From Fictibacillus enclensis (lineage in GTDB: Bacteria; Bacillota; Bacilli; Bacillales; Fictibacillaceae): a DNA stretch of 64,000 bases. The notes below the pieces were generated by a model, which saw only the letters and a program-made list of their open reading frames with translations, had not been told where the DNA came from and ran no database searches. Position 1 is the stretch's first letter, and every line of letters begins with the position of its first letter. The translations under genes were made by a program, and so were the position numbers. Below, piece by piece: positions 1-64,000 of the stretch. The stretch spans positions 496,001 to 560,000 of the forward strand of contig NZ_KQ758618.1 in NCBI RefSeq assembly GCF_001457035.1. Direction: 5' to 3'.

Positions 1-1043
1 GCATTAAGCGCAGCGGCCTGTACGACCAGGTAACAAGTGAACTGAGAAAAATGGGGGCTGAGGTTCATGAACTTTCCGGAGTAGAGCCTAATCCACGATT
101 AACTACCGTTAAAAAAGGTGTAGAAATCTGCAAGGAAAATAATATTAATTTCATTTTGGCCGTTGGTGGCGGAAGTGTTATTGACTGTACCAAGGCAATT
201 GCTGCAGGTGCTAAATACGATGGCGACGTTTGGGATTTCGTCACGAAGAAAAGTACACCGAAAGAAGCGGTCCCATTTGGAACTGTGCTGACACTTGCTG
301 CAACAGGTTCTGAAATGAACTCTGGATCGGTTATTACCAATTGGGAAACCAATGAAAAATATGGATGGGGAAGCCCGCTTGTGTTCCCTAAGTTTTCAAT
401 TCTTGATCCAGTGAACACATTTACTGTGCCAAAAGACCATACCATCTATGGCATGGTTGATATGATGTCGCATGTGCTTGAAACGTATCTCAACCATACA
501 GAAAATGCGCTTCTTCAGGACCGTTTTGCTGAATCCATTTTGAGAACGGTAATTGAAACAGCACCAAAAATGGTGAAGGATCTTGAGAACTATGATCTTC
601 GCGAAACCATCCTTTATAATGGAACAATGGCATTGAACGGAACGATCGCAATGGGCGTTCAGGGTGACTGGGCTACTCATAACCTTGAGCATGCCGTTTC
701 TGCTGTTTACGATATTCCTCATGCCGGAGGATTAGCTATTTTGTTCCCGAACCTGCTTAGACATGTTCTTGATGAAAACCCTGCTCGCTTAAAGCAGCTG
801 GCTGTTCGAGTGTTCAATGTGGACGCTGAAGGTAAATCAGACCGTGAAGTAGCTCTTGAAGGAATTGATAAGCTGTCTGCTTTCTGGACTTCCATCGGTG
901 CTCCGAACCGTCTTGCGGATTATGATATTGATGACTCCAAGCTTGACCTTATTGCTGATAAAGCAATGGCTAATGGCGAGTTTGGCAATTTTAAAAAATT
1001 AAATAAAGAAGATGTGCTTGAAATTTTACGCATGTCCCTGTAA
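1..1043 (+). CDS. Iron-containing alcohol dehydrogenase, C-terminal part (YugJ/YugK-like)
   Basis: Group III Fe-dependent alcohol dehydrogenase, probably an NAD(P)H-linked butanol/aldehyde reductase of fermentative metabolism. The frame is open from base 3, so the N-terminus lies outside the window; 346 residues remain of a family usually near 385. Visible are the nucleotide-binding GGGSVID, the metal-ligand region [11 protein letters not shown] and the NLEHAVSA...IPHAGG stretch that supplies further His ligands. It lies just upstream of pgi in the same direction, as yugJ/yugK do in B. subtilis. The physiological substrate cannot be read from sequence. Confidence 0.93.
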
Positions 1044-1093
1044 AGGATAGGGAAAGTAAAAGATGACCCACTTTACTTTTTAACGCAAATCAG

Positions 1094-1117
1094 GAAAGCC
1101 GTTTTCTAACGGTTTTC
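1094..1117 (+). terminator. Probable terminator after the alcohol dehydrogenase
   Basis: A 10-bp stem (1094-1103 with 1108-1117, 4-nt loop, one G-T pair) lies 50 bases after the stop. The following T-tract is interrupted, so it may be leaky. Confidence 0.5.
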
Positions 1118-1181
1118 TTGAATTGTACTTTTTCGTTCTGTAAAGTAAAGAAGACTAATACAAAAAACGGAGGCGTGTACA

Positions 1182-2531
1182 TTGGCCAGCAAACTACGTT
1201 TTGATTACAGCAAAGCTTTACCTTTTTTAGGAGACCATGAAGTAACGAATTTGTCAGCATTGGTGAAAGCCGCACATGAACAAATCCATAATAAAACAGG
1301 CGCGGGCAGTGACTTCTTAGGATGGGTGGATCTTCCAACCGAGTACGACAAAGAAGAATTTGCCCGCATTCAAAAAAGCGCAGAAAAAATTAAAAATGAT
1401 TCCGATGTATTGATCGTCATTGGAATTGGCGGTTCTTATCTGGGAGCACGGGCAGCGATTGAAATGTTGAACCATTCTTTCTCTAACATGCTTTCCAAAG
1501 AAGAACGCAAAGCGCCACAGGTGATCTTTGCCGGACAAAATATTTCTTCTACGTATATGAAGGATTTGCTTCAATTGATTGAAGGCAAAGATGTTTCTGT
1601 AAACGTGATTTCAAAATCAGGAACAACAACCGAACCGGCTATTGCATTCCGTATTTTCCGCAAGCTGCTTGAAGAGAAGTATGGAAAAGAAGAAGCACGC
1701 ACGCGCATTTATGCGACAACAGACCGTGCGAAAGGCGCTTTGAAAACATTGGCGGATGAAGAAGGCTATGAAAGCTTTGTTATCCCTGATGATGTGGGGG
1801 GACGTTACTCCGTCCTGACGGCTGTAGGACTTCTTCCAATCGCGGTTAGCGGTGTGAATATTGAAGAAATGATGAGCGGGGCAGCAGATGCGAGCAAGGC
1901 ATATTCTTCTCCAGAACTTGCTGAAAACGAAGCATACCAGTATGCAGCAGCCCGAAACGCATTGTATAACAAAGGAAAAACCATTGAATTAATGGTGAAC
2001 TACGAACCAAGTCTTCACTATGTTTCCGAATGGTGGAAGCAATTGTACGGTGAAAGTGAAGGTAAGGACAATAAAGGTATTTATCCAGCGTCCGTTGATT
2101 TTTCAACTGATCTTCACTCCATGGGTCAATACGTTCAAGAAGGACGACGCGACCTTTTTGAAACCGTGCTGAATGTGGAGAATGCACGCGAGGAAATTAC
2201 CATTGAAGAGGACGAGCAAAATCTCGACAAGCTGAATTTCCTGGCTGGACAAACCATGGACTTTGTCAATAAAAAGGCATTTCAAGGAACACTTCTTGCT
2301 CATACCGATGGCGGCGTTCCTAACCTGGTAGTTAACATTCCGGAATTAACGCCATACCATTTTGGTTATCTGGTGTATTTCTTTGAAAAAGCATGTGCGG
2401 TCAGCGGATACCTTCTTGGAGTAAATCCATTCGACCAGCCTGGAGTGGAAGCGTATAAGAAGAATATGTTTGCACTACTTGGCAAGCCAGGTTTTGAAAA
2501 GGAAAAAGAAGAACTGGAAAAACTTTTATAA
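1182..2531 (+). CDS. pgi: Glucose-6-phosphate isomerase
   Basis: Cytosolic interconversion of glucose-6-phosphate and fructose-6-phosphate in glycolysis. The 449-residue product has normal Bacillus length and follows the Bacillus Pgi sequence throughout, with the phosphate-binding [10 protein letters not shown], the STDLHS motif and the C-terminal [10 protein letters not shown] signature. The start is TTG at 1182, set by GGAGG at 1169-1173; no ATG fits the conserved N-terminus. It has its own terminator, so it is probably monocistronic. Neighbours match the yug region of B. subtilis. Confidence 0.97.
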
Positions 2532-2539
2532 TTCTTTGA

Positions 2540-2568
2540 GATGACCTCGATGGGGGGTCATCTTTTTT
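2540..2568 (+). terminator. pgi terminator
   Basis: Perfect 7-bp stem GATGACC/GGTCATC (2540-2546, 2556-2562) followed by six T, directly after pgi. Confidence 0.85.
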
Positions 2569-2646
2569 CATTTCCTTTCAGGGCTTATTTTTTTTCTTTT
2601 GGGGATGATAAACATAAACGAAAACCGAAAGAAACGGAGCGAAGCC

Positions 2647-3054
2647 ATGATTCCTTTGGAAAGCAAGCTTGAAAATGAGGTATTTGCATTCAATGAGCTT
2701 GAGGATAAGCTGAAAGGGCTGGGATTTACCATCGCAGGAAACTGGGATTATAATCATGGATATTTTGATTATAAACTGGACGATGAGGTAGGGTATACGT
2801 TTGTAAGAATTCCTTTTACTGCCTATGAAAAGGAGGTTGACCAGCAAGGTTCTTTAGTGACGCTTGGAGAGCCTTTTCTGTTGACGCATAAATACCAGAT
2901 CGGACTCGACGATCATGCCAACGCGGGAGCTGTGGGAGGAAGTTTTAATCAGTTCGCCGAGCCCCAGGACCCTGACGCCTCCATTGACGATAAATGGATT
3001 AGTATTGGCAAAACACTAGTGGAAAAAGCAGAAAGCCAGTTATTGGAGGAGTAG
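2647..3054 (+). CDS. YugN-like family protein
   Basis: A 135-residue acidic soluble protein of the YugN family, whose biochemical role is not established. ATG 2647 is chosen because GGAG at 2636-2639 sits 7 bases before it; the longer reading from 2599 has no ribosome site and a charged, unlikely leader. There is no signal peptide or membrane segment. It lies between pgi and a yugO-like channel gene, the same set of neighbours as in B. subtilis, which supports the assignment more than any motif does. It converges on the channel gene with 10 bases between them. Confidence 0.8.
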   Translation: MIPLESKLENEVFAFNELEDKLKGLGFTIAGNWDYNHGYFDYKLDDEVGYTFVRIPFTAYEKEVDQQGSLVTLGEPFLLTHKYQIGLDDHANAGAVGGSFNQFAEPQDPDASIDDKWISIGKTLVEKAESQLLEE

Positions 3055-3074
3055 GGGGAAATCCTTACTCCTTT
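3048..3074 (+). terminator. Terminator overlapping the yugN-like and yugO-like 3' ends
   Basis: GGAGTA (3048-3053) pairs with TACTCC (3065-3070), followed by TTTT. The stem uses the last codons of the yugN-like gene and overlaps the stop of the convergent gene. Confidence 0.6.
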
Positions 3075-3844
3075 TGCAATGAACGGTGGCAGATTTGAGC
3101 CATTGTTTCTCCTGCCAAAGAAGTGGTTTTGATCAATTCATCTGCTCCCGCCCTTAAACTGTTATTCATCTGTTCGGATGTCAAAATTTCAGCCGCGACT
3201 GGGATCGAAGGATGAATGCCCTTTATCGTAATGATGGATAAAATGGTGTGCATGTCCGCATCCGATTCCTTTAAGTTTTGGTCCGCTGTCAGCAGCACGG
3301 TTTTGGCTTCGGCCAGGTTTGCTTTTTGCCAGGTGTCATCTGCTGAAGGATCTCCTTTTATGAAAAGCACACCCTCATCAGTCAAGGGATTCTGTTTAAG
3401 AGATGCATCCACAAGGATGATCTTTTGTCCGGTCTCTTCCTTTTGCAGGGTAAGAATGGTTTTTTTGGCACGTTCGTTCCATCCTACAATAATGAGGTGC
3501 CCGCTTCCTTTAAACATCAGTTTCCCCTCTCTGTACTTATTTTGAACCTGGATGACTGCTGAGGCTGCATTAACAGTGAAAAAGGCAATAAAGGAGCCTC
3601 CAATAAAAACCAAAATAATGGCTACAAATCGACCGTAAGAGGTTTTTGGAACAAAGTCGCCAAATCCAACAGTCGCAGCGGTCATTACTGACCAATAAAC
3701 GCCTTCAAATATAGTGTGGAAACTGCCTGGCTCCAACAAATGAATAAGAATGCCAAACAAGATCATCAGTGAGCCTATGATGCTGAAAAGCCGAATAAGC
3801 ATCGGCAGACGAAGATATGAAAAAATAAACTCCTCAAATTTCAT
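3065..3844 (-). CDS. Potassium channel with RCK/TrkA-N domain (YugO-like)
   Basis: A two-transmembrane K+ channel subunit: helix 1 near residues 16-38, pore loop with the selectivity filter TVGFGD, helix 2 near 80-100, then a cytoplasmic Rossmann-type TrkA-N domain from about residue 115 to the end. YugO carries out K+ release in electrical signalling in B. subtilis biofilms; a similar role here is inference. The 259-residue product is shorter than YugO because no TrkA-C domain follows. The ATG at 3844 has AAGGATG upstream; an ATG three codons earlier lies within that ribosome site. The dinucleotide-binding glycine motif is degenerate (VGWNERA). Confidence 0.85.
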   Translation of the reverse strand: MKFEEFIFSYLRLPMLIRLFSIIGSLMILFGILIHLLEPGSFHTIFEGVYWSVMTAATVGFGDFVPKTSYGRFVAIILVFIGGSFIAFFTVNAASAVIQVQNKYREGKLMFKGSGHLIIVGWNERAKKTILTLQKEETGQKIILVDASLKQNPLTDEGVLFIKGDPSADDTWQKANLAEAKTVLLTADQNLKESDADMHTILSIITIKGIHPSIPVAAEILTSEQMNNSLRAGADELIKTTSLAGETMAQICHRSLQKE

Positions 3845-3905
3845 AATGCACATCCTTGGGCAATTTATTTACCATTATGCCCGGTTATGTACGGAGTAAA
3901 ACCAG

Positions 3906-3938
3906 CAAAAAGAAGCTGTTCGGACAAGAGCAGCTTCT
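3906..3938 (-). terminator. Terminator of the cotB-like gene
   Basis: AGAAGCTG/CAGCTTCT stem (3911-3918, 3931-3938) followed on the minus strand by five T. It also has a T-rich tail on the plus strand and may work both ways. Confidence 0.75.
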
Positions 3939-3957
3939 TTTCTCGTTAACTGTAAAA

Positions 3958-4911
<954 letters not shown>

Positions 4912-4986
4912 TCATGTTCTCCTTTCAGAACCGTTGATTCGATTTTGTTGTTGCATAGTAAAAATATATGTAGACAACCATCGTTT

Positions 4987-5009
4987 GGCGCTGGTACAAG
5001 CGCCTTTTT
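4987..5009 (+). terminator. Hairpin with T-run, plus orientation, between coat genes
   Basis: GGCGCT/AGCGCC stem (4987-4992, 4999-5004) followed by five T on the plus strand. No plus-strand gene lies upstream, so it may only block antisense transcription. Confidence 0.4.
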
Positions 5010-5045
5010 CCATGAAAAACAACGCTTGCCTAATCGACATGAAAA

Positions 5046-5071
5046 CAGATAGAGCCTGTGTGCTCTATCTG
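5046..5071 (-). terminator. Terminator of the cotG-like gene
   Basis: Perfect 10-bp stem (5046-5055 with 5062-5071) just downstream of the cotG-like stop, with TTTT following on the minus strand. It separates this gene from the cotB-like gene. Confidence 0.75.
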
Positions 5072-5094
5072 CAAAAAAGTACTCGATTAACTGA

Positions 5095-5481
5095 TTAGCT
5101 TGATCTGCGGGAGTGGCGTGTTCTTCTGGTTCTTTTGGTTCTTCTGGTTCTTCTTCTTCTTGAGCTCGAACTTGAACTGCTGGAGCTGCTTGAACTGCTG
5201 GAACTGCTGGAACTTCTAGTTCTTCTTCCAGTACGTCCAGAGCGACTGGAAAGACCAGAACGACCAGAACGACCAGAACGTTTGCCAGAACGTTTGCCAG
5301 AACGTTTTCCAGATCTTTTGCCAGAACGTTTTCCAGATCTTCTGCTGGAACGTTTGCTAGATCTTTTGCTGGAACGTCTGCTTCTTCTTGAGCTCGAGCT
5401 CGAGCTGCAACTAGAACTTGAGCTCGAGCTGGAACTAGAACTTGAGCTTTCTTCACATGGATCATTATGCCATACGCTCAT
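5095..5481 (-). CDS. Ser/Arg-rich spore coat protein, CotG-like
   Basis: A 128-residue low-complexity basic protein: an 11-residue lead (MSVWHNDPCEE), a poly-Ser block with one Cys, repeats of the RRSSKRSS and SGKRSGKR types, a second poly-Ser block of about 18, then an Arg/Thr-rich end. This is the composition of CotG and of the tail of CotB, the substrates of the CotH kinase. It lies between the cotB-like gene and divergent cotH, the same three-gene neighbourhood as in B. subtilis. GGAGG with 7-base spacing fixes ATG 5481; overlapping frames on both strands lack such a site. Homology to CotG cannot be proven from composition alone. Confidence 0.8.
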   Translation of the reverse strand: MSVWHNDPCEESSSSSSSSSSSSSCSSSSSSRRSRRSSKRSSKRSSRRSGKRSGKRSGKRSGKRSGKRSGRSGRSGLSSRSGRTGRRTRSSSSSSSSSSSSSSSSSSRRRRTRRTKRTRRTRHSRRSS

Positions 5482-5672
5482 GAGTAGACCTCCAATACTT
5501 TAATATGGGAAAAGAACGGAGTATCATTTCTTTTCAAATATAATGTACGTAAGTTTTTACGTTCTGCTTGGATAAACGTCCAGAAAGGAGGCCCTTTTTA
5601 GCATTGATTTGTGACACTTACCTTCTTCTTAACATAGAGATAAGTATCAACCTAAGGAGAGATTGAAGAATC

Positions 5673-6761
5673 ATGTCTAAAGGTATGTTGCCGGAGTATC
5701 GTCTCTCTGTCCCCATTAAAGGGGCCAAGTCAATAGAAAAGGGAAGATGGGCCAGCCAGCCGGTTAAAGGTACATTAAAAACCGAAAATCAATCTTATGA
5801 AACCACTGTAAAATATAGAGGAGCACACATCCGTAAGTTTCCCAAAAAATCATATGATTTTGTTTTTCCATCTTCCAGGATGTTTACAGGAGCTAAAAGG
5901 ATTCATATGAATGCCGAGTACAATGATCCTTCCTTAATGAGGAATAAGCTGTCCCTTGACTTTTTTCGCGATATTGGCGTATTGTCCCCGGAAGCAAACC
6001 ATGTCACATTGTACATCAATGGCTTTTATCAAGGTGTTTATCTTCAATTGGAGTCGGTCGATCAGCTTTTTTTGAAAAAAAGAGGGCTTCCTGATGGCAG
6101 TATCTATTATGCCATTTCAGAAAATGCCAATTTCTCAAAGTACAATCCTACAACCGGCAAAGCGAAACGGTCAGTCACATCAGGGTATGAAATTAAGTAT
6201 GATCCCGAACATTCCTTTCATCACTTAAGAAAGCTGCTGAATTGCGTGCTGACTTCTACGGATAAAGAATTTCCATCAAAAATTGAACCTCTGCTGAATC
6301 TGGAAAGTTATTTTCGATGGCTGGGCGGTGCCGTCTGTACACAAAATTTTGATGGGTTTATTCACAACTATTCTCTTTACAAAAATGGGGAGACTGGACA
6401 GTTTGAAATCATGCCATGGGATTACGATGCCACATGGGGAAGGGATATTCACGGAGATGTGATGGAGAACAAGTATGTCCCGATCGAAGGGTACAATACG
6501 TTGACAGCACGTTTGCTGCTTCATGGAAATTATCGAAGACAATACAGACACGTGATGGAACAATTGCTTGAAGAAGCATTCACCATAGAATCCATGGAAT
6601 GGAAAATTGAAAAGCTATATGCTTCCATACGGCCGCATATCATTAAAGATCCGTATAAGCACTACTCTCTGTCCAAATTCGATAAGGAGCCAGAATACAT
6701 TCTTGCATTCATCAAGAAAAGAAATAAATATTTAAAGAAACGGCTTCATCGCCTTCAATAA
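5673..6761 (+). CDS. cotH: Spore coat protein kinase CotH
   Basis: CotH is an atypical protein kinase of the mother cell that phosphorylates Ser residues of CotB and CotG and so controls assembly of the outer coat. The 362-residue product is full length. It shows the early KYRG...PKKSYDF block, the VTLYINGFYQGVYLQLES region, the FDGFIHNYSLYK stretch and the acidic active-site block MPWDYDATWGRD (residues 247-258), which carries the presumed metal-binding aspartates. The start follows AAGGAGA by 10 bases. A sequence resembling a SigK promoter (AC, 17 bases, CATAGAGATA) lies around 5615-5645. Divergent from its likely substrates. Confidence 0.92.
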   Translation: MSKGMLPEYRLSVPIKGAKSIEKGRWASQPVKGTLKTENQSYETTVKYRGAHIRKFPKKSYDFVFPSSRMFTGAKRIHMNAEYNDPSLMRNKLSLDFFRDIGVLSPEANHVTLYINGFYQGVYLQLESVDQLFLKKRGLPDGSIYYAISENANFSKYNPTTGKAKRSVTSGYEIKYDPEHSFHHLRKLLNCVLTSTDKEFPSKIEPLLNLESYFRWLGGAVCTQNFDGFIHNYSLYKNGETGQFEIMPWDYDATWGRDIHGDVMENKYVPIEGYNTLTARLLLHGNYRRQYRHVMEQLLEEAFTIESMEWKIEKLYASIRPHIIKDPYKHYSLSKFDKEPEYILAFIKKRNKYLKKRLHRLQ

Positions 6762-6799
6762 AAAATCCTGCTGAACATGTTGTTCAGACAGGATTTTCT
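6762..6799. terminator. Bidirectional terminator between cotH and rsgI
   Basis: Long hairpin (AAAATCCTG at 6762-6770 with CAGGATTTT at 6789-6797, extended by a CTGAACA/TGTTCAG inner arm) between two converging genes. Confidence 0.8.
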
Positions 6800-8445
6800 T
6801 ATGCTGCATCATCTGCACTTGCTGCAAGTGTATTGACTTCCTCTGAGGGCTGTTCGTTTTCCTGTTCCATGTCTGGAAGGGAGTCTTCCTGAACAGGAGC
6901 GGAGTCAACCACGGCTGGTTGCTGTTTATTGTGAATAAACCCGGCACAGTCCGAATCCTTTGATGCCTCTGAAAGAGTGGTGTCTTGTTGCTTTTCACTG
7001 ACCGGAACTATCCTTTCTTCTTGAGGTTCTTTTGTCTGAACAGCTATATCTTTTGAATCACGAGAGGGCTCGACAGCTTCACTTTTTGCTGGTTGTTTTA
7101 CGTTGCATTCCCCTGCCGTTTTAGGTTTATCCGTATTCTTACTTTCCTCACGGTCTTCAGGGCTTGCCTGTTTCGCTTCTTCTTTTGGAACCGAAACAGG
7201 AGCAGGAGAAGTTTTTTCTTCTTTATCATTTTCTTTAGGAGGTATAACAGCGTCAGATCCTTTTGATGCTTCATTGGCAGAGGCCGCTGCTGGTTTATCC
7301 GTTTTCTTTTCGGGTGCTTGTGTTGTTGACGGAGCACTTTGCTTTACTGGCTCAGAAGCAGGTTCCTTCACCACATCAGAAACCGGAAAAGAAACCGGCT
7401 GATTTTTCGTGCTTTTGTTGCCAGATTCTGATTGTCCGGACTGCATTGGAGCAGGGAATTCGGCAGATGCTGGATTACTCATACTGCCTTCTGCTGCTCT
7501 CTTTACTGGAGCGGTTTGATCAACTGCAGTTTCCGTTGGTTCACTGCTTTTCACGTCTTCGTGATCCTTCAGAATCAGGACGGGATCCGGATTAACCGTA
7601 GATGAGGTTACTGTTAGGCCAATGTCATCCAAAGAAGGTTCGTTATGAACAAAAACAGAGACATGTTGATATTCTCCAGGAGGCGTTGAGGAAAGCAGGT
7701 CGCTGATCGGGCCAACCTTATCTGACAATTCCTGAATGCTTTTTTTCTTGATATCGCTCTGCGTAATGGGTATTCCTGCTTCTTTTGCCGCCATGAAAAT
7801 AGCAAATTTCGCAGGTGGAAGGCCGCTTTTTTTGGCCCGTTTTCTTTCTTTGTTGGAAATGATCAATGAAGTCATGTCTATTTTGTTTTCCAACGCTTGT
7901 TGTTCCATTAAGGAATTAATTTTCTGCTCAATTTTCTGCTGTGTTTCTTTACTCACGTCCTTTGTCAGAGTCGTGGTAACAATAACTTCCTGATCGGGTT
8001 TGATAAACCCTTTGGCACGGCAGATCTTGAAAATGTCCTCGGTCACTTTCTCAAGAGGCTGCCCAGGGTAATCTTCAAGAAGAGCAACCAGTTTTTTACC
8101 GTCCGAATTATAGGCAGTTATGTGCTGAACCCGCATGTCATCATCGATGGACAATTCAATGCTTGGGTTCATCTCTATGCCAACGTAGGCGTAAACGCCT
8201 TGACCAGTGTTGGGTGCGAGCTGGAAAAATAATAAGAGGATGGCAAAGGTAAACACGGTTGCAGATTTCCAGCTAAATACTGGAAGGCTGAACATCGGTT
8301 TTCGTTTCGGTTCATTAGGCAGGAGAATATCACTTCCTACCGCATAAGGCTGTCCATTGTTTTTTAACTTTCGAAACACACCGCCCTCAGATAGAACGAT
8401 GATGTGGTGCCGTTTTACTTCTACCACAATTCCTTTTGTCATCAT
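6799..8445 (-). CDS. rsgI: RsgI family anti-sigma-I factor
   Basis: Membrane anti-sigma factor of the SigI family. Residues 1-45 form the cytoplasmic RsgI N-terminal domain that binds SigI; a transmembrane helix spans about 58-76; the conserved extracellular domain follows with AYVGIEMNPSIEL, whose Asn-Pro pair (93-94) matches the autocleavage position known from clostridial RsgI. From about residue 270 to 548 the protein is a long disordered Pro/Glu/Lys/Ser-rich tail, longer than in B. subtilis RsgI (about 380 aa). GGAGG precedes the tandem ATG start. The partner gene upstream encodes only the second half of a SigI, so what this protein restrains is unclear. Confidence 0.88.
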   Translation of the reverse strand: MMTKGIVVEVKRHHIIVLSEGGVFRKLKNNGQPYAVGSDILLPNEPKRKPMFSLPVFSWKSATVFTFAILLLFFQLAPNTGQGVYAYVGIEMNPSIELSIDDDMRVQHITAYNSDGKKLVALLEDYPGQPLEKVTEDIFKICRAKGFIKPDQEVIVTTTLTKDVSKETQQKIEQKINSLMEQQALENKIDMTSLIISNKERKRAKKSGLPPAKFAIFMAAKEAGIPITQSDIKKKSIQELSDKVGPISDLLSSTPPGEYQHVSVFVHNEPSLDDIGLTVTSSTVNPDPVLILKDHEDVKSSEPTETAVDQTAPVKRAAEGSMSNPASAEFPAPMQSGQSESGNKSTKNQPVSFPVSDVVKEPASEPVKQSAPSTTQAPEKKTDKPAAASANEASKGSDAVIPPKENDKEEKTSPAPVSVPKEEAKQASPEDREESKNTDKPKTAGECNVKQPAKSEAVEPSRDSKDIAVQTKEPQEERIVPVSEKQQDTTLSEASKDSDCAGFIHNKQQPAVVDSAPVQEDSLPDMEQENEQPSEEVNTLAASADDAA

Positions 8446-8454
8446 AAGGGCCTC

Positions 8455-8865
8455 CTATTCCGGCAAATAGCCTTTAAGATATTCATAGTCTTCAATAATA
8501 ATGAGAGCAACAGCGATAATATAAGGTGTGTATCGTCTAATGCTCTTGCTTGGAAACTTTTCTGAAAGCTGGGATGCAGGCAGACCTTTTTTTGTTAGAA
8601 AAAGAGATTTAAGTTCTGTATTGTTTGCTATGTATGAGGCTATGGTGTAGGCATCGAGTCTGCTTTTCTTCGATTGGGGAGTTAACTTTGGCATCTCGTA
8701 AATGTTAATGCCAAATTGCAAAAGTCTGCTTTTGTAATGTTCGATTTCCTTATCGGGTGAAATGGATTTAGTTTGCAGATGAGCTGCAGCAGAAGAACGG
8801 GAAGCAAGGTCAGGTGATGAATGGGTCTTAATATTCATTTTTCTCCGTTTAAGCCAGCTGATCAT
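8455..8865 (-). CDS. SigI-like protein lacking the sigma-2 domain
   Basis: A 136-residue product matching only the C-terminal part of SigI: the helix EIEHYKSRLLQFGI, the DAYTIASYIANN segment and the DNA-binding-like end SKSIRRYTPYIIAVALIII followed by DYEYLKGYL. SigI is normally near 250 residues, with a sigma-2 domain that binds core polymerase and the -10 element; none is present, and the 280 bases upstream show no trace in any frame. Yet ATG 8865 has a good site (ATGGAGGGCGG), so the gene looks translatable. It stands 9 bases before rsgI in the normal sigI-rsgI order. Either a decayed sigma factor or a free regulatory C-domain. Confidence 0.75.
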   Translation of the reverse strand: MISWLKRRKMNIKTHSSPDLASRSSAAAHLQTKSISPDKEIEHYKSRLLQFGINIYEMPKLTPQSKKSRLDAYTIASYIANNTELKSLFLTKKGLPASQLSEKFPSKSIRRYTPYIIAVALIIIEDYEYLKGYLPE

Positions 8866-9145
8866 AACCGCCCTCCATTTCTCCTATACTATATTTAGAA
8901 AATAATAACTCTCAGATTATAGTATGGAAAGCTAAAAAAAAACAGGTACAATAGTCATACTTTGATGATTTATGGGGAGGAAAAAAGTTTGGTAATGATT
9001 ACAGTTTACTAGATTTTCCGACCGGAAGCTTCCAAAAGATAGGAAAGGACCAGGATGAGAACGGGACCTTCGTTCCATGGCTTTTTCAGTATATCGTTGC
9101 TACTCTTTAATAAAGGATTGAATTTTCTGAAAACGGAGGGAAGTA

Positions 9146-10819
9146 ATGATGAAAAAATGGAAACAGCCGGGCGCGGTCATCGTCGGTCTGAGTATGATTT
9201 TGTCAGCAGGGACACCGGTTTTCGCTCAAGGCAAGCAAGAGCAAAGCAGTCCGATCAGCTACTTCAAACCGGGTGACTGGAATTATCCTGGCTCCTCATC
9301 CCCAGTTATTCACAAAGGCACACCAAGAAGTGCTGGGCTTTATCCGGATGCGTTAAACAGTATTGACACGACCATGAATAAAGCGATGGAAACGAAGATG
9401 TTTCCCGGCGGGGTGGTTTTGATCGCAAGAAAAGGATCCATCGCCAAGTGGGATGCTTATGGTTATGCTTCTCGTTATACGGACGATCAGTATACGGAGT
9501 TGGAGCATCCGGTTCCCATGAGGAAAGATACAATATTTGATTTAGCGTCTATCAGCAAAATTTTTACAACAACCGCTGCTATGAAGCTGTACGAGCAAGG
9601 GAAATTCCAACTTGATGACCCTGTATACAAATATATTCCAGAATTTAAGGAAAACGGAAAAGAAAAAGTGACCATCCGGCAGCTTCTCACACATACATCG
9701 GGTTTTGAGCCGTTTATCCCGGTCTACAAGATGGGAACAAACCGGGAAGATCGGCTGCATATTATTTTAACCTATCCGCTCAAAAATTCGCCCGGCACTA
9801 CCTATACATACAGTGACTTGAACATGATTACTCTCGGGGTGCTGGTCGAGCGGCTTTCTGGTAAACGTCTGGATGAATATGTGAAAGAAGTGATAACCGG
9901 CCCGTTGAAGATGAGGGATACAATGTATAACCCTCCGGCCTATTTGAAACCAAGAATTGCCGCAACCGAATATGAACCTTATATTAACAGGGGCATGGTA
10001 TGGGGAGAAGTACATGATGAAAACGCATGGTCACTTGATGGAGTGGCTGGACATGCCGGCGTTTTTTCTTCGGCTCATGATCTTGCTGTCTTCGCCCACA
10101 TGTTCCTGCAAAATGGAAAGTATGGCCACACAAGGATTTTAAAACCTTCAACCGTCAAATTACTGGAGGAGAATCAGCTTCCTCAATTCCCTTCCGACTC
10201 TCACGGGCTTGGCTGGGAATTGGACCAGGGCTGGTACATGGACGCACTGTCTGACGCGACCACACTTGGCCATACCGGATTTACCGGAACTACGATGGTC
10301 ATCAGCCCCAAAAACCAGACGGTTGTTTTAACATTGACCAACCGTGTACATCCGACACGAACAATGCCATCAATTAATCCGGTTCGCCGCGATGTGGCAC
10401 GTGCTGCGGCAGATGCTATTCCTGTTTCTCTGGCTAATCATGAAAAAGCCTGGTTTGCGGGATATGGTGATAAGGTTTCCCGGCCGTTGGTTTATGAATT
10501 AAATAAACCGGCCTCAACAGTAAGCTTTGAAACCTGGTTTGAGATCGAAAAAGGAAGCGACAATGGAACCGTTGAAGTATCTGCAGATGGTGTCAACTGG
10601 CAGAAAACAGCTTCTTCCTTTACAGGAAAAAGCAACGGCTGGAAGAAGCAAACCACCGCCTTGCCGGCTGGCACAAAGTTTATCCGTTTTCTATATACGA
10701 CCGATGCCAGTGTTAACGGACGAGGCTGGTATGTAAAAGACGTGAAAGCAAAGGATGCATCGGGAAAAGAAATCGCAAAAAAGGTCACCGACAGCCAGTG
10801 GACCAAACGAAATCATTAA
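9146..10819 (+). CDS. Secreted serine beta-lactamase-family hydrolase with C-terminal beta domain
   Basis: A 557-residue exported enzyme of the class C beta-lactamase/penicillin-binding fold. It has a signal peptide (residues 1-28, ending PVFAQ), the catalytic SxxK (S135-K138), YSD at 222-224 in place of YxN, and HTG at 376-378 in place of KTG. The last 110 residues form a beta-rich module resembling discoidin-type carbohydrate-binding domains. Possible roles are esterase, D-amino-acid amidase or muropeptide amidase (B. subtilis AmiE/YbbE is of this fold); the motifs do not decide. The start follows ACGGAGGGAAG. No linked muropeptide genes are present. Confidence 0.82.
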   Translation: MMKKWKQPGAVIVGLSMILSAGTPVFAQGKQEQSSPISYFKPGDWNYPGSSSPVIHKGTPRSAGLYPDALNSIDTTMNKAMETKMFPGGVVLIARKGSIAKWDAYGYASRYTDDQYTELEHPVPMRKDTIFDLASISKIFTTTAAMKLYEQGKFQLDDPVYKYIPEFKENGKEKVTIRQLLTHTSGFEPFIPVYKMGTNREDRLHIILTYPLKNSPGTTYTYSDLNMITLGVLVERLSGKRLDEYVKEVITGPLKMRDTMYNPPAYLKPRIAATEYEPYINRGMVWGEVHDENAWSLDGVAGHAGVFSSAHDLAVFAHMFLQNGKYGHTRILKPSTVKLLEENQLPQFPSDSHGLGWELDQGWYMDALSDATTLGHTGFTGTTMVISPKNQTVVLTLTNRVHPTRTMPSINPVRRDVARAAADAIPVSLANHEKAWFAGYGDKVSRPLVYELNKPASTVSFETWFEIEKGSDNGTVEVSADGVNWQKTASSFTGKSNGWKKQTTALPAGTKFIRFLYTTDASVNGRGWYVKDVKAKDASGKEIAKKVTDSQWTKRNH

Positions 10820-10830
10820 AAAATGTACGG

Positions 10831-10856
10831 CCGCCGCTTCTGTGGCGGTTTTTTTT
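10831..10856 (+). terminator. Terminator of the serine hydrolase gene
   Basis: CCGCC/GGCGG stem (10831-10835, 10844-10848) followed by eight T. Confidence 0.85.
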
Positions 10857-10886
10857 ATTTAAATTGTCCGTTCAAAACTGACACCT

Positions 10887-10916
10887 TTGACGTTTGCGTC
10901 ATAGTAAAGGTATACT
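10887..10916 (+). promoter_or_regulatory. Promoter of the merR-family gene with dyad in the spacer
   Basis: TTGACG (10887-10892) and TATACT (10911-10916) are separated by 18 bases. The dyad GACGTTTGCGTC overlaps the -35 and spacer. An over-long spacer with internal dyad is typical of promoters activated by MerR proteins, suggesting autoregulation. Confidence 0.45.
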
Positions 10917-10937
10917 TTTAATAAGGGAGTGAGTCGG

Positions 10938-11354
10938 GTGAACTGGATTAAAATTGATGAAGCAGCAAAAATTACGGGAATTACCAAACGTGCTATCCGT
11001 TATTATGAAGAGATTAGTCTGATTCAGCCTCCGGAGAGAAGTGACGGGCAAGTGCGTTTGTATACCGATGAAGACATCAAACAATTAAAGAGAGTGGTTG
11101 ATGCGAAGGAAGTACTCGGTTTTTCTTTGCAGGAATTGCAGCACTTCCTAAGCATTAAAGAACGGGTGCTCGAACATAAGGATCAATATGAGTCGACGAA
11201 AGATACAACCATTCAGCAGTCGGAATTGGAAGAGATTGCTGTAGGGCTAAAAGAGCAGGAGAAGATGCTTCAGCATAAGATGGAGAAGATGAAATCCTTT
11301 CAGGGAGAGTTGAAGGATTTGATCCAAAAGGTCGACAGCTTGCTGAACCTTTAA
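10938..11354 (+). CDS. MerR family transcriptional regulator
   Basis: A 138-residue one-domain regulator: an N-terminal MerR winged helix (KIDEAAKITGITKRAIRYYEE...VRLYTDEDI, residues 4-50) and a long C-terminal coiled coil (about 75-138). There are no conserved Cys ligands and no drug-binding domain, so the signal is unknown; general layout recalls B. subtilis YfmP. GTG 10938 fits the upstream AAGGGAG with 8-base spacing better than the GTG nine bases earlier, which lies inside that site. It stands alone between terminators, so its targets are not evident. Confidence 0.85.
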   Translation: MNWIKIDEAAKITGITKRAIRYYEEISLIQPPERSDGQVRLYTDEDIKQLKRVVDAKEVLGFSLQELQHFLSIKERVLEHKDQYESTKDTTIQQSELEEIAVGLKEQEKMLQHKMEKMKSFQGELKDLIQKVDSLLNL

Positions 11355-11359
11355 TGAAA

Positions 11360-11417
11360 AGAGGCAAAAAAACCACGCGTATCTGTCATGATCAGCGGGT
11401 TTTTGCCTCTTTTTTTT
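11360..11417 (+). terminator. Terminator of the merR-family gene
   Basis: A 14-bp A/T-rich stem (11360-11374 with 11397-11410) followed by eight T. Confidence 0.8.
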
Positions 11418-11479
11418 ATGATAAAAGTTCATGATTATGGTGATACTGGGAGTAACCCAGCTAAAAGAGAGGAATACGC

Positions 11480-11779
11480 ATGGAAGTTTTTCCGGTCATA
11501 CATACGAACTTTTGGGATGGAGTGCTTGCCGTGCCGCTGGTTCTCCTGCTGACACAAATCATCAAATGGATAACACCTGTTCCCAAGGCATTAATTCCCT
11601 CGGTTGCGCTTTTGCTCGGCCTTCTTCTTTCCATTTTGTACAGCCATCGACATCATTTGATCGCTGGTGTGTTTATGGGCTTTTTTTATGGATATGCAGC
11701 AATTGGAAGCTTCTCGGCATCAAAGAATTCATGGCATGCTTTTAAAGAGAAAGTTAGAAAAAAGGAACATTTTCGATAA
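11480..11779 (+). CDS. Small membrane protein, holin-like
   Basis: A 99-residue protein with three predicted membrane segments (about 13-30, 38-57, 60-80) and a basic C-terminus (KEKVRKKEHFR). The pattern LTQIIKWITPVPKALIPSVALLLGLLL resembles small phage holins, but no endolysin or phage gene is adjacent, so the likeness is by topology only. GAGAGG precedes ATG 11480. An overlapping frame from 11431 is less likely since it lacks membrane character. Function unknown. Confidence 0.6.
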   Translation: MEVFPVIHTNFWDGVLAVPLVLLLTQIIKWITPVPKALIPSVALLLGLLLSILYSHRHHLIAGVFMGFFYGYAAIGSFSASKNSWHAFKEKVRKKEHFR

Positions 11780-11853
11780 CTGCAGAGCCGGTTGTTGGGA
11801 AAAAGACAGAGGATGCGTTAGGATTCACATAGTAAGACAACAGGGGGGAAACG

Positions 11854-12393
11854 ATGAAAATTGCGGCAATTATCGGAAGTTCGAGAGCGGACGGAAACAC
11901 ACAGCAGTTAACCGAGCTGGCACTTAAAGGGGTAGACTATACACCGATTATTTTAAAAGAAAAACAGATCATACCCATCGATGACTTAAGACATGCAGCA
12001 GGCGGCTTTGAACCGGTCGCTGATGATTATGAGAATGTGATCGATACTGTACTCGAGCATGATATCCTGCTTTTTTCCACACCGGTATACTGTTACGGGA
12101 TGTCCGGCCTTATGAAGAATTTTGTGGATCGGTGGTCCCAGAGTTTGCGTGATGACCGTTTTGCCTTTAAAAAAGAAATGAGCCAAAAGACGGCCTATGT
12201 GATTACATGCGGCGGTGATCAGCCGAGAATAAAAGCACTGCCTTTAATTCAGCAATTTCAATACATATGTGATTTTATGGGTGTTTCATTTGCTGAATAC
12301 ATCATTGGAACAGCCAATGCACCACATGATATTTTAAAAGATGAAAGAGCACTTGCTGAAGCAAAACGCTGGAATAAACTGTTTTTAAAATAA
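11854..12393 (+). CDS. NAD(P)H-dependent FMN reductase, flavodoxin fold
   Basis: A 179-residue cytosolic flavoprotein of the NADPH-dependent FMN reductase family (similar in size to B. subtilis YwqN). The N-terminal phosphate-binding loop GSSRADGNT binds FMN, and the FSTPVYCYGMSGLMKNFVDR stretch is the conserved flavin/dimer segment. Expected to reduce flavin, quinones, azo or nitro compounds; no substrate is indicated. AGGGGGG precedes the ATG. A good terminator follows, so it is probably transcribed alone. Confidence 0.85.
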   Translation: MKIAAIIGSSRADGNTQQLTELALKGVDYTPIILKEKQIIPIDDLRHAAGGFEPVADDYENVIDTVLEHDILLFSTPVYCYGMSGLMKNFVDRWSQSLRDDRFAFKKEMSQKTAYVITCGGDQPRIKALPLIQQFQYICDFMGVSFAEYIIGTANAPHDILKDERALAEAKRWNKLFLK

Positions 12394-12406
12394 ATTGAGA
12401 CCAATT

Positions 12407-12448
12407 TAAGCAAAGGTGAGGAATTATCCTTACATTTGCTTATTTTTT
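12407..12448 (+). terminator. Terminator of the FMN reductase gene
   Basis: A 15-bp near-perfect stem (12407-12421 with 12428-12442) followed by six T. Confidence 0.8.
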
Positions 12449-12523
12449 GTAAAGATATGCATATTTCATTGCAGAACTGCTTAATATTACTTATACTTAC
12501 TTAAGTAAGGGGGCGAATGAGGC

Positions 12524-13279
12524 ATGTATCAGGATGAACGTATGGAAGCTATTCTACATTACTTAAAAGAGCACGAAAGGGTCGATATGGAAACCATCTG
12601 CAACATGAATAATGTCTCACGGGATACTGCCAGACGCGACCTGGTGAAACTGGAGGAAGAGGGGAAAATCGTACGTCTGCGCGGCGGGGCAAAATCACCT
12701 ACTCTTTTTCATGATGTGTCCAACTATGATGAGCGGCTGCAGAAAGCTTCGGAGGAAAAGAAGCGCATCGGTAAATATGCGGCAGGCTTGATTCTGGATG
12801 GCGACCATCTGTTGTTGGATGCCTCTACCACCGTTCAATTTTTAGCAGAAAATATTCATACAAAAGACAACGTGGTTGTCACAAATTCGATAGATATAGC
12901 AGGGATTTTATCCAAAAAAGAAGATATTTTCATTCATTTGCTTGGAGGGCTGCTTAATAACAGTCACCGCTCGATCTATGGATCGAGAACCATACAGCAT
13001 CTCGCAGATTTTAAAGTCAACAAGCTGTTTTTGGGAGCCTGCGGCATTTCTTCAGATGGCTTGACCATTCCTTTTGAAGAAGAAGGGTTTTTGCTGAAAG
13101 AAATGATCAGCCGCTCAGACCAGGTCATACTGCTTGCTGATTCATCAAAGTTCAATCGAACCTATTTTCAAAAAGTATGCGGGTGGAACAAGATCGACAT
13201 CCTAGTAACAGATCAGGAAATGGAACCAAAGCTGAAAAAGCAGCTGGAACAGTTTGAAATCGAAATCATCGTACTATAA
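12524..13279 (+). CDS. DeoR family transcriptional regulator (GlcR-like)
   Basis: A 251-residue repressor-type protein: N-terminal DeoR helix-turn-helix (VDMETICNMNNVSRDTARRDL, residues 20-40) followed by RLRGGA, then a DeoR C-terminal sugar-phosphate sensor domain of the isomerase-like fold with VVTNSIDIA, LLGG and ADSSKF. It is followed 13 bases later by a HAD phosphatase gene. The same pairing of a DeoR regulator and a Cof-type phosphatase is seen at glcR-ywpJ of B. subtilis, which responds to glucose-6-phosphate; equivalence is likely but not proven. Confidence 0.88.
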   Translation: MYQDERMEAILHYLKEHERVDMETICNMNNVSRDTARRDLVKLEEEGKIVRLRGGAKSPTLFHDVSNYDERLQKASEEKKRIGKYAAGLILDGDHLLLDASTTVQFLAENIHTKDNVVVTNSIDIAGILSKKEDIFIHLLGGLLNNSHRSIYGSRTIQHLADFKVNKLFLGACGISSDGLTIPFEEEGFLLKEMISRSDQVILLADSSKFNRTYFQKVCGWNKIDILVTDQEMEPKLKKQLEQFEIEIIVL

Positions 13280-13292
13280 AAAGGAGGAAGTT

Positions 13293-14159
13293 ATGAAATT
13301 AATTGCAATCGATTTGGATGGTACATTGTTGAACAAAAAAGGTTCAATCAGTCATGAAAATGCGCAGGCTATAAAAGAAGCTCAGATGATGGGGCATGTT
13401 GTTTCCATTTGTACAGGACGTGCGGTGGAAGACGTGTTGAATCTGCTTCAGGAAGCGGGAGTAGAATGTCCGGTCATCGGTGCGAATGGAGCCGTTCTTT
13501 ATGCTGACGGAAAAGTGGTGGACCACCATCCGCTTCAAAAGGAACATGCTGCTTCCATTTTAACGAAGTTGGAGGAACTTCAGGTATTTTACCATCTTCA
13601 TACCAATAAAGGGATCCATACACCTGACTTTGGTCAGGAAGGGATTCAGGTGGAAATCGATATGGCGAAATCCGCCAATCCGGAATTAAATGCAGAGGAA
13701 TTGTGGGATGCGGCTCAAGGTTATTTAAAGCAATTCGGTCAGATTTCCATTGATTCATTTCGGTCCATCTGGACAGAAGACCTCACCGTCAATAAAATCC
13801 TGCCTTTCTCCTACTCCGAGAAGAAGCTGGAAGAAATCTACCGTTTTGCCAAACAGTTTGAGGATCTGTCTGTAACGAGTTCCGCTCAGCACAACCTTGA
13901 AATTAACGATGAAAAAGCAAACAAAGGCAATGGGATACTGGGTATGGCTGACCATTTTGGAATTCCGCAAGAGAACACAGTTGCCATTGGAGACAATATG
14001 AACGACTGGCCCATGATGAAGACTGCGGGTACGGCTATTGCCATGGGAAATGCGCTTCCTGAAATCAAGGAGATCTGTCATTTTACCACCCTTGAGAACG
14101 ATGCACACGGTGTAGCTCACGCCATTCGGGAGTTTGTCCTTAAACAAGCATTGGTGTAA
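13293..14159 (+). CDS. Cof-type HAD-superfamily phosphatase (YwpJ-like)
   Basis: A 288-residue HAD IIB (Cof) hydrolase, likely a sugar-phosphate or flavin-phosphate phosphatase in the cytosol. Visible are motif I with catalytic Asp nucleophile (DLDGTLLNKKG), motif II CTGR, and motifs III/IV K...GIGDNMNDWPM near the C-terminus. ATG 13293 follows AAGGAGG by 7 bases; an earlier frame start at 13254 lies inside the deoR gene. Cotranscription with the DeoR regulator suggests control of a phosphorylated sugar pool. Confidence 0.9.
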   Translation: MKLIAIDLDGTLLNKKGSISHENAQAIKEAQMMGHVVSICTGRAVEDVLNLLQEAGVECPVIGANGAVLYADGKVVDHHPLQKEHAASILTKLEELQVFYHLHTNKGIHTPDFGQEGIQVEIDMAKSANPELNAEELWDAAQGYLKQFGQISIDSFRSIWTEDLTVNKILPFSYSEKKLEEIYRFAKQFEDLSVTSSAQHNLEINDEKANKGNGILGMADHFGIPQENTVAIGDNMNDWPMMKTAGTAIAMGNALPEIKEICHFTTLENDAHGVAHAIREFVLKQALV

Positions 14160-14165
14160 AAATAA

Positions 14166-14214
14166 AAAGGCCTGCTGGCGTAACCTTTTTGGGCGTAACG
14201 GCAGACCTTTTTTG
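14166..14214. terminator. Bidirectional terminator between phosphatase and yitT-like gene
   Basis: Imperfect hairpin AAGGCCTGCT (14167-14176) with GGCAGACCTT (14200-14209) and T/A-runs on both sides, between converging genes. Confidence 0.65.
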
Positions 14215-14215
14215 T

Positions 14216-15061
14216 TTATGAAGCTTCTGTTTTCGGGAACGTAAACCCTTCACCGAAGACATCCCTGACATCATGGACGACCACAAACGCTTTTTCATCC
14301 ATTTTTTGAACGATCTTTTTTAGTTGAAACAATTCCTGTTTATTGATGACTACGTATAAAATTTCTTTTGATTCCTTCGTATAGCTGCCATGGGCAGAAA
14401 AAACAGTCACGCCCCGGTCCATATCATTGTTCACCTTTTGGGCAATTTGCTCCGCATGCTGAGAGATGATAGTGACCGCTTTTCGTGTATCGAAGCCCTC
14501 AATAATATAATCAAGAACTTTGGTTGAAATATAAATGGAAATCACTGTGTACATCGTATTTTGCGCTCCGATGACAAAGTAAGAGCTCATGACCACCAAC
14601 AGGTCGATGCCAAGCATAGCCCCGCTGATACTCCACCCAAAATATTGGTTGGCCATCCGTGCCAGGATGGTGGATCCTCCGGTGGTTCCTCCAGAACGAA
14701 GCACCAATCCAAGCCCGATTCCGATAAAGATTCCGGCAAAAACGGTGCCTAGAATTGTATCCTTAACGGGTGAGCCCCACCCTTCGGTCAGATGAAGAAA
14801 TACAGAAGTAAATACAATGCTAAAAACCGTATAGAGAGTTACCCGCTTATTGAGCAGACGATAGCCAATGATTAATAAAATCCCATTCATAATGAAGTTC
14901 GTATAACTGGGCGACCAGGAGAAAAGATAGTATAAAATCATGGAGACACCGGTGACCCCGCCTTCTCCAAGTTCATTTGGTATGGCAAAGCAGTTCACGC
15001 CGAGAGCGAAAAAAAAGGATCCAATAATAATGAGTGTGAACTCTTTTACAGTGCTGTTCAT
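14216..15061 (-). CDS. YitT family membrane protein with DUF2179 domain
   Basis: A 281-residue integral membrane protein with about five hydrophobic segments in the first 190 residues, including the family signatures NCFAIPNELGEGGVTG and SGGTTGGSTI, and a cytoplasmic C-terminal DUF2179 domain (about 195-281) proposed to sense a ligand. Such proteins (YitT, YqfU, YvjA, YpjC in B. subtilis) are widespread in Firmicutes with unknown transport or signalling role. A GGGGG ribosome site precedes ATG 15061. Confidence 0.9.
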   Translation of the reverse strand: MNSTVKEFTLIIIGSFFFALGVNCFAIPNELGEGGVTGVSMILYYLFSWSPSYTNFIMNGILLIIGYRLLNKRVTLYTVFSIVFTSVFLHLTEGWGSPVKDTILGTVFAGIFIGIGLGLVLRSGGTTGGSTILARMANQYFGWSISGAMLGIDLLVVMSSYFVIGAQNTMYTVISIYISTKVLDYIIEGFDTRKAVTIISQHAEQIAQKVNNDMDRGVTVFSAHGSYTKESKEILYVVINKQELFQLKKIVQKMDEKAFVVVHDVRDVFGEGFTFPKTEAS

Positions 15062-15205
15062 CGTAATACCCCCCTAAATAAAAAAATCAAGCAAAGAAAC
15101 CAACCGCACAGGGTTGGCTGCATGTCTATGATAATGAAAATAAATGGCTTAAGAATCCAGAAATCAATATATCATGCCTTGAAGCGAGTTTCAAAGGAAT
15201 TATGT

Positions 15206-15238
15206 AAAAAACCTGCATGGCCTCTTTTGGCATGCAGG
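15206..15238 (-). terminator. cotD terminator
   Basis: CCTGCATG/CATGCAGG stem (15212-15219, 15231-15238) followed by six T on the minus strand, just past the cotD stop. Confidence 0.75.
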
Positions 15239-15250
15239 CTAAATCCGGGT

Positions 15251-15478
15251 TTAGCAGCAAGGAGGTGCACCACAGGAGATGTTCTGGTGATGAACCTGAC
15301 AAGTCTCGTATTGGGAAACAGGATATTCATGAACATGCTGGTATAATACGTGGTTCACATGCTGAATTTGTACAGGATGCACGTGGATAACCTCTTCCGT
15401 GTGATAATGCTGCTGAACACAACACTGGGTGGGATGAACAATGACATGCGGGCAGTGGCAGCCATAGCCATAATACAT
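15251..15478 (-). CDS. cotD: Spore coat protein CotD
   Basis: A 75-residue His/Cys/Tyr-rich protein, the same length as B. subtilis CotD and sharing its pattern: an HVIVHPTQCC segment near the start, several HxHP and HV repeats, and a final CGAPPCC. It is an inner-coat protein made late in the mother cell. ATG 15478 is chosen because AAAGGAGA lies just upstream; an earlier ATG at 15502 would put that ribosome site inside the coding region. Confidence 0.87.
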   Translation of the reverse strand: MYYGYGCHCPHVIVHPTQCCVQQHYHTEEVIHVHPVQIQHVNHVLYQHVHEYPVSQYETCQVHHQNISCGAPPCC

Positions 15479-15527
15479 AATGCATTCTCTCCTTTTTCTC
15501 ATCATTATTGACTGTTGCTTCACTTCT

Positions 15528-15555
15528 TAATTTATGATGAGTGCTAACAATCTGT
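15528..15555 (-). promoter_or_regulatory. SigK-type promoter for cotD
   Basis: On the minus strand the -10-like CATAAATTA (15536-15528) matches the SigK consensus CATANNNTA, with AC (15555-15554) 17 bases upstream. Fits late mother-cell expression of a coat gene. Confidence 0.5.
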
Positions 15556-15622
15556 AAGGGTACCTGTCTATAAAATAGGATTTAGGCTGGGAAAAAAGGA
15601 GATAATGAGAACAGGTGATAAC

Positions 15623-15871
15623 ATGAAGCTAAATAAAAAAAGCAAGAAGCTGTACAGTGATGCCATTGATCGCATGCAAGAGGGGCTTGAAGCCATGATT
15701 GATCTCTATAACGAAGCGGAGGATGACATCCCGCTGATCAACTTTGAAAAAGAGGTTCAGGAGGAAATCGAAAAAGCGAAAAGTAAATATGGAAGTGCCT
15801 TTATAGATGACAAAATCAATGCCATCGTAAAAGAGGTGCTGTCCTTTTTGCCGCCAGATCAGCAAGAGTAA
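15623..15871 (+). CDS. Small hypothetical protein
   Basis: An 82-residue acidic, mainly helical soluble protein, not recognised. No signal peptide, Cys or membrane segment. Two starts are possible: ATG 15605, only three bases after GGAG, and ATG 15623 after AGGTGAT, which aligns better with the 16S tail and is used here. It is followed by the deacetylase gene 130 bases later with its own -10-like TATACT, so the two are probably separate units. Confidence 0.65.
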   Translation: MKLNKKSKKLYSDAIDRMQEGLEAMIDLYNEAEDDIPLINFEKEVQEEIEKAKSKYGSAFIDDKINAIVKEVLSFLPPDQQE

Positions 15872-16002
15872 TGCAGAGAAACCAAAGATTGTAAACAAAA
15901 TTCGTAATTTTTTCATAAAATTTCCTATTTTTTTACCTTTTTTTGCAAAAAATCCGTTATACTTAGAGCGTATAAACGTTTTGTAAAGATAAGGTGATGG
16001 TA

Positions 16003-16980
16003 GTGAAAGGTTACATAGGGGAAGCAAGAAAAAATGCAGGAAAAAGAGAAGCTGCGGTTTTGTTGGTTTTGGCCGTGATTGGTCTGGTTTTTATTTTTGG
16101 TTCATGGCATGCCAATAAGATTAAAGCAACCACTTCGGAGGAGAAGCATTATACCGAGAAAATTCATAAGGAGAAATACGTTCCGAAATTGAAGGGAGCT
16201 TCAAAAGAAACCCTTGAGCTGGGAAAAAAGGAGAAACAAAACAGCAAAGAAAAGAAAGTAACTTCCAAAGTTTCTATTAAAAAAGCTCAGGAAGAACAAA
16301 AAAAGACCAAGGAAAAAGCCGTAGGTGCAGCAGCAGTACATAAAAAACCGGCCGGGCAAAACCAAGCGAAAACGGTGTATTTAACCTTTGATGATGGTCC
16401 TTCAAGGGTTTCAGACGGAATAATGGATGTGCTCAAGAAGTATCAAGTGAAAGCAACCTTCTTTATGCTTGAACCCAATATGCTGAAGTTTCAGGATCAA
16501 GTGAAACGGATGGACCGGGAAGGACATAGTCAGGGGCTGCATGGAGTCTCTCATGATGCCAAAAAGATTTATCGCTCGAAGGAAACCGTCGTTCAGGAAA
16601 TGGATCAGGCGAACCGGGCACTGCAAAAGATTACTGGCAAAAGAACCGCGCTGATCCGAACGCCATACGGAAGTGCTCCATACATGAAGCCGGATTACCA
16701 AAAGGCGGTCAAAGACAAAGGCTATGAGCTCTGGGACTGGACGATTGACAGCATGGACTGGTCCTATAGAAGCCCGCAATATGTGACAAATTCAATCCAT
16801 CAAATAAAAAAAATGGAGCACCAGACCGAGCCGATTGTCATTTTAATGCATGAACGGAAAGAAACGCTCGAAAGTCTGCCCCAGCTGCTGGGTTATTTAA
16901 AGAAAAATGGATATACGATGAAAAGAATTGAAAGAACCATGAAGCCTGTCACCTTCCGGGTTTCCAAGGCAGCTTCCTAA
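16003..16980 (+). CDS. Membrane-anchored polysaccharide deacetylase
   Basis: A 325-residue protein with a basic start, an N-terminal membrane helix (about 17-36), a Lys/Glu-rich linker to about residue 120 and a NodB-type deacetylase domain. Metal and catalytic motifs are clear: TFDDGPS (motif 1), the GLHGVSHD His box (motif 2), RTPYGS (motif 3), WDWTIDSMDW and ILMHE (motifs 4-5). It probably removes acetyl groups from peptidoglycan GlcNAc or MurNAc, as PgdA/PdaC-type enzymes do. GTG 16003 fits AAGGTGAT best; GTG 15994 and ATG 15997 overlap that site. Confidence 0.87.
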   Translation: MKGYIGEARKNAGKREAAVLLVLAVIGLVFIFGSWHANKIKATTSEEKHYTEKIHKEKYVPKLKGASKETLELGKKEKQNSKEKKVTSKVSIKKAQEEQKKTKEKAVGAAAVHKKPAGQNQAKTVYLTFDDGPSRVSDGIMDVLKKYQVKATFFMLEPNMLKFQDQVKRMDREGHSQGLHGVSHDAKKIYRSKETVVQEMDQANRALQKITGKRTALIRTPYGSAPYMKPDYQKAVKDKGYELWDWTIDSMDWSYRSPQYVTNSIHQIKKMEHQTEPIVILMHERKETLESLPQLLGYLKKNGYTMKRIERTMKPVTFRVSKAAS

Positions 16981-16993
16981 AGGTTTACTCGTT

Positions 16994-17026
16994 AAAAAGC
17001 TCTTCCACCATGGAAGAGCTTTTTTG
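16994..17026 (+). terminator. Deacetylase terminator
   Basis: Perfect AGCTCTTCCA/TGGAAGAGCT stem (16998-17007... 17011-17020) with T-run; also able to end the small minus-strand gene that follows. Confidence 0.85.
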
Positions 17027-17027
17027 G

Positions 17028-17171
17028 CTAAATATCATAATTCATACTTTCCTGAGAATTTTTTTGTTCTTTTTGATCCCAGGCGATCAGGACGACATCC
17101 AATTCCTTTTCCATGGCATCCAATTTTGCTTTTTGTTCACTTGTTAAGTGAGCCAGGTCAAATGCTCTCAT
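17028..17171 (-). CDS. Small 47-aa hypothetical protein
   Basis: A short minus-strand gene with a strong GGAGGTGG ribosome site before ATG 17171. The product is charged and helical, with the stretch LTSEQKAKLDAMEKELDVV followed by LIAWD; similar tiny proteins with an LxxEQK...LEKELxVVLIAxD pattern occur in Bacillaceae, without known function. It ends in the shared terminator with the deacetylase gene. Confidence 0.6.
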   Translation of the reverse strand: MRAFDLAHLTSEQKAKLDAMEKELDVVLIAWDQKEQKNSQESMNYDI

Positions 17172-17288
17172 TTATGTATCCACCTCCAATTAGCTATACC
17201 AAAAGAATGCCCGCGTTTGATGGAAACTATCCTTTCAAAAAAAATCCCACTGCCTTTAGCGGGCAGTGGAATTTTTGTGTTGATTCAA

Positions 17289-17846
17289 TTAATAATCAGA
17301 GTCCCAGTAATGGCCGTCATACATGTCGCTTTGTACACCCATTACATCGCCTCGCGGGCCAGGAGACCTCCAGTTGCAATCATTGTCATCCATCTCACCC
17401 ATTGTATTGCCACGGCAGGCAAGACAATCCTGGATACATTGCCTTCGGCGACTGCCGAATTGTGAACGGCAAACGTTTTCACAGAAGCGTCGGCAGCTTG
17501 GCCGCCGGTTTGGACTTTCATTCATTGCTCCCATCACCGGGTATTCATTGGTGGGTCGTGAGCCGCCGCAGTTGCAATTTTGAGTGACTTGCGTTGGCCG
17601 TTGATTCATCGCTCCCATCACCGGATTTTCATTGGAGGGTCGAGAACCGCCGCAATTACATTGAACAATCTGAACCTGACGACGATTGCGGTTTCGACGT
17701 CGATTCTGTGTCCCTTCCACCTGGCTGCTGGAAGTTCTGGAACTGCTTGATGATGATTCAATTTCAAACTCGAAACGGGCAGTGCTTGATGAAGAGCGGC
17801 GCCGGTTTCTGCTTGAGGAATCACTTCTTCTTCTTCTTCTTGACAT
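17289..17846 (-). CDS. Ser/Arg- and Cys-rich coat-like protein with internal repeat
   Basis: A 185-residue protein of three parts: an Arg/Ser-rich N-terminus (MSRRRRRSDSSS, poly-Ser at 31-36), two direct repeats of about 30 residues (CNCGGSRPxNExPVMGAMN, near 63-82 and 91-110), and a Cys-rich segment (RRFCENVCRSQFGSRRRQC...CLAC) with an acidic aromatic tail. No known domain is recognised, but composition is that of spore coat or exosporium proteins and suits CotH phosphorylation and disulfide cross-linking. AGGGGTGA precedes ATG 17846. A SigK-like element (AC, 17 bases, AATAGAGTA) lies upstream near 17865-17895. Confidence 0.7.
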   Translation of the reverse strand: MSRRRRRSDSSSRNRRRSSSSTARFEFEIESSSSSSRTSSSQVEGTQNRRRNRNRRQVQIVQCNCGGSRPSNENPVMGAMNQRPTQVTQNCNCGGSRPTNEYPVMGAMNESPNRRPSCRRFCENVCRSQFGSRRRQCIQDCLACRGNTMGEMDDNDCNWRSPGPRGDVMGVQSDMYDGHYWDSDY

Positions 17847-18017
17847 ATTATTTCACCCCTTTGAAATACTCTATTCACCTTCTTGTCTGATAGTTAGGGA
17901 CAAGTATCCTGCTGGGAGAAAAAAAGGCTCAGGAAAGCTCTTTGATAGTGAATAGAATGATACCAGCCAACATATCATAGTAAAAAATTCAGACGTGGCA
18001 AGGGAAGGGGAATTCTG

Positions 18018-18482
18018 ATGATTTGTTTGGGCGAGGTACTGGATCAAGCAATCTATCGTGAGCGGATTGCCATTATAGAGGACAAGCAGGAAATTATGAG
18101 AACCTTTGGCCTTGAAAAGGAAGATTGGCTTCAGCTTTGGAACATTGATAACCGGATATTAACGCTATGTTATCATTCATTGGATCCGGCTTTTGACCGG
18201 TTCATTGTTGTATATGATTATTCTTATTTTTGTGAAGATCAGGAAATGAAAGAAGCCATTATCTGGCACGAAATCGGCCATGCGGAATTTCCAGTAACAG
18301 AGGGGAATATTGATTTGTATTCTGAGAAAAAGTGTGATGAGCTCGCGTTTCATAAAGGGTACAAAGCAGGACTGGAGGCTTTTTTGAACTTAACATACAA
18401 GATGGCTGAAACATTAAACAACCAGCTTTTGATTAACATGACGGACGAGCGGTTAAAGGCTTTACGATTATTAATGAGTTAA
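18018..18482 (+). CDS. Putative zinc metallopeptidase with HEIGH motif
   Basis: A 154-residue soluble protein with HEIGH at residues 84-88, the HExxH zinc site of gluzincin-type peptidases (also used by ImmA/IrrE proteins), and EKKCDELAF about 20 residues later, which could give the third acidic ligand. There is no signal peptide, so it acts in the cytosol. It is not adjacent to a phage-type repressor, so ImmA-like function is not indicated. GGAAGGGGAATTC precedes the ATG. Function unknown. Confidence 0.65.
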   Translation: MICLGEVLDQAIYRERIAIIEDKQEIMRTFGLEKEDWLQLWNIDNRILTLCYHSLDPAFDRFIVVYDYSYFCEDQEMKEAIIWHEIGHAEFPVTEGNIDLYSEKKCDELAFHKGYKAGLEAFLNLTYKMAETLNNQLLINMTDERLKALRLLMS

Positions 18483-18490
18483 TAGAAAAA

Positions 18491-18524
18491 CGGATGGATC
18501 CGATGCGGGTCCATCCGCTTTTTT
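18491..18524. terminator. Bidirectional terminator
   Basis: CGGATGGA/TCCATCCG stem (18491-18498, 18510-18517) with A- and T-runs, between the metallopeptidase and the converging quinone reductase gene. Confidence 0.8.
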
Positions 18525-18526
18525 GT

Positions 18527-19495
18527 TTAAGGAATAAGTAAAATCTTTCCGGTACTTTTTCTACTTTCCAAAAAACGATGAGCTTCTGCTCCCTGTTCAA
18601 GTGGATAGTAGGTCATTTCGGGTACTTTTACCGCACCGGACAGAATCAGGTCAAAAAGCTCCTGGGACCGTGATACACGCTCCCAATGGGAGGTAATAAC
18701 ATTCCAAAGATCGCCTCCGGTTAATGTTTTCGATGTATCCATCAGCATGCGGGGATCTACCGGAGAAGGGTCACCGCCAGCCATTCCATAAAAAACAACA
18801 GTACCACCGGTTCTCACCGCTTCAAAGCTATCCATCAATGTGCTCCCGACAGAATCATAAATCACATCGACACCTTGGAGGCCTGATGAAGCTTGTTTTA
18901 CTTTATTGACCCAATCTTCATTATAAAGGAAAACATGATCAGCACCTGCAGCGAGTGCGGCTTCCTTTTTTGACTCTGATGAGGCAAGCCCGATGACTTC
19001 TGCTCCGAGCGCTTTGGAAATCTGGATCAGAAGCTGGCCCACACCGCCTGCTGCCGCATGAAGGGCAAGAAGGGTTCCTTGCCCAACTGCATAACTGTCC
19101 CTTGTTAAAAACTGTGCAGTCAAGCCTTGCAAAAGGATGGAAGCAGCAGTTTCAAAGGATATTTTCTCTGGCAAGGGGATAAGATGATCCTCGGGCACGG
19201 CAACGTATTCAGCATTGGCATATGGAACATCCGCAAATGCGACACGGTCGCCTTCTTTCACATTCTGTACGGAAGAACCCACGCTTTTTACCACTCCAGC
19301 TCCTTCATAGCCTGCAATATAGGGAGGATTCCCCAGTAAGTGATAGTTTCCTTTTCTTCGGTAAATGTCGGCAAAATTAAGTCCAATAGCCTTCATTTCA
19401 ACCAAAATTTCATTCGCATTCAGTTCCGGAGTTGGAACATCCTGATACTGAAGGACTTCAGGTCCTCCAAATGTATGGAAGGTCAGTGCTTTCAT
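18527..19495 (-). CDS. Quinone oxidoreductase, zinc-type alcohol dehydrogenase superfamily
   Basis: A 322-residue NADPH:quinone reductase of the MDR superfamily. It shows the GroES-like N-terminal half, the QOR signature around FADIYRRKGNYH, the nucleotide-binding AAAGGVGQLLIQ and a Rossmann domain to about 260. Catalytic-zinc ligands are absent, as expected for quinone reductases. ATG 19495 follows AAGGAGC by 7 bases; the longer frame from 19543 has no ribosome site. Likely removes quinones or enals. Confidence 0.9.
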   Translation of the reverse strand: MKALTFHTFGGPEVLQYQDVPTPELNANEILVEMKAIGLNFADIYRRKGNYHLLGNPPYIAGYEGAGVVKSVGSSVQNVKEGDRVAFADVPYANAEYVAVPEDHLIPLPEKISFETAASILLQGLTAQFLTRDSYAVGQGTLLALHAAAGGVGQLLIQISKALGAEVIGLASSESKKEAALAAGADHVFLYNEDWVNKVKQASSGLQGVDVIYDSVGSTLMDSFEAVRTGGTVVFYGMAGGDPSPVDPRMLMDTSKTLTGGDLWNVITSHWERVSRSQELFDLILSGAVKVPEMTYYPLEQGAEAHRFLESRKSTGKILLIP

Positions 19496-19643
19496 TTTTA
19501 TGCTCCTTACTTCAAATGTCGTATCCTCATTCATTGTATACAAAATGAATCGATTTCACTAGAAAGGTGATTAAATCAGAAAAAGGTTTAATGGTTTAAT
19601 CGTTGTGGAAACGGTTTATATCTTGGATGGGAGGCATTTTATA

Positions 19644-19964
19644 ATGCTAAAAAATATTGTAATGGCAACGGGTATGGTCTTTCTGCTTGCAGGATGTTCT
19701 TCTGGAGGCGACAGCGGAGGTGGAAAGGGCGGAGGCACGGTAGATTCCGCTGCGGCAGAAAAGTCTTTTAAGCAAAATTGTGCAAGCTGCCACGGAAACA
19801 ACTTGGAAGGCGGAACAGGACCTGCTTTAAAAGAGATTGGAAAAGAGCACAGTAAAGATGAAATTTTAAAGCAAATTAAAAATGGCGGAGGCGGCATGCC
19901 TGCCGGTTTGATTAATGGTGATGAAGCAGAGAATGTGGCTGTATGGCTGGCCAGTAAAAAATAA
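19644..19964 (+). CDS. cccB: Cytochrome c551, membrane lipoprotein
   Basis: A 106-residue lipoprotein: signal peptide ending in the lipobox LLAGC, a Gly/Ser-rich tether and a small class I cytochrome c domain with the heme site CASCH (about residues 52-56) and axial Met in GGGGMPAG. Length and design match B. subtilis CccB (about 112 aa), which carries electrons to terminal oxidases outside the membrane. ATG 19644 is 9 bases past GGGAGG; upstream in-frame residues do not look like a signal sequence. Confidence 0.88.
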
Positions 19965-19971
19965 GTGGAAA

Positions 19972-20006
19972 AGAGGCACCTGTTTTATGAATAGGGCCTC
20001 TTTTTT
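19972..20006 (+). terminator. cccB terminator
   Basis: AGAGGC/GCCTCT stem (19972-19977, 19996-20001) followed by T-run. Confidence 0.65.
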
Positions 20007-20014
20007 GATGAGCG

Positions 20015-20917
20015 CTAAGTAAGTGAAGCCCCTTTGTTGAGGTGAGTCTTCTTTTGTTTGTCCTGGACGAGGACAGCAGAAAAGATAATGAGCAGGATTC
20101 CTGCACATTGCCAAAGTGTAAGCTTTTCGTGAAAAAGAAAAAAACCGGCCAGAGTCGCTACCACCGGCTCAACCGTTGCGACAATCGCTGCCTTGCTGGG
20201 CTCTACCTGGCGTAATCCAACCGTATATAAAATATAAGCAAGCACAGTGGGGACTATACCCAATCCAATGATATAAAGCCAGACTTTCATGTCTTCAAAA
20301 AGGTGAGCAGAATGAGATAATCCGCTGATCGGAAAGAGAGCGCACCCGGCAAAAACAAACGTATACGTCGTGATGGTTAACGTTTTGTATTTGGCGGAGG
20401 CTGCCTTACCGAAAATGCTGTATAACGAGTAGCCCAATCCTGATCCCAGCCCCGTGAGCAATCCGGTCCACGTTATACCACCGTTAGAGGCTGGCAAATA
20501 GCCCACGACAAACACACACCCGAGAAATGTGACCAAAAGGGCGGCCACTTTCTTTTTTGTAATAAGATCACGGAAGAAAATCCTCGATAAAATCAGGACA
20601 AAGGCGGGCGCTGTATACAGCAGAACGGCCGCAACCGACAGAGATACTTCATTCATGGTTTTGAAATAACACCAATTGAAAAAGGCGATGCTGAGCAGCC
20701 CGGTACCGATAAAATAATAGCTGTCCCTGATGTGTATTTTAAGAAGTGACCGGTTTAGAAAGAAAGTAAGGATCAAAAAGGAAACTGCAGCGCTCAAAGC
20801 GCGTAAAACAACAATTTGGATCGGAGTGAATCCCATAGAAGATAGTTCTTTGATAAAGATGCCGATCGTTCCCCACAAGGCTGCTCCCCCGGCAATCCAA
20901 AGATAAGGCCATTTCAA
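20015..20917 (-). CDS. EamA/DMT superfamily transporter
   Basis: A 300-residue polytopic protein with about ten hydrophobic helices in two EamA repeats. The repeat signature near GLGLGIVPTVLAYILY...VEPVVATLAGFFLFHE is the usual second-half motif of drug/metabolite exporters. Substrate unknown. No regulator or enzyme gene is cotranscribed. Confidence 0.9.
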   Translation of the reverse strand: MKWPYLWIAGGAALWGTIGIFIKELSSMGFTPIQIVVLRALSAAVSFLILTFFLNRSLLKIHIRDSYYFIGTGLLSIAFFNWCYFKTMNEVSLSVAAVLLYTAPAFVLILSRIFFRDLITKKKVAALLVTFLGCVFVVGYLPASNGGITWTGLLTGLGSGLGYSLYSIFGKAASAKYKTLTITTYTFVFAGCALFPISGLSHSAHLFEDMKVWLYIIGLGIVPTVLAYILYTVGLRQVEPSKAAIVATVEPVVATLAGFFLFHEKLTLWQCAGILLIIFSAVLVQDKQKKTHLNKGASLT

Positions 20918-21077
20918 GCAAATACACCTCCATAGCGTTCAGATTCCAGACTCTCCTAGCGTATCTTACAATCAACAAGTTCTCAAACGCGGGGCCTTGT
21001 CTTCCAAATTTTGCTCGTTTCTCTCCTGTATAACGGGATGAGGGGCAAGGAAACATAAGGAAAAAAGGAGGGACCGA

Positions 21078-22250
21078 ATGTTGAGAACTATTTTTGCACT
21101 ACTATTCACGTTTTCCCTTGTACTCTCCGGTTGCGGAAATGTAAAAGGACAGCAGGAAGGAACAGCAGATGCCGGGAAAAATGGCAGCGAGCATCCGAGA
21201 CTGCAGCAGGTAAAGTATAATGGCAGCAAACAGAAGGAAGTAACACCGTCTCAGACCAAACATAAGAAAACCAAAATTACGTCGATTGGGTTTTTAGAGC
21301 CGGTTGATCCCCAGGCGGCTGTAAAAGAAGTAAAGGATGTAGGCCGGCATTTATCGTATGTTGCTTTTTTCAGCTATCGTGTAAAACCGGATGGTACGTT
21401 GATCGGCATTAAAGATGATCAGGGGCTCGCAGCAGCCAGAAAACAGGGTGCAGTCCCGATGCTCGTTCTTACAAACTTTACGGAGGGGAACTTTTCTCCT
21501 GAGGTGGCACATACCATTTTTACGGATAAAACCGTATCCAATCGTCTGATCAATAATGTGATCAAGACCATGAAAGCAAAAGGCTACAAAGCATTAAATA
21601 TTGATTTTGAACATATTCGTGCAAAAGACCGGGATCTTTATAATGGATTCCTTGAAACGATTTTACCAAAAGTGAAAAAAGAAGGATTCATTACATCTAC
21701 TGCTCTTGCCCCCAAAACGAGCGATGAGCAATCGGGCCCGTGGCATGGCGCCCATGATTACAAACGACATGGAGAGCTTGCTGATTTTGTTATTCTCATG
21801 ACGTATGAGTGGGGATGGTCCGGCGGTCCTCCGATGGCTGTTTCACCTGTTCCTCAAGTGCGCAACGTCATCGACTATGCGGTATCTGTGATTCCGCGCA
21901 AAAAAATTGTAATGGGTGCGCCGTTGTACGGGTATGACTGGATTCTGCCCTATAAAAAAGGAAATCCTTTTGCCAAGCGCATTGCGCCACAGGAAGCAAC
22001 CGAACTGGCGATTAAAGAAGGCGCTGAAATTAAATATGACAATAAATCACACTCTCCGTACTTCAACTACAGTGATGATCATGGCAAGAAACACGTTGTC
22101 TGGTTTGAGAATGAAGAAAGTGCACAAGCGAAATTCAATCAAGTCAAGTACTATAATCTTCGCGGCATCGCGTATTGGGTACTCGGCGAGCCGTTCCCGC
22201 AAAACTGGAGCATGCTTGAAGACCAGTTCAATGTAAGAAAAGCGAAATAA
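21078..22250 (+). CDS. GH18 family glycosidase lipoprotein (SleL/YaaH-like catalytic domain)
   Basis: A 390-residue lipoprotein: lipobox VLSGC (Cys about 19), a polar linker to about 65, then a glycoside hydrolase 18 barrel with the active-site strand YKALNIDFEHI (catalytic Glu), and later LMTYEWGW and GAPLYGYDW. The catalytic domain resembles spore cortex-lytic N-acetylglucosaminidases such as SleL/YaaH, but LysM repeats are absent. Probably acts on peptidoglycan or chitin-like substrates at the cell surface. AAGGAGGGA precedes the ATG. Confidence 0.85.
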   Translation: MLRTIFALLFTFSLVLSGCGNVKGQQEGTADAGKNGSEHPRLQQVKYNGSKQKEVTPSQTKHKKTKITSIGFLEPVDPQAAVKEVKDVGRHLSYVAFFSYRVKPDGTLIGIKDDQGLAAARKQGAVPMLVLTNFTEGNFSPEVAHTIFTDKTVSNRLINNVIKTMKAKGYKALNIDFEHIRAKDRDLYNGFLETILPKVKKEGFITSTALAPKTSDEQSGPWHGAHDYKRHGELADFVILMTYEWGWSGGPPMAVSPVPQVRNVIDYAVSVIPRKKIVMGAPLYGYDWILPYKKGNPFAKRIAPQEATELAIKEGAEIKYDNKSHSPYFNYSDDHGKKHVVWFENEESAQAKFNQVKYYNLRGIAYWVLGEPFPQNWSMLEDQFNVRKAK

Positions 22251-22256
22251 CAAAAA

Positions 22257-22296
22257 GGAGACTTTTATGGCATGTGGCCATGAAGGTCTCTTTTTT
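22257..22296 (+). terminator. GH18 gene terminator
   Basis: Hairpin with GGAGACTTTTATGGC pairing to GGCCATGAAGGTCTC, followed by six T. Confidence 0.75.
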
Positions 22297-22367
22297 ATCC
22301 TGACATGCACAAAACGAGAAAAGTGTTAGAATATTTGTGAAGAATAAAAAAATGAGGAGGAAACAGC

Positions 22368-23159
22368 TTGCTGAACAACAGTCTGATCCACCCCGAAGAA
22401 GCACGTAAAATGATCCGGAAAAATCAATGGAACGGTCCTACCGCGGGTATGTGCAACGGCTATACACAGGCGAACCTGGTCATCCTTCCCAAGGATCTTG
22501 CGTTCGAGTTTTTATTGTTCTGCCAGCGCAACCCCAAGTCTTGTCCGGTTTTGGATGTAACTGAGCCAGGCTGCTCAGTTCCTGCACTTGCTGCTCCTTC
22601 AGCAGATCTGCGAAGTGATCTGCCAAGCTACCGGATATACCGCAATGGCATCCTTACCGATGAAGTACAGGATATTCATTCATACTGGACGGATGATATG
22701 ACGGGTTTTCTCATTGGCTGCAGCTTTTCATTTGAACAAGCTCTTATGCAAAATAAAATTCCTGTAAGGCATATCGAAGAGAACCGCAATGTACCTATGT
22801 ACAAAACATCAATAAGCTGTACAAAAGCCGGACGTTTTGAAGGTCCGATGGTTGTGAGCATGCGTCCCATTCCCGAAAAAGATGTGGTACGTGCCGTACA
22901 GGTGACCTCCAGATTTCCATCGGTGCACGGAGCGCCTGTACACATTGGTGATCCCCGTTCAATTGGGATCGAGTCTATTGATACACCGGATTTTGGCGAT
23001 GCAGTAACCATCAAAGAGGGAGAAGTACCTGTTTTTTGGGCTTGTGGCGTAACTCCTCAGGCAGTCGTAATGAACGTTAAGCCCAAACTCGTGATTACCC
23101 ATTCACCCGGACATATGTTTATCACGGATTGGACGGATGAAGAGTTCGGGGTACTTTAG
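22368..23159 (+). CDS. YcsI / DUF1445 family putative hydro-lyase
   Basis: A 263-residue soluble protein of the DUF1445 (YcsI, D-glutamate cyclase-like) family. Family signatures seen are GPTAGMCNGYTQANLVILP near the start, CPVLDVTEPG, and the C-terminal VFWACGVTPQ and ITHSPGHMFITDW. In B. subtilis ycsI belongs to the pxp/kip region for 5-oxoproline and carboxylation-type metabolism; here it stands alone, so its substrate is unclear. TTG 22368 is selected by GAGGAGG 7 bases upstream. Confidence 0.9.
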   Translation: MLNNSLIHPEEARKMIRKNQWNGPTAGMCNGYTQANLVILPKDLAFEFLLFCQRNPKSCPVLDVTEPGCSVPALAAPSADLRSDLPSYRIYRNGILTDEVQDIHSYWTDDMTGFLIGCSFSFEQALMQNKIPVRHIEENRNVPMYKTSISCTKAGRFEGPMVVSMRPIPEKDVVRAVQVTSRFPSVHGAPVHIGDPRSIGIESIDTPDFGDAVTIKEGEVPVFWACGVTPQAVVMNVKPKLVITHSPGHMFITDWTDEEFGVL

Positions 23160-23221
23160 GGAAACGAACGAAAAAAGGGGTTGAAAGCGCCTTCCCAGAA
23201 GAGTATAGTATAAGCATTACG

Positions 23222-23238
23222 TTCCGAAACGTTTTGGA
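23222..23238. promoter_or_regulatory. LacI-type operator upstream of the lacI-family gene
   Basis: TTCCGAAACGTTTTGGA reads on the opposite strand as the same sequence found at 24373-24390. Placed just before the ribosome site of the regulator, suggesting autorepression. Confidence 0.7.
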
Positions 23239-23247
23239 GGATTGAAT

Positions 23248-24288
23248 GTGGCGACAATCAAAGATATTGCAAAACATGCCGGAGTCTCTGTTACCACAGT
23301 TTCAAGGGCATTAAACGGATACTCTGATGTGAATGAGAAAACAAGAGAAAAAATTAAAGCTGTGGCCCGGGAACTTCAGTACAGCCCGAATTTGCTGGCC
23401 CGAAGCCTGGTCATGAAAAAAACAAAAACGATTGGTTTGCTTGTTTCAGGGATGCGGATCGAAGGCAGCAAGGATAATTTTACGTATGAAGTGCTTTGCG
23501 GAATCAATGACTGTGCGGGAGAGAAGGGATATGATCTTATTCTCTTCAGCACCAATTCAGAGCAGCAGCAGCAAAAAACGTACAATCAGCTTTGTCAGGA
23601 GCGGAAAGTTGACGGTGTAATCCTGCAGGGGATTAAAACGGATGACCCTTATTTAAAAGAAGTTGTGGAAAGCGACATTCCCTGTGTTCTTGTCGATATT
23701 CCCATCGAAAGCGACAGTGTGGGTTATGTTACGACCAACAACAAACAAGGGGCAAAGATGGCGGTGGATCATCTCATCGAGCTTGGGCATCGGCAGATCG
23801 GCATGATCAATGGGCACGAGCAAGCCTTTGTCAGCAAACAGCGCCTTCAGGGATATCAGGAAGCACTGGATCAAGCGAAGATCGACTATCAGGAGCAATA
23901 CGTGGTTAATGGTTCATTTTTGGAATCTGAGGCGGAAGTGCAAGCTGAAAAGCTGCTCCATGCACATCCGGAGATTACGGCTGTTTTTTGTGCAAGTGAC
24001 CTCATGGCGCTCGGTGCGATGAAGGCAGCACGCCGTATGGGCAAAAGAATTCCTGACGATCTCTCCGTGGCCGGCTTTGATAACATCATGCTAGCATCCT
24101 ATTCATCACCCACCCTGACAACCATTGCTCAGGACCGATACCAGATCGGCTTTGAATCAGCCATTTTGCTGATTGATATGCTAGAGGGAAAAGAAGGAAC
24201 GCACAAAAAAGTGCTGAAAACCTCATTAGTCAAACGTGAATCAACCAAATTAAAACCGACAAGGTCGTTTTCAACGAAAACGACTTGA
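23248..24288 (+). CDS. LacI family transcriptional regulator of the adjacent sugar operon
   Basis: A 346-residue repressor: N-terminal helix-turn-helix IKDIAKHAGVSVTTVSRALNG, hinge NLLARSLV, and a periplasmic-binding-protein-like sensor domain with VFCASDLMALGAM and the ISVAGFDN-type DDLSVAGFDNI segment. GTG 23248 stands 7 bases after GGAGG; the TTG two codons earlier is too close. Matching palindromes before this gene and twice before the next gene identify its operators. The effector is probably the sugar imported by the downstream ABC transporter. Confidence 0.9.
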   Translation: MATIKDIAKHAGVSVTTVSRALNGYSDVNEKTREKIKAVARELQYSPNLLARSLVMKKTKTIGLLVSGMRIEGSKDNFTYEVLCGINDCAGEKGYDLILFSTNSEQQQQKTYNQLCQERKVDGVILQGIKTDDPYLKEVVESDIPCVLVDIPIESDSVGYVTTNNKQGAKMAVDHLIELGHRQIGMINGHEQAFVSKQRLQGYQEALDQAKIDYQEQYVVNGSFLESEAEVQAEKLLHAHPEITAVFCASDLMALGAMKAARRMGKRIPDDLSVAGFDNIMLASYSSPTLTTIAQDRYQIGFESAILLIDMLEGKEGTHKKVLKTSLVKRESTKLKPTRSFSTKTT

Positions 24289-24329
24289 TCGTTTTGATAA
24301 AACGATTGTTGGTTTTAATTTAAGAAAAA

Positions 24330-24344
24330 CCGAAAACGTTTCGG
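24330..24344. promoter_or_regulatory. LacI-type operator 1 of the carbohydrate operon
   Basis: CCGAAAACGTTTCGG, a near-palindrome sharing the ACGTTT core with the sites at 23222 and 24373. About 65 bases before the glycosidase ribosome site. Confidence 0.7.
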
Positions 24345-24372
24345 ATCTTGGAATATATATTTTTTTATCATC

Positions 24373-24390
24373 TTCCAAAACGTTTCGGAA
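24373..24390. promoter_or_regulatory. LacI-type operator 2 of the carbohydrate operon
   Basis: TTCCAAAACGTTTCGGAA, 43 bases from operator 1 (about four helical turns) and directly before the ribosome site GGGGAGG, well placed for looping or roadblock repression. Confidence 0.7.
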
Positions 24391-24408
24391 TTATGGGGAG
24401 GAAGAAAA

Positions 24409-26502
24409 TTGGATTATCGAGTAATTAAGGAAAATGATTTGTTTTTATTAACGGATGATAAAGGAAACATTCCTTTGAACAATGATTACGGACTGGGACT
24501 ATATACAAAGGATACACGGTTTTTAAGCAAGTTTGATTTAAAAATTAATAATGAAGACCCGATCCTGCTTTCTTCGTCCGCCGACGAAAATTACAGCGCC
24601 AACATATTGATGACCAATCCTCATATGGAAAAGGACGGAGAATTGATTCTCTGGAGGGAGTCAGTAGAGATTCAAAGAAAGCGCTTAATCTATGATGGCG
24701 TGTTGTATGAAACTGTTCAGGTGAAAAGCTTTTATCCTAAGCCAGTTGAGTTTGATATCAGCATGCAGCTGGATGTGGACTTTACGGATATGTTTATTGT
24801 CCGCGGTTTTCAATCCGGAGAAACCGGCAAACGAACGGGCATCGATCATACAGACAAGAGCTTGACTTACCATTACGAAGGAGCCGACGGAGTCAAACGG
24901 TCCACACGAGTAGGCTGGGACCGTGAAGCAATAAACACTTCAGATGCCGAGGTTGCTTTTCACTTTTCATTGGATCATGAGGAAATCCAATCAGTCACCT
25001 TTACGATTGCTCCAGAAGTGGATGGAGTATCCGGTGAAATTATGGCACCAGAACAAGCTCTTGAGAACCTTAAGGCCTCTTATGAAAACTGGGAAAAGAA
25101 TACAGCCCGTGTTCAAACCGATTCCTCCCGCTTACAGCGCCTCGTTGACCGAGGAATCCTTGACCTCAGGGTATTAATGACAGATATCGGGTACGGACAG
25201 TTTCCAGTGGCAGGCCTTCCCTGGTTCGGGGTTCCGTTTGGCCGAGACAGCCTGATTGCCGCGCTGCAGATGCTTCCGTTTAATGCCGAGATTGCAAAAG
25301 GCACGCTACGGACTCTCGCTTCTCAACAAGGAACAAAAGTGGATCCTTGGCGCGATGAACAGCCGGGTAAAATCATGCATGAAATCCGTTATGGAGAGCT
25401 GGCAGGGACCGAGCAAATACCGTTCACTCCTTATTACGGAACGATTGATGCCACTCCGTTATTTTTAATGCTTTTAACCGAATACACCAAATGGACCGGT
25501 GATTTGAGTCTGGCAGAAGAGCTTCAGCAAACGATCGAAAATGCTCTCATGTGGATCGACGAGTATGGTGACCGGGACGGCGACGGATTTGTGGAATATC
25601 ATCAGGAATCCAGCAAGGGCATCGCCAACCAGGGCTGGAAGGACTCCGCAGATTCAGTTGTGCACAGAAACGGCGATCATGCCGAGACCCCGATTGCGCT
25701 ATCGGAAGTTCAAGGCTATGTGTATCAGGCCAAAACAGGGATTGCTGCGATCTATGAAAAACAGGGCAAGGCAGAGGAAGCGGTGAGACTGCTAAAGGAA
25801 GCAGAAGAGCTGAAATCCAAGTTTCACGAGCAATTTTGGATGGAGGATCAATCCTTCTATGCCATTGCGCTTGATAAAGAAAAAAAGAAAGTGGGGACGT
25901 TAACCTCCAATCCTGGTCATGTGTTGTATTCCGGCATGCTGGAGGAAGAACAGGCGGATCAGACGGTGTCCAAGCTCGTATCACCGGCATTCTTTTCCGG
26001 CTATGGCATACGCACGATGGCAGAAGGAGAGGCCGGTTATAACCCAATGAGCTACCATGATGGCAGCATTTGGCCGCATGATAACAGCATGATATTGCTG
26101 GGCATGAGCAAGCTGAACCATCAGAAGCAGGCCAACCAGGTGATTAACGGCTTGATGGACGCAGCTCAGCATTTTGAATATGACCGGCTGCCGGAACTGT
26201 TTTGCGGTTATGGCGCCTCTGGCGGACCTGCGGTAAAGTATCCGGTCGCTTGTTCACCTCAGGCATGGGCTGCCGGTACACCGCTTGTCTTTATACAAAC
26301 GGTTCTCGGATTGTTTCCAGATGCTTTGAACGAAGTGATTTCCGTATCTCCTGAGCTTCCGGAAGGAGTGAATGAACTGACCGTACAATCGATCAAGATT
26401 GGAAACGGCTACTTGTCTGTCAGCGTTCGCAAGGAAAATGGAAAGAGTTTCTTAACCGTAAATGAAAATACAACGGGCTATACGATCCATACCGATAAGT
26501 AA
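24409..26502 (+). CDS. Glycogen-debranching-like glycosidase (amylo-alpha-1,6-glucosidase family)
   Basis: A 697-residue cytosolic protein: an N-terminal debranching-enzyme beta domain (about residues 1-200, with LGLYTKDTRFLS) and a C-terminal (alpha/alpha)6 barrel (about 230-640) with LPWFGVPFGRDSLI, WIDEYGDRDGDGFVEYH, QGWKDSADS, YNPMSYHDGSIWPHDN and CSPQAWAAGT. This family includes trehalase- and amylo-1,6-glucosidase-like enzymes; exact specificity is unknown. No signal peptide, so it acts on an imported oligosaccharide. TTG 24409 follows GGGGAGG. First gene of an operon with three ABC transporter genes. Confidence 0.85.
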   Translation: MDYRVIKENDLFLLTDDKGNIPLNNDYGLGLYTKDTRFLSKFDLKINNEDPILLSSSADENYSANILMTNPHMEKDGELILWRESVEIQRKRLIYDGVLYETVQVKSFYPKPVEFDISMQLDVDFTDMFIVRGFQSGETGKRTGIDHTDKSLTYHYEGADGVKRSTRVGWDREAINTSDAEVAFHFSLDHEEIQSVTFTIAPEVDGVSGEIMAPEQALENLKASYENWEKNTARVQTDSSRLQRLVDRGILDLRVLMTDIGYGQFPVAGLPWFGVPFGRDSLIAALQMLPFNAEIAKGTLRTLASQQGTKVDPWRDEQPGKIMHEIRYGELAGTEQIPFTPYYGTIDATPLFLMLLTEYTKWTGDLSLAEELQQTIENALMWIDEYGDRDGDGFVEYHQESSKGIANQGWKDSADSVVHRNGDHAETPIALSEVQGYVYQAKTGIAAIYEKQGKAEEAVRLLKEAEELKSKFHEQFWMEDQSFYAIALDKEKKKVGTLTSNPGHVLYSGMLEEEQADQTVSKLVSPAFFSGYGIRTMAEGEAGYNPMSYHDGSIWPHDNSMILLGMSKLNHQKQANQVINGLMDAAQHFEYDRLPELFCGYGASGGPAVKYPVACSPQAWAAGTPLVFIQTVLGLFPDALNEVISVSPELPEGVNELTVQSIKIGNGYLSVSVRKENGKSFLTVNENTTGYTIHTDK

Positions 26503-26529
26503 AATACGCATAGGAAGGGAGAGGTTTCT

Positions 26530-27780
26530 ATGAAGTTGAAAAAATATGTTTCAGCAGCGGGGCTAACTGCCCTGCTGGCTACTTCTCTGCTTGCAGGATG
26601 CAGCCAGCCGGATGAATCAGAAAGCAGCAGCAAAACGGTCATTACACTGAGCGGCTGGGGAGGAAATCCGGTCGAGAAAAAACTTTTGGAGGAAGTGCTG
26701 GACGACTTTGAAAAATCCCACCCGAACATCGATGTAAAGTTTAATCAGATCAGTGATCAGTACATGGACGTTTTGAAAACCAGGCTGATTGGGGGAACAG
26801 CAGCCGATGTTTTTTACCTTGATGCGTTTGAAGCACCCGGCCTGATCGAAACAGGTGCAATTGAACCGCTGGACAAGTATGTAACCAAAGATTTTGATGT
26901 GAATGATTTTGAAAAGCCGATGTTAGATGCGTTTAAAGACAACGGTAAAATTTACGGCTTTCCAAAGGACTATTCCACGCTTGCCCTTTTCTACAACAAA
27001 AAAATGTTTCGGGAAGCGGGGATAGACGGTCCGCCAAAAACATGGGAAGAGCTGGAGAAAGATGCGAAAAAACTCACCAAAGGCAACAAAGTCTATGGAT
27101 TCGGTGTAATGCCGCAGATCGAGCGTTTGTATTACATGGCTGAGTCCCAGGGCGGCCAGGTCATCACAAATGACCGTGCGACTTTTGCAGAAGACCGTGT
27201 GGCGCGTGCACTGCAGCCGATATTGGATATGCATCTAAAAGATAAAACCGCAGCTCAAGCTTCAGAGGTTGGATCAGGTTCCGGGGGAGAAATGTTTGGC
27301 CAGGGAAGGGCTGCCATGGTGATGGAAGGAAACTGGAACATTCCGTTCATGGAAGATACGTTTCCTAAAATAGATTATGGAACCGCCGAGCTGCCAACGG
27401 TTAACGGCAAGAAGGGAACCATGTCCTTTACCGTCGGTTATGCCATGAATGCAGAATCCAAGCATAAGAAAGCGTCATGGGAACTAATCAAGTACCTGAC
27501 CGGAAAAGAAGGCATGAAAACATGGACAAGCAAAGGCTTTGCCTTGCCTACGCGTAAGTCAGTAGCTGCAGAACTCGGCTTTGACAAGGATCCACTGCGT
27601 AGACCCCTTGTTAAAGGAGCCAAATATGCGACTGTTTGGCAGGACGGTCCGATGCTGCCGATCGTGATGAATAACTTCAACAACCAATTTTTAAGTGCCT
27701 ATCTTGGAGAACGGCCGCTGAAGGATGCTTTGAAAGACGCGCAAAAACAGGCCAACAAAGAGATTAAGGTAGCAGAATAA
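26530..27780 (+). CDS. Sugar ABC transporter substrate-binding lipoprotein
   Basis: A 416-residue type 1 extracellular binding protein. The signal peptide ends in the lipobox LLAGC, with the lipidated Cys about residue 23 and a Ser-rich tether. The fold resembles maltose/multiple-sugar binding proteins, with YGFPKDYSTLALFYNKKMF and LSGWGG near the binding cleft. It delivers a saccharide to the two permeases encoded immediately downstream. Confidence 0.92.
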   Translation: MKLKKYVSAAGLTALLATSLLAGCSQPDESESSSKTVITLSGWGGNPVEKKLLEEVLDDFEKSHPNIDVKFNQISDQYMDVLKTRLIGGTAADVFYLDAFEAPGLIETGAIEPLDKYVTKDFDVNDFEKPMLDAFKDNGKIYGFPKDYSTLALFYNKKMFREAGIDGPPKTWEELEKDAKKLTKGNKVYGFGVMPQIERLYYMAESQGGQVITNDRATFAEDRVARALQPILDMHLKDKTAAQASEVGSGSGGEMFGQGRAAMVMEGNWNIPFMEDTFPKIDYGTAELPTVNGKKGTMSFTVGYAMNAESKHKKASWELIKYLTGKEGMKTWTSKGFALPTRKSVAAELGFDKDPLRRPLVKGAKYATVWQDGPMLPIVMNNFNNQFLSAYLGERPLKDALKDAQKQANKEIKVAE

Positions 27781-27802
27781 CAAAAAAGAGAGGTGAAGAA
27801 AC

Positions 27803-28705
27803 ATGGTAAAAAGCAGTTCTTCCAAAAAATTGAGAAGGGAAGCGGGGCAGGGGTACCTGTTCATGGCACCGGTCCTCATCATTCTTGGAATCTTTGTAAT
27901 CGCTCCGATCCTTTGTGCAATCTACCTTTCTTTCCATAAAGTAGAGTTGCTTGGCGGTACGCATCTGGAATTTAGGGGACTGGATAACTTTATGAAGATC
28001 ACGTTTGATGACCGGGCGCATATCGCTCTAAAAAATACCTTCATTTACGTGGTGATTGTTGTGCCGCTTCAGACGCTGCTTGCGCTTGTATTGGCAGCGT
28101 CCCTGAATGCCGGCATGAAGGGTCAGAAGTTTTTCCGCATTGTTTACTTTTTACCGACATTGACTTCATCAGCAGTACTTACTTTGATTTTCATGTGGAT
28201 GTACAATCAGAACGGTCTGATCAACCACATTTTAGACATGCTGCACCTGCCAACGTACAACTGGATCGGTGATCCGAGTGTAGCTTTATTGGCGATCATG
28301 ATTATGAATATTTGGGCGACGGCACCGTTTTTTATGGTGATCTATCTGGCGGCCCTTCAGGATATACCAGACAGCCACTATGAAGCTGCTGAACTCGATG
28401 GCGCAACCGGACTTCAGAAATTCTGGCACATTACGGTTCCCAATTTGAGGCCGGTGACTTCCTTTGTGGTGATCATGGGTCTCATTGGAACCTTCCAGCT
28501 GTTTGATCAGTCCTATATCTTCTCAGGAGGATCGGGTGGACCGAACAACTCGACGTTGACGGTTGTTCTTCTGATCTATCAATATGCCTTTAAATCACTA
28601 GGCACCATGGGCTATGCGACAGCACTCGCGTTCATGCTTGCCATCATTATTTTGATCGCAACACTTCTGCAACGGAAATTTTCCAAGGAAGAATCACTAT
28701 ATTGA
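27803..28705 (+). CDS. Sugar ABC transporter permease (MalF type)
   Basis: A 300-residue inner-membrane permease with six hydrophobic helices and the EAA loop YEAAELDGATGLQKFWHITVP that docks the ATPase. It lies 22 bases after the binding protein gene and 10 bases before the second permease. The N-terminus carries a basic, Ser-rich extension typical of MalF/UgpA-like subunits. Confidence 0.92.
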   Translation: MVKSSSSKKLRREAGQGYLFMAPVLIILGIFVIAPILCAIYLSFHKVELLGGTHLEFRGLDNFMKITFDDRAHIALKNTFIYVVIVVPLQTLLALVLAASLNAGMKGQKFFRIVYFLPTLTSSAVLTLIFMWMYNQNGLINHILDMLHLPTYNWIGDPSVALLAIMIMNIWATAPFFMVIYLAALQDIPDSHYEAAELDGATGLQKFWHITVPNLRPVTSFVVIMGLIGTFQLFDQSYIFSGGSGGPNNSTLTVVLLIYQYAFKSLGTMGYATALAFMLAIIILIATLLQRKFSKEESLY

Positions 28706-28715
28706 GGAGGGTACC

Positions 28716-29540
28716 ATGAAAAAACGACCGATTGGAAAAACCATTCTGTATGTAATCTTGATTGTCTACGCGGTGATCACCCTTGTTCCGTTTTTATGGG
28801 CTCTTTCATCCTCTTTTAAATCTTTGGGAGAAATCGTAAGCGGAAGCATTAACTTTATACCAAAAAACTTTACCATCGATAACTATAAGGAGATCTTTAC
28901 GCGGGAGCCTCTTTTTGGTCGCTGGTTGTTTAACAGCTTGTTTATCGCTGTGGTCGGCACCTTTTTGAATTTGATTTTCAATTCGATGGCCGGTTATGCC
29001 CTTGCCCGCCTCAGCTTTCCGGGCAAAAAAAGTATCTTTATTATCATTTTGGCGGTGCTGATGATTCCGTTTCAGGTAACGCTCATCCCGAACTTCTTGA
29101 TTTTAAAAGCATTCGGATGGCTGAATACGTATCAAGGCATGATCATCCCCGGAGCGGTCAATGCCACCTTCATATTCATGATGCGCCAGTTCTTTATTAA
29201 CTTTCCAAAAGAAGTAGAGGAAGCGGCAGCTATAGATGGACTGGGCAAATTCGGCACCTTTTTCCGGATTGTTCTTCCGCTTGCCAAGCCGGCATTAGCT
29301 GCACAAACCATCTTTGTCTTTATGGCCTTCTGGAATGATTTCATGCGGCCGCTGATCATCCTGTCTGATGAAAGCATGTTCACTCTTCCGTTAGGGCTAA
29401 ATTCATTCAAAGGACAGTTTATCAGCTACTGGAATTACATTATGGCAGCTTCTATGGTCTTTACTCTGCCGATTTTGATACTGTATGCCTTCTTTAACCG
29501 CTATTTTGTGAAAGGCATTAAGTTTACAGGAGAGAAGTAG
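28716..29540 (+). CDS. Sugar ABC transporter permease (MalG type)
   Basis: A 274-residue permease with six hydrophobic helices and the EAA loop EEAAAIDGLGKFGTFFRIVLP. It forms the heterodimer with the preceding permease. No ATPase gene follows; Bacillus importers of this class commonly share the MsmX ATPase, which is the likely energy source. The last gene of the operon; a decayed nhaC fragment follows. Confidence 0.92.
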   Translation: MKKRPIGKTILYVILIVYAVITLVPFLWALSSSFKSLGEIVSGSINFIPKNFTIDNYKEIFTREPLFGRWLFNSLFIAVVGTFLNLIFNSMAGYALARLSFPGKKSIFIIILAVLMIPFQVTLIPNFLILKAFGWLNTYQGMIIPGAVNATFIFMMRQFFINFPKEVEEAAAIDGLGKFGTFFRIVLPLAKPALAAQTIFVFMAFWNDFMRPLIILSDESMFTLPLGLNSFKGQFISYWNYIMAASMVFTLPILILYAFFNRYFVKGIKFTGEK

Positions 29541-29552
29541 TCCGGCATTAGA

Positions 29553-29890
29553 AGGACAAAAATCTTCTTGCCAAAAACTAATCCACCGCCAACAATACGA
29601 TTTCCATTATTACAGCAGGTCCTCTTGCCAAGCAGATATCCGATCGATATGGCATCGATAAGCGAAAATCAGCAAGTCTTCTTGATATCTTTTCGTGCGC
29701 TATTCAAGGCTTGATTCCCTACGGTGCCCAACTGCTGACGGCGGCCAAAATCAGCTCCATCTCACCGGTGAGCCGTGCTGACGTATTCGTTCTATCCGAT
29801 TTTAATCGCCGTTTGCGGCGTGATTGCCATTTTGATCGGATATCCGAAGCTAAAAGAACGAAAAGAACATACGGAAAAGAAACACGCTTA
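29553..29890 (+). pseudogene. Remnant of a Na+/H+ antiporter of the NhaC family
   Basis: Frame-by-frame reading gives NhaC C-terminal sequence: NNTISIITAGPLAKQISDRY, GIDKRKSASLLDIFSCAIQG and LIPYGAQLLTAAKISSISPV. After SISPV the reading continues only in another frame as VLTYSFYPILIAVCGVIAIL and IGYPKLKERKE to a stop near 29890. Upstream, the expected TNP..TANNT junction is also shifted. Only about the last 110 of roughly 450 residues remain, with at least one and probably two frameshifts and no start site. Confidence 0.8.
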
Positions 29891-29895
29891 AAGTC

Positions 29896-29941
29896 AAAAC
29901 TGCCTTTCCATTGTTACATGCAAATGGAGGGCAGTTTTTTT
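29896..29941 (+). terminator. Terminator after the nhaC remnant
   Basis: Stem AAAACTGCCTTTCCATT / AATGGAGGGCAGTTTT (29896-29912, 29922-29938) with a T-run. Likely inherited from the antiporter gene and now ends the sugar operon. Confidence 0.75.
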
Positions 29942-30077
29942 AGGTAATTATTTTGAATAAGTTTACAATTAGAATATGTTCATTGAAAAAATTGCCATCA
30001 TAACAGGCAATTTTTTTTTAGGTTTGCTACGGGAGAGGTATGATAGTAAAAAAGAGTGTAGAGAAAGAAGGCATTAT

Positions 30078-31082
30078 ATGAAATTAAGCATCCTTGACCA
30101 GTCACCGGCATCAAGCGGGGGAACGGCCAAACAGGCATTGGAAAATTCACTGGCTCTGGCACAGGCCGGTGATCAGTTCGGCTATGAGCGATACTGGATT
30201 GCTGAACATCATGATTTTCCGGGGTTGTCGTGTCCTGCTCCTGAAGTGATGCTGGGGTATATCGGAGGTCAGACAGAATCCATCCGAATCGGATCTGGTG
30301 CTGTTTTGCTGCCTCATTACAAACCGTATAAAGTAGCTGAAACGTATAATCTGCTGGCCACGTTGTTTCCGGGCAGGATTGATGTTGGGATCGGACGTGC
30401 TCCGGGTGGCTCTGCCGAAGCGACCATGGCTTTATCGGATAACTATTTGGAACAGGTTCGCCGGATGCCTGAATCTGTTGAAGAGCTGCTTCATTTCTTC
30501 AAAAATGATTTTCCGAAAGACCATATGTTTTCAAAGATATCTCCTTCTCCAGTTCCGAAAATGGCGCCATTGCCCTGGATGCTGGGAACGAGTAAAAAGA
30601 GTGCTCTACTCGCGGCGAAGCATGGATTGCCTTATGTTTTCGGGCAGTTTATGAGCGATCAAGAAGGTTCGGAAATACTTCAACAGTACCGTTCGACATA
30701 TAAAGCCGGTTCCTGGATGGCTGATCCGTACACGATCGTAACTGTATCTGTCTTTTGTGCAGAAACAGCGGAAAGAGCAGAAGAACTGGCTCTTCCAAAT
30801 CATATATGGAAGCTGCAACTGCAAAAGGGAGAGGGAAGCAAAGGCGTTCCTTCACTGCAAGAAGCGAAAGACTATCCGTTGACCGAAGAGGAAAAGGAAC
30901 TCCTTGCGCGGATGAAAAATAGAACCATTACGGGCAGTCCGGGAGAAGTGAAGCGACGTCTCGAGGAGCTGCAATCTCTTTATGGGGCAGATGAATTAAT
31001 GATTGTAACTATTGCGCATGATAACCGTGACCGCATCCATTCCTACGAGCTTCTTTCAAATGTTTGCTTGGATCCATCATGA
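30078..31082 (+). CDS. Luciferase-like monooxygenase (LLM class flavin-dependent oxidoreductase)
   Basis: A 334-residue TIM-barrel flavoprotein of the MsnO8-type bacterial luciferase family, with YWIAEHHDFPG, IRIGSGAVLLPHY and PGRIDVGIGRAPG. It probably uses reduced FMN and O2; the substrate is unknown. ATG 30078 matches the family N-terminus (KLSILDQSP); an upstream in-frame ATG at 29976 would add a non-conserved leader. The next gene is a paralogue in the same orientation 97 bases downstream. Confidence 0.88.
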   Translation: MKLSILDQSPASSGGTAKQALENSLALAQAGDQFGYERYWIAEHHDFPGLSCPAPEVMLGYIGGQTESIRIGSGAVLLPHYKPYKVAETYNLLATLFPGRIDVGIGRAPGGSAEATMALSDNYLEQVRRMPESVEELLHFFKNDFPKDHMFSKISPSPVPKMAPLPWMLGTSKKSALLAAKHGLPYVFGQFMSDQEGSEILQQYRSTYKAGSWMADPYTIVTVSVFCAETAERAEELALPNHIWKLQLQKGEGSKGVPSLQEAKDYPLTEEEKELLARMKNRTITGSPGEVKRRLEELQSLYGADELMIVTIAHDNRDRIHSYELLSNVCLDPS

Positions 31083-31179
31083 GCAAAAAATTTAGAAGCT
31101 TTACATTTACTTGTTACAATCAAAAAGAAGGTAAAAATAATCTAATTTTTCGTTGATATACAGAAAGGGGACTATTCAA

Positions 31180-32187
31180 TTGTCCAATAAGCAACTTCAT
31201 GAAATTCCTTACTCTGTACTGGATCTTTCTCCAGTCATTGTGGGGGAAACTCCTGCAGATTCATTAAAGAAAACATTGGACTTGGCCCAGCATGCGGAGA
31301 AGTGGGGATATAACCGCTATTGGCTGGCAGAACATCATAGCATGCCCGGCATCGCCAGTTCAGCAACTTCTGTTGTAATTGGGCATGTGGCAGGCGGAAC
31401 CGAACGAATCCGTGTGGGTTCAGGCGGGATCATGCTGCCAAACCATGCACCTCTTGTCATTGCCGAGCAGTTCGGCACACTGGAATCCCTGTATCCGGGC
31501 AGAATCGATCTCGGTCTGGGAAGAGCGCCGGGAACCGATCAGGTCACGGCTCATGCCTTACGCCGCGAGAACATGAGCAACGGGGAAGATTTCCCTGAAC
31601 AGGTCGATGAGCTCCGTGCGTACTTAAAAGCAGACGGTGGCGGAAACAGAGTTCGTGCCATTCCTGGAGAAGGGCTCGATATTCCAATTTGGCTTCTTGG
31701 CTCTAGCGGATTTAGTGCAAGGCTTTCTGCACAGCTTGGTTTGCCGTTCTCGTTTGCCAGCCACTTTTCACCGGATAACACGTTGCCTGCGCTGGATGTG
31801 TACCGACGTAATTTTAAACCGTCAGAGGTCCTTGATAAGCCATATGCGATGGTCGGCGTAAACGTTATTGCGGCGGATACTGAGGAAAAAGCTGCTTATC
31901 TTGCAACGTCCATGCAGCAGCAGTTCTTGAACCTCGTGCGCGGAATTCCTTCTAAGTTGAAGCCGCCGGTTCAAAGCATGGAAGGTATCTGGTCTCCTTA
32001 CGAAAAAGCTTCCATTGACCAGCAGCTTCGCACAACGATGATCGGTACACCGGAAACGGTTAAAGCAAAACTGCAGGAATTCCTGGATGAGACAAAGGCA
32101 GATGAAATGATCATTAACGCGCAAATATTTGATCATCAAGACCGGCTTCGTTCTTATGAAATTGTATCTGAAGTATTTAGCAAGTAA
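31180..32187 (+). CDS. Luciferase-like monooxygenase, second copy
   Basis: A 335-residue paralogue of the preceding protein, sharing [24 protein letters not shown] and [16 protein letters not shown] 31180 is chosen because AAAGGGG ends 9 bases upstream; the TTG at 31153 has no ribosome site. The two proteins could form a heterodimer like LuxAB or act separately. A strong terminator follows. Confidence 0.88.
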
Positions 32188-32196
32188 CCGTTTATG

Positions 32197-32226
32197 CCCC
32201 CTCTCCACCATGGAGAGGGGATTTTT
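32197..32226 (+). terminator. Terminator after the monooxygenase pair
   Basis: Perfect 10-bp CCCCTCTCCA/TGGAGAGGGG stem with four-base loop, then ATTTTTG. Confidence 0.85.
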
Positions 32227-32386
32227 GTTTTATCAAATACAATTTGTTTAATGAGGGAGTGAAAGAATCTGCACATGAGGAAAAGGCGAACGTTAAGGTT
32301 AAATTGTGGATTTAAAAAATGATAGATTAAAAATTTAATAGTCGGGGTATATTAAGTTCATAATACCTTTAAAGGAGATGAACGAG

Positions 32387-32491
32387 ATGTTAAATTATAA
32401 CAAAGTTGAAATCATTGAATTCGTTAAAGGTGAAAAGTTCGACTTGAATGATTACTTATCTCAATTGTTTACTGCTAATCCTCAGCGCTAG
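32387..32491 (+). CDS. 34-aa peptide of unknown function
   Basis: A short gene with an excellent ribosome site (AAAGGAG, 9-base spacing). The peptide begins MLNYNKVEIIEFVKGEK and ends in LFTANPQR. It has no signal peptide or Cys and is not recognised. It is A+T-rich with its own leader (a GGTAT...ATACC dyad at 32346-32367) and is followed by two hairpins, the second with a T-run, so it looks like an independent unit. Candidates include a signalling peptide, a small regulator or a leader. Confidence 0.55.
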   Translation: MLNYNKVEIIEFVKGEKFDLNDYLSQLFTANPQR

Positions 32492-32546
32492 GAAATCTTG
32501 TTCATTACATAAATTTTAGATATTTGAACAAATGATATTTCTATTT

Positions 32547-32574
32547 AAAAGCATTGCTCATACAGTGCTTTTTT
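32547..32574 (+). terminator. Probable terminator after the 34-aa peptide gene
   Basis: AAAAGCA/TGCTTTT stem (32547-32553, 32566-32572) with T-run; a further TTGTTCA/TGAACAA hairpin lies at 32498-32531. Confidence 0.5.
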
Positions 32575-32640
32575 ATATTAGCTTTCTTAATGAGGTTGTA
32601 GAATGTCTACACAAAGTGGCAGATTAAAGGTAAAAAAAGC

Positions 32641-32722
32641 GGCCAGCTAGGTAACAACTGGCCAAAGAGAGTTATTCGGGGGAGGTGCGGCTACCATCCG
32701 CGCCTTCTTTTAAAGAATAACA
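32641..32722 (+). other. Unassigned region with nested hairpins
   Basis: The 356-base gap 32492-32847 holds no convincing gene. Within it are a GGCCAG/CTGGCC hairpin (32641-32663) and a nested structure in which GTTATTC (about 32671) pairs with GAATAAC (about 32721) around an inner GGTGCGG/CCGCGCC arm. It matches no RNA family I recognise. Confidence 0.35.
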
Positions 32723-32847
32723 CAGGAACAAGTGTTCGTAAATATCTTTTTTAAAAAGGCATAAGTTTATTTTTACGATTAATCTATCCTTGAATGGACA
32801 GAGCTGTTTCGTTGTTTAGCGGCAGGAATAAATAAGAGAAACCCCAA

Positions 32848-33297
32848 TCATGATGGATCAGGCTTAGCTTCCTCGGTAAACGAAATCGTAATCGGTTTCG
32901 TTTTTTTTATTTTTGTCAACGTAATTAGCAGCAAGCCGTGCTTGTATTCTGCTTTTATATCATCCGGTAAGTATGCGAATGGAATGGAAATGACCTTTTT
33001 AAAGGGGCCGGACAGCCGTTCGTTCATTTTGAGCGCTTCTTTTTCAACAGGATATAGATAAGGGATATTTCCCTGCAGGATCAACTGGTTGGCTTCTAGC
33101 TCGATTTGAAGATCTTCCTGGGAGTGTAAACCGGGAAGCTCAACGATAATATGGCCTTCGGTTTCTGTTTCATAAAAATCGCTGCATGCGGTCCGTTTGG
33201 GGACAACCCGGTTTAGATCCTGCCAAAAATCATGACCCAGTACGCCATCCACTTTTTCTTGAATGGAAGCCCAGTCGAAATTCACTTTTTTCCCCAT
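32848..33297 (-). CDS. Hsp20/alpha-crystallin family protein
   Basis: A 149-residue small heat-shock-type protein; the alpha-crystallin domain spans about residues 33-135 with VELPGLHSQEDLQIELEANQ and a degenerate AYKHGLLLITL end (AEYKHGLLLITLTK). Likely a chaperone; in Bacillus some members (CotM, CotP) belong to the spore coat and that cannot be excluded. ATG 33297 has GGAGGAAAGG upstream; the ATG at 33312 lies inside this site. Confidence 0.85.
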   Translation of the reverse strand: MGKKVNFDWASIQEKVDGVLGHDFWQDLNRVVPKRTACSDFYETETEGHIIVELPGLHSQEDLQIELEANQLILQGNIPYLYPVEKEALKMNERLSGPFKKVISIPFAYLPDDIKAEYKHGLLLITLTKIKKTKPITISFTEEAKPDPS

Positions 33298-33410
33298 CAA
33301 CCTTTCCTCCATCCTCTCAAAATTGACCGATTCTATATAGTTTATGAGCGAAAGGAGAAAACATTATGGTTTTCAATTGTTGACTTCAGTTATCTAGTTG
33401 AATTATTTAA

Positions 33411-33425
33411 TTATAATTATTATAA
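33411..33425. promoter_or_regulatory. PerR box 1 upstream of katA
   Basis: TTATAATTATTATAA is an exact match to the PerR consensus TTATAATNATTATAA. It lies 77 bases before the catalase ribosome site, just upstream of a TTGATT (33433) / TATCAT (33455) promoter-like pair. Confidence 0.85.
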
Positions 33426-33465
33426 AAAAGTATTGATTTTATAGTAATAGCTGTTATCATTATAT

Positions 33466-33480
33466 TTATAATAATTCTAA
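33466..33480. promoter_or_regulatory. PerR box 2 upstream of katA
   Basis: TTATAATAATTCTAA differs from the PerR consensus at one base, 55 bases from box 1 and just downstream of the presumed -10. Confidence 0.7.
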
Positions 33481-33501
33481 ATAACTTACGAGGTGATTCG
33501 A

Positions 33502-34959
33502 ATGACGAACAAGAATCGTTTAACAACAAGCTGGGGCGCTCCAGTTGGAGATAACCAAAATTCAATGACTGCAGGTTCAAGAGGACCAACGCTCATCCAG
33601 GATGTGTACCTATTGGATAAACTCGCACATTTTAACCGGGAACGGGTGCCTGAGCGAGTTGTTCATGCGAAAGGAGCAGGAGCTCACGGGTATTTTGAAG
33701 TCACCAATGATGTTTCCAACTACACAAAGGCCGATTTTTTATCTGAAGTCGGAAAACGTACACCGCTTTTTGTCCGTTTTTCAACGGTTGCAGGAGAAAA
33801 CGGCTCTGCAGATACCGTTCGGGACCCTCGTGGGTTTGCCGTGAAATTTTACACCGAAGAAGGAAACTATGACCTTGTGGGCAACAACACACCGGTGTTC
33901 TTTATCAGAGATGCCATCAAGTTTCCTGATTTTATCCATACACAGAAAAGAGATCCGAAAACTCATCTCAAAAATCCAACCGCTGTTTGGGACTTCTGGT
34001 CACTTTCTCCAGAATCTCTTCATCAGGTAACCATTCTGATGTCAGACCGCGGGATTCCGGCCACACTCCGTCATATGCACGGGTTTGGAAGCCACACTTT
34101 CAAGTGGGTGAACAAAGAAGGAGAAGGGGTCTGGGTTAAATATCACTTTAAAACAGTACAAGGCGTAGCCAATCTTGCTCCTGATGCGGCCGCTAAAATG
34201 GCTGGGGAAAATCCGGATTATCATACAGAGGATCTGTTCAATGCCATTGAAGAGGGTGACTTCCCGGCATGGAAGCTATATGTTCAGATCATGCCGCTTG
34301 AAGATGCAAACACCTATCGTTTTGACCCGTTTGATGTAACGAAAGTGTGGTCCCAAAAGGATTATCCGCTAATTGAGGTGGGCAAAATGATATTGGACAG
34401 AAACCCTGAAAACTATTTTGCTGAAGTGGAGCAGGCGACATTCTCACCAGGTACCCTTGTACCGGGAATTGACGTTTCTCCTGACAAGATGCTTCAGGGA
34501 CGCCTGTTTGCCTACTCTGACGCACACCGCTATCGTGTAGGCGCCAATCATCAGGCACTGCCGATCAACCGTCCGCGCAATGAAGTGAAGAATTATCAGA
34601 GAGACGGGCAGATGCGATTTGACAACAATGGCGGTGGGTCCGTGTATTATGAGCCAAACAGTTTTGGAGGACCGCAAGAGTCTCCAGAGAATAAGCAGGC
34701 TGCTTACCCAGTTTATGGAGTGGCCGACAGTGTGGCTTATGATCACAACGATCACTACACTCAAGCAGGAGACCTGTATCGTCTCATGACCGAAGAAGAA
34801 CGTACACGGCTTGTCAATAATATTGTAGGAGCCATGAAGCCTGTGGAAAAAGAAGAAATCAAGCTTCGCCAGATTCAGCATTTCTTTAAAGCGGATCCGG
34901 AATATGGAAGAAAGGTGGCTGAAGGTCTAGGCTTACCGCTTCCTCAAGAAACTCGTTAA
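33502..34959 (+). CDS. katA: Vegetative catalase KatA
   Basis: Small-subunit monofunctional heme catalase (485 residues) that disproportionates H2O2. Seen are the catalytic His in [13 protein letters not shown], the Asn-containing NTPVFFIRD block and the heme-Tyr block [17 protein letters not shown] 33502 follows GAGGTGA by 5 bases; the frame start nine bases earlier lies within this site. Two PerR boxes upstream indicate peroxide-inducible, metal-dependent repression, as for B. subtilis katA. A PerR-like gene follows. Confidence 0.96.
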
Positions 34960-34996
34960 TTCTCATTTACAAGTAATTTTCTCAATTGATAGGCAA

Positions 34997-35061
34997 GAGT
35001 GTGTATTGCAACTAATACGTACTGAGTGCGTATTGCAACTATTACGTACTGAGTGTGTATT
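34997..35061 (+). repeat. 27-bp tandem repeat between katA and the perR-like gene
   Basis: Two 27-base units (34997-35023, 35024-35050; two differences) and a third partial unit (35051-35061). Each contains the dyad GTATT-N6-AATAC or a close variant plus TACGTA. It ends just before the ribosome site of the PerR-like gene, so it is a candidate operator array. Confidence 0.75.
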
Positions 35062-35091
35062 TTAAAAAAATGTTTAAAAGGGATGTTGATC

Positions 35092-35508
35092 GTGGATGCG
35101 GAACAAGCAGCAAAAACCAAGCTGAAAGAAATCGGAATGCGGATCACCCCTCAGCGTGTACTGATCCTGAAAAACATTATAGCGATGAACGGCCATTTAA
35201 CCGCTGAGGAGATTCACAGGGAACTTCCGTCATTCATTACTCTGGCTACCGTCTATAATAATTTGAAATATTTTGCAGAGCTTAATCTCATCAACGAGCT
35301 TTCGTTTGGAAGTTCATGCAGTAAATATGAATTGGCCGATACCAGTCATTACCATGTGATCTGTGAATCGTGCCAGCAAATTGCAGATTTTAATTATCCT
35401 TTACTGAATGAAGTGGAGTATGCTGCTGCCCAGGTGGCACATTTTAAGGTTCACCGCCACACGCTCGAGTTTTATGGCCTTTGCCAGGAATGCAAAAAGA
35501 AAAAATAA
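35092..35508 (+). CDS. Fur family regulator, PerR-like
   Basis: A 138-residue Fur-family metalloregulator closest in pattern to PerR: winged helix with RITPQRVLIL and LATVYNNLKYF, and two CxxC pairs (C91/C94, C131/C134) for structural zinc. Aligned with B. subtilis PerR, regulatory ligands H37, H91, H93 and D104 correspond to H35, H86, H88 and D99, while D85 is replaced by E80. D104 (not Glu) is the feature that favours peroxide sensing over Fur-like iron sensing. GTG 35092 follows AAAAGGGA. Located after katA and before a zinc-ribbon gene. Confidence 0.87.
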   Translation: MDAEQAAKTKLKEIGMRITPQRVLILKNIIAMNGHLTAEEIHRELPSFITLATVYNNLKYFAELNLINELSFGSSCSKYELADTSHYHVICESCQQIADFNYPLLNEVEYAAAQVAHFKVHRHTLEFYGLCQECKKKK

Positions 35509-35529
35509 CGAATAAAGTGAGGTTTTAGC

Positions 35530-35634
35530 ATGAATGTACTTGTTCCTGTTGAATGTCCACGATGCCACAGTGAAATTAAACAATTAAAACACAGTGTCCG
35601 CTGCAAATGCGGAATGAGAATGAAAAGAAAATAA
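35530..35634 (+). CDS. 34-aa zinc-ribbon-like protein
   Basis: A tiny basic protein with two metal-binding knuckles, CPRCH near residues 9-13 and CKCG near 26-29, ending in RMKRK. GTGAGG with 7-base spacing precedes ATG 35530. It lies 21 bases after the PerR-like gene and shares its terminator, so it is cotranscribed. It may bind zinc or nucleic acid; function unknown. Confidence 0.65.
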   Translation: MNVLVPVECPRCHSEIKQLKHSVRCKCGMRMKRK

Positions 35635-35642
35635 ACGAAACG

Positions 35643-35674
35643 AAAACCCAATCGGATGCCGATTGGGTTTTTTG
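35643..35674. terminator. Bidirectional terminator
   Basis: 11-bp stem (35645-35655 with 35659-35669), three-base loop, with A- and T-runs, between the zinc-ribbon gene and the converging Spo0M-like gene. Confidence 0.85.
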
Positions 35675-35675
35675 T

Positions 35676-36062
35676 TTAGCTGCATATTGTAATTTCATCG
35701 TGATCCACACAACGCATGTTGTCACAGATGAGTCTTGTTTGAAAACGGTAGGAGACCGTTGATGAGGATGATAGAAGATCTTGCGGCAGTTGGTACGTTA
35801 GTGGAATTTCGATACTGCCATCGGAGGCGAGCTCTTTGGACATGTAGATGGTGGTTACAGACTCAATCATGTGTTCGGTTTTATCTTCAGTGTTATGAAG
35901 GATAAGGTCACACTCGAGCCTTTTTATAATCTGCTTCATCCATTTGCCTTTCAAGCGGAAATAGCCATTTACATTTTGACCGGGCTTCAGCTCGTTTGAG
36001 TCCAAAACTAAATCTATACTTGCCTGCCCTAGCTTGAAGAAGCTCATACATTTTTTTAACAC
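35676..36062 (-). CDS. Spo0M-like protein, single arrestin-type domain
   Basis: A 128-residue protein matching the first half of Spo0M: SFFKLGQASIDLVLDSNELK, PGQNVNGYFRLKG and a beta-rich remainder ending with the arrestin-like SIEIPLTYQLP segment. Spo0M of B. subtilis is about 258 residues and affects sporulation onset and cytoskeletal traits; the second half is absent here. GTG 36062 is used, with GGAGG 10 bases upstream; the ATG five codons on, which would match the Spo0M start, is too far from any site. A manganese riboswitch with promoter and terminator sits directly upstream. Confidence 0.75.
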   Translation of the reverse strand: MLKKCMSFFKLGQASIDLVLDSNELKPGQNVNGYFRLKGKWMKQIIKRLECDLILHNTEDKTEHMIESVTTIYMSKELASDGSIEIPLTYQLPQDLLSSSSTVSYRFQTRLICDNMRCVDHDEITICS

Positions 36063-36116
36063 GGTGATCAGACCTCCAGTTGATAATAGCCAATTGAAGA
36101 AAGTGATTGTTCAAGT

Positions 36117-36279
36117 AAAAAACCTTTACCTGTATTGTCCTGGTAAAGGTTTTAACATCTACAAAGACCTTTACCAGGTGGCAAAGGTGTCGCTACAACT
36201 AGATGTTGCCAGTTAAGCCGGTGATCAAGGAATCACGGGATGTCGACGTAACTGTCAGCTACTCCCCTTTGGAGTTAAT
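36117..36279 (-). promoter_or_regulatory. yybP-ykoY manganese riboswitch with expression-platform terminator
   Basis: Read on the minus strand, AAAGGGGAGTAGC (from 36270), GTCGACAT, the CGTGA...TCACCGG helix followed by CTT, and TAGCGACACCTTTGCC (to 36180) reproduce in order the conserved core of yybP-ykoY Mn2+ riboswitches. AAAGG and CCTTT close the P1 stem. After it comes a terminator hairpin, ACCTTTACC/GGTAAAGGT (36150-36142 with 36130-36122), and a T6 tract. A competing GGTAAAGGT at 36176-36168 overlaps the aptamer side and could form the alternative fold. Mn2+ binding is expected to turn expression on. Confidence 0.87.
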
Positions 36280-36330
36280 TTATATCAATTTTATAGTCGT
36301 TTGGTTCATCACTTCATCGATTCGATACCC

Positions 36331-36359
36331 ATTGTATACGCATGGATTAGTGATGTCAA
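36331..36359 (-). promoter_or_regulatory. SigA promoter of the riboswitch-controlled gene
   Basis: On the minus strand TTGACA (36359-36354) and TACAAT (36336-36331) are spaced by 17 bases, placing the start about 50 bases before the aptamer. Confidence 0.75.
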
Positions 36360-36419
36360 CACACTTTTTCATAAGCAATTGTTAACTTTTTATGACCATG
36401 TGAAATCCGGTATTCTAAC

Positions 36420-36472
36420 CAGAGGCATCCTCTGAATACATTGTGATAATGGGCGATTTCCGTTGACGGAAA
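36420..36472 (+). other. Leader hairpins before the xdhC-type gene
   Basis: Two perfect short hairpins, CAGAGG-CAT-CCTCTG (36420-36434) and TTTCCG-TTGA-CGGAAA (36457-36472), followed by a G-rich stretch up to the start codon. Matches no riboswitch I recognise. Confidence 0.35.
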
Positions 36473-36506
36473 GAAGGGATGGGCTCGGGACCATCTGGGG
36501 GTGGGC

Positions 36507-37499
36507 ATGATGATTGGTTTTTATGAATTGGTTCATAAGATGGAAGAGTTGCAGGCAGGTTGTGTGGCAGCGACGTTAATTAAAGTCGAAGGTTCGTCCT
36601 ATTTGAAAGAAGGGGCGATGATGCTTTTCTGGGAGGAGAAACAGGCAGGAATGATCAGTGCCGGCTGCGCAGAGGCTGATCTCATGGAAAGAGCCCGCAG
36701 AGTTGCGGAAGATAGTATCCCCCAATATGTTACATACAACCTGAAGGAGGAAGATGATCTTTCCTGGGGACAGGGAGCCGGCTGCAATGGGGTGCTGCAT
36801 GTCTGGTTGGAGGTGGTGGATGATAAATTAAGACGTCAGCTCCTTTATACGAAGTCCATGCTGGAAAAGGGAAAATCGATTTTGCACCGGAAAGAAATTT
36901 CTCTCATGCCTTACCCCACAACAGTCAATGAATTTATAAAAGTGGAGGATACGGACCACGCTTCTTTGTTTTCAAGCGGTGTTCAGTTTATGGACCATGA
37001 AGGAATGGTCTATACCCATCTCTATGAACCTAAACCGCGCCTGATCGTATTTGGGGCGGGATTTGATGGAAGAACAGTAGCTGAGCTGGCATATAAAACA
37101 GGGTGGATGGTCATGGTGTGTGACTGGCGGCCGGCTCTCTTGTCCAAAGAGGACTATTCATTTCCGGTAGAGACATTTTGTTGTGAATCGGGGGGGTTAA
37201 GTAAGGTATGTATGGTAAATGAACGAGACTTTATCGTCGTGATGTCTCATAACTTTCAAAAAGATAAAGAATTTTTGTCATGTCTGCCGGAGGACCAGCT
37301 TCGTTATGTTGGTGTGCTGGGGCCGAGGGAGCGTACAGAACGGCTTTTGGAAACAAAAGAACTGCCGGATTTTATTCATTCGCCGGTGGGACTTTCTATC
37401 GGTTCGAGAGGTCCTCAAGAAATTGCCATAAGCATACTTGCGGAAATGATCAACGTTTTCCGTACAAGGAACCAGGCGGCAGATATAAGCAAAAGGTAA
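36507..37499 (+). CDS. XdhC family molybdenum cofactor insertion protein
   Basis: A 330-residue protein of the XdhC/CoxI family that sulfurates and inserts the molybdenum cofactor into xanthine-dehydrogenase-type enzymes (PucA in B. subtilis). The N-terminal domain has ATLIKVEGSSYLKEGAMML and SAGCAEADL; the C-terminal Rossmann domain starts at RLIVFGAGFDG and includes VMSHN and YVGVLGPR, and ends with GSRGPQEIAISILAEM. The start is ambiguous among GTG 36501 and ATGs 36507 and 36510 after GGGGGTG. It leads the molybdoenzyme operon. Confidence 0.9.
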   Translation: MMIGFYELVHKMEELQAGCVAATLIKVEGSSYLKEGAMMLFWEEKQAGMISAGCAEADLMERARRVAEDSIPQYVTYNLKEEDDLSWGQGAGCNGVLHVWLEVVDDKLRRQLLYTKSMLEKGKSILHRKEISLMPYPTTVNEFIKVEDTDHASLFSSGVQFMDHEGMVYTHLYEPKPRLIVFGAGFDGRTVAELAYKTGWMVMVCDWRPALLSKEDYSFPVETFCCESGGLSKVCMVNERDFIVVMSHNFQKDKEFLSCLPEDQLRYVGVLGPRERTERLLETKELPDFIHSPVGLSIGSRGPQEIAISILAEMINVFRTRNQAADISKR

Positions 37500-37513
37500 G
37501 GGGGAGGGTAGCA

Positions 37514-39850
37514 TTGGGGTTGATCGGAAAAAGTGTGTTTCGGAAAGAAGCCTGGGAAAAAGTAACCGGTACGGCCAGATATACAGCAGATTATCCGGCA
37601 ACTGACTCGCTCCATGCCAAAATTGTTGTAAGCCCCTATGCTCATGCTGTAATCAAGAGCATCCATATAGCAAAAGCCAAAGAGGTGTTTGGTGTGCGTG
37701 CGGTTATAACAGGCGAGCACTTTCCGTTAACCGGTGAAGAAATAAGGGACCGTCCGGTACTGGCGAAAAATAAAGTGAGACACCACGGCGAAGCGGTCGC
37801 TCTTGTGGTGGCCGATACTCCGCAACAGGCCAAACGGGCAGCAGAACTGATAGAAGTGGAATACGAACAATTGCCGGTCGTACATTCGCCGACAGAGGCC
37901 TTAAAGCCAAACGCGCCACTCGTTCATGAACAGCTCGGCAGTTATAAAAAGGAGGATCGGGTGTATCCTGAGCCAGGAACCAACGTTGCCAACCGGACCA
38001 AGATACGCAAAGGCAGCATGGAAAGAGGATGGAATCTGTCAGAGGTAGTGGTGGAAGAGCGCTTTTCATTTTCTCCATCCGATCATGCGGCCATGGAAAC
38101 AAGGTGTTCAACCGCTGAAATCCATCCCGATGGCAATGTATACATCATGACCTCGTCACAAGCGCCATTCATGGTGAAACGGTTAATCCATGATTATTTT
38201 GGCGTGGACATTGGAAAGATCGTTGTAGAAACACCCTTGGTAGGAGGTGCATACGGAGGTAAGGCGTCCATTCAGCTCGAACTTCTTGCCTTTATCGCGT
38301 CCATTGCGGTGGGAGGCCGAAAAGTCCGGATTTTAAATATCAGGGAACAAGATATGCTGACTTCGCCATGCCACATCGGCCTGGATGCCACCGTGAAGCT
38401 CGGAAGTACCAGGGACGGAAAAATTCAGGCGGCAGAGCTTCTTTTTTTGTTTGATGGAGGAGCGTATTCTGACAAAGGTGCTGATTTAAACCGGGCTGCA
38501 GCAGTCGACTGTACGGGTCCCTATGATATTGATCATGTATGGTGTGATTCACTCTGTGTTTATACGAATCATCCGTATGCAGCACCCTTTCGAGGGTTCA
38601 GCCATTCAGAGCTCCTGTTCACCGTGGAACGGACCATGGATGTGCTCGCCGACAAGCTCGGAATGGATCGATTACAGCTTAGATACATTAATGCGATCCG
38701 GCCGGGAGATACCACTCCGACACAAGTGAAGCTGAATAAAAGCAATGTAGGAAATTTACCGGAATGCATTGTTCGGTTAAAGAAAATGATTGACTGGGAT
38801 ATGGGCATGATTCAGGACCTCGGCAACGATAAACTAAGGGTTAAAGGGGTCAGCTGTATATGGAAAACCTCCACGATTGAATCAGATGCAGGCTCCGGAG
38901 TGACCTTGAGCTTCAATCCTGACGGAAGCATCAACCTCATTTCTGGCGTCATCGAAATTGGCACAGGAACAAAAACGATCCTGGCACAAATTTTGGCCGA
39001 ACGGCTAAAAATGGATATACGGATGGTTCATGTCCAAATGAAAGTAAACACACAAAGTACCCCCGAACATTGGAAAACGGTGGCCAGCCGGGGCACCTTT
39101 ATGGCGGGTCGTGCTGTACTGGCGGCAGCTGAAGATTTGATTGAGCAGTTAAAAAGCATCGCTTCGTGTGTGTTGCGGGTCCAAGCCGCTGATTTGGAGG
39201 TAGGGTACGGAAAAGTATTTTTGCGTGATGAACCGGAAACTCACCTTGATATTAAAGATGTGGCCTATGGCTATGTTTATCCGAACGGAAATGGAATTGG
39301 CGGTCAGATCATCGGAAGAGGTCATTACAATCTCAGAAGGCTCACGTACCTTGATAAAGAGACGGGAGCAGGAAAGCCGGGGCCGGAATGGTCGGTCGGT
39401 GCCCAGGCGGTCGAAATTGAATATGACAAAAAACATCTCACCTACAGAATCGTCCGTGCATTTTCAGCGGTTGATATTGGGACGGTTTTAAATGAAAAAG
39501 CAGCACGGGGCCAGGTGATGGGGGCGATGAGTATGGGGCTTGCCTTTGGTGGAAGGGAAACCTTTGTTTTTGATGAATGGGGCAGAGTTTTGAATCCGCA
39601 ATTAAGAACCTACCGGCCGCTCCGGTATGGGGAACATCCAGAGTATCACGTGGAATTTGTTGTAACTCCACAACTTGATGCGGCCTACGGCGCCAGAGGA
39701 GCCGGAGAACATGGTCTGATGGGGATGCCTGCTGCTCTTGGAAACGCCCTTTCCCTGGCCGCGGGTGTAAAATTGAACGAATTGCCTCTTATTCCGGAAC
39801 AGATCTGGAAAATGAAACAAAAAGAAGGACATTCCCATGCTTCCTTATGA
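37514..39850 (+). CDS. Xanthine dehydrogenase-type molybdopterin-binding subunit
   Basis: The 778-residue catalytic subunit of a xanthine-dehydrogenase-family enzyme. After the a/b hammerhead domain (about 1-130) come the molybdopterin regions with LVGGAYGGKASIQ, APFRGFSHSE and the C-terminal GARGAGEHGLMG, whose Glu corresponds to the catalytic base. TTG 37514 follows GGGGAGGG by 5 bases; the open frame further upstream overlaps xdhC and is not coding. Order is xdhC, Mo, FAD and Fe-S subunits. PucD of B. subtilis is the obvious counterpart; the substrate could be a purine or an aldehyde. Confidence 0.92.
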   Translation: MGLIGKSVFRKEAWEKVTGTARYTADYPATDSLHAKIVVSPYAHAVIKSIHIAKAKEVFGVRAVITGEHFPLTGEEIRDRPVLAKNKVRHHGEAVALVVADTPQQAKRAAELIEVEYEQLPVVHSPTEALKPNAPLVHEQLGSYKKEDRVYPEPGTNVANRTKIRKGSMERGWNLSEVVVEERFSFSPSDHAAMETRCSTAEIHPDGNVYIMTSSQAPFMVKRLIHDYFGVDIGKIVVETPLVGGAYGGKASIQLELLAFIASIAVGGRKVRILNIREQDMLTSPCHIGLDATVKLGSTRDGKIQAAELLFLFDGGAYSDKGADLNRAAAVDCTGPYDIDHVWCDSLCVYTNHPYAAPFRGFSHSELLFTVERTMDVLADKLGMDRLQLRYINAIRPGDTTPTQVKLNKSNVGNLPECIVRLKKMIDWDMGMIQDLGNDKLRVKGVSCIWKTSTIESDAGSGVTLSFNPDGSINLISGVIEIGTGTKTILAQILAERLKMDIRMVHVQMKVNTQSTPEHWKTVASRGTFMAGRAVLAAAEDLIEQLKSIASCVLRVQAADLEVGYGKVFLRDEPETHLDIKDVAYGYVYPNGNGIGGQIIGRGHYNLRRLTYLDKETGAGKPGPEWSVGAQAVEIEYDKKHLTYRIVRAFSAVDIGTVLNEKAARGQVMGAMSMGLAFGGRETFVFDEWGRVLNPQLRTYRPLRYGEHPEYHVEFVVTPQLDAAYGARGAGEHGLMGMPAALGNALSLAAGVKLNELPLIPEQIWKMKQKEGHSHASL

Positions 39851-40673
39851 TTTTGATTATTACCTGCCCAAAACGGTGGAGGAAGGGGTCCGGCTCTTTC
39901 AGCAGCTCGAACGTGAAGGAAAGATTCCGGTCTATTATTCTGGAGGAACCGAAATTATTACCCTGGGCCGCCTGAATCTGGTGGAAACAAACGCGGTTAT
40001 TGACATAAAAGCCATTGGGGAATGCAAGGAGTTTACCATAAAAGATCAGCAGTTGATCGTCGGATCAGCTCTCTCTTTAACGGCAGTTGAGGAAAAAAAC
40101 GTGTTCCCATTATTAAGCAAAGCAGCGAGCGGGGTGGCCGATCATACGGCCAGAAATAAAATTACGGTGGGAGGAAATATTTGCGGACAAATTTTTTACC
40201 GCGAAGCGGTGCTCCCTTTTTTGTTGACTGACAGCCATGTTGTAATTGCAGGGAAAAACGGACTCAGACAGACACCTATTCATCAGCTTTTCAAGCGCAA
40301 TCTTAAGCTTCAAAAAGGAGAATTCCTCGTTCAACTGCACACGGACCGGCGTTTTTTAAGGATGCCGTATGTGTGCGTTAAACGAAGACAGCAATGGGAT
40401 ACAGGTTATCCGTTGATCACGGTAGCTGTTTTAAAAAAGGAAGATGAAACCAGGATAGCGATAAGCGGTCTTTGCCCATTTCCTTTTCGGGCGTTCGAAA
40501 TGGAAAAATCAATTCAACAAGTTGGTCCGTTAGGTGACAGGATTCAAGAGGCGCTTCGGCATGTGCCGCAGCCGGTGCTCGATGATGTAGAAGGTTCATC
40601 CGGTTATCGGGTGTTTGTTCTGGAACAGATGCTTCAAGACTTGTTAAGGGAACTGGAGGGGAACCATCCATGA
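39837..40673 (+). CDS. Xanthine dehydrogenase-type FAD-binding subunit
   Basis: A 278-residue FAD-binding medium subunit (PucC/CoxM type). The FAD site is seen in PVYYSGGTEIITLG and the ARNKITVGGNICG segment, followed by the CO-dehydrogenase flavoprotein C-terminal domain. It overlaps the Mo subunit gene by 14 bases and the Fe-S subunit gene by 4 (ATGA), indicating translational coupling. Confidence 0.92.
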   Translation: MLPYDFDYYLPKTVEEGVRLFQQLEREGKIPVYYSGGTEIITLGRLNLVETNAVIDIKAIGECKEFTIKDQQLIVGSALSLTAVEEKNVFPLLSKAASGVADHTARNKITVGGNICGQIFYREAVLPFLLTDSHVVIAGKNGLRQTPIHQLFKRNLKLQKGEFLVQLHTDRRFLRMPYVCVKRRQQWDTGYPLITVAVLKKEDETRIAISGLCPFPFRAFEMEKSIQQVGPLGDRIQEALRHVPQPVLDDVEGSSGYRVFVLEQMLQDLLRELEGNHP

Positions 40674-41152
40674 TTTCAGCCCGTTTAACCGTGAATGATG
40701 AAGAAAGAGAAATTGCGTTTTGGCCATCAGACACACTTCTTTTTGTGCTCCGGGAAAGGCTTGGTTTGACCGGGGCAAAGCCGGGCTGCCTGAACGGTGA
40801 TTGCGGAGCCTGTACGGTCAATGTGAACGGCACGGCCATGAAATCGTGCCTGATGCTTGCGGTTGAAGGGATGAACCAAACGATACGCACGATTGAAGGA
40901 TTAAAGGATTCGCCCATTCAGCATGCTTTTATTGAACATTTTGCTTTTCAGTGCGGATATTGCACGCCGGGCTTTATCATGAATATCAACAGTTTGCTGA
41001 AAAAGCATCCGAATGCGGACGATTCCACCATTAAAGAATTTTTAAGCTCTAACATTTGCAGGTGTACCGGATATCAGGAAATTGAAAAGGCGGTAAAATC
41101 TCTGCTTAAAATAAACCGGGAAGATAAGGCCGGCTTACCGAATGACGAGTAA
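40670..41152 (+). CDS. Xanthine dehydrogenase-type [2Fe-2S] subunit
   Basis: A 160-residue small subunit (PucE/CoxS type) with two [2Fe-2S] clusters: the plant-ferredoxin-type site KPGCLNGDCGACTVNVNG with a later Cys (KSCLML), and the helical-domain cluster QCGYCTPGF plus CRCTGYQ. It passes electrons from the Mo centre toward FAD. The end of the gene forms the left arm of the operon terminator. Confidence 0.94.
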   Translation: MISARLTVNDEEREIAFWPSDTLLFVLRERLGLTGAKPGCLNGDCGACTVNVNGTAMKSCLMLAVEGMNQTIRTIEGLKDSPIQHAFIEHFAFQCGYCTPGFIMNINSLLKKHPNADDSTIKEFLSSNICRCTGYQEIEKAVKSLLKINREDKAGLPNDE

Positions 41153-41164
41153 GCTGGCTTTTTT
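41129..41164 (+). terminator. Terminator of the molybdoenzyme operon
   Basis: GCCGGCTTAC/GTAAGCTGGC stem (41129-41138, 41149-41158), which includes the stop codon, followed by six T. Confidence 0.85.
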
Positions 41165-41187
41165 CCTGCTTGGAAGCTAAACATCTG

Positions 41188-41212
41188 GTTTAACTTCAGC
41201 CATGAAGGGTAC
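41188..41212 (+). promoter_or_regulatory. SigB-type promoter of the large catalase gene
   Basis: GTTTAA (41188-41193), a 13-base spacer and GGGTAC (41207-41212) match the general-stress SigB consensus. B. subtilis katE is a SigB gene, which fits. Confidence 0.7.
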
Positions 41213-41275
41213 GTCTATGAGTAGGTACATAATCCCAATCATCAAATTTGACCGAAGAAAAAGGAGGAGAACACT

Positions 41276-43342
41276 ATCAATAACAACGATTCCAGCAAAA
41301 ATGGAGCAGAGAACAAGAAAAATAAGCAGCTTGATGCATTCCGCGTAAACAACAAAGGCAAGAAACTCACAACCAACCAGGGACTCAAGGTTTCCGAGGA
41401 CGAGCATTCGTTAAAAGCGGGTGTACGCGGTCCTACCTTAATGGAAGACTTTCATTTTCGTGAAAAAATGACCCACTTTGACCATGAGCGGATTCCGGAG
41501 CGGATTGTCCATGCGAGAGGCTATGCTGCACACGGAGAATTCGAAGTCTACGAATCCATGAAAGAATATACGAAGGCAGGATTTTTGCAGGATCCATCCG
41601 TAAAAACACCGGTTTTCGTCCGATTTTCAACGGTGGCAGGATCCCGTGGTTCAGGAGATACGGTACGAGACGTGCGTGGTTTCGCCACAAAGTTTTATAC
41701 CGAAGAAGGAAACTATGACCTTGTCGGAAACAACATTCCGGTCTTTTTTATTCAAGACGCGCTAAAGTTTCCGGATCTTGTTCATTCCTTCAAGCCGGAG
41801 CAGCACAATGAAATTCCTCAGGCGTCCACAGCCCATGATACATTTTGGGATTTTATCGCCAACAATACTGAATCGGCTCATATGATGATGTGGGCGATGT
41901 CCGACCGTGCGATTCCGCGCAGCTACCGGATGATGGAAGGCTTCGGTGTCCATACGTTCCGCTTTGTAAATGATAAAGGCGAGGGACGCTTTATTAAATT
42001 CCACTGGAAGCCGAAGCTTGGTGTCCATTCACTTGTATGGGATGAAGCCCAGCGACTTGCCGGCAAGAACCCTGACTTCCACCGCCAGGACCTGTATGAG
42101 GCGATTGAGAACGGCGATTACCCGGAATGGGAGCTTGGCGTGCAAATGATTGAAGAGAAGGATGAATTCAACTTCAATTTTGATGTGCTTGATCCAACGA
42201 AAGTTTGGCCGGAGGAACAGGTTCCTGTGAAGATCATCGGCAAGATGACACTCAACAAAAATCCGGATAATTATTTTGCAGAAACGGAACAGGTCGCATT
42301 CCATCCGGGCCACGTAGTGCCAGGGATTGATTTTACGAACGATCCGCTTCTTCAGGGACGATTGTTCTCGTACACAGACACACAGCTTTCGCGATTGGGC
42401 GGCCCGAACTTCCATGAAATCCCGATTAATCGTCCGGTGTGCCCGTTCCATAACAATCAGCGGGACGGCATGCACCGCATGACCATTAACCAGGGACCAG
42501 TCGCTTATCACAAAAACTCATTGGATAATAATGATCCCGCGCCGGCAACAGAAGGAGAAGGCGGCTATGTTCACTATCAGGAGAAAGTAGAAGGGCGCAA
42601 GGTCCGACAGCGCAGTGAAAGCTTTAAAGACCACTACAGCCAGGCGAAGCTTTTCTGGAACAGTATGTCTGATGTGGAAAAACAGCATATCATTAAAGCC
42701 TTCCGCTTTGAGCTTGGAAAAGTCAAAAGCAAAAATGTGCAGCAACAGGTGGTTGAGGTGATCTGCCATGTGGATACAACACTTGCGGAGCAGGTTGCCG
42801 CAGGGATCGGTGTGACAGCTCCGGAAGGGATTGAGCCATCCGATGAAACCATGTCTTCTCCGGCATTGAGCCAGGAAAATACGGTAAAAGCACCAGCTAC
42901 CCGAAAAGTAGCGATTTTGGCAGAAGACGGATTTAATGGAGAAGAAGTAAAAGGGCTTCAGAATGCGTTGAAAAATGCAGGAATTGCTTCTGAAATTATA
43001 AGTGAAACATTGACTCCTATCTCGAGTAGTCAAGGAGAGGAGCTTCAGGTAAATCAGACGTTACTGACCAGTGATTCCGTTCTGTACGATGCCGTATATG
43101 TGGCAGGCGGAGGTGATAGTGTCAGCACCTTAAAAGGAATTAAAGAGGCAACAACGTTTGTGAATGAGGCGTACAGCCACTATAAAGCCGTAGGAGCCTC
43201 TTTAGATGGGACGGAACTTCTTGCAGCAGCAGGAGTAGAAACCAGCTCAAGTGCAGATGGCGTCGTGATTTTGCAAGGCGGAAACAGCGATGAATTCATT
43301 CAAGCTATTGCACAACACCGCCACTGGGCGCGCCAGGTATAA
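41276..43342 (+). CDS. katE: Large-subunit catalase KatE with apparent AUC start
   Basis: A 688-residue clade-II heme catalase with a C-terminal flavodoxin-like (class I glutamine amidotransferase-like) domain from about residue 535 (TRKVAILAEDGFNG...). Catalase motifs include RIPERIVHARGYAAHG and RLFSYTDTQLSRLG. Homology to Bacillus KatE begins before the first ATG (41441): codons 41276-41440 read NKKNKQLDAFRV...GLKVSEDEHSLKAGVRGPTL in frame. The only start matching AGGAGGAG (41262-41269, 6-base spacing) is ATC at 41276; no ATG, GTG or TTG lies between. ATG 41441 lacks a ribosome site and would cut conserved sequence. Preceded by a SigB-type promoter. Confidence 0.88.
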   Translation: MNNNDSSKNGAENKKNKQLDAFRVNNKGKKLTTNQGLKVSEDEHSLKAGVRGPTLMEDFHFREKMTHFDHERIPERIVHARGYAAHGEFEVYESMKEYTKAGFLQDPSVKTPVFVRFSTVAGSRGSGDTVRDVRGFATKFYTEEGNYDLVGNNIPVFFIQDALKFPDLVHSFKPEQHNEIPQASTAHDTFWDFIANNTESAHMMMWAMSDRAIPRSYRMMEGFGVHTFRFVNDKGEGRFIKFHWKPKLGVHSLVWDEAQRLAGKNPDFHRQDLYEAIENGDYPEWELGVQMIEEKDEFNFNFDVLDPTKVWPEEQVPVKIIGKMTLNKNPDNYFAETEQVAFHPGHVVPGIDFTNDPLLQGRLFSYTDTQLSRLGGPNFHEIPINRPVCPFHNNQRDGMHRMTINQGPVAYHKNSLDNNDPAPATEGEGGYVHYQEKVEGRKVRQRSESFKDHYSQAKLFWNSMSDVEKQHIIKAFRFELGKVKSKNVQQQVVEVICHVDTTLAEQVAAGIGVTAPEGIEPSDETMSSPALSQENTVKAPATRKVAILAEDGFNGEEVKGLQNALKNAGIASEIISETLTPISSSQGEELQVNQTLLTSDSVLYDAVYVAGGGDSVSTLKGIKEATTFVNEAYSHYKAVGASLDGTELLAAAGVETSSSADGVVILQGGNSDEFIQAIAQHRHWARQV

Positions 43343-43355
43343 AAGAATCTTTTGG

Positions 43356-43386
43356 AAGGAGCAGCGGGTAAAGCTGCTTCTTTTTT
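43356..43386 (+). terminator. katE terminator
   Basis: GCAGC/GCTGC stem (43361-43365, 43373-43377) flanked by GAAG...CTTC and followed by six T. Confidence 0.75.
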
Positions 43387-43455
43387 GTAGAGGAAACAGG
43401 AATGAGTAACGAGAAATAGATATGGAGCAAATGACGAACGAAAGGACAGGAGTCT

Positions 43456-43845
43456 ATGTATACAACCATCATCGAACCGCGTGTGTCAGAAACAGACGGC
43501 GTCGGCCATATTAACAATACAACCATTCCCATCTGGTTTGAAGCAGGGCGCAATCAGCTGTTTAAATTGTTTATGCCGGACAGTTCTTTTAAAAACTGGA
43601 GAATGATTATTTTAAATATGAATGTTGATTTTGTGGACCAAATCTATTTCGGACAGGAAGTGAAGGTTTACACCTGGGTTCAGCGAATCGGAAACACAAG
43701 CCTTGAGCTCTATGAAGAAATTCATCAGGAAAACAGGCTTTGTGCCAGGGGAACGGCCGTCTATGTTAATCATAATCTGGAGACCAAAACCTCGGAATGT
43801 ATTCCGGAGGACATCCGGGTGGAGCTTCAGAAACATTTGAAATAG
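43456..43845 (+). CDS. Acyl-CoA thioesterase, 4HBT hotdog fold
   Basis: A 129-residue hotdog-fold protein of the 4-hydroxybenzoyl-CoA thioesterase (YbgC/FadM-like) type. The N-terminal RVSETDGVGHINNTTIPIWFEAGR carries the catalytic Asp in the ETD position and the helix that follows it. Probably hydrolyses medium or long acyl-CoA; substrate not defined. Not cotranscribed with obvious fatty-acid genes. Confidence 0.87.
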   Translation: MYTTIIEPRVSETDGVGHINNTTIPIWFEAGRNQLFKLFMPDSSFKNWRMIILNMNVDFVDQIYFGQEVKVYTWVQRIGNTSLELYEEIHQENRLCARGTAVYVNHNLETKTSECIPEDIRVELQKHLK

Positions 43846-43925
43846 GCGTAGGAAGAGAGGTCGGGACGACGAAGTCCAGGCTTCTTTTTTTTATGAAAAT
43901 GACGTGATATGCAACTATTTCTTGG

Positions 43926-43981
43926 CCGAACCGCAAGTAAATTCGGCTTTACCGCTACTAATCTCTGTCGAACCGCAAGTA
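43926..43981 (+). repeat. Short direct repeat in an intergenic region
   Basis: CGAACCGCAAGTA occurs at 43927-43939 and 43969-43981; the first copy sits in a GCCGAA...TTCGGC hairpin. The surrounding 240-base gap (43846-44086) holds no gene. Confidence 0.5.
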
Positions 43982-44086
43982 CCTCTTCTCACCACCCCGC
44001 TTAACCCTCCCCTCGTGAGCAGTATGAGAGCCAAATCGGCGTATTCCCTTTACAATAGGGGAGAATAAGGTACGAGGAGGTACAAA

Positions 44087-44806
44087 ATGAAGGTAGAAAT
44101 ATGGTCAGATTATGTTTGTCCATTTTGTTATATAGGAAAAAGGCGCTTTGAAAATGCCCTGAGTGGGTTTGAAGGACGCGAGCAAGTGGAGGTTGTGTAC
44201 AAAAGCTTCGAGCTGGATCCTTCGTTTCAAAAAACGGATAAGGATATTCATGCTGTGCTAGCCCAGAAATACGGTACATCGTATGAGCAGGGAAAAAGCA
44301 TGAACGACCAGATGACAGAACGGGCAAAGGACGTTGGTTTGGCGTATGACTTTGACCGGGCGATTCCGGCCAATACGTTTGATGCCCACAGGGTCTCTCA
44401 TTTTGCCAAACAGAATGGATTGTTAAAAGAAGTAACAGAGCGGATCTTGAAAGGGTATTTTACCGAAGGCCTTGATCTTAATGATCACGCTACCCTTGCA
44501 AAACTTGCCGGAGAAGCGGGACTTGATGAGCAGGCGACTCTTGCTGTTTTAAAAGAAGGAAAATTCGCAGAGGATGTCCGTGCCGATGAGGAAGAAGGCT
44601 CCCGTCTTGGTATTACCGGCGTTCCGTTTTTCGTATTTAACCAAAAATACGGAGTATCAGGCGCGCAGCCGGAGGATGTGTTTACTGAGGTTCTTGAAAA
44701 GGTGAAGAAGGAGGAACAGGAGGAGTCTCCGATTCAACTGCTGAACCAAACCGAGAATCAAAAAAACAAGGAAAATGACTGCAGTGACGGTTCCTGCAAC
44801 ATCTAA
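44087..44806 (+). CDS. DsbA family oxidoreductase, FrnE-like
   Basis: A 239-residue cytosolic thioredoxin-fold protein of the DsbA/FrnE family. The redox motif CPFC is at residues 11-14, the helical insertion follows, and GITGVPFFVFNQKYGVSGAQ carries the cis-Pro loop. An extra Cys pair (CSDGSC) at the extreme C-terminus is the second redox pair seen in FrnE-type proteins. No signal peptide. Probably a disulfide isomerase or thiol-stress protein. GAGGAGG precedes the ATG. Confidence 0.9.
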   Translation: MKVEIWSDYVCPFCYIGKRRFENALSGFEGREQVEVVYKSFELDPSFQKTDKDIHAVLAQKYGTSYEQGKSMNDQMTERAKDVGLAYDFDRAIPANTFDAHRVSHFAKQNGLLKEVTERILKGYFTEGLDLNDHATLAKLAGEAGLDEQATLAVLKEGKFAEDVRADEEEGSRLGITGVPFFVFNQKYGVSGAQPEDVFTEVLEKVKKEEQEESPIQLLNQTENQKNKENDCSDGSCNI

Positions 44807-44833
44807 TTGTTCCCTAGATAAGGAGTGAAATGT

Positions 44834-45115
44834 ATGGCGAGCAGCGTTATTTTGAATGACACAAAAATCATGGTCCGTGACTTTCAACAAACAGCAGTGA
44901 ACGGACGAAGGCAAATTTCTTTTCAATTTCAGGTTGAACACAAAGACTATCACGATATTACCACGCTGTTATACAAAAACGATTTCGATGTAAAGGTTCC
45001 TGAGGAAGAGATATCGTTCAGGGCATCCATCACCAATTATTCTACTTCCGTTACAAACCTGTACGAAGAAAGTGCAGTAGGAGATTTTTATCTGGAGCTT
45101 ACGGAAAAGGAATAA
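44834..45115 (+). CDS. DUF3219 family protein (YkvR-like)
   Basis: A 93-residue beta-rich soluble protein. The pattern HDITTLLYKNDFDVKVPEEE, then NYSTSVTNLYEE and VGDFYLEL fits the small DUF3219/YkvR family of unknown function. ATG 44834 is 8 bases after AGGAG. It follows the DsbA-family gene by 27 bases and is probably cotranscribed. Confidence 0.7.
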   Translation: MASSVILNDTKIMVRDFQQTAVNGRRQISFQFQVEHKDYHDITTLLYKNDFDVKVPEEEISFRASITNYSTSVTNLYEESAVGDFYLELTEKE

Positions 45116-45123
45116 AATCACGA

Positions 45124-45151
45124 AGAGAGCGGGATTTCCGTTCTCTTTTTT
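45124..45151 (+). terminator. Terminator after the DUF3219 gene
   Basis: 9-bp stem (45124-45132 with 45138-45146, one G-T pair) followed by T-run. Confidence 0.7.
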
Positions 45152-45201
45152 CGTGCTACAATATCAGAGGAACAACAAGGTAAAAAGAAAAGGTGTGAGC
45201 T

Positions 45202-45846
45202 ATGGAACGGTTTAAAACATCAGCACTTCTTGATGTCATCAGTGAATTGTTTTCAAACGAAGCATCAATTGCGGTTACGGATACCGAGCAGTATATTTAT
45301 TATCAGCCCAGCAGACGGATCAATTTAAAAATTAAACCGGGTGATGAGATCAAAGAGGGGACCATTACACATAAAGCACTGGTGTCCCGGCAAAAGGTCT
45401 CCCAATTTATCAATCGCGATATTTTTGGAACGCCTTATTATGGGATGGCGGTTCCCTTATTTGATCAGGAAGAATTGCAAGGATGTGTGACCGCAATTTT
45501 TCCGGCGCTGACAAGCGGGAAAACGGTGGTTACGGTAAAAAGCGAGGATAGCTGGATTCCAATCCCGTTCTCGGATATCTTTTATTTGGAGGCGAAGGAC
45601 CGCAAGACCTACGTCATAGGGGAAAAGCACACGGGAAGCCATAAGGATACACTGAATGAGTTTGATTTTCTTTTGCCCAAGGATAATTTTGTCCGCTGTC
45701 ATCGCTCGTTCATCGTAAATGTCCATCACATTTTGGAGATCTATCCGGACAGCCATTCAACCTTTTTATTAAAAATGAAAAATGGTGAACAAGTGCCTGT
45801 CAGCCAGTCTTATGCAAGCTATTTCAGAACATTGCTTGGCTTCTGA
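45202..45846 (+). CDS. LytTR family transcriptional regulator with N-terminal sensor domain
   Basis: A 214-residue DNA-binding protein. The C-terminal LytTR domain (about 115-212) has DIFYLEAKDRKTYVIGEKHTG and FVRCHRSFIVNVHHI. Instead of a CheY receiver, the first 100 residues resemble a PAS/GAF-like sensor (SIAVTDTEQYIYYQPS), as seen in histidine-kinase-independent LytTR regulators. The ligand and target genes are unknown; the CoA-transferase gene follows 130 bases downstream. Confidence 0.88.
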   Translation: MERFKTSALLDVISELFSNEASIAVTDTEQYIYYQPSRRINLKIKPGDEIKEGTITHKALVSRQKVSQFINRDIFGTPYYGMAVPLFDQEELQGCVTAIFPALTSGKTVVTVKSEDSWIPIPFSDIFYLEAKDRKTYVIGEKHTGSHKDTLNEFDFLLPKDNFVRCHRSFIVNVHHILEIYPDSHSTFLLKMKNGEQVPVSQSYASYFRTLLGF

Positions 45847-45977
45847 CCAGATCCTTCTGTTTGGTGAATTGAATGTTCTGTCTTATCTCAATTTTTTGTG
45901 ATTTATTCCCTTTCTCTCTCGATCATGATTCTGTTTGCTACACTTATGAAAAGAGAGAGACAAGGAGTGTGGAGAAA

Positions 45978-47492
45978 ATGGAAAGCGTTTGCAAACGAAT
46001 TCGAGATCAGCGCTTACATGATCGGATAGTGTCTGCTGAGGAAGCCGCATCCTGGATCGAAGATGGAATGACACTTGGCTTAAGCGGATTTACGCGGGCA
46101 GGAGATGTGAAGGCCGTGCCGTTTGCTCTTGCCAAACGGGCGGAGGAAAATCCCCTGAAAGTCAATGTGTTCACAGGTGCCTCCCTTGGGTCAGATGTTG
46201 ATAAACTGTTTGCCGAGAAAAACATGATTAACAAACGGCTGCCGTTTCAGGCAGACGCGACTATGAGAAAAGGCATCAATGCCGGGGATTTTCATTTTGT
46301 TGATCAGCATTTGTCCCATACATCGGAATGGATCCGCTCAAATGTACTGGACACAATCGACTTTGCGATTTTGGAAGCAATTGCAGTTACCGAGGAAGGT
46401 ATGGTGATTCCAACCACATCGATCGGCAACTCTATGGTGTTTTCACAGCATGCCAAAAACATCATCATTGAAATTAACACCGCACAGACAGAGTTGCTCG
46501 AAGGCATTCATGATTTGTACGAACCAGGGCCGCAGGGTGAACGGCAGCCCATCCCGCTTTCTGCGCCTTCCGACCGGATCGGTGTAAAGGGAATCCAGGT
46601 GGATGTGGACAAGATTAGAGGGATAGTTTTTACCCATCAAGAGGATTCGCCGTCCACCATCATTGAACCCGATGAGGAAACCGTTGTCATGGCCCAGCAC
46701 TTAATCACATTTTTAAGAGAAGAAATCAAGGCAGGCCGTCTGACAGAAAAGCTCGCTCCGCTTCAGTCAGGAATCGGTTCGGTGGCTAACGCGGTTTTTC
46801 ACGGATTGCTGGATTCCGAGTTTACGGATTTGGAAGTTTATTCAGAGGTTCTTCAGGATGCGGTATTTGATTTGTTGGATGCCGGTAAAGTGAAATTTGC
46901 GTCTTGCTGCTCGATTACTTTGTCTTCAGAAAAAATGAAAAGCGTATTTTCCAATTTTGAAACGTACCGAGACCGTTTGCTCCTGAGACCTCAGGAAATT
47001 TCCAATCATCCGGAACTTATTCGCCGGATGGGGCTCATCTCTATTAATACTGCGCTTGAATTGGATATTTATGGTAATGTTAACTCGACCCATGTGATGG
47101 GAACGAAGATGATGAATGGCATTGGCGGATCAGGAGACTTTGCCCGCAATGCGCGCCTTGGCATTTTCGTGACCAAATCCATTGCAAAGGACGGAAAAAT
47201 CTCGAGCATCGTTCCATTCGTATCCCATGTGGATCATACAGAGCATGATGTGGATGTGATTGTCACAGAACAGGGATACGCAGATTTAAGAGGGCTGGCG
47301 CCTAGAGAGCGTGTGCAGAAGATTATCGAAAATTGCGCGCATCCGCTGTACCGTGAACAGCTGAATGAATATTACCAAGAGGCGTTGAAAAAAGGCGGAC
47401 AAACGCCGCATGTGCTTGAAAAGGCTTTTTCGTGGCATACCAATTTTGAAAAGAACGGAACAATGCTCGAAAAGGCAGCACAGCCTGTGTAA
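45978..47492 (+). CDS. Acetyl-CoA hydrolase/transferase family (succinate CoA-transferase-like)
   Basis: A 504-residue enzyme of the Cat1/class I CoA-transferase family that moves CoA between acetate and succinate or other short acids. N-terminal WIEDGMTLGLSGFTRAGDVK and the FTGASLGSD block bind CoA; the catalytic Glu lies near EVYSEVLQDAVFDLLDAG; the C-terminus has GIGGSGDFARNA and VIVTEQGYADLRGLAP. ATG 45978 follows AAGGAG and GGAG; 35 upstream in-frame codons are non-conserved. A cre-like sequence overlaps the start, suggesting CcpA control. Confidence 0.9.
   Translation: MESVCKRIRDQRLHDRIVSAEEAASWIEDGMTLGLSGFTRAGDVKAVPFALAKRAEENPLKVNVFTGASLGSDVDKLFAEKNMINKRLPFQADATMRKGINAGDFHFVDQHLSHTSEWIRSNVLDTIDFAILEAIAVTEEGMVIPTTSIGNSMVFSQHAKNIIIEINTAQTELLEGIHDLYEPGPQGERQPIPLSAPSDRIGVKGIQVDVDKIRGIVFTHQEDSPSTIIEPDEETVVMAQHLITFLREEIKAGRLTEKLAPLQSGIGSVANAVFHGLLDSEFTDLEVYSEVLQDAVFDLLDAGKVKFASCCSITLSSEKMKSVFSNFETYRDRLLLRPQEISNHPELIRRMGLISINTALELDIYGNVNSTHVMGTKMMNGIGGSGDFARNARLGIFVTKSIAKDGKISSIVPFVSHVDHTEHDVDVIVTEQGYADLRGLAPRERVQKIIENCAHPLYREQLNEYYQEALKKGGQTPHVLEKAFSWHTNFEKNGTMLEKAAQPV
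45979..45994. promoter_or_regulatory. Possible CcpA cre site at the CoA-transferase start
   Basis: TGGAAAGCGTTTGCAA fits the cre pattern WTGNAANCGNWNNCAW with one mismatch. Confidence 0.4.
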
Positions 47493-47501
47493 ATCATATG
47501 A

Positions 47502-47540
47502 AAGCTGACTTTTCTTTTGCGAAGTCAGCTTTTTTTGTTA
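47502..47540 (+). terminator. CoA-transferase terminator
   Basis: AAAGCTGACTT/AAGTCAGCTTT stem (47502-47512, 47523-47533) with T-run. The remaining gap to 47833 (about 290 bases) is A+T-rich and I see no gene in it, only weak promoter-like hexamers. Confidence 0.85.
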
Positions 47541-47833
47541 AAGGGTTGCGTTTTCGGATGCTATTTTAATAAATGACATAAGAAATGACGTGTGAATTGG
47601 CACAGGTCATTTTATTAACGTTTTTAGCTTGATATTTCATTTTTGGCATAGATAGTAACTTTATATTTTATAATGGACAATAAATAGTGCTCCTTTAAAA
47701 TGTTGTGTAAAAATTGCTGTCCATTTCAAGTTCACTTGGGGTGCCGGCAATATGCTCTTCTTATACAATTAACGGGGCAGTTTCGTACAATAAGGATGGC
47801 AATGTGTGGATTTATTGGAGAGGTGTGTGGTTA

Positions 47834-48292
47834 TTGATTTTGGTCAGTTCTTGTCTAGCTGGATTACAAGTAAGGTATAACGGTACACATAGCTTAGATA
47901 ATAGGATAAGTAAATTAGTTGGAGAGAATCAAGCTGTTACGATCTGTCCCGAAATGCTTGGTGGGTTTTCAATCCCAAGGGAACCTGCTGAAATAGTAGG
48001 CGGAGACGGAGAAGATGTACTGGATGGGAAGGCTAGAGTAGTTGAGAAATCTGGTAACGATGTAACCGAACTTTACATAAAAGGAGCTTACGCTACTTTA
48101 GAAAAAGCTAAAAAAATGGACGCAACACTAGTTGTTCTCAAGGAGAATAGCCCATCCTGTGGCAGTTTAATGATTTATAACGGTGAATTTAAGGGTAACA
48201 AAATTGTTGGAAACGGAGTTACTTCAGCCTTACTTAAAAGAAATGGTTTACAAGTAATTTCAGAAGAACAATTTATTGAAAATTTCTTTTAG
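47834..48292 (+). CDS. DUF523 family protein (TudS-like desulfidase)
   Basis: A 152-residue cytosolic protein of DUF523, which includes the thiouracil desulfidase TudS. The three Cys that hold the Fe-S cluster in that family are present: C7 in SSCLAG, C38 in ICPEMLGG and C109 in SPSCGS. TTG 47834 matches the family start (MILVSSCL) and lies 10 bases after GGAGAGG. The gene is visibly more A+T-rich than its neighbours, which suggests recent transfer. It may remove sulfur from thiolated bases; substrate unproven. Confidence 0.85.
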   Translation: MILVSSCLAGLQVRYNGTHSLDNRISKLVGENQAVTICPEMLGGFSIPREPAEIVGGDGEDVLDGKARVVEKSGNDVTELYIKGAYATLEKAKKMDATLVVLKENSPSCGSLMIYNGEFKGNKIVGNGVTSALLKRNGLQVISEEQFIENFF

Positions 48293-48372
48293 TTATCACT
48301 AAAGGGTACTTTAGTCGAACAAGAACTGGAATTTATAACAAAGAAAACTCGCTCGCTTTGAGAAGACACAAA

Positions 48373-48401
48373 GGATGCTGTCCCTTATAGAGACAGCATC
48401 C
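48373..48401 (-). terminator. Hairpin after the 44-aa Arg/Ser-rich gene
   Basis: Perfect 10-bp stem GGATGCTGTC/GACAGCATCC (48373-48382, 48392-48401); weak T-tract on the minus strand. Confidence 0.55.
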
Positions 48402-48416
48402 ATTGCATGTTATGAG

Positions 48417-48551
48417 TTACCAGGAGCTGGAACTTGAGCTGGATCGGCGCCGCCGGTTATTTCTGACTCTGCAACGAATGGTAATCACTTTACCACCGCT
48501 CGTACGGCGTGTTCTTGCTTTGCATCTCACTACTTTTCTTCTTCTGGACAT
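48417..48551 (-). CDS. 44-aa Arg/Ser-rich coat-like protein
   Basis: A very basic peptide beginning MSRRRKVVRCKARTRR and ending in RRRRSSSSSSSW. Start and end resemble the Arg/Ser-rich segments of the coat-like protein at 17289-17846 and the CotG-like protein. GGGGGATG precedes ATG 48551. A CATAGAATA element upstream (near 48612) matches the SigK -10 consensus, although no clear -35 is seen. Probably a small spore coat component. Confidence 0.6.
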   Translation of the reverse strand: MSRRRKVVRCKARTRRTSGGKVITIRCRVRNNRRRRSSSSSSSW

Positions 48552-48664
48552 GCTTCATCCCCCATATCTGTATCAAAAAATAAGAAAAGGAAATCTCTTT
48601 TCTCTCCTATATTCTATGGGGGATTGCTAGAAATGGCTTGGACACATTACAGGAATGGGAAATT

Positions 48665-49123
48665 TTAAATAAATGGACCTTCGTAGGGTTGGGCAGGCAT
48701 TCGTATAAAATCATAGGTAGCCATGCTATCCACATTGGTAAAGAAGGCATGAAGACTTTCAATGAGCATGAGGTTCGGGACACTTTCCTTTTCCTTAATT
48801 AAAATTATCACCTTTTGATAAGCATAGGCGTAGCCCAGTTCAAACGCTGTCCCGCTGTCGGTGCTCTTTCCTTCGTAATCGTGAATCGCCACGACGACAT
48901 CTGCCCGACGCAGTGCGTAGAGATCGAGGTTAAAGACGACTTTTCTCCACTCCTTTGAACCCCACGGATACTGCTGGTTCTGATGGAACCGGGCGGAGTA
49001 AAATTCAGCAACCTGGGGATTGCGGGACAAGGCATTCTCGAGTCTTTGTATGCGGGCGACCTGTTCCTGATCAAAAAAGGGACCGGCGATAAAAACTCTG
49101 ATCTTTCTTGTGTCTCCGTTCAT
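48665..49123 (-). CDS. Nucleoside 2-deoxyribosyltransferase
   Basis: A 152-residue enzyme of the nucleoside 2-deoxyribosyltransferase family that exchanges bases between deoxynucleosides. Family features are VFIAGPFFDQEQ near the N-terminus, LDLYALRRADVVVAIHD and the GTAFELGYAYA segment containing the catalytic Glu. Cytosolic, no signal peptide. AGAAGGTGTCC precedes the ATG. Role in salvage of nucleosides is likely. Confidence 0.87.
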   Translation of the reverse strand: MNGDTRKIRVFIAGPFFDQEQVARIQRLENALSRNPQVAEFYSARFHQNQQYPWGSKEWRKVVFNLDLYALRRADVVVAIHDYEGKSTDSGTAFELGYAYAYQKVIILIKEKESVPNLMLIESLHAFFTNVDSMATYDFIRMPAQPYEGPFI

Positions 49124-49184
49124 AGGACACCTTCTTTCTTGACGAAGCGTTAATCCCTTTATAGGTTATGAAAAAACAAAAAAA

Positions 49185-49203
49185 GAAGACCGAAGAGGCC
49201 TTC
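49185..49203 (-). terminator. Terminator after the YpzG-like gene
   Basis: GAAGACC...GGCCTTC-type stem with a strong T-run on the minus strand between two minus-strand genes. Confidence 0.6.
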
Positions 49204-49229
49204 TTTTTTCTGTTTCTTTTTCGTCATGC

Positions 49230-49382
49230 TTACCAGTGGTGGGCTTTGGCGTTGCTTCTCAAGATGATGTTCTGCTGAGACATCTCAGTATGGCCATTCA
49301 CTTGAGATTTTTGACGCTTCGGCCGTGTCCAATTGTGGTGAAACTTACTAGAGTGAGGATCTAAATGATCTTTGTAACTCAT
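49230..49382 (-). CDS. Small YpzG-like protein
   Basis: A 50-residue His-rich basic protein, MSYKDHLDPHSSKFHHNWTR and so on, matching the pattern of the small Bacillus YpzG family, whose role is unknown (possibly spore-related). GAGGTG precedes ATG 49382 by 8 bases. It stands between the deoxyribosyltransferase and UMF1 transporter genes with its own terminator. Confidence 0.7.
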   Translation of the reverse strand: MSYKDHLDPHSSKFHHNWTRPKRQKSQVNGHTEMSQQNIILRSNAKAHHW

Positions 49383-49433
49383 GGCTTTTCACCTCATCCG
49401 CTAAGAGTAACAATCCAGAAACAAGGGTGATAT

Positions 49434-50768
49434 TCAGGGAATATCCTGATTATTATGCGTCATTATCGGAAAATTTATGTCGGATTGGCCGACATTTTTA
49501 TCATTTGCACGATCCAAAGCATCTGCACGGGTTTCCGGAACAAACTTTAACAAAATCAAGCCGATGATAAATAAAAGAATCAGGGAAAATACACCGCTGC
49601 TCGAATTGCCGCTCATCTGGGCGGTAACTCCAACCAGGAGCGGGCCAAGAATGGAAGCGAATTTTCCAAAAATGTTATAGAATCCGAAAAATTCGTTGGC
49701 TTTCTGCTTTGGCACAAGCTTGGCAAAGTAGGAACGGGACAGCGCCTGAATACCGCCTTGTGAGGTGGCGACAAGCATGGCAAGGATCCAGAAATCCAGT
49801 GTAGTTTTTAAAAAATAGGCATAAATGCAAACAATGATATAGATAAATATGCCAACATAGAGCATTTTTTTGCCGGTGAATTTTTCAGCCAGTCTTCCAT
49901 ACAATAACGCAAACGGAGCGGCTACCACCTGTGTCACGAATAAAATGATCAGCAGGGAAGTAGAGCTGATGCCAAGGTCGGAGCCATAAGCGGTAGACAT
50001 GGAAATAATTGTACCGACTCCATCGATATAAAAGAAATAGGCGAGCAGGAACAAAAAGAGGGCACGGTAGCTGCGGATGTGTTTCAAGGTCTGGCCGAGC
50101 CGTTTGAAGCTGTTGCGAACGATGCGGGGTTCCCGCTCGACATAATATTTTTGGTGAACATGTTTGAAGAACGGGATCGAAAACAACCCCCACCACACAG
50201 CCGTGATTAAGAAGGCCAGCTTGCTTGCGGTGACAGTGGAAAGGGGAAGCGTTTTGGTTTGTGCGAGAATGATGATTGCAATGCTGATCAAAAATGGAAT
50301 GGTACTGCCGATATAGCCGAGGCCAAATCCCCGGGCAGATACATTGTTCATCCGCTCTTCGTTGGTAATATCGATCAAAAAGGCGTCATAAAAAACGAGG
50401 GAGCCGCTAAAGCCAAGAGCAGTCAGCGTATATAAGATCAGTAAAAGAAGCCATTGCTCACTGGGAATAAACACGAGAGAAGCGGTTGAAGCGATACCAA
50501 CTGCAAAAAAGAAGGCGAAAAACTTTTTCTTCATGCCCCGATAATCAGCAATCGTGCCCAGTATCGGCCCAAGCATCGCCAGAATAAAGGTGGTAATGGC
50601 AATAGTGTATCCCAAATACGCAGTAGAATCTGCGGCGCTAACACCGGCCTTCATGGCAGCGCTTTTGTAAAAAAGCGGAAATACAGCGGTAGTAATAATA
50701 ATCGAGTAGGCGGAGTTTGCCCAATCATAATACATCCAACTGCTTTCTTCCTTTGAGAAATATTTCAT
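49434..50768 (-). CDS. MFS transporter, UMF1/Atg22-like family
   Basis: A 444-residue protein with about twelve membrane helices. The start (SSWMYYDWANSAYSIIITT) and GFGLGYIGSTIPF are hallmarks of the UMF1 (Atg22-like) branch, as in B. subtilis YxiO. Substrate not known. ATG 50768 gives an 8-base gap to AGGGG; the ATG two codons earlier overlaps it. Confidence 0.9.
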   Translation of the reverse strand: MKYFSKEESSWMYYDWANSAYSIIITTAVFPLFYKSAAMKAGVSAADSTAYLGYTIAITTFILAMLGPILGTIADYRGMKKKFFAFFFAVGIASTASLVFIPSEQWLLLLILYTLTALGFSGSLVFYDAFLIDITNEERMNNVSARGFGLGYIGSTIPFLISIAIIILAQTKTLPLSTVTASKLAFLITAVWWGLFSIPFFKHVHQKYYVEREPRIVRNSFKRLGQTLKHIRSYRALFLFLLAYFFYIDGVGTIISMSTAYGSDLGISSTSLLIILFVTQVVAAPFALLYGRLAEKFTGKKMLYVGIFIYIIVCIYAYFLKTTLDFWILAMLVATSQGGIQALSRSYFAKLVPKQKANEFFGFYNIFGKFASILGPLLVGVTAQMSGNSSSGVFSLILLFIIGLILLKFVPETRADALDRANDKNVGQSDINFPIMTHNNQDIP

Positions 50769-50808
50769 TCTCATATCCCCTTTATTTTCGTCTTCTTTTC
50801 TTAGCTTG

Positions 50809-52125
50809 TTATTCTCGTTCTTCTGTCAATAATCCTTCAACCACCGAGCCGTCTGTTTCTCCCAAGTACAATCCGAGCAATCTGGCCATTGTTGGACCCT
50901 CGTCGATCAGGCGCATCGCAGGAATCTCCTGATGGGGTCTGATTCCTTTTCCGGCTGCTGCAAAAAATGTGGCGTAATTTTCTTTTTTGGGAGAATAGCC
51001 ATGACAGGCATACGTATATCGTTTGGCACGAACATCCTCCTTCGTGACGTGGTGAAGAAAGTCTCCCTCCAGATTTTCTTTAAAATAATATCCATCACAT
51101 GCCTCCAGCATAAAATCGCAGCGAGGATCGGCTCCCAATGCTCCGGCTTCCTCTCCTGTCAGCACTTGTTCGATGCCGTTTTCTTCCTCCTTTGTTAATT
51201 GAAGAAGGAGAGCATTGACCCTTTTTGTGAGGTCTTTATCGCTTTTGTTTCTTATGTATATATATGCCGAGCCATCACAGCTATGGCAGTAGACCTGCCA
51301 ATTTGTCACCTTTCCTATTGGAGTAACAGAAATCCAGCCCTGTTCCTTAAACAGGACGTTTAGTTGAATACCGGTTGTTTCATCGAGTGCACTATGGTCA
51401 CCGAGTGCGACAATGGTTGTGTTTTCAGCAGAACCACTCTCTTTTACCGCTGCATGAATCCTGCCGAGCCGGTCATCATGGCGCTTTAGTGCATTCATTG
51501 CCTCCTCTGAAGAGAACCCATGGTAATGCCGCTGGGTATCCAGGTCGGAAAAATGAACAAGCAAGAGGTCGGGATTTTTTGTTTTGATCGTATGAACGGC
51601 TGATTCCAGTACAAAGTTATCGAGCTCGGGCTGGTTGAGCCCATTGCGGATATGGCCAAAACGCCGGTTCATGCCAAGCTGGTAAAAGACACTGCCATTC
51701 ATGAGCGAGACAGGTATTTGGTGGTGCCACGGCCGGTTCGCAAAGATCTCAGGCATATGATAATCAATATCGGCTTTTGCTGTGACCGGCCAGAGCAGCG
51801 CACCGGTCTTCATTCCCGCCTGTTTGGCTTCATCAAAAAGGGTCGTGCCCTGAATATGCCTCCGGTGCCAATGCCAGTCAGGTGAAACTCTTCCTGGCTG
51901 GAGATAGGTATTGTTCACAACACCATGGCGCTTCGGATAATTGCCGGTCACGATGGTGGCATGGCATGGATAGGTGACGGTAGGATAAATGGATTCAACA
52001 TTGGTGCAATATGATCCCCACTTGAGAAGCTCTTGAAAGTGGGGAAGCTCCTTGATCACAGGAAAATCAAGTGAAGAAAGACAATCAAAAGAGATGACAA
52101 TTAAATGGTCTGTCAGGCGGTTCAT
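50809..52125 (-). CDS. Alkaline phosphatase/nucleotide pyrophosphatase family phosphodiesterase
   Basis: A 438-residue metalloenzyme of the alkaline phosphatase superfamily, ENPP type. The zinc and nucleophile sites are visible: ISFDCL near the start, ESIYPTVTYPCHATIVTGNYP with the catalytic Thr, HFSDLDTQRHYHG and VALGDHSALD. No signal peptide is evident, so it is probably cytosolic. The substrate (a nucleotide, phosphodiester or phosphonate) is open. Confidence 0.87.
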   Translation of the reverse strand: MNRLTDHLIVISFDCLSSLDFPVIKELPHFQELLKWGSYCTNVESIYPTVTYPCHATIVTGNYPKRHGVVNNTYLQPGRVSPDWHWHRRHIQGTTLFDEAKQAGMKTGALLWPVTAKADIDYHMPEIFANRPWHHQIPVSLMNGSVFYQLGMNRRFGHIRNGLNQPELDNFVLESAVHTIKTKNPDLLLVHFSDLDTQRHYHGFSSEEAMNALKRHDDRLGRIHAAVKESGSAENTTIVALGDHSALDETTGIQLNVLFKEQGWISVTPIGKVTNWQVYCHSCDGSAYIYIRNKSDKDLTKRVNALLLQLTKEEENGIEQVLTGEEAGALGADPRCDFMLEACDGYYFKENLEGDFLHHVTKEDVRAKRYTYACHGYSPKKENYATFFAAAGKGIRPHQEIPAMRLIDEGPTMARLLGLYLGETDGSVVEGLLTEERE

Positions 52126-52205
52126 GAGGGCCTCCCTGCAATAATCTCAATAATAACTGTTTCTTCATGATATCAGGCTGCTCCTTTAAAAAGAAGGAAA
52201 GAAAA

Positions 52206-52234
52206 GGGGCTGTCCAAGAAGTCAGGACAGCCCC
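52206..52234 (-). terminator. Terminator of the htrA remnant
   Basis: Perfect 10-bp GGGGCTGTCC/GGACAGCCCC stem with T-rich tail on the minus strand. Confidence 0.8.
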
Positions 52235-52249
52235 TTTGGATCTTTCCGA

Positions 52250-53236
52250 CTACTTTGATACGTCTTCGAGTGTAAGTTCTGCAGAGGCCTTTTGGCCATC
52301 CCGATAATAGGTGACGGTAATGTGATCGCCGGCTTGGTGTTTGAAGATATATTCCCGCAGACTTGCTGCAGTGTCAATCTCCTTCCCGTCCAATTCAGTA
52401 ATGACGTCGTAATTTTGCAGGCCGGCTTTTTCTGCTGGACCGCCGGCTTTGACATTCAGAACCACTGCGCCATTTTGGACGGTATCAGGAAGGTTCAAAT
52501 CGTGCTGGCGGGAGGCTGTTGGGATCTGATTCAAGGACTGAGGGACGATTCCCATCTGTGGACGCTTAATCTTGCCCTGTTTTTCCAGTGTCTCGATGGC
52601 CAAATAGCCGAGCGGGTTCCCGATCGCGATGGCCTGCTCACCGGCTTTCACAGCATCTGAATTCCCAAGGTTGGCCACACTCTTTACTTTACTGCCGTCA
52701 ATTTCGAGAAGGCAAGATCCAGCCATTGGTCCGACCCAAGCAGTTTGGCAGAAAGGGTAGTTCCATCGTTTAGTTTCACCTCAAGCTTGTTTCACCTTCC
52801 ACAACATGATGGTTGGTGACCACATACGCTGTATTACCGCTTTTCTTGTAAATGACTCCGGACTCGGATCCAGCTTCCTGTTCATTTGAACCTGAGCCAG
52901 ATAAAGAGGAGGAGGCTTGATAATTATTGACACCTACCACTGACGGAAGTGCTTTCACCATGACGAAACATCCTTTGTACTGGACGAGGTTGAAACAGGG
53001 AGTGTTTTGACTGTGTTGTTCTTGGAATTCTCTTGGGCCGTTGTTACATTCTTTGTGTTGGCTGATTCGGTTTGCCCAATGGATGGTGCGATATCACCCG
53101 TATACATAAACAGGACGCATGCTCCGCCGACCACAGCTCCTGTCAGTCCAGATAGAAAAGGCATCCAGACTTCTTTTCTTTTACCAGTTGAACGGCGTTC
53201 TTGTTCCATGTTCTCCACCATCCTTTTATTATTCAC
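52250..53236 (-). pseudogene. Broken HtrA-type serine protease (YyxA/HtrC-like)
   Basis: Pieces of one membrane-anchored HtrA protease in three frames: cytoplasmic segment plus anchor (53236-52955), protease start with VVGVNNYQ and [11 protein letters not shown] (52961-52776), and the rest with a PDZ domain (52726-52250, GPAEKAGLQNYDVITELDGK). Between pieces 2 and 3 the translation [20 protein letters not shown] is found in another frame. After AIAIGNPLG the sequence jumps to IETLEKQGKIKRPQMG, skipping about 60-70 residues including the catalytic GNSGGPL. At least two frameshifts plus an internal deletion; it cannot make an active protease. Confidence 0.88.
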
Positions 53237-53417
53237 CTGTCAAACAGGCTGTATAAGCTTAGTATGGAGGAACTTCCTTAACTTTTTCTTAATACACGTA
53301 TATTCATAGTTTCGTATGTGTCAATGGTAGTAAAAAAGATCGATAAAATCTTTTTAAATCGCACGATTCAATAAGATTTTTAAAGGATAATTAGTACTTT
53401 ATTACGATGTATGTTTG

Positions 53418-53443
53418 AATATTCATACGATACTATGAATATT
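53418..53443. promoter_or_regulatory. Long palindrome upstream of the carboxypeptidase gene
   Basis: AATATTCATA-CGATAC-TATGAATATT is a perfect 10-bp dyad about 25 bases before the ribosome site. A related half (ATATTCATAGTTTCGTAT) lies at 53300-53317 in inverse orientation. Looks like a regulator-binding site; the protein is unknown. Confidence 0.55.
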
Positions 53444-53482
53444 GTAATAGTTTTCCAAAAATGAAAAAGAGGAGATGGGTTG

Positions 53483-55912
53483 ATGGGATTAAAACAGAAA
53501 GCGGCGACGGGACTAATAGGGCTCAGCATTCTGGCTGCACCGTATGCTGCGCTGGCTGAATCACCGGCCAAAGCACAGGTCGGGTGGCATAATGTCAATG
53601 TTTATGAAACGCAAGATGAGAAAGATGGCAGCCTGTTTAACAGTGAAAACTATGATTTTGTGAAATACAGCAAAATTGGACAGAAGTTGATGGACATTCA
53701 AAAACAAAGTCCTCGCGTAAAAGTAGAGAAACAGGGGAAGTCCGCCGATGGCAAAGATATGTATGTCGTGACGGTTGCAGAGCCGTCCGCTAATGGGAAA
53801 ATGGGATATTACAAGAAACTGAGAAAGCAAATGTTTAAGAATCCCGAAAAGGCACAGAAATTTATTGAGAAGCATCCTGATGTAAAGGTGCCTGTCATGA
53901 TCAACGGTTCCATTCATGGAACAGAGTTTTCGGGATCGGATGCCGTGCTTCAGCTAATCGAGCGATTTGCGAAAGAGAATGATGCAGAAACTAAAAAAAT
54001 CCTCAGCACGCAAATCTTAATTTTTAATGTCGTGGCGAATCCGGATGGGCGTGTGAATGCGACGCGTTTTAATGGCAATGGCATCGAGTTAAACCGTGAT
54101 TTCATTACCCAGTCCCAGCCGGAAACACAGCAGATGGTGTCACTCATCACCGAATGGAACCCGATGGTGTTCCTGGATCTGCATGGTTATGTAAAGGCCT
54201 ATGGAGGACCGGACCATCCAGGACTGATTGAACCATGTACGCCGCCGCATAACCCGAACTATGAGTATGATCTGTTCTCCAAGTGGTCCATGAATCAGGC
54301 GGAAGCGATGGAGGATGAAATTGTCAGCAACCGAAGCGACTATCAAAATACCAATACCTCGACTTCAAAGGTGGATTACCAGAACATGACGGGTGCTTAC
54401 ATACCACAGCGTGATGATACAGCAGGATGGGATGATTATCCTCCAATTTTCACTCCAATGTATGCCATGTATCACGGTTCTTACGGCTATACCCTGGAAA
54501 CGCCGACCAATGACTGGGATGGTGTAAAGTGGCATTATGATGCGGTGATGGGGGCATTGAATTATGCCGCACAAAACAAAACAGGCATGGTGGAGGACCA
54601 GATTGAAGTGTTCAAGCGCGGTATTAACTTTGACCATCCTTTCCATAAGAAAGGCTTTTTCCCGAAAGCCTACATTTTGCCGTCAGATCCAAAAGATTCT
54701 ACTGCCACAGAAAAAGCGGTCAACCATTTGATTAAAAATGACATTGATGTAAGCAAAGCCGTCCAGCCATTCACCTTTGACGGAAAAACGTATCCGGCCG
54801 GAACGTACGTGGTGAACATGAGCCAGGCAAAAGCGGGACTGGCCAATACCATGCTCTGGGATGGAGAAGATATTACCAATGATACACCGGCCATGTACGA
54901 TATTTCAGCATGGAGCCTGCCTGAGCTTTGGGGCTTTGATGCGATTCAAGTGCCGGCGGACAGCAGCACAACCTTCTCTCTTGCTCCGGTAAAAGAAGCC
55001 GACGATCAGGGACATCTAGTAGGGGATGGCCCATACCAGATTCCGAATACGTCTGTGAAATCCGTAGAGCTTGCCAATAAATTGGTTCAAAAGGGATATG
55101 TGGTCAAGCGTGATGCAAATGGTGATTTCTATCTTAATAGCAAGATCACCCTTGATGCTGTGAGACTCGTCCGTTATTCGGGGCTGACCATCTTGAGTGC
55201 CAAGATTCCAGCAGGTGCGAAAAACGTGCAATCCGTGAAGGTAACCATTTTAAAAGATGGTGGAATGAGCAAGGCACAATCGCATTCAGGAACAAAGCTG
55301 GCGCTTGAACGACTGGGCTTCAACGTAAAAGAATTAACACCAACCGAGCTTGCCAATAAGGGGCTGGGCACTACCGATGTCTTTTTCTACAGCGGAACGT
55401 CCAATCTGATATCCTATAAAAATAGTAAAGCCAATGCCGAGTTTGGCTTGGAAAACGAAGCACAGTTCGAGTCCTTCAAAAAGAAAATTACTGACTTTGT
55501 AAATGGCGGCGGAAAATATATCGCAGTCGGAGCCGGGGCAGCCAGTGCAGCAAAAACACTTGGACTCACAAACGTAACCATCAACAAAGGCAATGGTGAT
55601 TCAAATGGAATTGTCCGTGTCGACTACAAGAACAATCCATTAACTCAAGGCTATAAATCCAGTGATTACGGCTTCGTATATGGTCCAGTATGGTACTCCG
55701 ACACCGATGGCTATGATACAGTGGCAACCTTTAAAAACAATGCTGATTTCTTTGTGGCCGGTCATTGGAAAAATCGCCAGGCCGCTCAAGGACAGCCGGT
55801 TATCATCAAAGACAAGTCCAAAGATGTGACTCTGATGGGAATTGAAGCAGGTTTCCGAGATCATAACGATTATCTGTTCCGCCTGCTTTCCAACGCTGTT
55901 TACAGCAAGTAA
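53483..55912 (+). CDS. Secreted M14 family metallocarboxypeptidase
   Basis: An 809-residue exported protein: signal peptide (about 1-25, ending AALA), then a zinc carboxypeptidase domain with HGTE (H145, E148), NPDGRVNATRFN, NRDFITQSQPETQ and FLDLHGY giving the third ligand, and YGYTLETP with a likely catalytic Glu. Residues 400-809 form a large C-terminal part including a type 1 glutamine amidotransferase-like region (KYIAVGAGAAS...). Probably degrades peptides or peptidoglycan stems outside the cell. ATG 53483 is favoured over TTG 53480 by spacing from GAGGAG. Confidence 0.88.
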   Translation: MGLKQKAATGLIGLSILAAPYAALAESPAKAQVGWHNVNVYETQDEKDGSLFNSENYDFVKYSKIGQKLMDIQKQSPRVKVEKQGKSADGKDMYVVTVAEPSANGKMGYYKKLRKQMFKNPEKAQKFIEKHPDVKVPVMINGSIHGTEFSGSDAVLQLIERFAKENDAETKKILSTQILIFNVVANPDGRVNATRFNGNGIELNRDFITQSQPETQQMVSLITEWNPMVFLDLHGYVKAYGGPDHPGLIEPCTPPHNPNYEYDLFSKWSMNQAEAMEDEIVSNRSDYQNTNTSTSKVDYQNMTGAYIPQRDDTAGWDDYPPIFTPMYAMYHGSYGYTLETPTNDWDGVKWHYDAVMGALNYAAQNKTGMVEDQIEVFKRGINFDHPFHKKGFFPKAYILPSDPKDSTATEKAVNHLIKNDIDVSKAVQPFTFDGKTYPAGTYVVNMSQAKAGLANTMLWDGEDITNDTPAMYDISAWSLPELWGFDAIQVPADSSTTFSLAPVKEADDQGHLVGDGPYQIPNTSVKSVELANKLVQKGYVVKRDANGDFYLNSKITLDAVRLVRYSGLTILSAKIPAGAKNVQSVKVTILKDGGMSKAQSHSGTKLALERLGFNVKELTPTELANKGLGTTDVFFYSGTSNLISYKNSKANAEFGLENEAQFESFKKKITDFVNGGGKYIAVGAGAASAAKTLGLTNVTINKGNGDSNGIVRVDYKNNPLTQGYKSSDYGFVYGPVWYSDTDGYDTVATFKNNADFFVAGHWKNRQAAQGQPVIIKDKSKDVTLMGIEAGFRDHNDYLFRLLSNAVYSK

Positions 55913-55925
55913 TGAATGAGCAAGT

Positions 55926-56060
55926 CCGTATCAATATGCACTAGGACTTGCGGCCAAGCTCGGAACATCTGTGATCGATTTCCCTGGCAATCATGTGGGA
56001 AGCAGCATGCATCCAAAAGAGTTCTCGGACAGATTGCATAAAGTATTGAGTCGGTTTTAA
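55926..56060 (+). pseudogene. C-terminal remnant of an alpha/beta hydrolase
   Basis: Translation gives PYQYALGLAAKLGTSVIDFP then GNHVGSSMHPKEFSDRLHKV and a stop. This is the usual C-terminal end of alpha/beta hydrolases (LGT...FPGxHxG...P..F...L, with the catalytic His). No start codon, ribosome site or upstream part exists; only about 45 codons remain. Confidence 0.65.
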
Positions 56061-56068
56061 ACAAAAAA

Positions 56069-56104
56069 AGAGAGGGAGCTGCCTGGCTGCAGTCCCTCTC
56101 TTTT
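56069..56104. terminator. Bidirectional terminator
   Basis: AGAGAGGGA/TCCCTCTCT stem (56069-56077, 56093-56101) with A- and T-runs, downstream of the hydrolase remnant and of potD. Confidence 0.85.
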
Positions 56105-56106
56105 TT

Positions 56107-57180
56107 TTACTTCCGGTGCATCTTAAATTCCAAGAACAGCTCATTATAGTAGGCTAAATTCTTTTTACCGAGGTTTTCATATACCTCAAGTTTTTCTGTC
56201 AGTTTAGGCGACGGATAAAAGCGCTCATCGTTGACCGTTTCTTTCGGCATGTAAGCGAGGGCTTTTTTATTTGGTGTGGAATAGTTCACGTATTCCGCAT
56301 TTTGTGCGGCTACTTTTGGATCGAGCATAAAGTTCATAAATTTAAGTGCAGCTTCTTTGTTTTTTGCTGTTTTTGGAATGACCATGTTGTCAAACCAGAG
56401 GTTGGATCCTTCTTTCGGTACGACATATTCGAGATCCTCGTTCTCGCTCATAATCTCGGAGGCAACACCCGACCATACGATACCGATGGAAGCTTCCTCG
56501 TTCTGAAGCAGCAGGCGGATTTCATCGCCGACGATGGCCTTAATGTTCGGTGTTAAGGTATCCAGCTTTCGTTTCGCTTCCTGCAGGTGGGCATGGTTTG
56601 TGTCATTCAGGGAATAACCAAGGCTGTTCAGCCCCATTCCCATGATTTCACGGGCGCCGTCAACCAGCAGAATCTTATTCCTCAAATCAGGATCCCACAA
56701 GTCATTCCAGCTGGTGATTTTTTTGCCATTCAGCATTTTCGGATTGTAGACGATCCCGACTGTTCCCCAGAAATAAGGAACAGAATATTTGTTGCCTTCA
56801 TCAAACGGAAGATCCATAAAACGTGGGTCAATATTTTTTAAATTCGGAAGCTTGGAGTGATCCAGTGGAATCAAGAGATGCTCCTTCCGCATCTTATCGA
56901 TCATATATTCAGATGGAACAGCAATATCGTACGTTGTTCCGCCTTGCTGAATCTTGGTCAGCATCGCTTCATTGGAGTCAAAGGTTTCATAGATGACTTT
57001 AATGCCGGTCTCCTTTTCAAAGCGTTTAATCAAATCCGTGTCAATATAATCTCCCCAGTTATAAATGGTGAGTGTGTTTTTGCCAGAATAGCCCTGTGAT
57101 GAATTAAGTTCAGACAGTGCATAAAAGAGAACGGCAGAAACAAGAATGATACCAAGAAAAAAGCGGAGAAGCTTGCTCAT
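56107..57180 (-). CDS. potD: Spermidine/putrescine-binding protein PotD
   Basis: A 357-residue polyamine-binding protein of the ABC importer PotABCD. The N-terminal hydrophobic segment acts as an uncleaved or signal-like anchor; the mature part starts with TLTIYNWGDYIDTDLI, the PotD hallmark, followed by TYDIAVPSEYMIDKM and VPYFWGTVGIVYN. The start codon overlaps the potC stop (ATGA), so the two are translated together. Last gene of the operon. Confidence 0.93.
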   Translation of the reverse strand: MSKLLRFFLGIILVSAVLFYALSELNSSQGYSGKNTLTIYNWGDYIDTDLIKRFEKETGIKVIYETFDSNEAMLTKIQQGGTTYDIAVPSEYMIDKMRKEHLLIPLDHSKLPNLKNIDPRFMDLPFDEGNKYSVPYFWGTVGIVYNPKMLNGKKITSWNDLWDPDLRNKILLVDGAREIMGMGLNSLGYSLNDTNHAHLQEAKRKLDTLTPNIKAIVGDEIRLLLQNEEASIGIVWSGVASEIMSENEDLEYVVPKEGSNLWFDNMVIPKTAKNKEAALKFMNFMLDPKVAAQNAEYVNYSTPNKKALAYMPKETVNDERFYPSPKLTEKLEVYENLGKKNLAYYNELFLEFKMHRK

Positions 57181-57992
57181 TTTTTACCCCCCCATCTTCC
57201 CGGCCGGTTGCGATGCGAAATAAAGTAATATACAACAACGAGCACAAGTGTAAATAAAAACAGAAGGGCGGACAGAGCATTGATATTAAGCGATATTCCC
57301 CGGCGTGCCAGCGAATAGATCTCCACAGAAAGGGTGGTAAAGCCATTTCCGGTCACGAAAAAAGTAACGGCAAAATCATCAAGTGAATAGGTCAGTGCCA
57401 TGAAAAACCCTGCAAAGATTCCTGGTGTAATAAAGGGCAGTATAACCTTTGTCAGCACATTCCATTGGCTTGCACCAAGATCTCTGGCCGCATCAATCAA
57501 GGTCGGACTCATTTCGGACAGCTTCGGCAGCACCATAAGCACCACAATCGGTATACTGAACGCGATATGTGAAAGGAGTACTGAATACATCCCCAGTTTA
57601 ATACCTGCCATTGTAAACAGAATCAGAAAGGACGCGCCAATGATAACATCCGGACTGACAATCAGCACATTGTTCAGCGAGAGAAGCGTATTCTTCGTCT
57701 GACGCTTGCGGATGCTGTGGATGCCCAGAGCCCCCAGTGTACCGATGATTGTCGCAAACAGCGAAGAAACGAGTGCAATGACCAGGGTATTCAGTACAAT
57801 GATCAGCAGCCTGGAATCCTGGAACAGTTCCTTGTACCAGTCCAATGTAAAACTTTTAAAGTTATACATAGTGCCGCCGCTGTTAAATGAATAAAACACA
57901 AGGAAGAAAATAGGTGCATAAAGGATGAAAAAGATGAGCACCAGATATATGCGTGATAAAGGTGTAATTCTTTGTTCCAATTTATACACCAC
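57177..57992 (-). CDS. potC: Polyamine ABC transporter permease PotC
   Basis: A 271-residue permease with six membrane helices and the EAA loop DAARDLGASQWNVLTKVILP. It pairs with PotB in the membrane channel for spermidine/putrescine. The start is GTG (57992 or 57989) with only a weak ribosome site, overlapping the end of potB by 11 bases, so it depends on translational coupling. Confidence 0.92.
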   Translation of the reverse strand: MVYKLEQRITPLSRIYLVLIFFILYAPIFFLVFYSFNSGGTMYNFKSFTLDWYKELFQDSRLLIIVLNTLVIALVSSLFATIIGTLGALGIHSIRKRQTKNTLLSLNNVLIVSPDVIIGASFLILFTMAGIKLGMYSVLLSHIAFSIPIVVLMVLPKLSEMSPTLIDAARDLGASQWNVLTKVILPFITPGIFAGFFMALTYSLDDFAVTFFVTGNGFTTLSVEIYSLARRGISLNINALSALLFLFTLVLVVVYYFISHRNRPGRWGGKK

Positions 57993-58785
57993 GCTTTCGG
58001 TTCCCGGTCAGGCTGATGATCAGGAACATGATAAGAATTAAGAACACAGCGATGGTGGAGCCCATGCCCCAGTCCTGTGTTACGAGAAACTGCTGTTCAA
58101 TGGCTGTACCAAGCGTGATGACACGGTTTCCCGCGATCAATCGCGTGAGCATGAACAGAGACAAGGCGGGTATAAAAACGACCTGGCAGCCTGCCTTCAC
58201 ACCGTCAATCGTCAGCGGAAATATGACTCGGCGGAAGGTGATCCATTTGGATGCTCCCAAATCATTGGCCGCATCCAGCAGCGTCGGATTCAGCTCATTC
58301 AACGCATTGAAAATCGGCAGGATCATAAATGGAATAAAAATATAGACCGATACAAAAACAAAGCTGAAATCGGTAAACAAAATTTGCTTTGAACCAATGC
58401 CGATAGCTTCCAAAAAACTGTTCGCAATACCTTTTGTGCCAAAAATACCGAGAAACGCATAAGCCTTCAGAAGAAGGTTAATCCATGACGGCACAATAAT
58501 CAGCAGAAGCCACAGCTGCTTATGTTTGGTTTTTGTCAGCAAGTAGGCCGTCGGATACGCAATGATTAATGAAATAACCGTAATCAAAAACGCATACCAG
58601 AAGGAACTCAGGGTCATTTTTAAATAGACCGCAGTGAAGAACGTCTTGTAGTTGACCAGCGAAAAATGTCCTTCGATATCAAAAAACGAATAGTAAATAA
58701 CGAGCAGCAGCGGAGCCACTACAAACAGAACAATCCAAAGAGCGTACGGAAACAGATACAAATTGCGGGTTACTTTATTGTTCAT
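57982..58785 (-). CDS. potB: Polyamine ABC transporter permease PotB
   Basis: A 267-residue permease with six membrane helices and the EAA loop [23 protein letters not shown] 58785 lies 6 bases after GGAG and matches the family N-terminus ([16 protein letters not shown]); upstream in-frame codons belong to the end of potA, which it overlaps by 11 bases. Confidence 0.92.
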
Positions 58786-59881
58786 GGGCATCTCCTGCAG
58801 AGTAAGCTTCCAAACGGCGGTCAAAATCCGCTTCGGTTTCCCCTAACCGCATAACGTGAATCGCCTCCGGATCAAAGTACAATCCAATCTCATCACCGAC
58901 TGCCGCTTTCCTTGTGGAATGGACGAGCCATTCGTTGCCGTCTTTGTCATAGCAGCTGATTTCGTAGTGAACGCCACGGAACAGCTGGGAATCTACCTTT
59001 ACTTGAAGATTTCCGCGTTCAAGCGTAGTGATTTCCAAATCTTCCGGACGGATCACGATGTCCACGGATTCATTCGGATTGAGGCCTCTGTCCACGCACT
59101 CAAATTGGCCGCCGACGAATTCCACAAGGTAATCTTTGATCATTTTTCCTTCGACAATGTTGGATTCCCCGATAAAGTCAGCAACAAAGCGGTTAATGGG
59201 TTCGTCATAAATATCGATCGGCGTGCCGCTTTGCTGGATGATTCCTTTGTTCAAGACGAAAATCTCATCAGACATGGCAAGGGCTTCTTCCTGGTCATGA
59301 GTAACGAAAATAAAGGTGATGCCCAGCCGGCGCTGCAGTTCACGCAGCTCATACTGCATCTCTGTCCGCAGTTTTAAGTCAAGAGCAGATAGAGGCTCGT
59401 CCAGCAAAATCACTTCAGGCTCATTGACGATGGCCCGCGCAATCGCCACACGCTGCCGCTGTCCGCCGGACATTTCACGGATCTCACGGGTTTCATAACC
59501 GTCCAGGTTGACGAAACTCAATGCTTCCCTGACCTTTTTTTGAATACCGGCATTCTTCATTTTTTTAATGCGCAGTCCAAAAGCTACATTTTCAAATACA
59601 TTCAAATGAGGAAAAAGAGCATAATCCTGAAAGACTGTGTTCACCTGACGTTTATTGGCAGGCACATCATTGATTTTTTTGCCATTAAAAAAAATTTCTC
59701 CCTTTGTGGCTTCCGTAAATCCGGCGATCAGGCGAAGAATGGTCGTTTTTCCGCAGCCTGATGGGCCCAGCAGGGTGTAAAACTTTCCCCGTTCAATTTC
59801 AAAACTTACATGATCCAGCACAGCCGGATCATTATCATACTGTTTGGTAACCTGTTTAAATTGAATAATAGCGTTTGTCAT
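58775..59881 (-). CDS. potA: Polyamine ABC transporter ATPase PotA
   Basis: A 368-residue ATPase: Walker [11 protein letters not shown]-loop, signature [10 protein letters not shown], Walker [13 protein letters not shown] and the H-loop VTHDQ, followed by a C-terminal TOBE-type regulatory domain (about 240-345). It energises PotBC. GAGGGG precedes ATG 59881. First gene of the potABCD operon. Confidence 0.95.
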
Positions 59882-60037
59882 CGCAACCCCTCATCTATCC
59901 CAATTTCAACAACTGTTTGTCTATACCGTCATTAAATAAACTGAACCTTTTTGTTCTGAACAATTATACCTGAAAACCCGATCATTTTTAACAAAAAAAC
60001 CTGGAGTTATCGAGGCAGGATAAGTGAGATCATTTAA

Positions 60038-60064
60038 GGGAGCATTTCGATGCTCCCTATTTTT
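60038..60064 (+). terminator. Orphan hairpin with T-run
   Basis: GGGAGCA/TGCTCCC stem (60038-60044, 60051-60057) then TATTTTT. No plus-strand gene precedes it. The gap 59882-60350 (469 bases) otherwise holds only a promoter-like region, a cre-like site and small hairpins near 60115-60145. Confidence 0.5.
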
Positions 60065-60083
60065 CATTTTATCGGGGTAGTCC

Positions 60084-60109
60084 TATAATAGAAGTTGAAA
60101 GCGCTATCT
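60084..60109 (+). promoter_or_regulatory. TATAAT with downstream cre-like site before the aldo/keto reductase gene
   Basis: TATAAT at 60084-60089 is followed by TGAAAGCGCTATCT (60096-60109), which fits the CcpA cre consensus with one mismatch. Placed just downstream of the presumed start, it would block transcription in glucose. No clear -35 was found. Confidence 0.45.
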
Positions 60110-60350
60110 TATAACGAGATACAATGTCTCCTATTTGAATAGGTACAAGATTATGAGAATCATGAACTGAAAGAAGGTGATACAGCCGAGGGTGACTCCC
60201 GATACAATATATAGCTATGGCTTTGTCTACTAAACCAGCATGAAGAAGGGGAACATGACCTCAGGCGTATAAAGAAGAGTTATTACTGGTATAAAAATGT
60301 GGTCCAAACAAGCAGAGAAGAGATTTAACGATTTAGAGGAGGCTTTTTTA

Positions 60351-61361
60351 ATGGTATACAGTGCAGTTAACAATCGCTATGAGACGATGAAATATAACCG
60401 AAGCGGTCGTTCAGGCCTTCAGCTCCCAGCCATTTCACTGGGCCTGTGGCATAACTTTGGCGGAGTCGATCCGTATGAAAACGGCCGTGCCATGCTGAGA
60501 CGGGCATTTGATTTGGGCATCACCCACTTCGATCTGGCGAACAATTACGGCCCTCCGGCCGGTTCAGCGGAGGAGATGTTTGGAAACATCTTGAAAACGG
60601 ACTTTGCGCCCTACCGCGATGAGATGATTATTTCGACAAAAGCCGGTTACTATATGTGGCCGGGGCCTTATGGCGAGTGGGGCTCCAAGAAGTATCTAAC
60701 CGCCAGTCTTGATCAGAGCTTAAAACGAATGGGGCTGGACTATGTGGACATCTTCTATTCCCACCGTCCTGATCCAAACACCCCTCTGGAAGAAACGATG
60801 GCAGCGCTTGATGCGGTTGTCCGCCAGGGAAAAGCGCTGTATGTGGGTATTTCCAGCTACAGCCCTGAACAAACGGAAGAAGCCATCAGAATTCTGAACG
60901 ACCTGGGAACTCCTCTTTTAATCCATCAGCCAAGCTATTCCATGCTCAACCGCTGGATTGAGGACGGCCTGCAGGATGTACTGGAGGAAAATGGTGTCGG
61001 TTCCATCGCCTTCTGTCCACTGGCTCAAGGATTGCTGACACCAAAGTATTTGGACGGTGTTCCAGAAGATTCAAGGGCGGCTAAATCTACTGGAGCCCTT
61101 GATGAAAACAGTGTAACGCCAGAGGTTATTGAAAAAGTAAAGCGGTTGAACGATATTGCCGCCAACCGTGGCCAAAGCCTTCCGCAGTTGGCGCTGGCCT
61201 GGGTGCTTCGCGGCGGGAAAGTGACTTCTGCGCTAATTGGCGCCAGCAAGGTGAGCCAAATCGAAGACAATGTGAAAGCTCTTGATAATCTTGATTTTAG
61301 TGATGAAGAACTGCAGCGAATTGATGATATCCTCATGGTGAATAGCTCGGTTCGTTCTTAA
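60351..61361 (+). CDS. Aldo/keto reductase, YghZ-type
   Basis: A 336-residue NADPH-dependent aldo/keto reductase of the YghZ (L-glyceraldehyde-3-phosphate reductase) branch. Catalytic residues are seen in FDLANNYGPPAGSAEE (Asp and Tyr), STKAGYYMWPGPYGE with the Lys, and FYSHRPDPNTPLEE with the His; the coenzyme loop is IGASKVSQI near the end. ATG 60351 follows GAGGAGG by 8 bases; the frame start at 60297 has no such site. Probably detoxifies methylglyoxal or other aldehydes. Confidence 0.92.
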   Translation: MVYSAVNNRYETMKYNRSGRSGLQLPAISLGLWHNFGGVDPYENGRAMLRRAFDLGITHFDLANNYGPPAGSAEEMFGNILKTDFAPYRDEMIISTKAGYYMWPGPYGEWGSKKYLTASLDQSLKRMGLDYVDIFYSHRPDPNTPLEETMAALDAVVRQGKALYVGISSYSPEQTEEAIRILNDLGTPLLIHQPSYSMLNRWIEDGLQDVLEENGVGSIAFCPLAQGLLTPKYLDGVPEDSRAAKSTGALDENSVTPEVIEKVKRLNDIAANRGQSLPQLALAWVLRGGKVTSALIGASKVSQIEDNVKALDNLDFSDEELQRIDDILMVNSSVRS

Positions 61362-61370
61362 CAACAAAAA

Positions 61371-61406
61371 AGAACTGATACGATGCGCGTATCAGTTCTT
61401 TTTTTG
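61371..61406 (+). terminator. Aldo/keto reductase terminator
   Basis: Perfect 12-bp stem (61371-61382 with 61388-61399) and seven T. Confidence 0.88.
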
Positions 61407-61491
61407 TGCTTGATGAGTAGTTAGTTAACATAACCTGGTTTTAGATTATGGCGGGTAAACCGGCTATTTCTGCGGGTATTTCACAATACCA

Positions 61492-61851
61492 TTACTCTTT
61501 TGATTGCAGCGGCTTATCAAAGACAAAAACGGTCATGGCGATATCAGCTTCAATATCGATATCTGAAAAGATACGAACGATATGGGCGCCCATAAGTTCT
61601 TCAAACCTCTGGCGCACGCCTTTGTCGTTGTAGATTTTTTTAACAAATTCAGTCCGCGCTTCATGCACCATTTTTTCGCCATCTATAGAATTCATCATGA
61701 ACTTTTCGATATTTGTGAGATTCCCCCTCATTTCACTGACCGCCCATGAACCGATAAAGCGGGTGCTGATTTCTTTAGGGCCGTTGCCGACAAATTCTTT
61801 TCGAATTTCCCGTACAAGCATACTGAATTGATGTTCCATATTTCTGCTCAT
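61492..61851 (-). CDS. DUF2294 family protein
   Basis: A 119-residue soluble protein matching DUF2294: REIRKEFVGNGPKEISTRFI, LTNIEKFM and FEELMGAHIVRIFSDIDIEA. Its biochemical role is unknown. In Bacillus-type genomes this family is often found near formate dehydrogenase genes, as here, where it ends the operon. ATG 61851 has AAAGGAGATG upstream; the longer frame from 61875 overlaps the preceding gene. Confidence 0.82.
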   Translation of the reverse strand: MSRNMEHQFSMLVREIRKEFVGNGPKEISTRFIGSWAVSEMRGNLTNIEKFMMNSIDGEKMVHEARTEFVKKIYNDKGVRQRFEELMGAHIVRIFSDIDIEADIAMTVFVFDKPLQSKE

Positions 61852-61864
61852 TGTTTCATCTCCT

Positions 61865-62269
61865 TTAACCGCCAAAAGGTTTTCCCTTGCGCATCATCAG
61901 CAGGTAACTGAAAGTGAGCACAAGGATGACAAGCGACAGCCAAAAGTTTTCCTGCGGGTTCTGGTTGTTCACGATAATAAACCTTACGCTAGCAGTAATG
62001 CCAATATATAAAAGGTAGCCCAGAGGAAAATGGTGGCTCTCACTAAAATATTTCACGATCATTGATATAAAGGCAAAGTAGAGGAAGAAAACCAATACTT
62101 TTCCCAGTATAACATGCACATTGGTCTGATGATGCAGGGCATCGCTGATAATATAGAAAAGCTCGCGAAACAGAAAAAACAGCAAAGTGAGAGCCAGCAG
62201 GACTAGAGAAAGATTTAACAGATATTGAAACCCTTTACTCAGGGTTTTCCATTCCATCAACTGTTTCAT
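61865..62269 (-). CDS. PsiE-like membrane protein
   Basis: A 134-residue protein with four hydrophobic helices (about 14-37, 50-70, 80-98, 108-126), fitting the phosphate-starvation-inducible PsiE family. Function unknown; in this operon it may help the membrane association of the formate dehydrogenase system. One base separates it from the stop of the DUF1641 gene. Confidence 0.8.
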   Translation of the reverse strand: MKQLMEWKTLSKGFQYLLNLSLVLLALTLLFFLFRELFYIISDALHHQTNVHVILGKVLVFFLYFAFISMIVKYFSESHHFPLGYLLYIGITASVRFIIVNNQNPQENFWLSLVILVLTFSYLLMMRKGKPFGG

Positions 62270-62270
62270 T

Positions 62271-62750
62271 CTACTTGTTCAAACCTTCTCCAACCCCTTT
62301 TAAGAGGTTGAGGCCAAAGCCTATGGCCCGGTTGATGTCAGGATCCTTCAGTGCCTTCATCAAATCAAATACGCCTACCTTTTCGTTGGCTTCCAGTCCT
62401 TTTTCCGCTTTCTCCAGTCCGTTGCCCAAGGCACCCATTAGTTTTTTGGTCATATCTGGATTGGTATCGGACAAAGCACCAGCTGCGGCCATCATGTTGT
62501 TGATGGCGTTGGTAATTTGGGGGCGGAGAAGCTGCTCTACAGCAATGCCCGCTACTTTTTCTTTTGCTTCAACAAGGCCGTTTACCGAGCCAAGAATCCC
62601 GCTTTCGTGCAGTTCATTGAACAGCTTGATCATTTCTCTGATTCCGTCTCCGCTTTTTGCCAAATCTGTCAGAATTGCTTCCAGACTTTGTTCTTGCAGT
62701 TCCTTTTCTGTACGGGCCGGATGTACAATTTTCGTAATCGGCTGTGCCAT
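62271..62750 (-). CDS. DUF1641 family protein (YjgD/YrhD-like), formate dehydrogenase partner
   Basis: A 159-residue helical protein of DUF1641, nearly always encoded beside formate dehydrogenase alpha subunits (yjgC-yjgD and yrhE-yrhD in B. subtilis). Visible is the GLVEAKEKVAGIAVEQLLRP segment and the C-terminal INRAIGFGLNLLKGVG typical of the family. Its start overlaps the fdh stop (TAATG), so it is translationally coupled. Likely a structural or electron-transfer partner. Confidence 0.87.
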   Translation of the reverse strand: MAQPITKIVHPARTEKELQEQSLEAILTDLAKSGDGIREMIKLFNELHESGILGSVNGLVEAKEKVAGIAVEQLLRPQITNAINNMMAAAGALSDTNPDMTKKLMGALGNGLEKAEKGLEANEKVGVFDLMKALKDPDINRAIGFGLNLLKGVGEGLNK

Positions 62751-64000
62751 TATCTCTGACCTCCCACCGGTATGTTGACATCGGCAATCGGTTCATAGTC
62801 AGCGCGTGCCCATTTGCGTTCCACCTGAACACCCGCTTGCGGATTGCGCTCCGCATAACGCGGATTATACATAGGAAGTGGAGCTCGTCCTTTAACGTTG
62901 ATCACTTCCATGCGCACCTTCGTCTGTTTGTAGGCCGGAGTCTGGGTCCGGACATCACCGACACTGCCGGTCAGAATGTTAATAGCATTTTCATGGCTGA
63001 CGGAATGCATCGGAACATACAATTCGTTACCTTGTACCCGGTCGGTTACGATGGAACGCAGTTTAATGAATCCGTAAGGGGATATCAAACGAACAGTGGA
63101 TCCATCCTGCACGCCGCGTTCGCGCGCGAGCTCCGGTGAAACCTCTACAAATACTTCAGGCAGCTTGTATTGAATACCCTTGGATTTATTGGTCATGTTT
63201 CCTTCATGAAAATGTTCAAGCAGGCGGCCGTTGTTCAAGGTTAAATCAAATTCCTTTTCATAATCAACCGGCTGGACGTAGTCAACAAGAGAGAATCGGG
63301 CCCTGTTGTCCGGGAAGTTGAATCGCTCAGTATAGAGAAGAGGCTCATCGCTGCCATCCTTTTGAACCGGCCAGATCAAGCTGTTCCATCCTTCGAGGCG
63401 GGCGTACGAAACTCCCGCAAAAATAGGAGCCAGACTTGCGATTTCCTCCATGATTTCACTTGGATGAGAATAGTTCCAGTCAGCACCCATTACTTTGGCG
63501 ACCTGCTGGATGATCCACCAGTCCGGCTTGGATTCTTCCAACGGTTCAAGTGCCTGGTACAATCTCTGAATCCGGCGTTCGGTGTTCGTAAAGGTTCCAT
63601 CTTTTTCAAGAGATGGTGAAGCTGGAAGAACGACATCCGCAAACTGGGCTGTTTTTGTAAAAAATACGTCCTGTACGACAAAAAAGTCGAGCTTGCCAAG
63701 CATTTCATGAACATGGTTGGAGTTTGAATCCACCCATGCCATGTCTTCACCCATGAGGTACATGGCTTTCAACCGGCCTTTTTCCACTTCCTGAAGCATT
63801 TCAATGTTGGTGAGACCGGCTTCAGGTGAAATGGAAACGCCATATGCTTCTTCAAATACAGCACGTGCCGCAGCATCTGTCAGTCTTTGGTTGCCTGGAA
63901 GCCATTGCGGGAGTGTACCCATGTCACAGGATCCCTGAACATTATTGTGTCCGCGCAATGGATAGGCACCTGCACCGGGGCGTCCGAAGTTTCCGGTTGC
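62750..64000 (-). CDS. Formate dehydrogenase alpha subunit, C-terminal part
   Basis: The frame is open to the window edge (417 codons), so the N-terminal Fe-S and molybdopterin domains lie outside. What is present is the second half of a molybdopterin oxidoreductase: GRPGAGAYPLRGHNNVQGSC, DVVLPASPSLEKDGTFTNTERRIQ (cofactor loop), and the C-terminal molybdopterin dinucleotide-binding domain with LLEHFHEGNMTNKSKG and YVPMHSVSHENAINILTG. It oxidises formate to CO2. The following DUF1641 gene confirms the formate dehydrogenase type. Confidence 0.92.
   Translation of the reverse strand, partial: ATGNFGRPGAGAYPLRGHNNVQGSCDMGTLPQWLPGNQRLTDAAARAVFEEAYGVSISPEAGLTNIEMLQEVEKGRLKAMYLMGEDMAWVDSNSNHVHEMLGKLDFFVVQDVFFTKTAQFADVVLPASPSLEKDGTFTNTERRIQRLYQALEPLEESKPDWWIIQQVAKVMGADWNYSHPSEIMEEIASLAPIFAGVSYARLEGWNSLIWPVQKDGSDEPLLYTERFNFPDNRARFSLVDYVQPVDYEKEFDLTLNNGRLLEHFHEGNMTNKSKGIQYKLPEVFVEVSPELARERGVQDGSTVRLISPYGFIKLRSIVTDRVQGNELYVPMHSVSHENAINILTGSVGDVRTQTPAYKQTKVRMEVINVKGRAPLPMYNPRYAERNPQAGVQVERKWARADYEPIADVNIPVGGQR

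Follow-up and report, generated by a model that had tools for sequence, protein, structure and literature searches.

Organization of the half-Spo0M locus

The window, by which we mean the whole analysed stretch of 64,000 nucleotides of Fictibacillus enclensis DNA, carries on its minus strand a complete transcription unit (36359-35676), in which a sigma-A type promoter is followed by a leader of about 260 bases and by a gene for a small protein with a single arrestin-like domain, referred to here as half-Spo0M (Table 1). A sequence-only reading of this DNA had described a TTGACA/TACAAT promoter with 17-base spacing, an aptamer core, a terminator hairpin with T6, a ribosome site and a GTG start, and each of them was found on the minus strand where it had been placed. 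Both promoter hexamers are kept in the genomes G002 to G006 of the same genus, including those in which the aptamer is damaged or lost. The regulator and katA that had been noticed beside the unit proved to be a Fur-family gene and a catalase gene, lying together on one side of half-Spo0M with an xdhC-type gene on the other, and this order is kept in all five of these genomes, as judged by the likeness of the neighbouring ORFs. In G001, where the sole protein match was a 285-aa frame, no half-size gene was found. F. solisalsi was the closest named relative found, with 98% identity across the half-Spo0M protein. Directly after the Fur-family gene, on the plus strand (35530-35634), we also observed a 34-aa ORF with CPRC and CKCG pairs resembling a zinc ribbon, and reading frames similar to it are present in G002 and G005.

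Table 1. Features of the half-Spo0M transcription unit, in positions of the window
Feature	Position	Strand	Details
Sigma-A type promoter	36331..36359	-	TTGACA 36359-36354, 17-base spacer, TACAAT 36336-36331; read directly
yybP-ykoY (Mn2+) aptamer	36180..36273	-	RF00080 match spans 36157-36279; R1 score; covarying fold
L1 core GGGGAGTAGC	36258..36267	-	Adjoins P1 5' strand CAAAGG at 36271-36266
C inside GACACC where relatives read AGACC	36189..36189	-	Sole exception among 83 linked aptamers
P1 3' strand CCTTTG	36182..36187	-	With 36181-36180 can pair instead with GGTAAAGG 36175-36168 (OFF state)
Antiterminator hairpin, 12 bp	36139..36178	-	CCTGGTAAAGGT 36178-36167 with ACCTTTACCAGG 36150-36139
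Intrinsic terminator	36117..36151	-	AACCTTTACC 36151-36142 / GGTAAAGGTT 36130-36121, T6 at 36122-36117
Ribosome binding site GGAGG	36073..36077	-	Read directly
Half-Spo0M gene	35676..36062	-	GTG start from 36062, 128 aa, single arrestin-like domain

The product is a half-size relative of Spo0M

The downstream gene had been described as coding for one Spo0M-like domain, and this was borne out by the profile as well as by the fold. The protein matched PF07070 at 39.5 bits against a curated cut-off of 23, over profile positions 1-134 of 213, and since its 128 aa fall short of the full two-domain length we filed it as a half-size relative and not as Spo0M. A search of NCBIfam gave no family match for the protein and phmmer against the PDB found Spo0M weakly (E 0.025), so that the fold assignment rests on an AlphaFold2 model built from seven sequences, which is all-beta with a pLDDT of 74, and on a Foldseek search with this model, in which Spo0M (5cl2) was the best PDB match (E 5.6e-8), followed by arrestins, VPS26 and ARRDC3. 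By its sequence the product is predicted to be soluble. The dN/dS ratio was 0.03 against G004 and 0.10 against G003, the silent sites being saturated and no ratio obtained against G002, G005 and G006; by these ratios the half-Spo0M gene is under purifying selection.

The leader carries an aptamer of the yybP-ykoY class

The assignment of the leader to the yybP-ykoY class, made in the sequence-only reading, stood with the Rfam model RF00080 under permissive filters, where the window scored 24.3 bits (E 1e-4) at 36157-36279(-) over the full model (1-177), and did not stand at the gathering score of 45 bits, at which there was no match in the window. This cut-off is strict for the order, as matches with E <= 0.001 occurred in 73 of 100 genomes (its own included) and exceeded the cut-off in 17. 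At E <= 0.001 the site is the sole RF00080 match in its own 4.5 Mb genome, and an RNA model, R1, likewise matched this place alone in that genome. The 26 aptamers on which R1 is based precede half-Spo0M genes and include that of the window, which with this membership scored 83.9 bits, the only match in the window, and fits R1 positions 1-98; the two nearest relatives scored close by, at 87.8 and 86.6 bits. The 26 aptamers align over their full length and their fold covaries, with 28 pairs, 12 of them changed on both sides, and 98.1% of cells paired; none of 500 shuffles was equally good, though the consensus fold and its score come from one and the same alignment, which favours the fold.

The window matches the P1, short helix, P3 with L3, and P4 fold of the RF00080 class. 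On the minus strand AAAGGGGAGTAGC (36270-36258) and TAGCGACACCTTTGCC, which ends at 36180, were read directly, and the conserved L1 core of RF00080 next to P1, GGGGAGUAGC, is exact in the window at 36267-36258. Among the 83 aptamers that we found linked to half-Spo0M genes (see below) AAGGGGAGTAGC is exact in 80. The L3 of the window reads GUCGACA where GUCGUCA is usual, so that the third base from its 3' end is an A instead of the U of most linked aptamers (ACA in 11 of the 83, TCA in 70). It retains the final CA, including the adenine of the Mn2+-contact position, which we take to be A41 in the numbering of the L. lactis structure.

Predicted switching of the leader

In the leader the P1 3' strand CCUUUGCC, the segment GGUAAAGG and the terminator arms CCUUUACC/GGUAAAGG together with T6 are three competing elements; the P1/antiterminator structure thus competes with the terminator structure, as in an ON switch that works by attenuation. 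Forced foldings of the window leader gave -55.1 kcal/mol for the OFF (terminated) state, -52.0 kcal/mol for the ON state (P1 with antiterminator) and -47.0 kcal/mol for P1 together with the terminator. From these energies P1 and the terminator are predicted to compete, and binding at P1 need add just a few kcal/mol; a ligand stabilising P1 to this extent would therefore turn the gene ON, as far as energy prediction on a single strand can tell. A terminator-like element lies 3' of the aptamer in 75 of the 83 linked leaders (at most two mismatches per arm).

We propose that with Mn2+ present P1 would be kept closed, leaving GGUAAAGG (36175-36168) available to pair with CCUUUACC in the 12-bp antiterminator, and once this hairpin had formed with CCUUUACC the terminator could not form. 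With Mn2+ absent the 3' strand of P1 would pair with GGUAAAGG, which would free CCUUUACC and let the terminator with its T6 form. The leader would then be a transcription-attenuating yybP-ykoY riboswitch through which plentiful Mn2+ turns half-Spo0M ON; the ON logic is a prediction from folding, and Mn2+ as the ligand is suggested by membership of the class.

The aptamer is linked to half-Spo0M genes across the order

When the same aptamer was sought before Spo0M-like genes of relatives, it was present upstream of 83 of 132 half-Spo0M genes in two sets taken together, the remaining 49 lacking it by the criterion used; kinship of the sequences inflates these linkage counts and the Fisher values. 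The possibility that the gene stood behind such an aptamer in this strain only, by which the sequence-only reading could have fallen, is thus contradicted by a pairing that recurs widely. The first set came from a search of 100 genomes, in which protein and RNA were found adjoining in many families, and here 27 of 36 genes had an aptamer within 900 bases upstream. Of its 39 fetched loci, L105 (a 318-aa protein) and the divergent half-size L107 and L108 had been dropped before this count; neither L107 nor L108 has GGGAGTAG in the 1500 bases upstream, and including both gives 27 of 38. In the second set, fetched separately from 299 genomes of the order, the aptamer was found for 56 of 96 half-Spo0M genes among the matches listed, those taken reaching down to E 1.6e-29 and leaving out at least one half-size gene that stands lower in the list (G203, E 8e-28). 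One locus (L093, G084b) was counted as linked despite an internally deleted aptamer. The aptamer criterion found nothing when applied to the opposite strand of these upstream windows (0/132) or to same-strand downstream windows (0/129). Full-length Spo0M genes had no aptamer in any of 13 loci hand-picked among the longer proteins in the matches listed, and R1 found nothing at these same 13 loci.

A search of 36 of the 49 unlinked loci with R1 gave three matches, namely the damaged aptamers in G006 and G002, and a relic upstream of the G205 gene. This relic (L185) scores 24 bits; the GGGGAGTAGC core is missing from it, while AGCAAGACC and a hairpin resembling a terminator persist. All aptamer-labelled rows of a 141-protein tree fall on one side of a branch with support 98/90 (107 rows, 79 with aptamer), and the aptamer label needs 10 changes against a mean of 46 when shuffled; the tree is short and midpoint-rooted, with L076, L102, L136 and L183 left out and rows under 100 aa dropped. 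One early gain of the aptamer followed by several losses is the simplest reading of these labels, although the tree does not prove it, and the L185 relic, lying on the other side of the branch, hints that the link of aptamer and gene may be older still. By its distribution the pairing is old and widespread in the order. In five loci of one family (f28; L130, L133, L134, L138 and L150) we noticed a pair of half-Spo0M genes separated by about 5 kb, of which one has the aptamer and the other has none.

Variation of the aptamer within the genus

On the 3' side of L1, AGACC is present in 82 of the 83 linked aptamers and in all 29 other RF00080 aptamers, and the window reads ACACC; this C could make the aptamer of this strain weaker. 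In the sister genomes the aptamer before half-Spo0M has changed L1 letters in G006 (53.6 bits), an internal deletion in G002 (27.7 bits) and is completely deleted in G005, and all three retain gene, promoter and terminator despite the damage or loss. The C at 36189 and this damage in sister genomes make it appear that the genus is shedding aptamer control, the copy in the window being perhaps weakened. Such stepwise loss among species of a single genus supplies natural variants with which the worth of the switch could be gauged. G005 has elsewhere (L213) an intact Mn-type aptamer, which is followed by a small ORF and a lipoprotein-like gene.

Neighbours of the half-Spo0M genes

We searched for neighbouring genes within 900 bases upstream and 1300 bases downstream, leaving out L136, a second gene that is truncated where its piece ends. 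Around the aptamer-linked half-Spo0M genes (n = 82) TerC lay downstream in 28 and an FbpB-like ORF upstream in 41, DUF1232 was found downstream in 13 and upstream in 2, and CNNM in 4; one or two seeds per family were checked against Pfam, and relatedness makes these counts less independent. Around the unlinked genes (n = 49) TerC, FbpB-like, DUF1232 and CNNM neighbours were all zero, and as the search seeds came from linked loci, distant members of these families near unlinked genes could have escaped it. Among the recurrent neighbours, whose families are metal-handling or uncharacterised, we recognised no sporulation gene. These counts therefore indicate that half-Spo0M keeps company with metal handling and not with sporulation. 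Within the window's genus the unit is isolated, with neither TerC nor FbpB genes beside it, and the three clear TerC genes of the window's genome all lie elsewhere.

Several of these loci have arrangements worth recording. FbpB-like small ORFs stand between a Mn-type aptamer and half-Spo0M in several genomes (e.g. L081, L095, L099 and L113), and the two that were tested matched PF13040 (Fur-regulated basic protein B), which places a family named after Fur and iron under a Mn-type switch. Two loci (L095 in G053 and L132 in G186) have two aptamers in tandem with a spacing of about 510 bases; a DUF1232-like ORF follows the first, and an FbpB-like ORF and half-Spo0M follow the second. At L076 (G035) a half-Spo0M gene with an in-frame stop is followed by TerC, a second aptamer, a second TerC-like gene and CNNM. 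An RF00080 aptamer of 42.6 bits (L022 from 1507, G036) precedes a 57-aa His/Tyr-rich ORF and a protein-kinase-like gene (PF00069), and a small basic ORF like that of L022 follows the half-Spo0M gene of L099 (G021). Mn-type aptamers also precede DUF6376 lipoprotein-like genes at L020 (G010) and L213 (G005), where the family was named by a PF19903 match for L020 and by likeness to the L020 protein for L213; we suspect that this family is the YybP family, the namesake of the riboswitch, an identity for which half-Spo0M itself had also been considered.

Interpretation

Taken together, we consider it probable that the unit is a Mn2+-ON yybP-ykoY attenuator before half-Spo0M and that the protein serves in manganese homeostasis, a role to which the gene neighbours point. 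That the leader resembles a riboswitch by chance, for which the RF00080 score below the Rfam cut-off might speak, deserves practically no credence given the covariation, the recurrence before the same gene family and the empty antisense and downstream controls. The half-Spo0M aptamers could instead be variants with a different divalent metal, for example iron, as their ligand, as the FbpB-like ORFs upstream of half of the linked genes (41/82), the GUCGACA of the window in place of the common GUCGUCA, and the statement in the accessible part of PMC7266159 that some yybP variants likely answer to other divalent metals would suggest. We regard this as improbable, because most linked aptamers share their L1 and L3 letters with the mostly TerC-linked RF00080 aptamers of the order and because TerC itself so often lies just downstream. 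A more serious alternative, still unlikely in our judgement, is that the switch of the window strain is decaying, its aptamer binding Mn2+ poorly and its leader acting as a plain attenuator, as seemingly in the sister species; the unique G-to-C at 36189 and the three damaged or deleted sister aptamers with gene, promoter and terminator kept are what one would expect of it. Against decay, the remaining aptamer is intact and its R1 score is close to those of the nearest relatives, and one changed base on the 3' side of L1 could be tolerated, or could reflect an error in the assembly.

Sporulation needs Mn2+, and the sequence-only reading had proposed a Mn-switched protein of sporulation type; its first half held, in that a Mn-type aptamer and a terminator do precede half-Spo0M, and the sporulation link did not, the context being one of metal genes. 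As a lead reading this link was rejected, having no supporting context beyond the family name. That half-Spo0M is a Mn-switched sporulation regulator, as the family name and the Mn2+ requirement would allow, is very improbable to us, as no sporulation gene was recognised among the neighbours, the 13 full-length Spo0M genes are without the aptamer, and B. subtilis Spo0M is reported, in the accessible part of PMC5325327, to be active in vegetative growth as well.

Returning to the manganese-homeostasis reading, half-Spo0M could perhaps assist TerC-family Mn2+ exporters or metal chaperones, this TerC partnership being the weakest step. Eukaryotic arrestin-fold proteins are adaptors that steer transporters, and by this analogy half-Spo0M might be a Mn2+-induced arrestin-fold adaptor that binds TerC-family or CNNM proteins and tunes either the efflux of Mn2+ or how exported enzymes are loaded, an idea which we offer tentatively and as a rather doubtful one. 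If manganese homeostasis is the correct setting, an orphan protein family gains a testable function as an arrestin-fold protein under a Mn-type switch, the TerC metal chaperones gain a possible cytosolic partner, and a name is corrected, since proteins that match a family named for sporulation would have their place in metal homeostasis.

Comparison with known systems

The accessible parts of reports on this riboswitch class give as its targets putative cation transporters, TerC and other membrane proteins, and two B. subtilis expression studies mention both Spo0M and the word riboswitch. Our literature search found no paper joining yybP-ykoY and Spo0M, although Dambach 2015 and Price 2015 may list such genes, and none joining yybP and FbpB, manganese, riboswitch and TerC with 'sporulation protein', or TerC and DUF1232 with manganese. 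Compared with Spo0M (PF07070; 5cl2 of B. subtilis) the window protein has the same fold and a profile match above the curated cut-off, but it corresponds to the first half alone, and the full-length rows, none of whose 13 control genes has the aptamer, stand apart in the tree. Compared with the TerC/ykoY riboswitches (RF00080, Bacillales), the L1 letters, P1 and the 3' AGACC-CCTTT layout are the same and L3 mostly so, and R1, though built on half-Spo0M leaders, recovered all 15 of the other RF00080 loci given to it, mostly TerC-linked; the window differs by its C where all 29 of the other RF00080 aptamers, again mostly TerC-linked, have G. The half-Spo0M aptamer also differs in what it precedes, which is an arrestin-fold gene that either takes the place of a membrane exporter or precedes one. 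Unlike rows of the type of the TerC-family metal chaperones MeeF and MeeY, the window genome has its TerC genes elsewhere, with no further aptamer found there. In the order at large the half-Spo0M switch is kept across many families, often in a row with TerC, and it is in the 28 of 82 linked loci where aptamer, half-Spo0M and TerC share one row that the likeness to MeeF and MeeY is seen.
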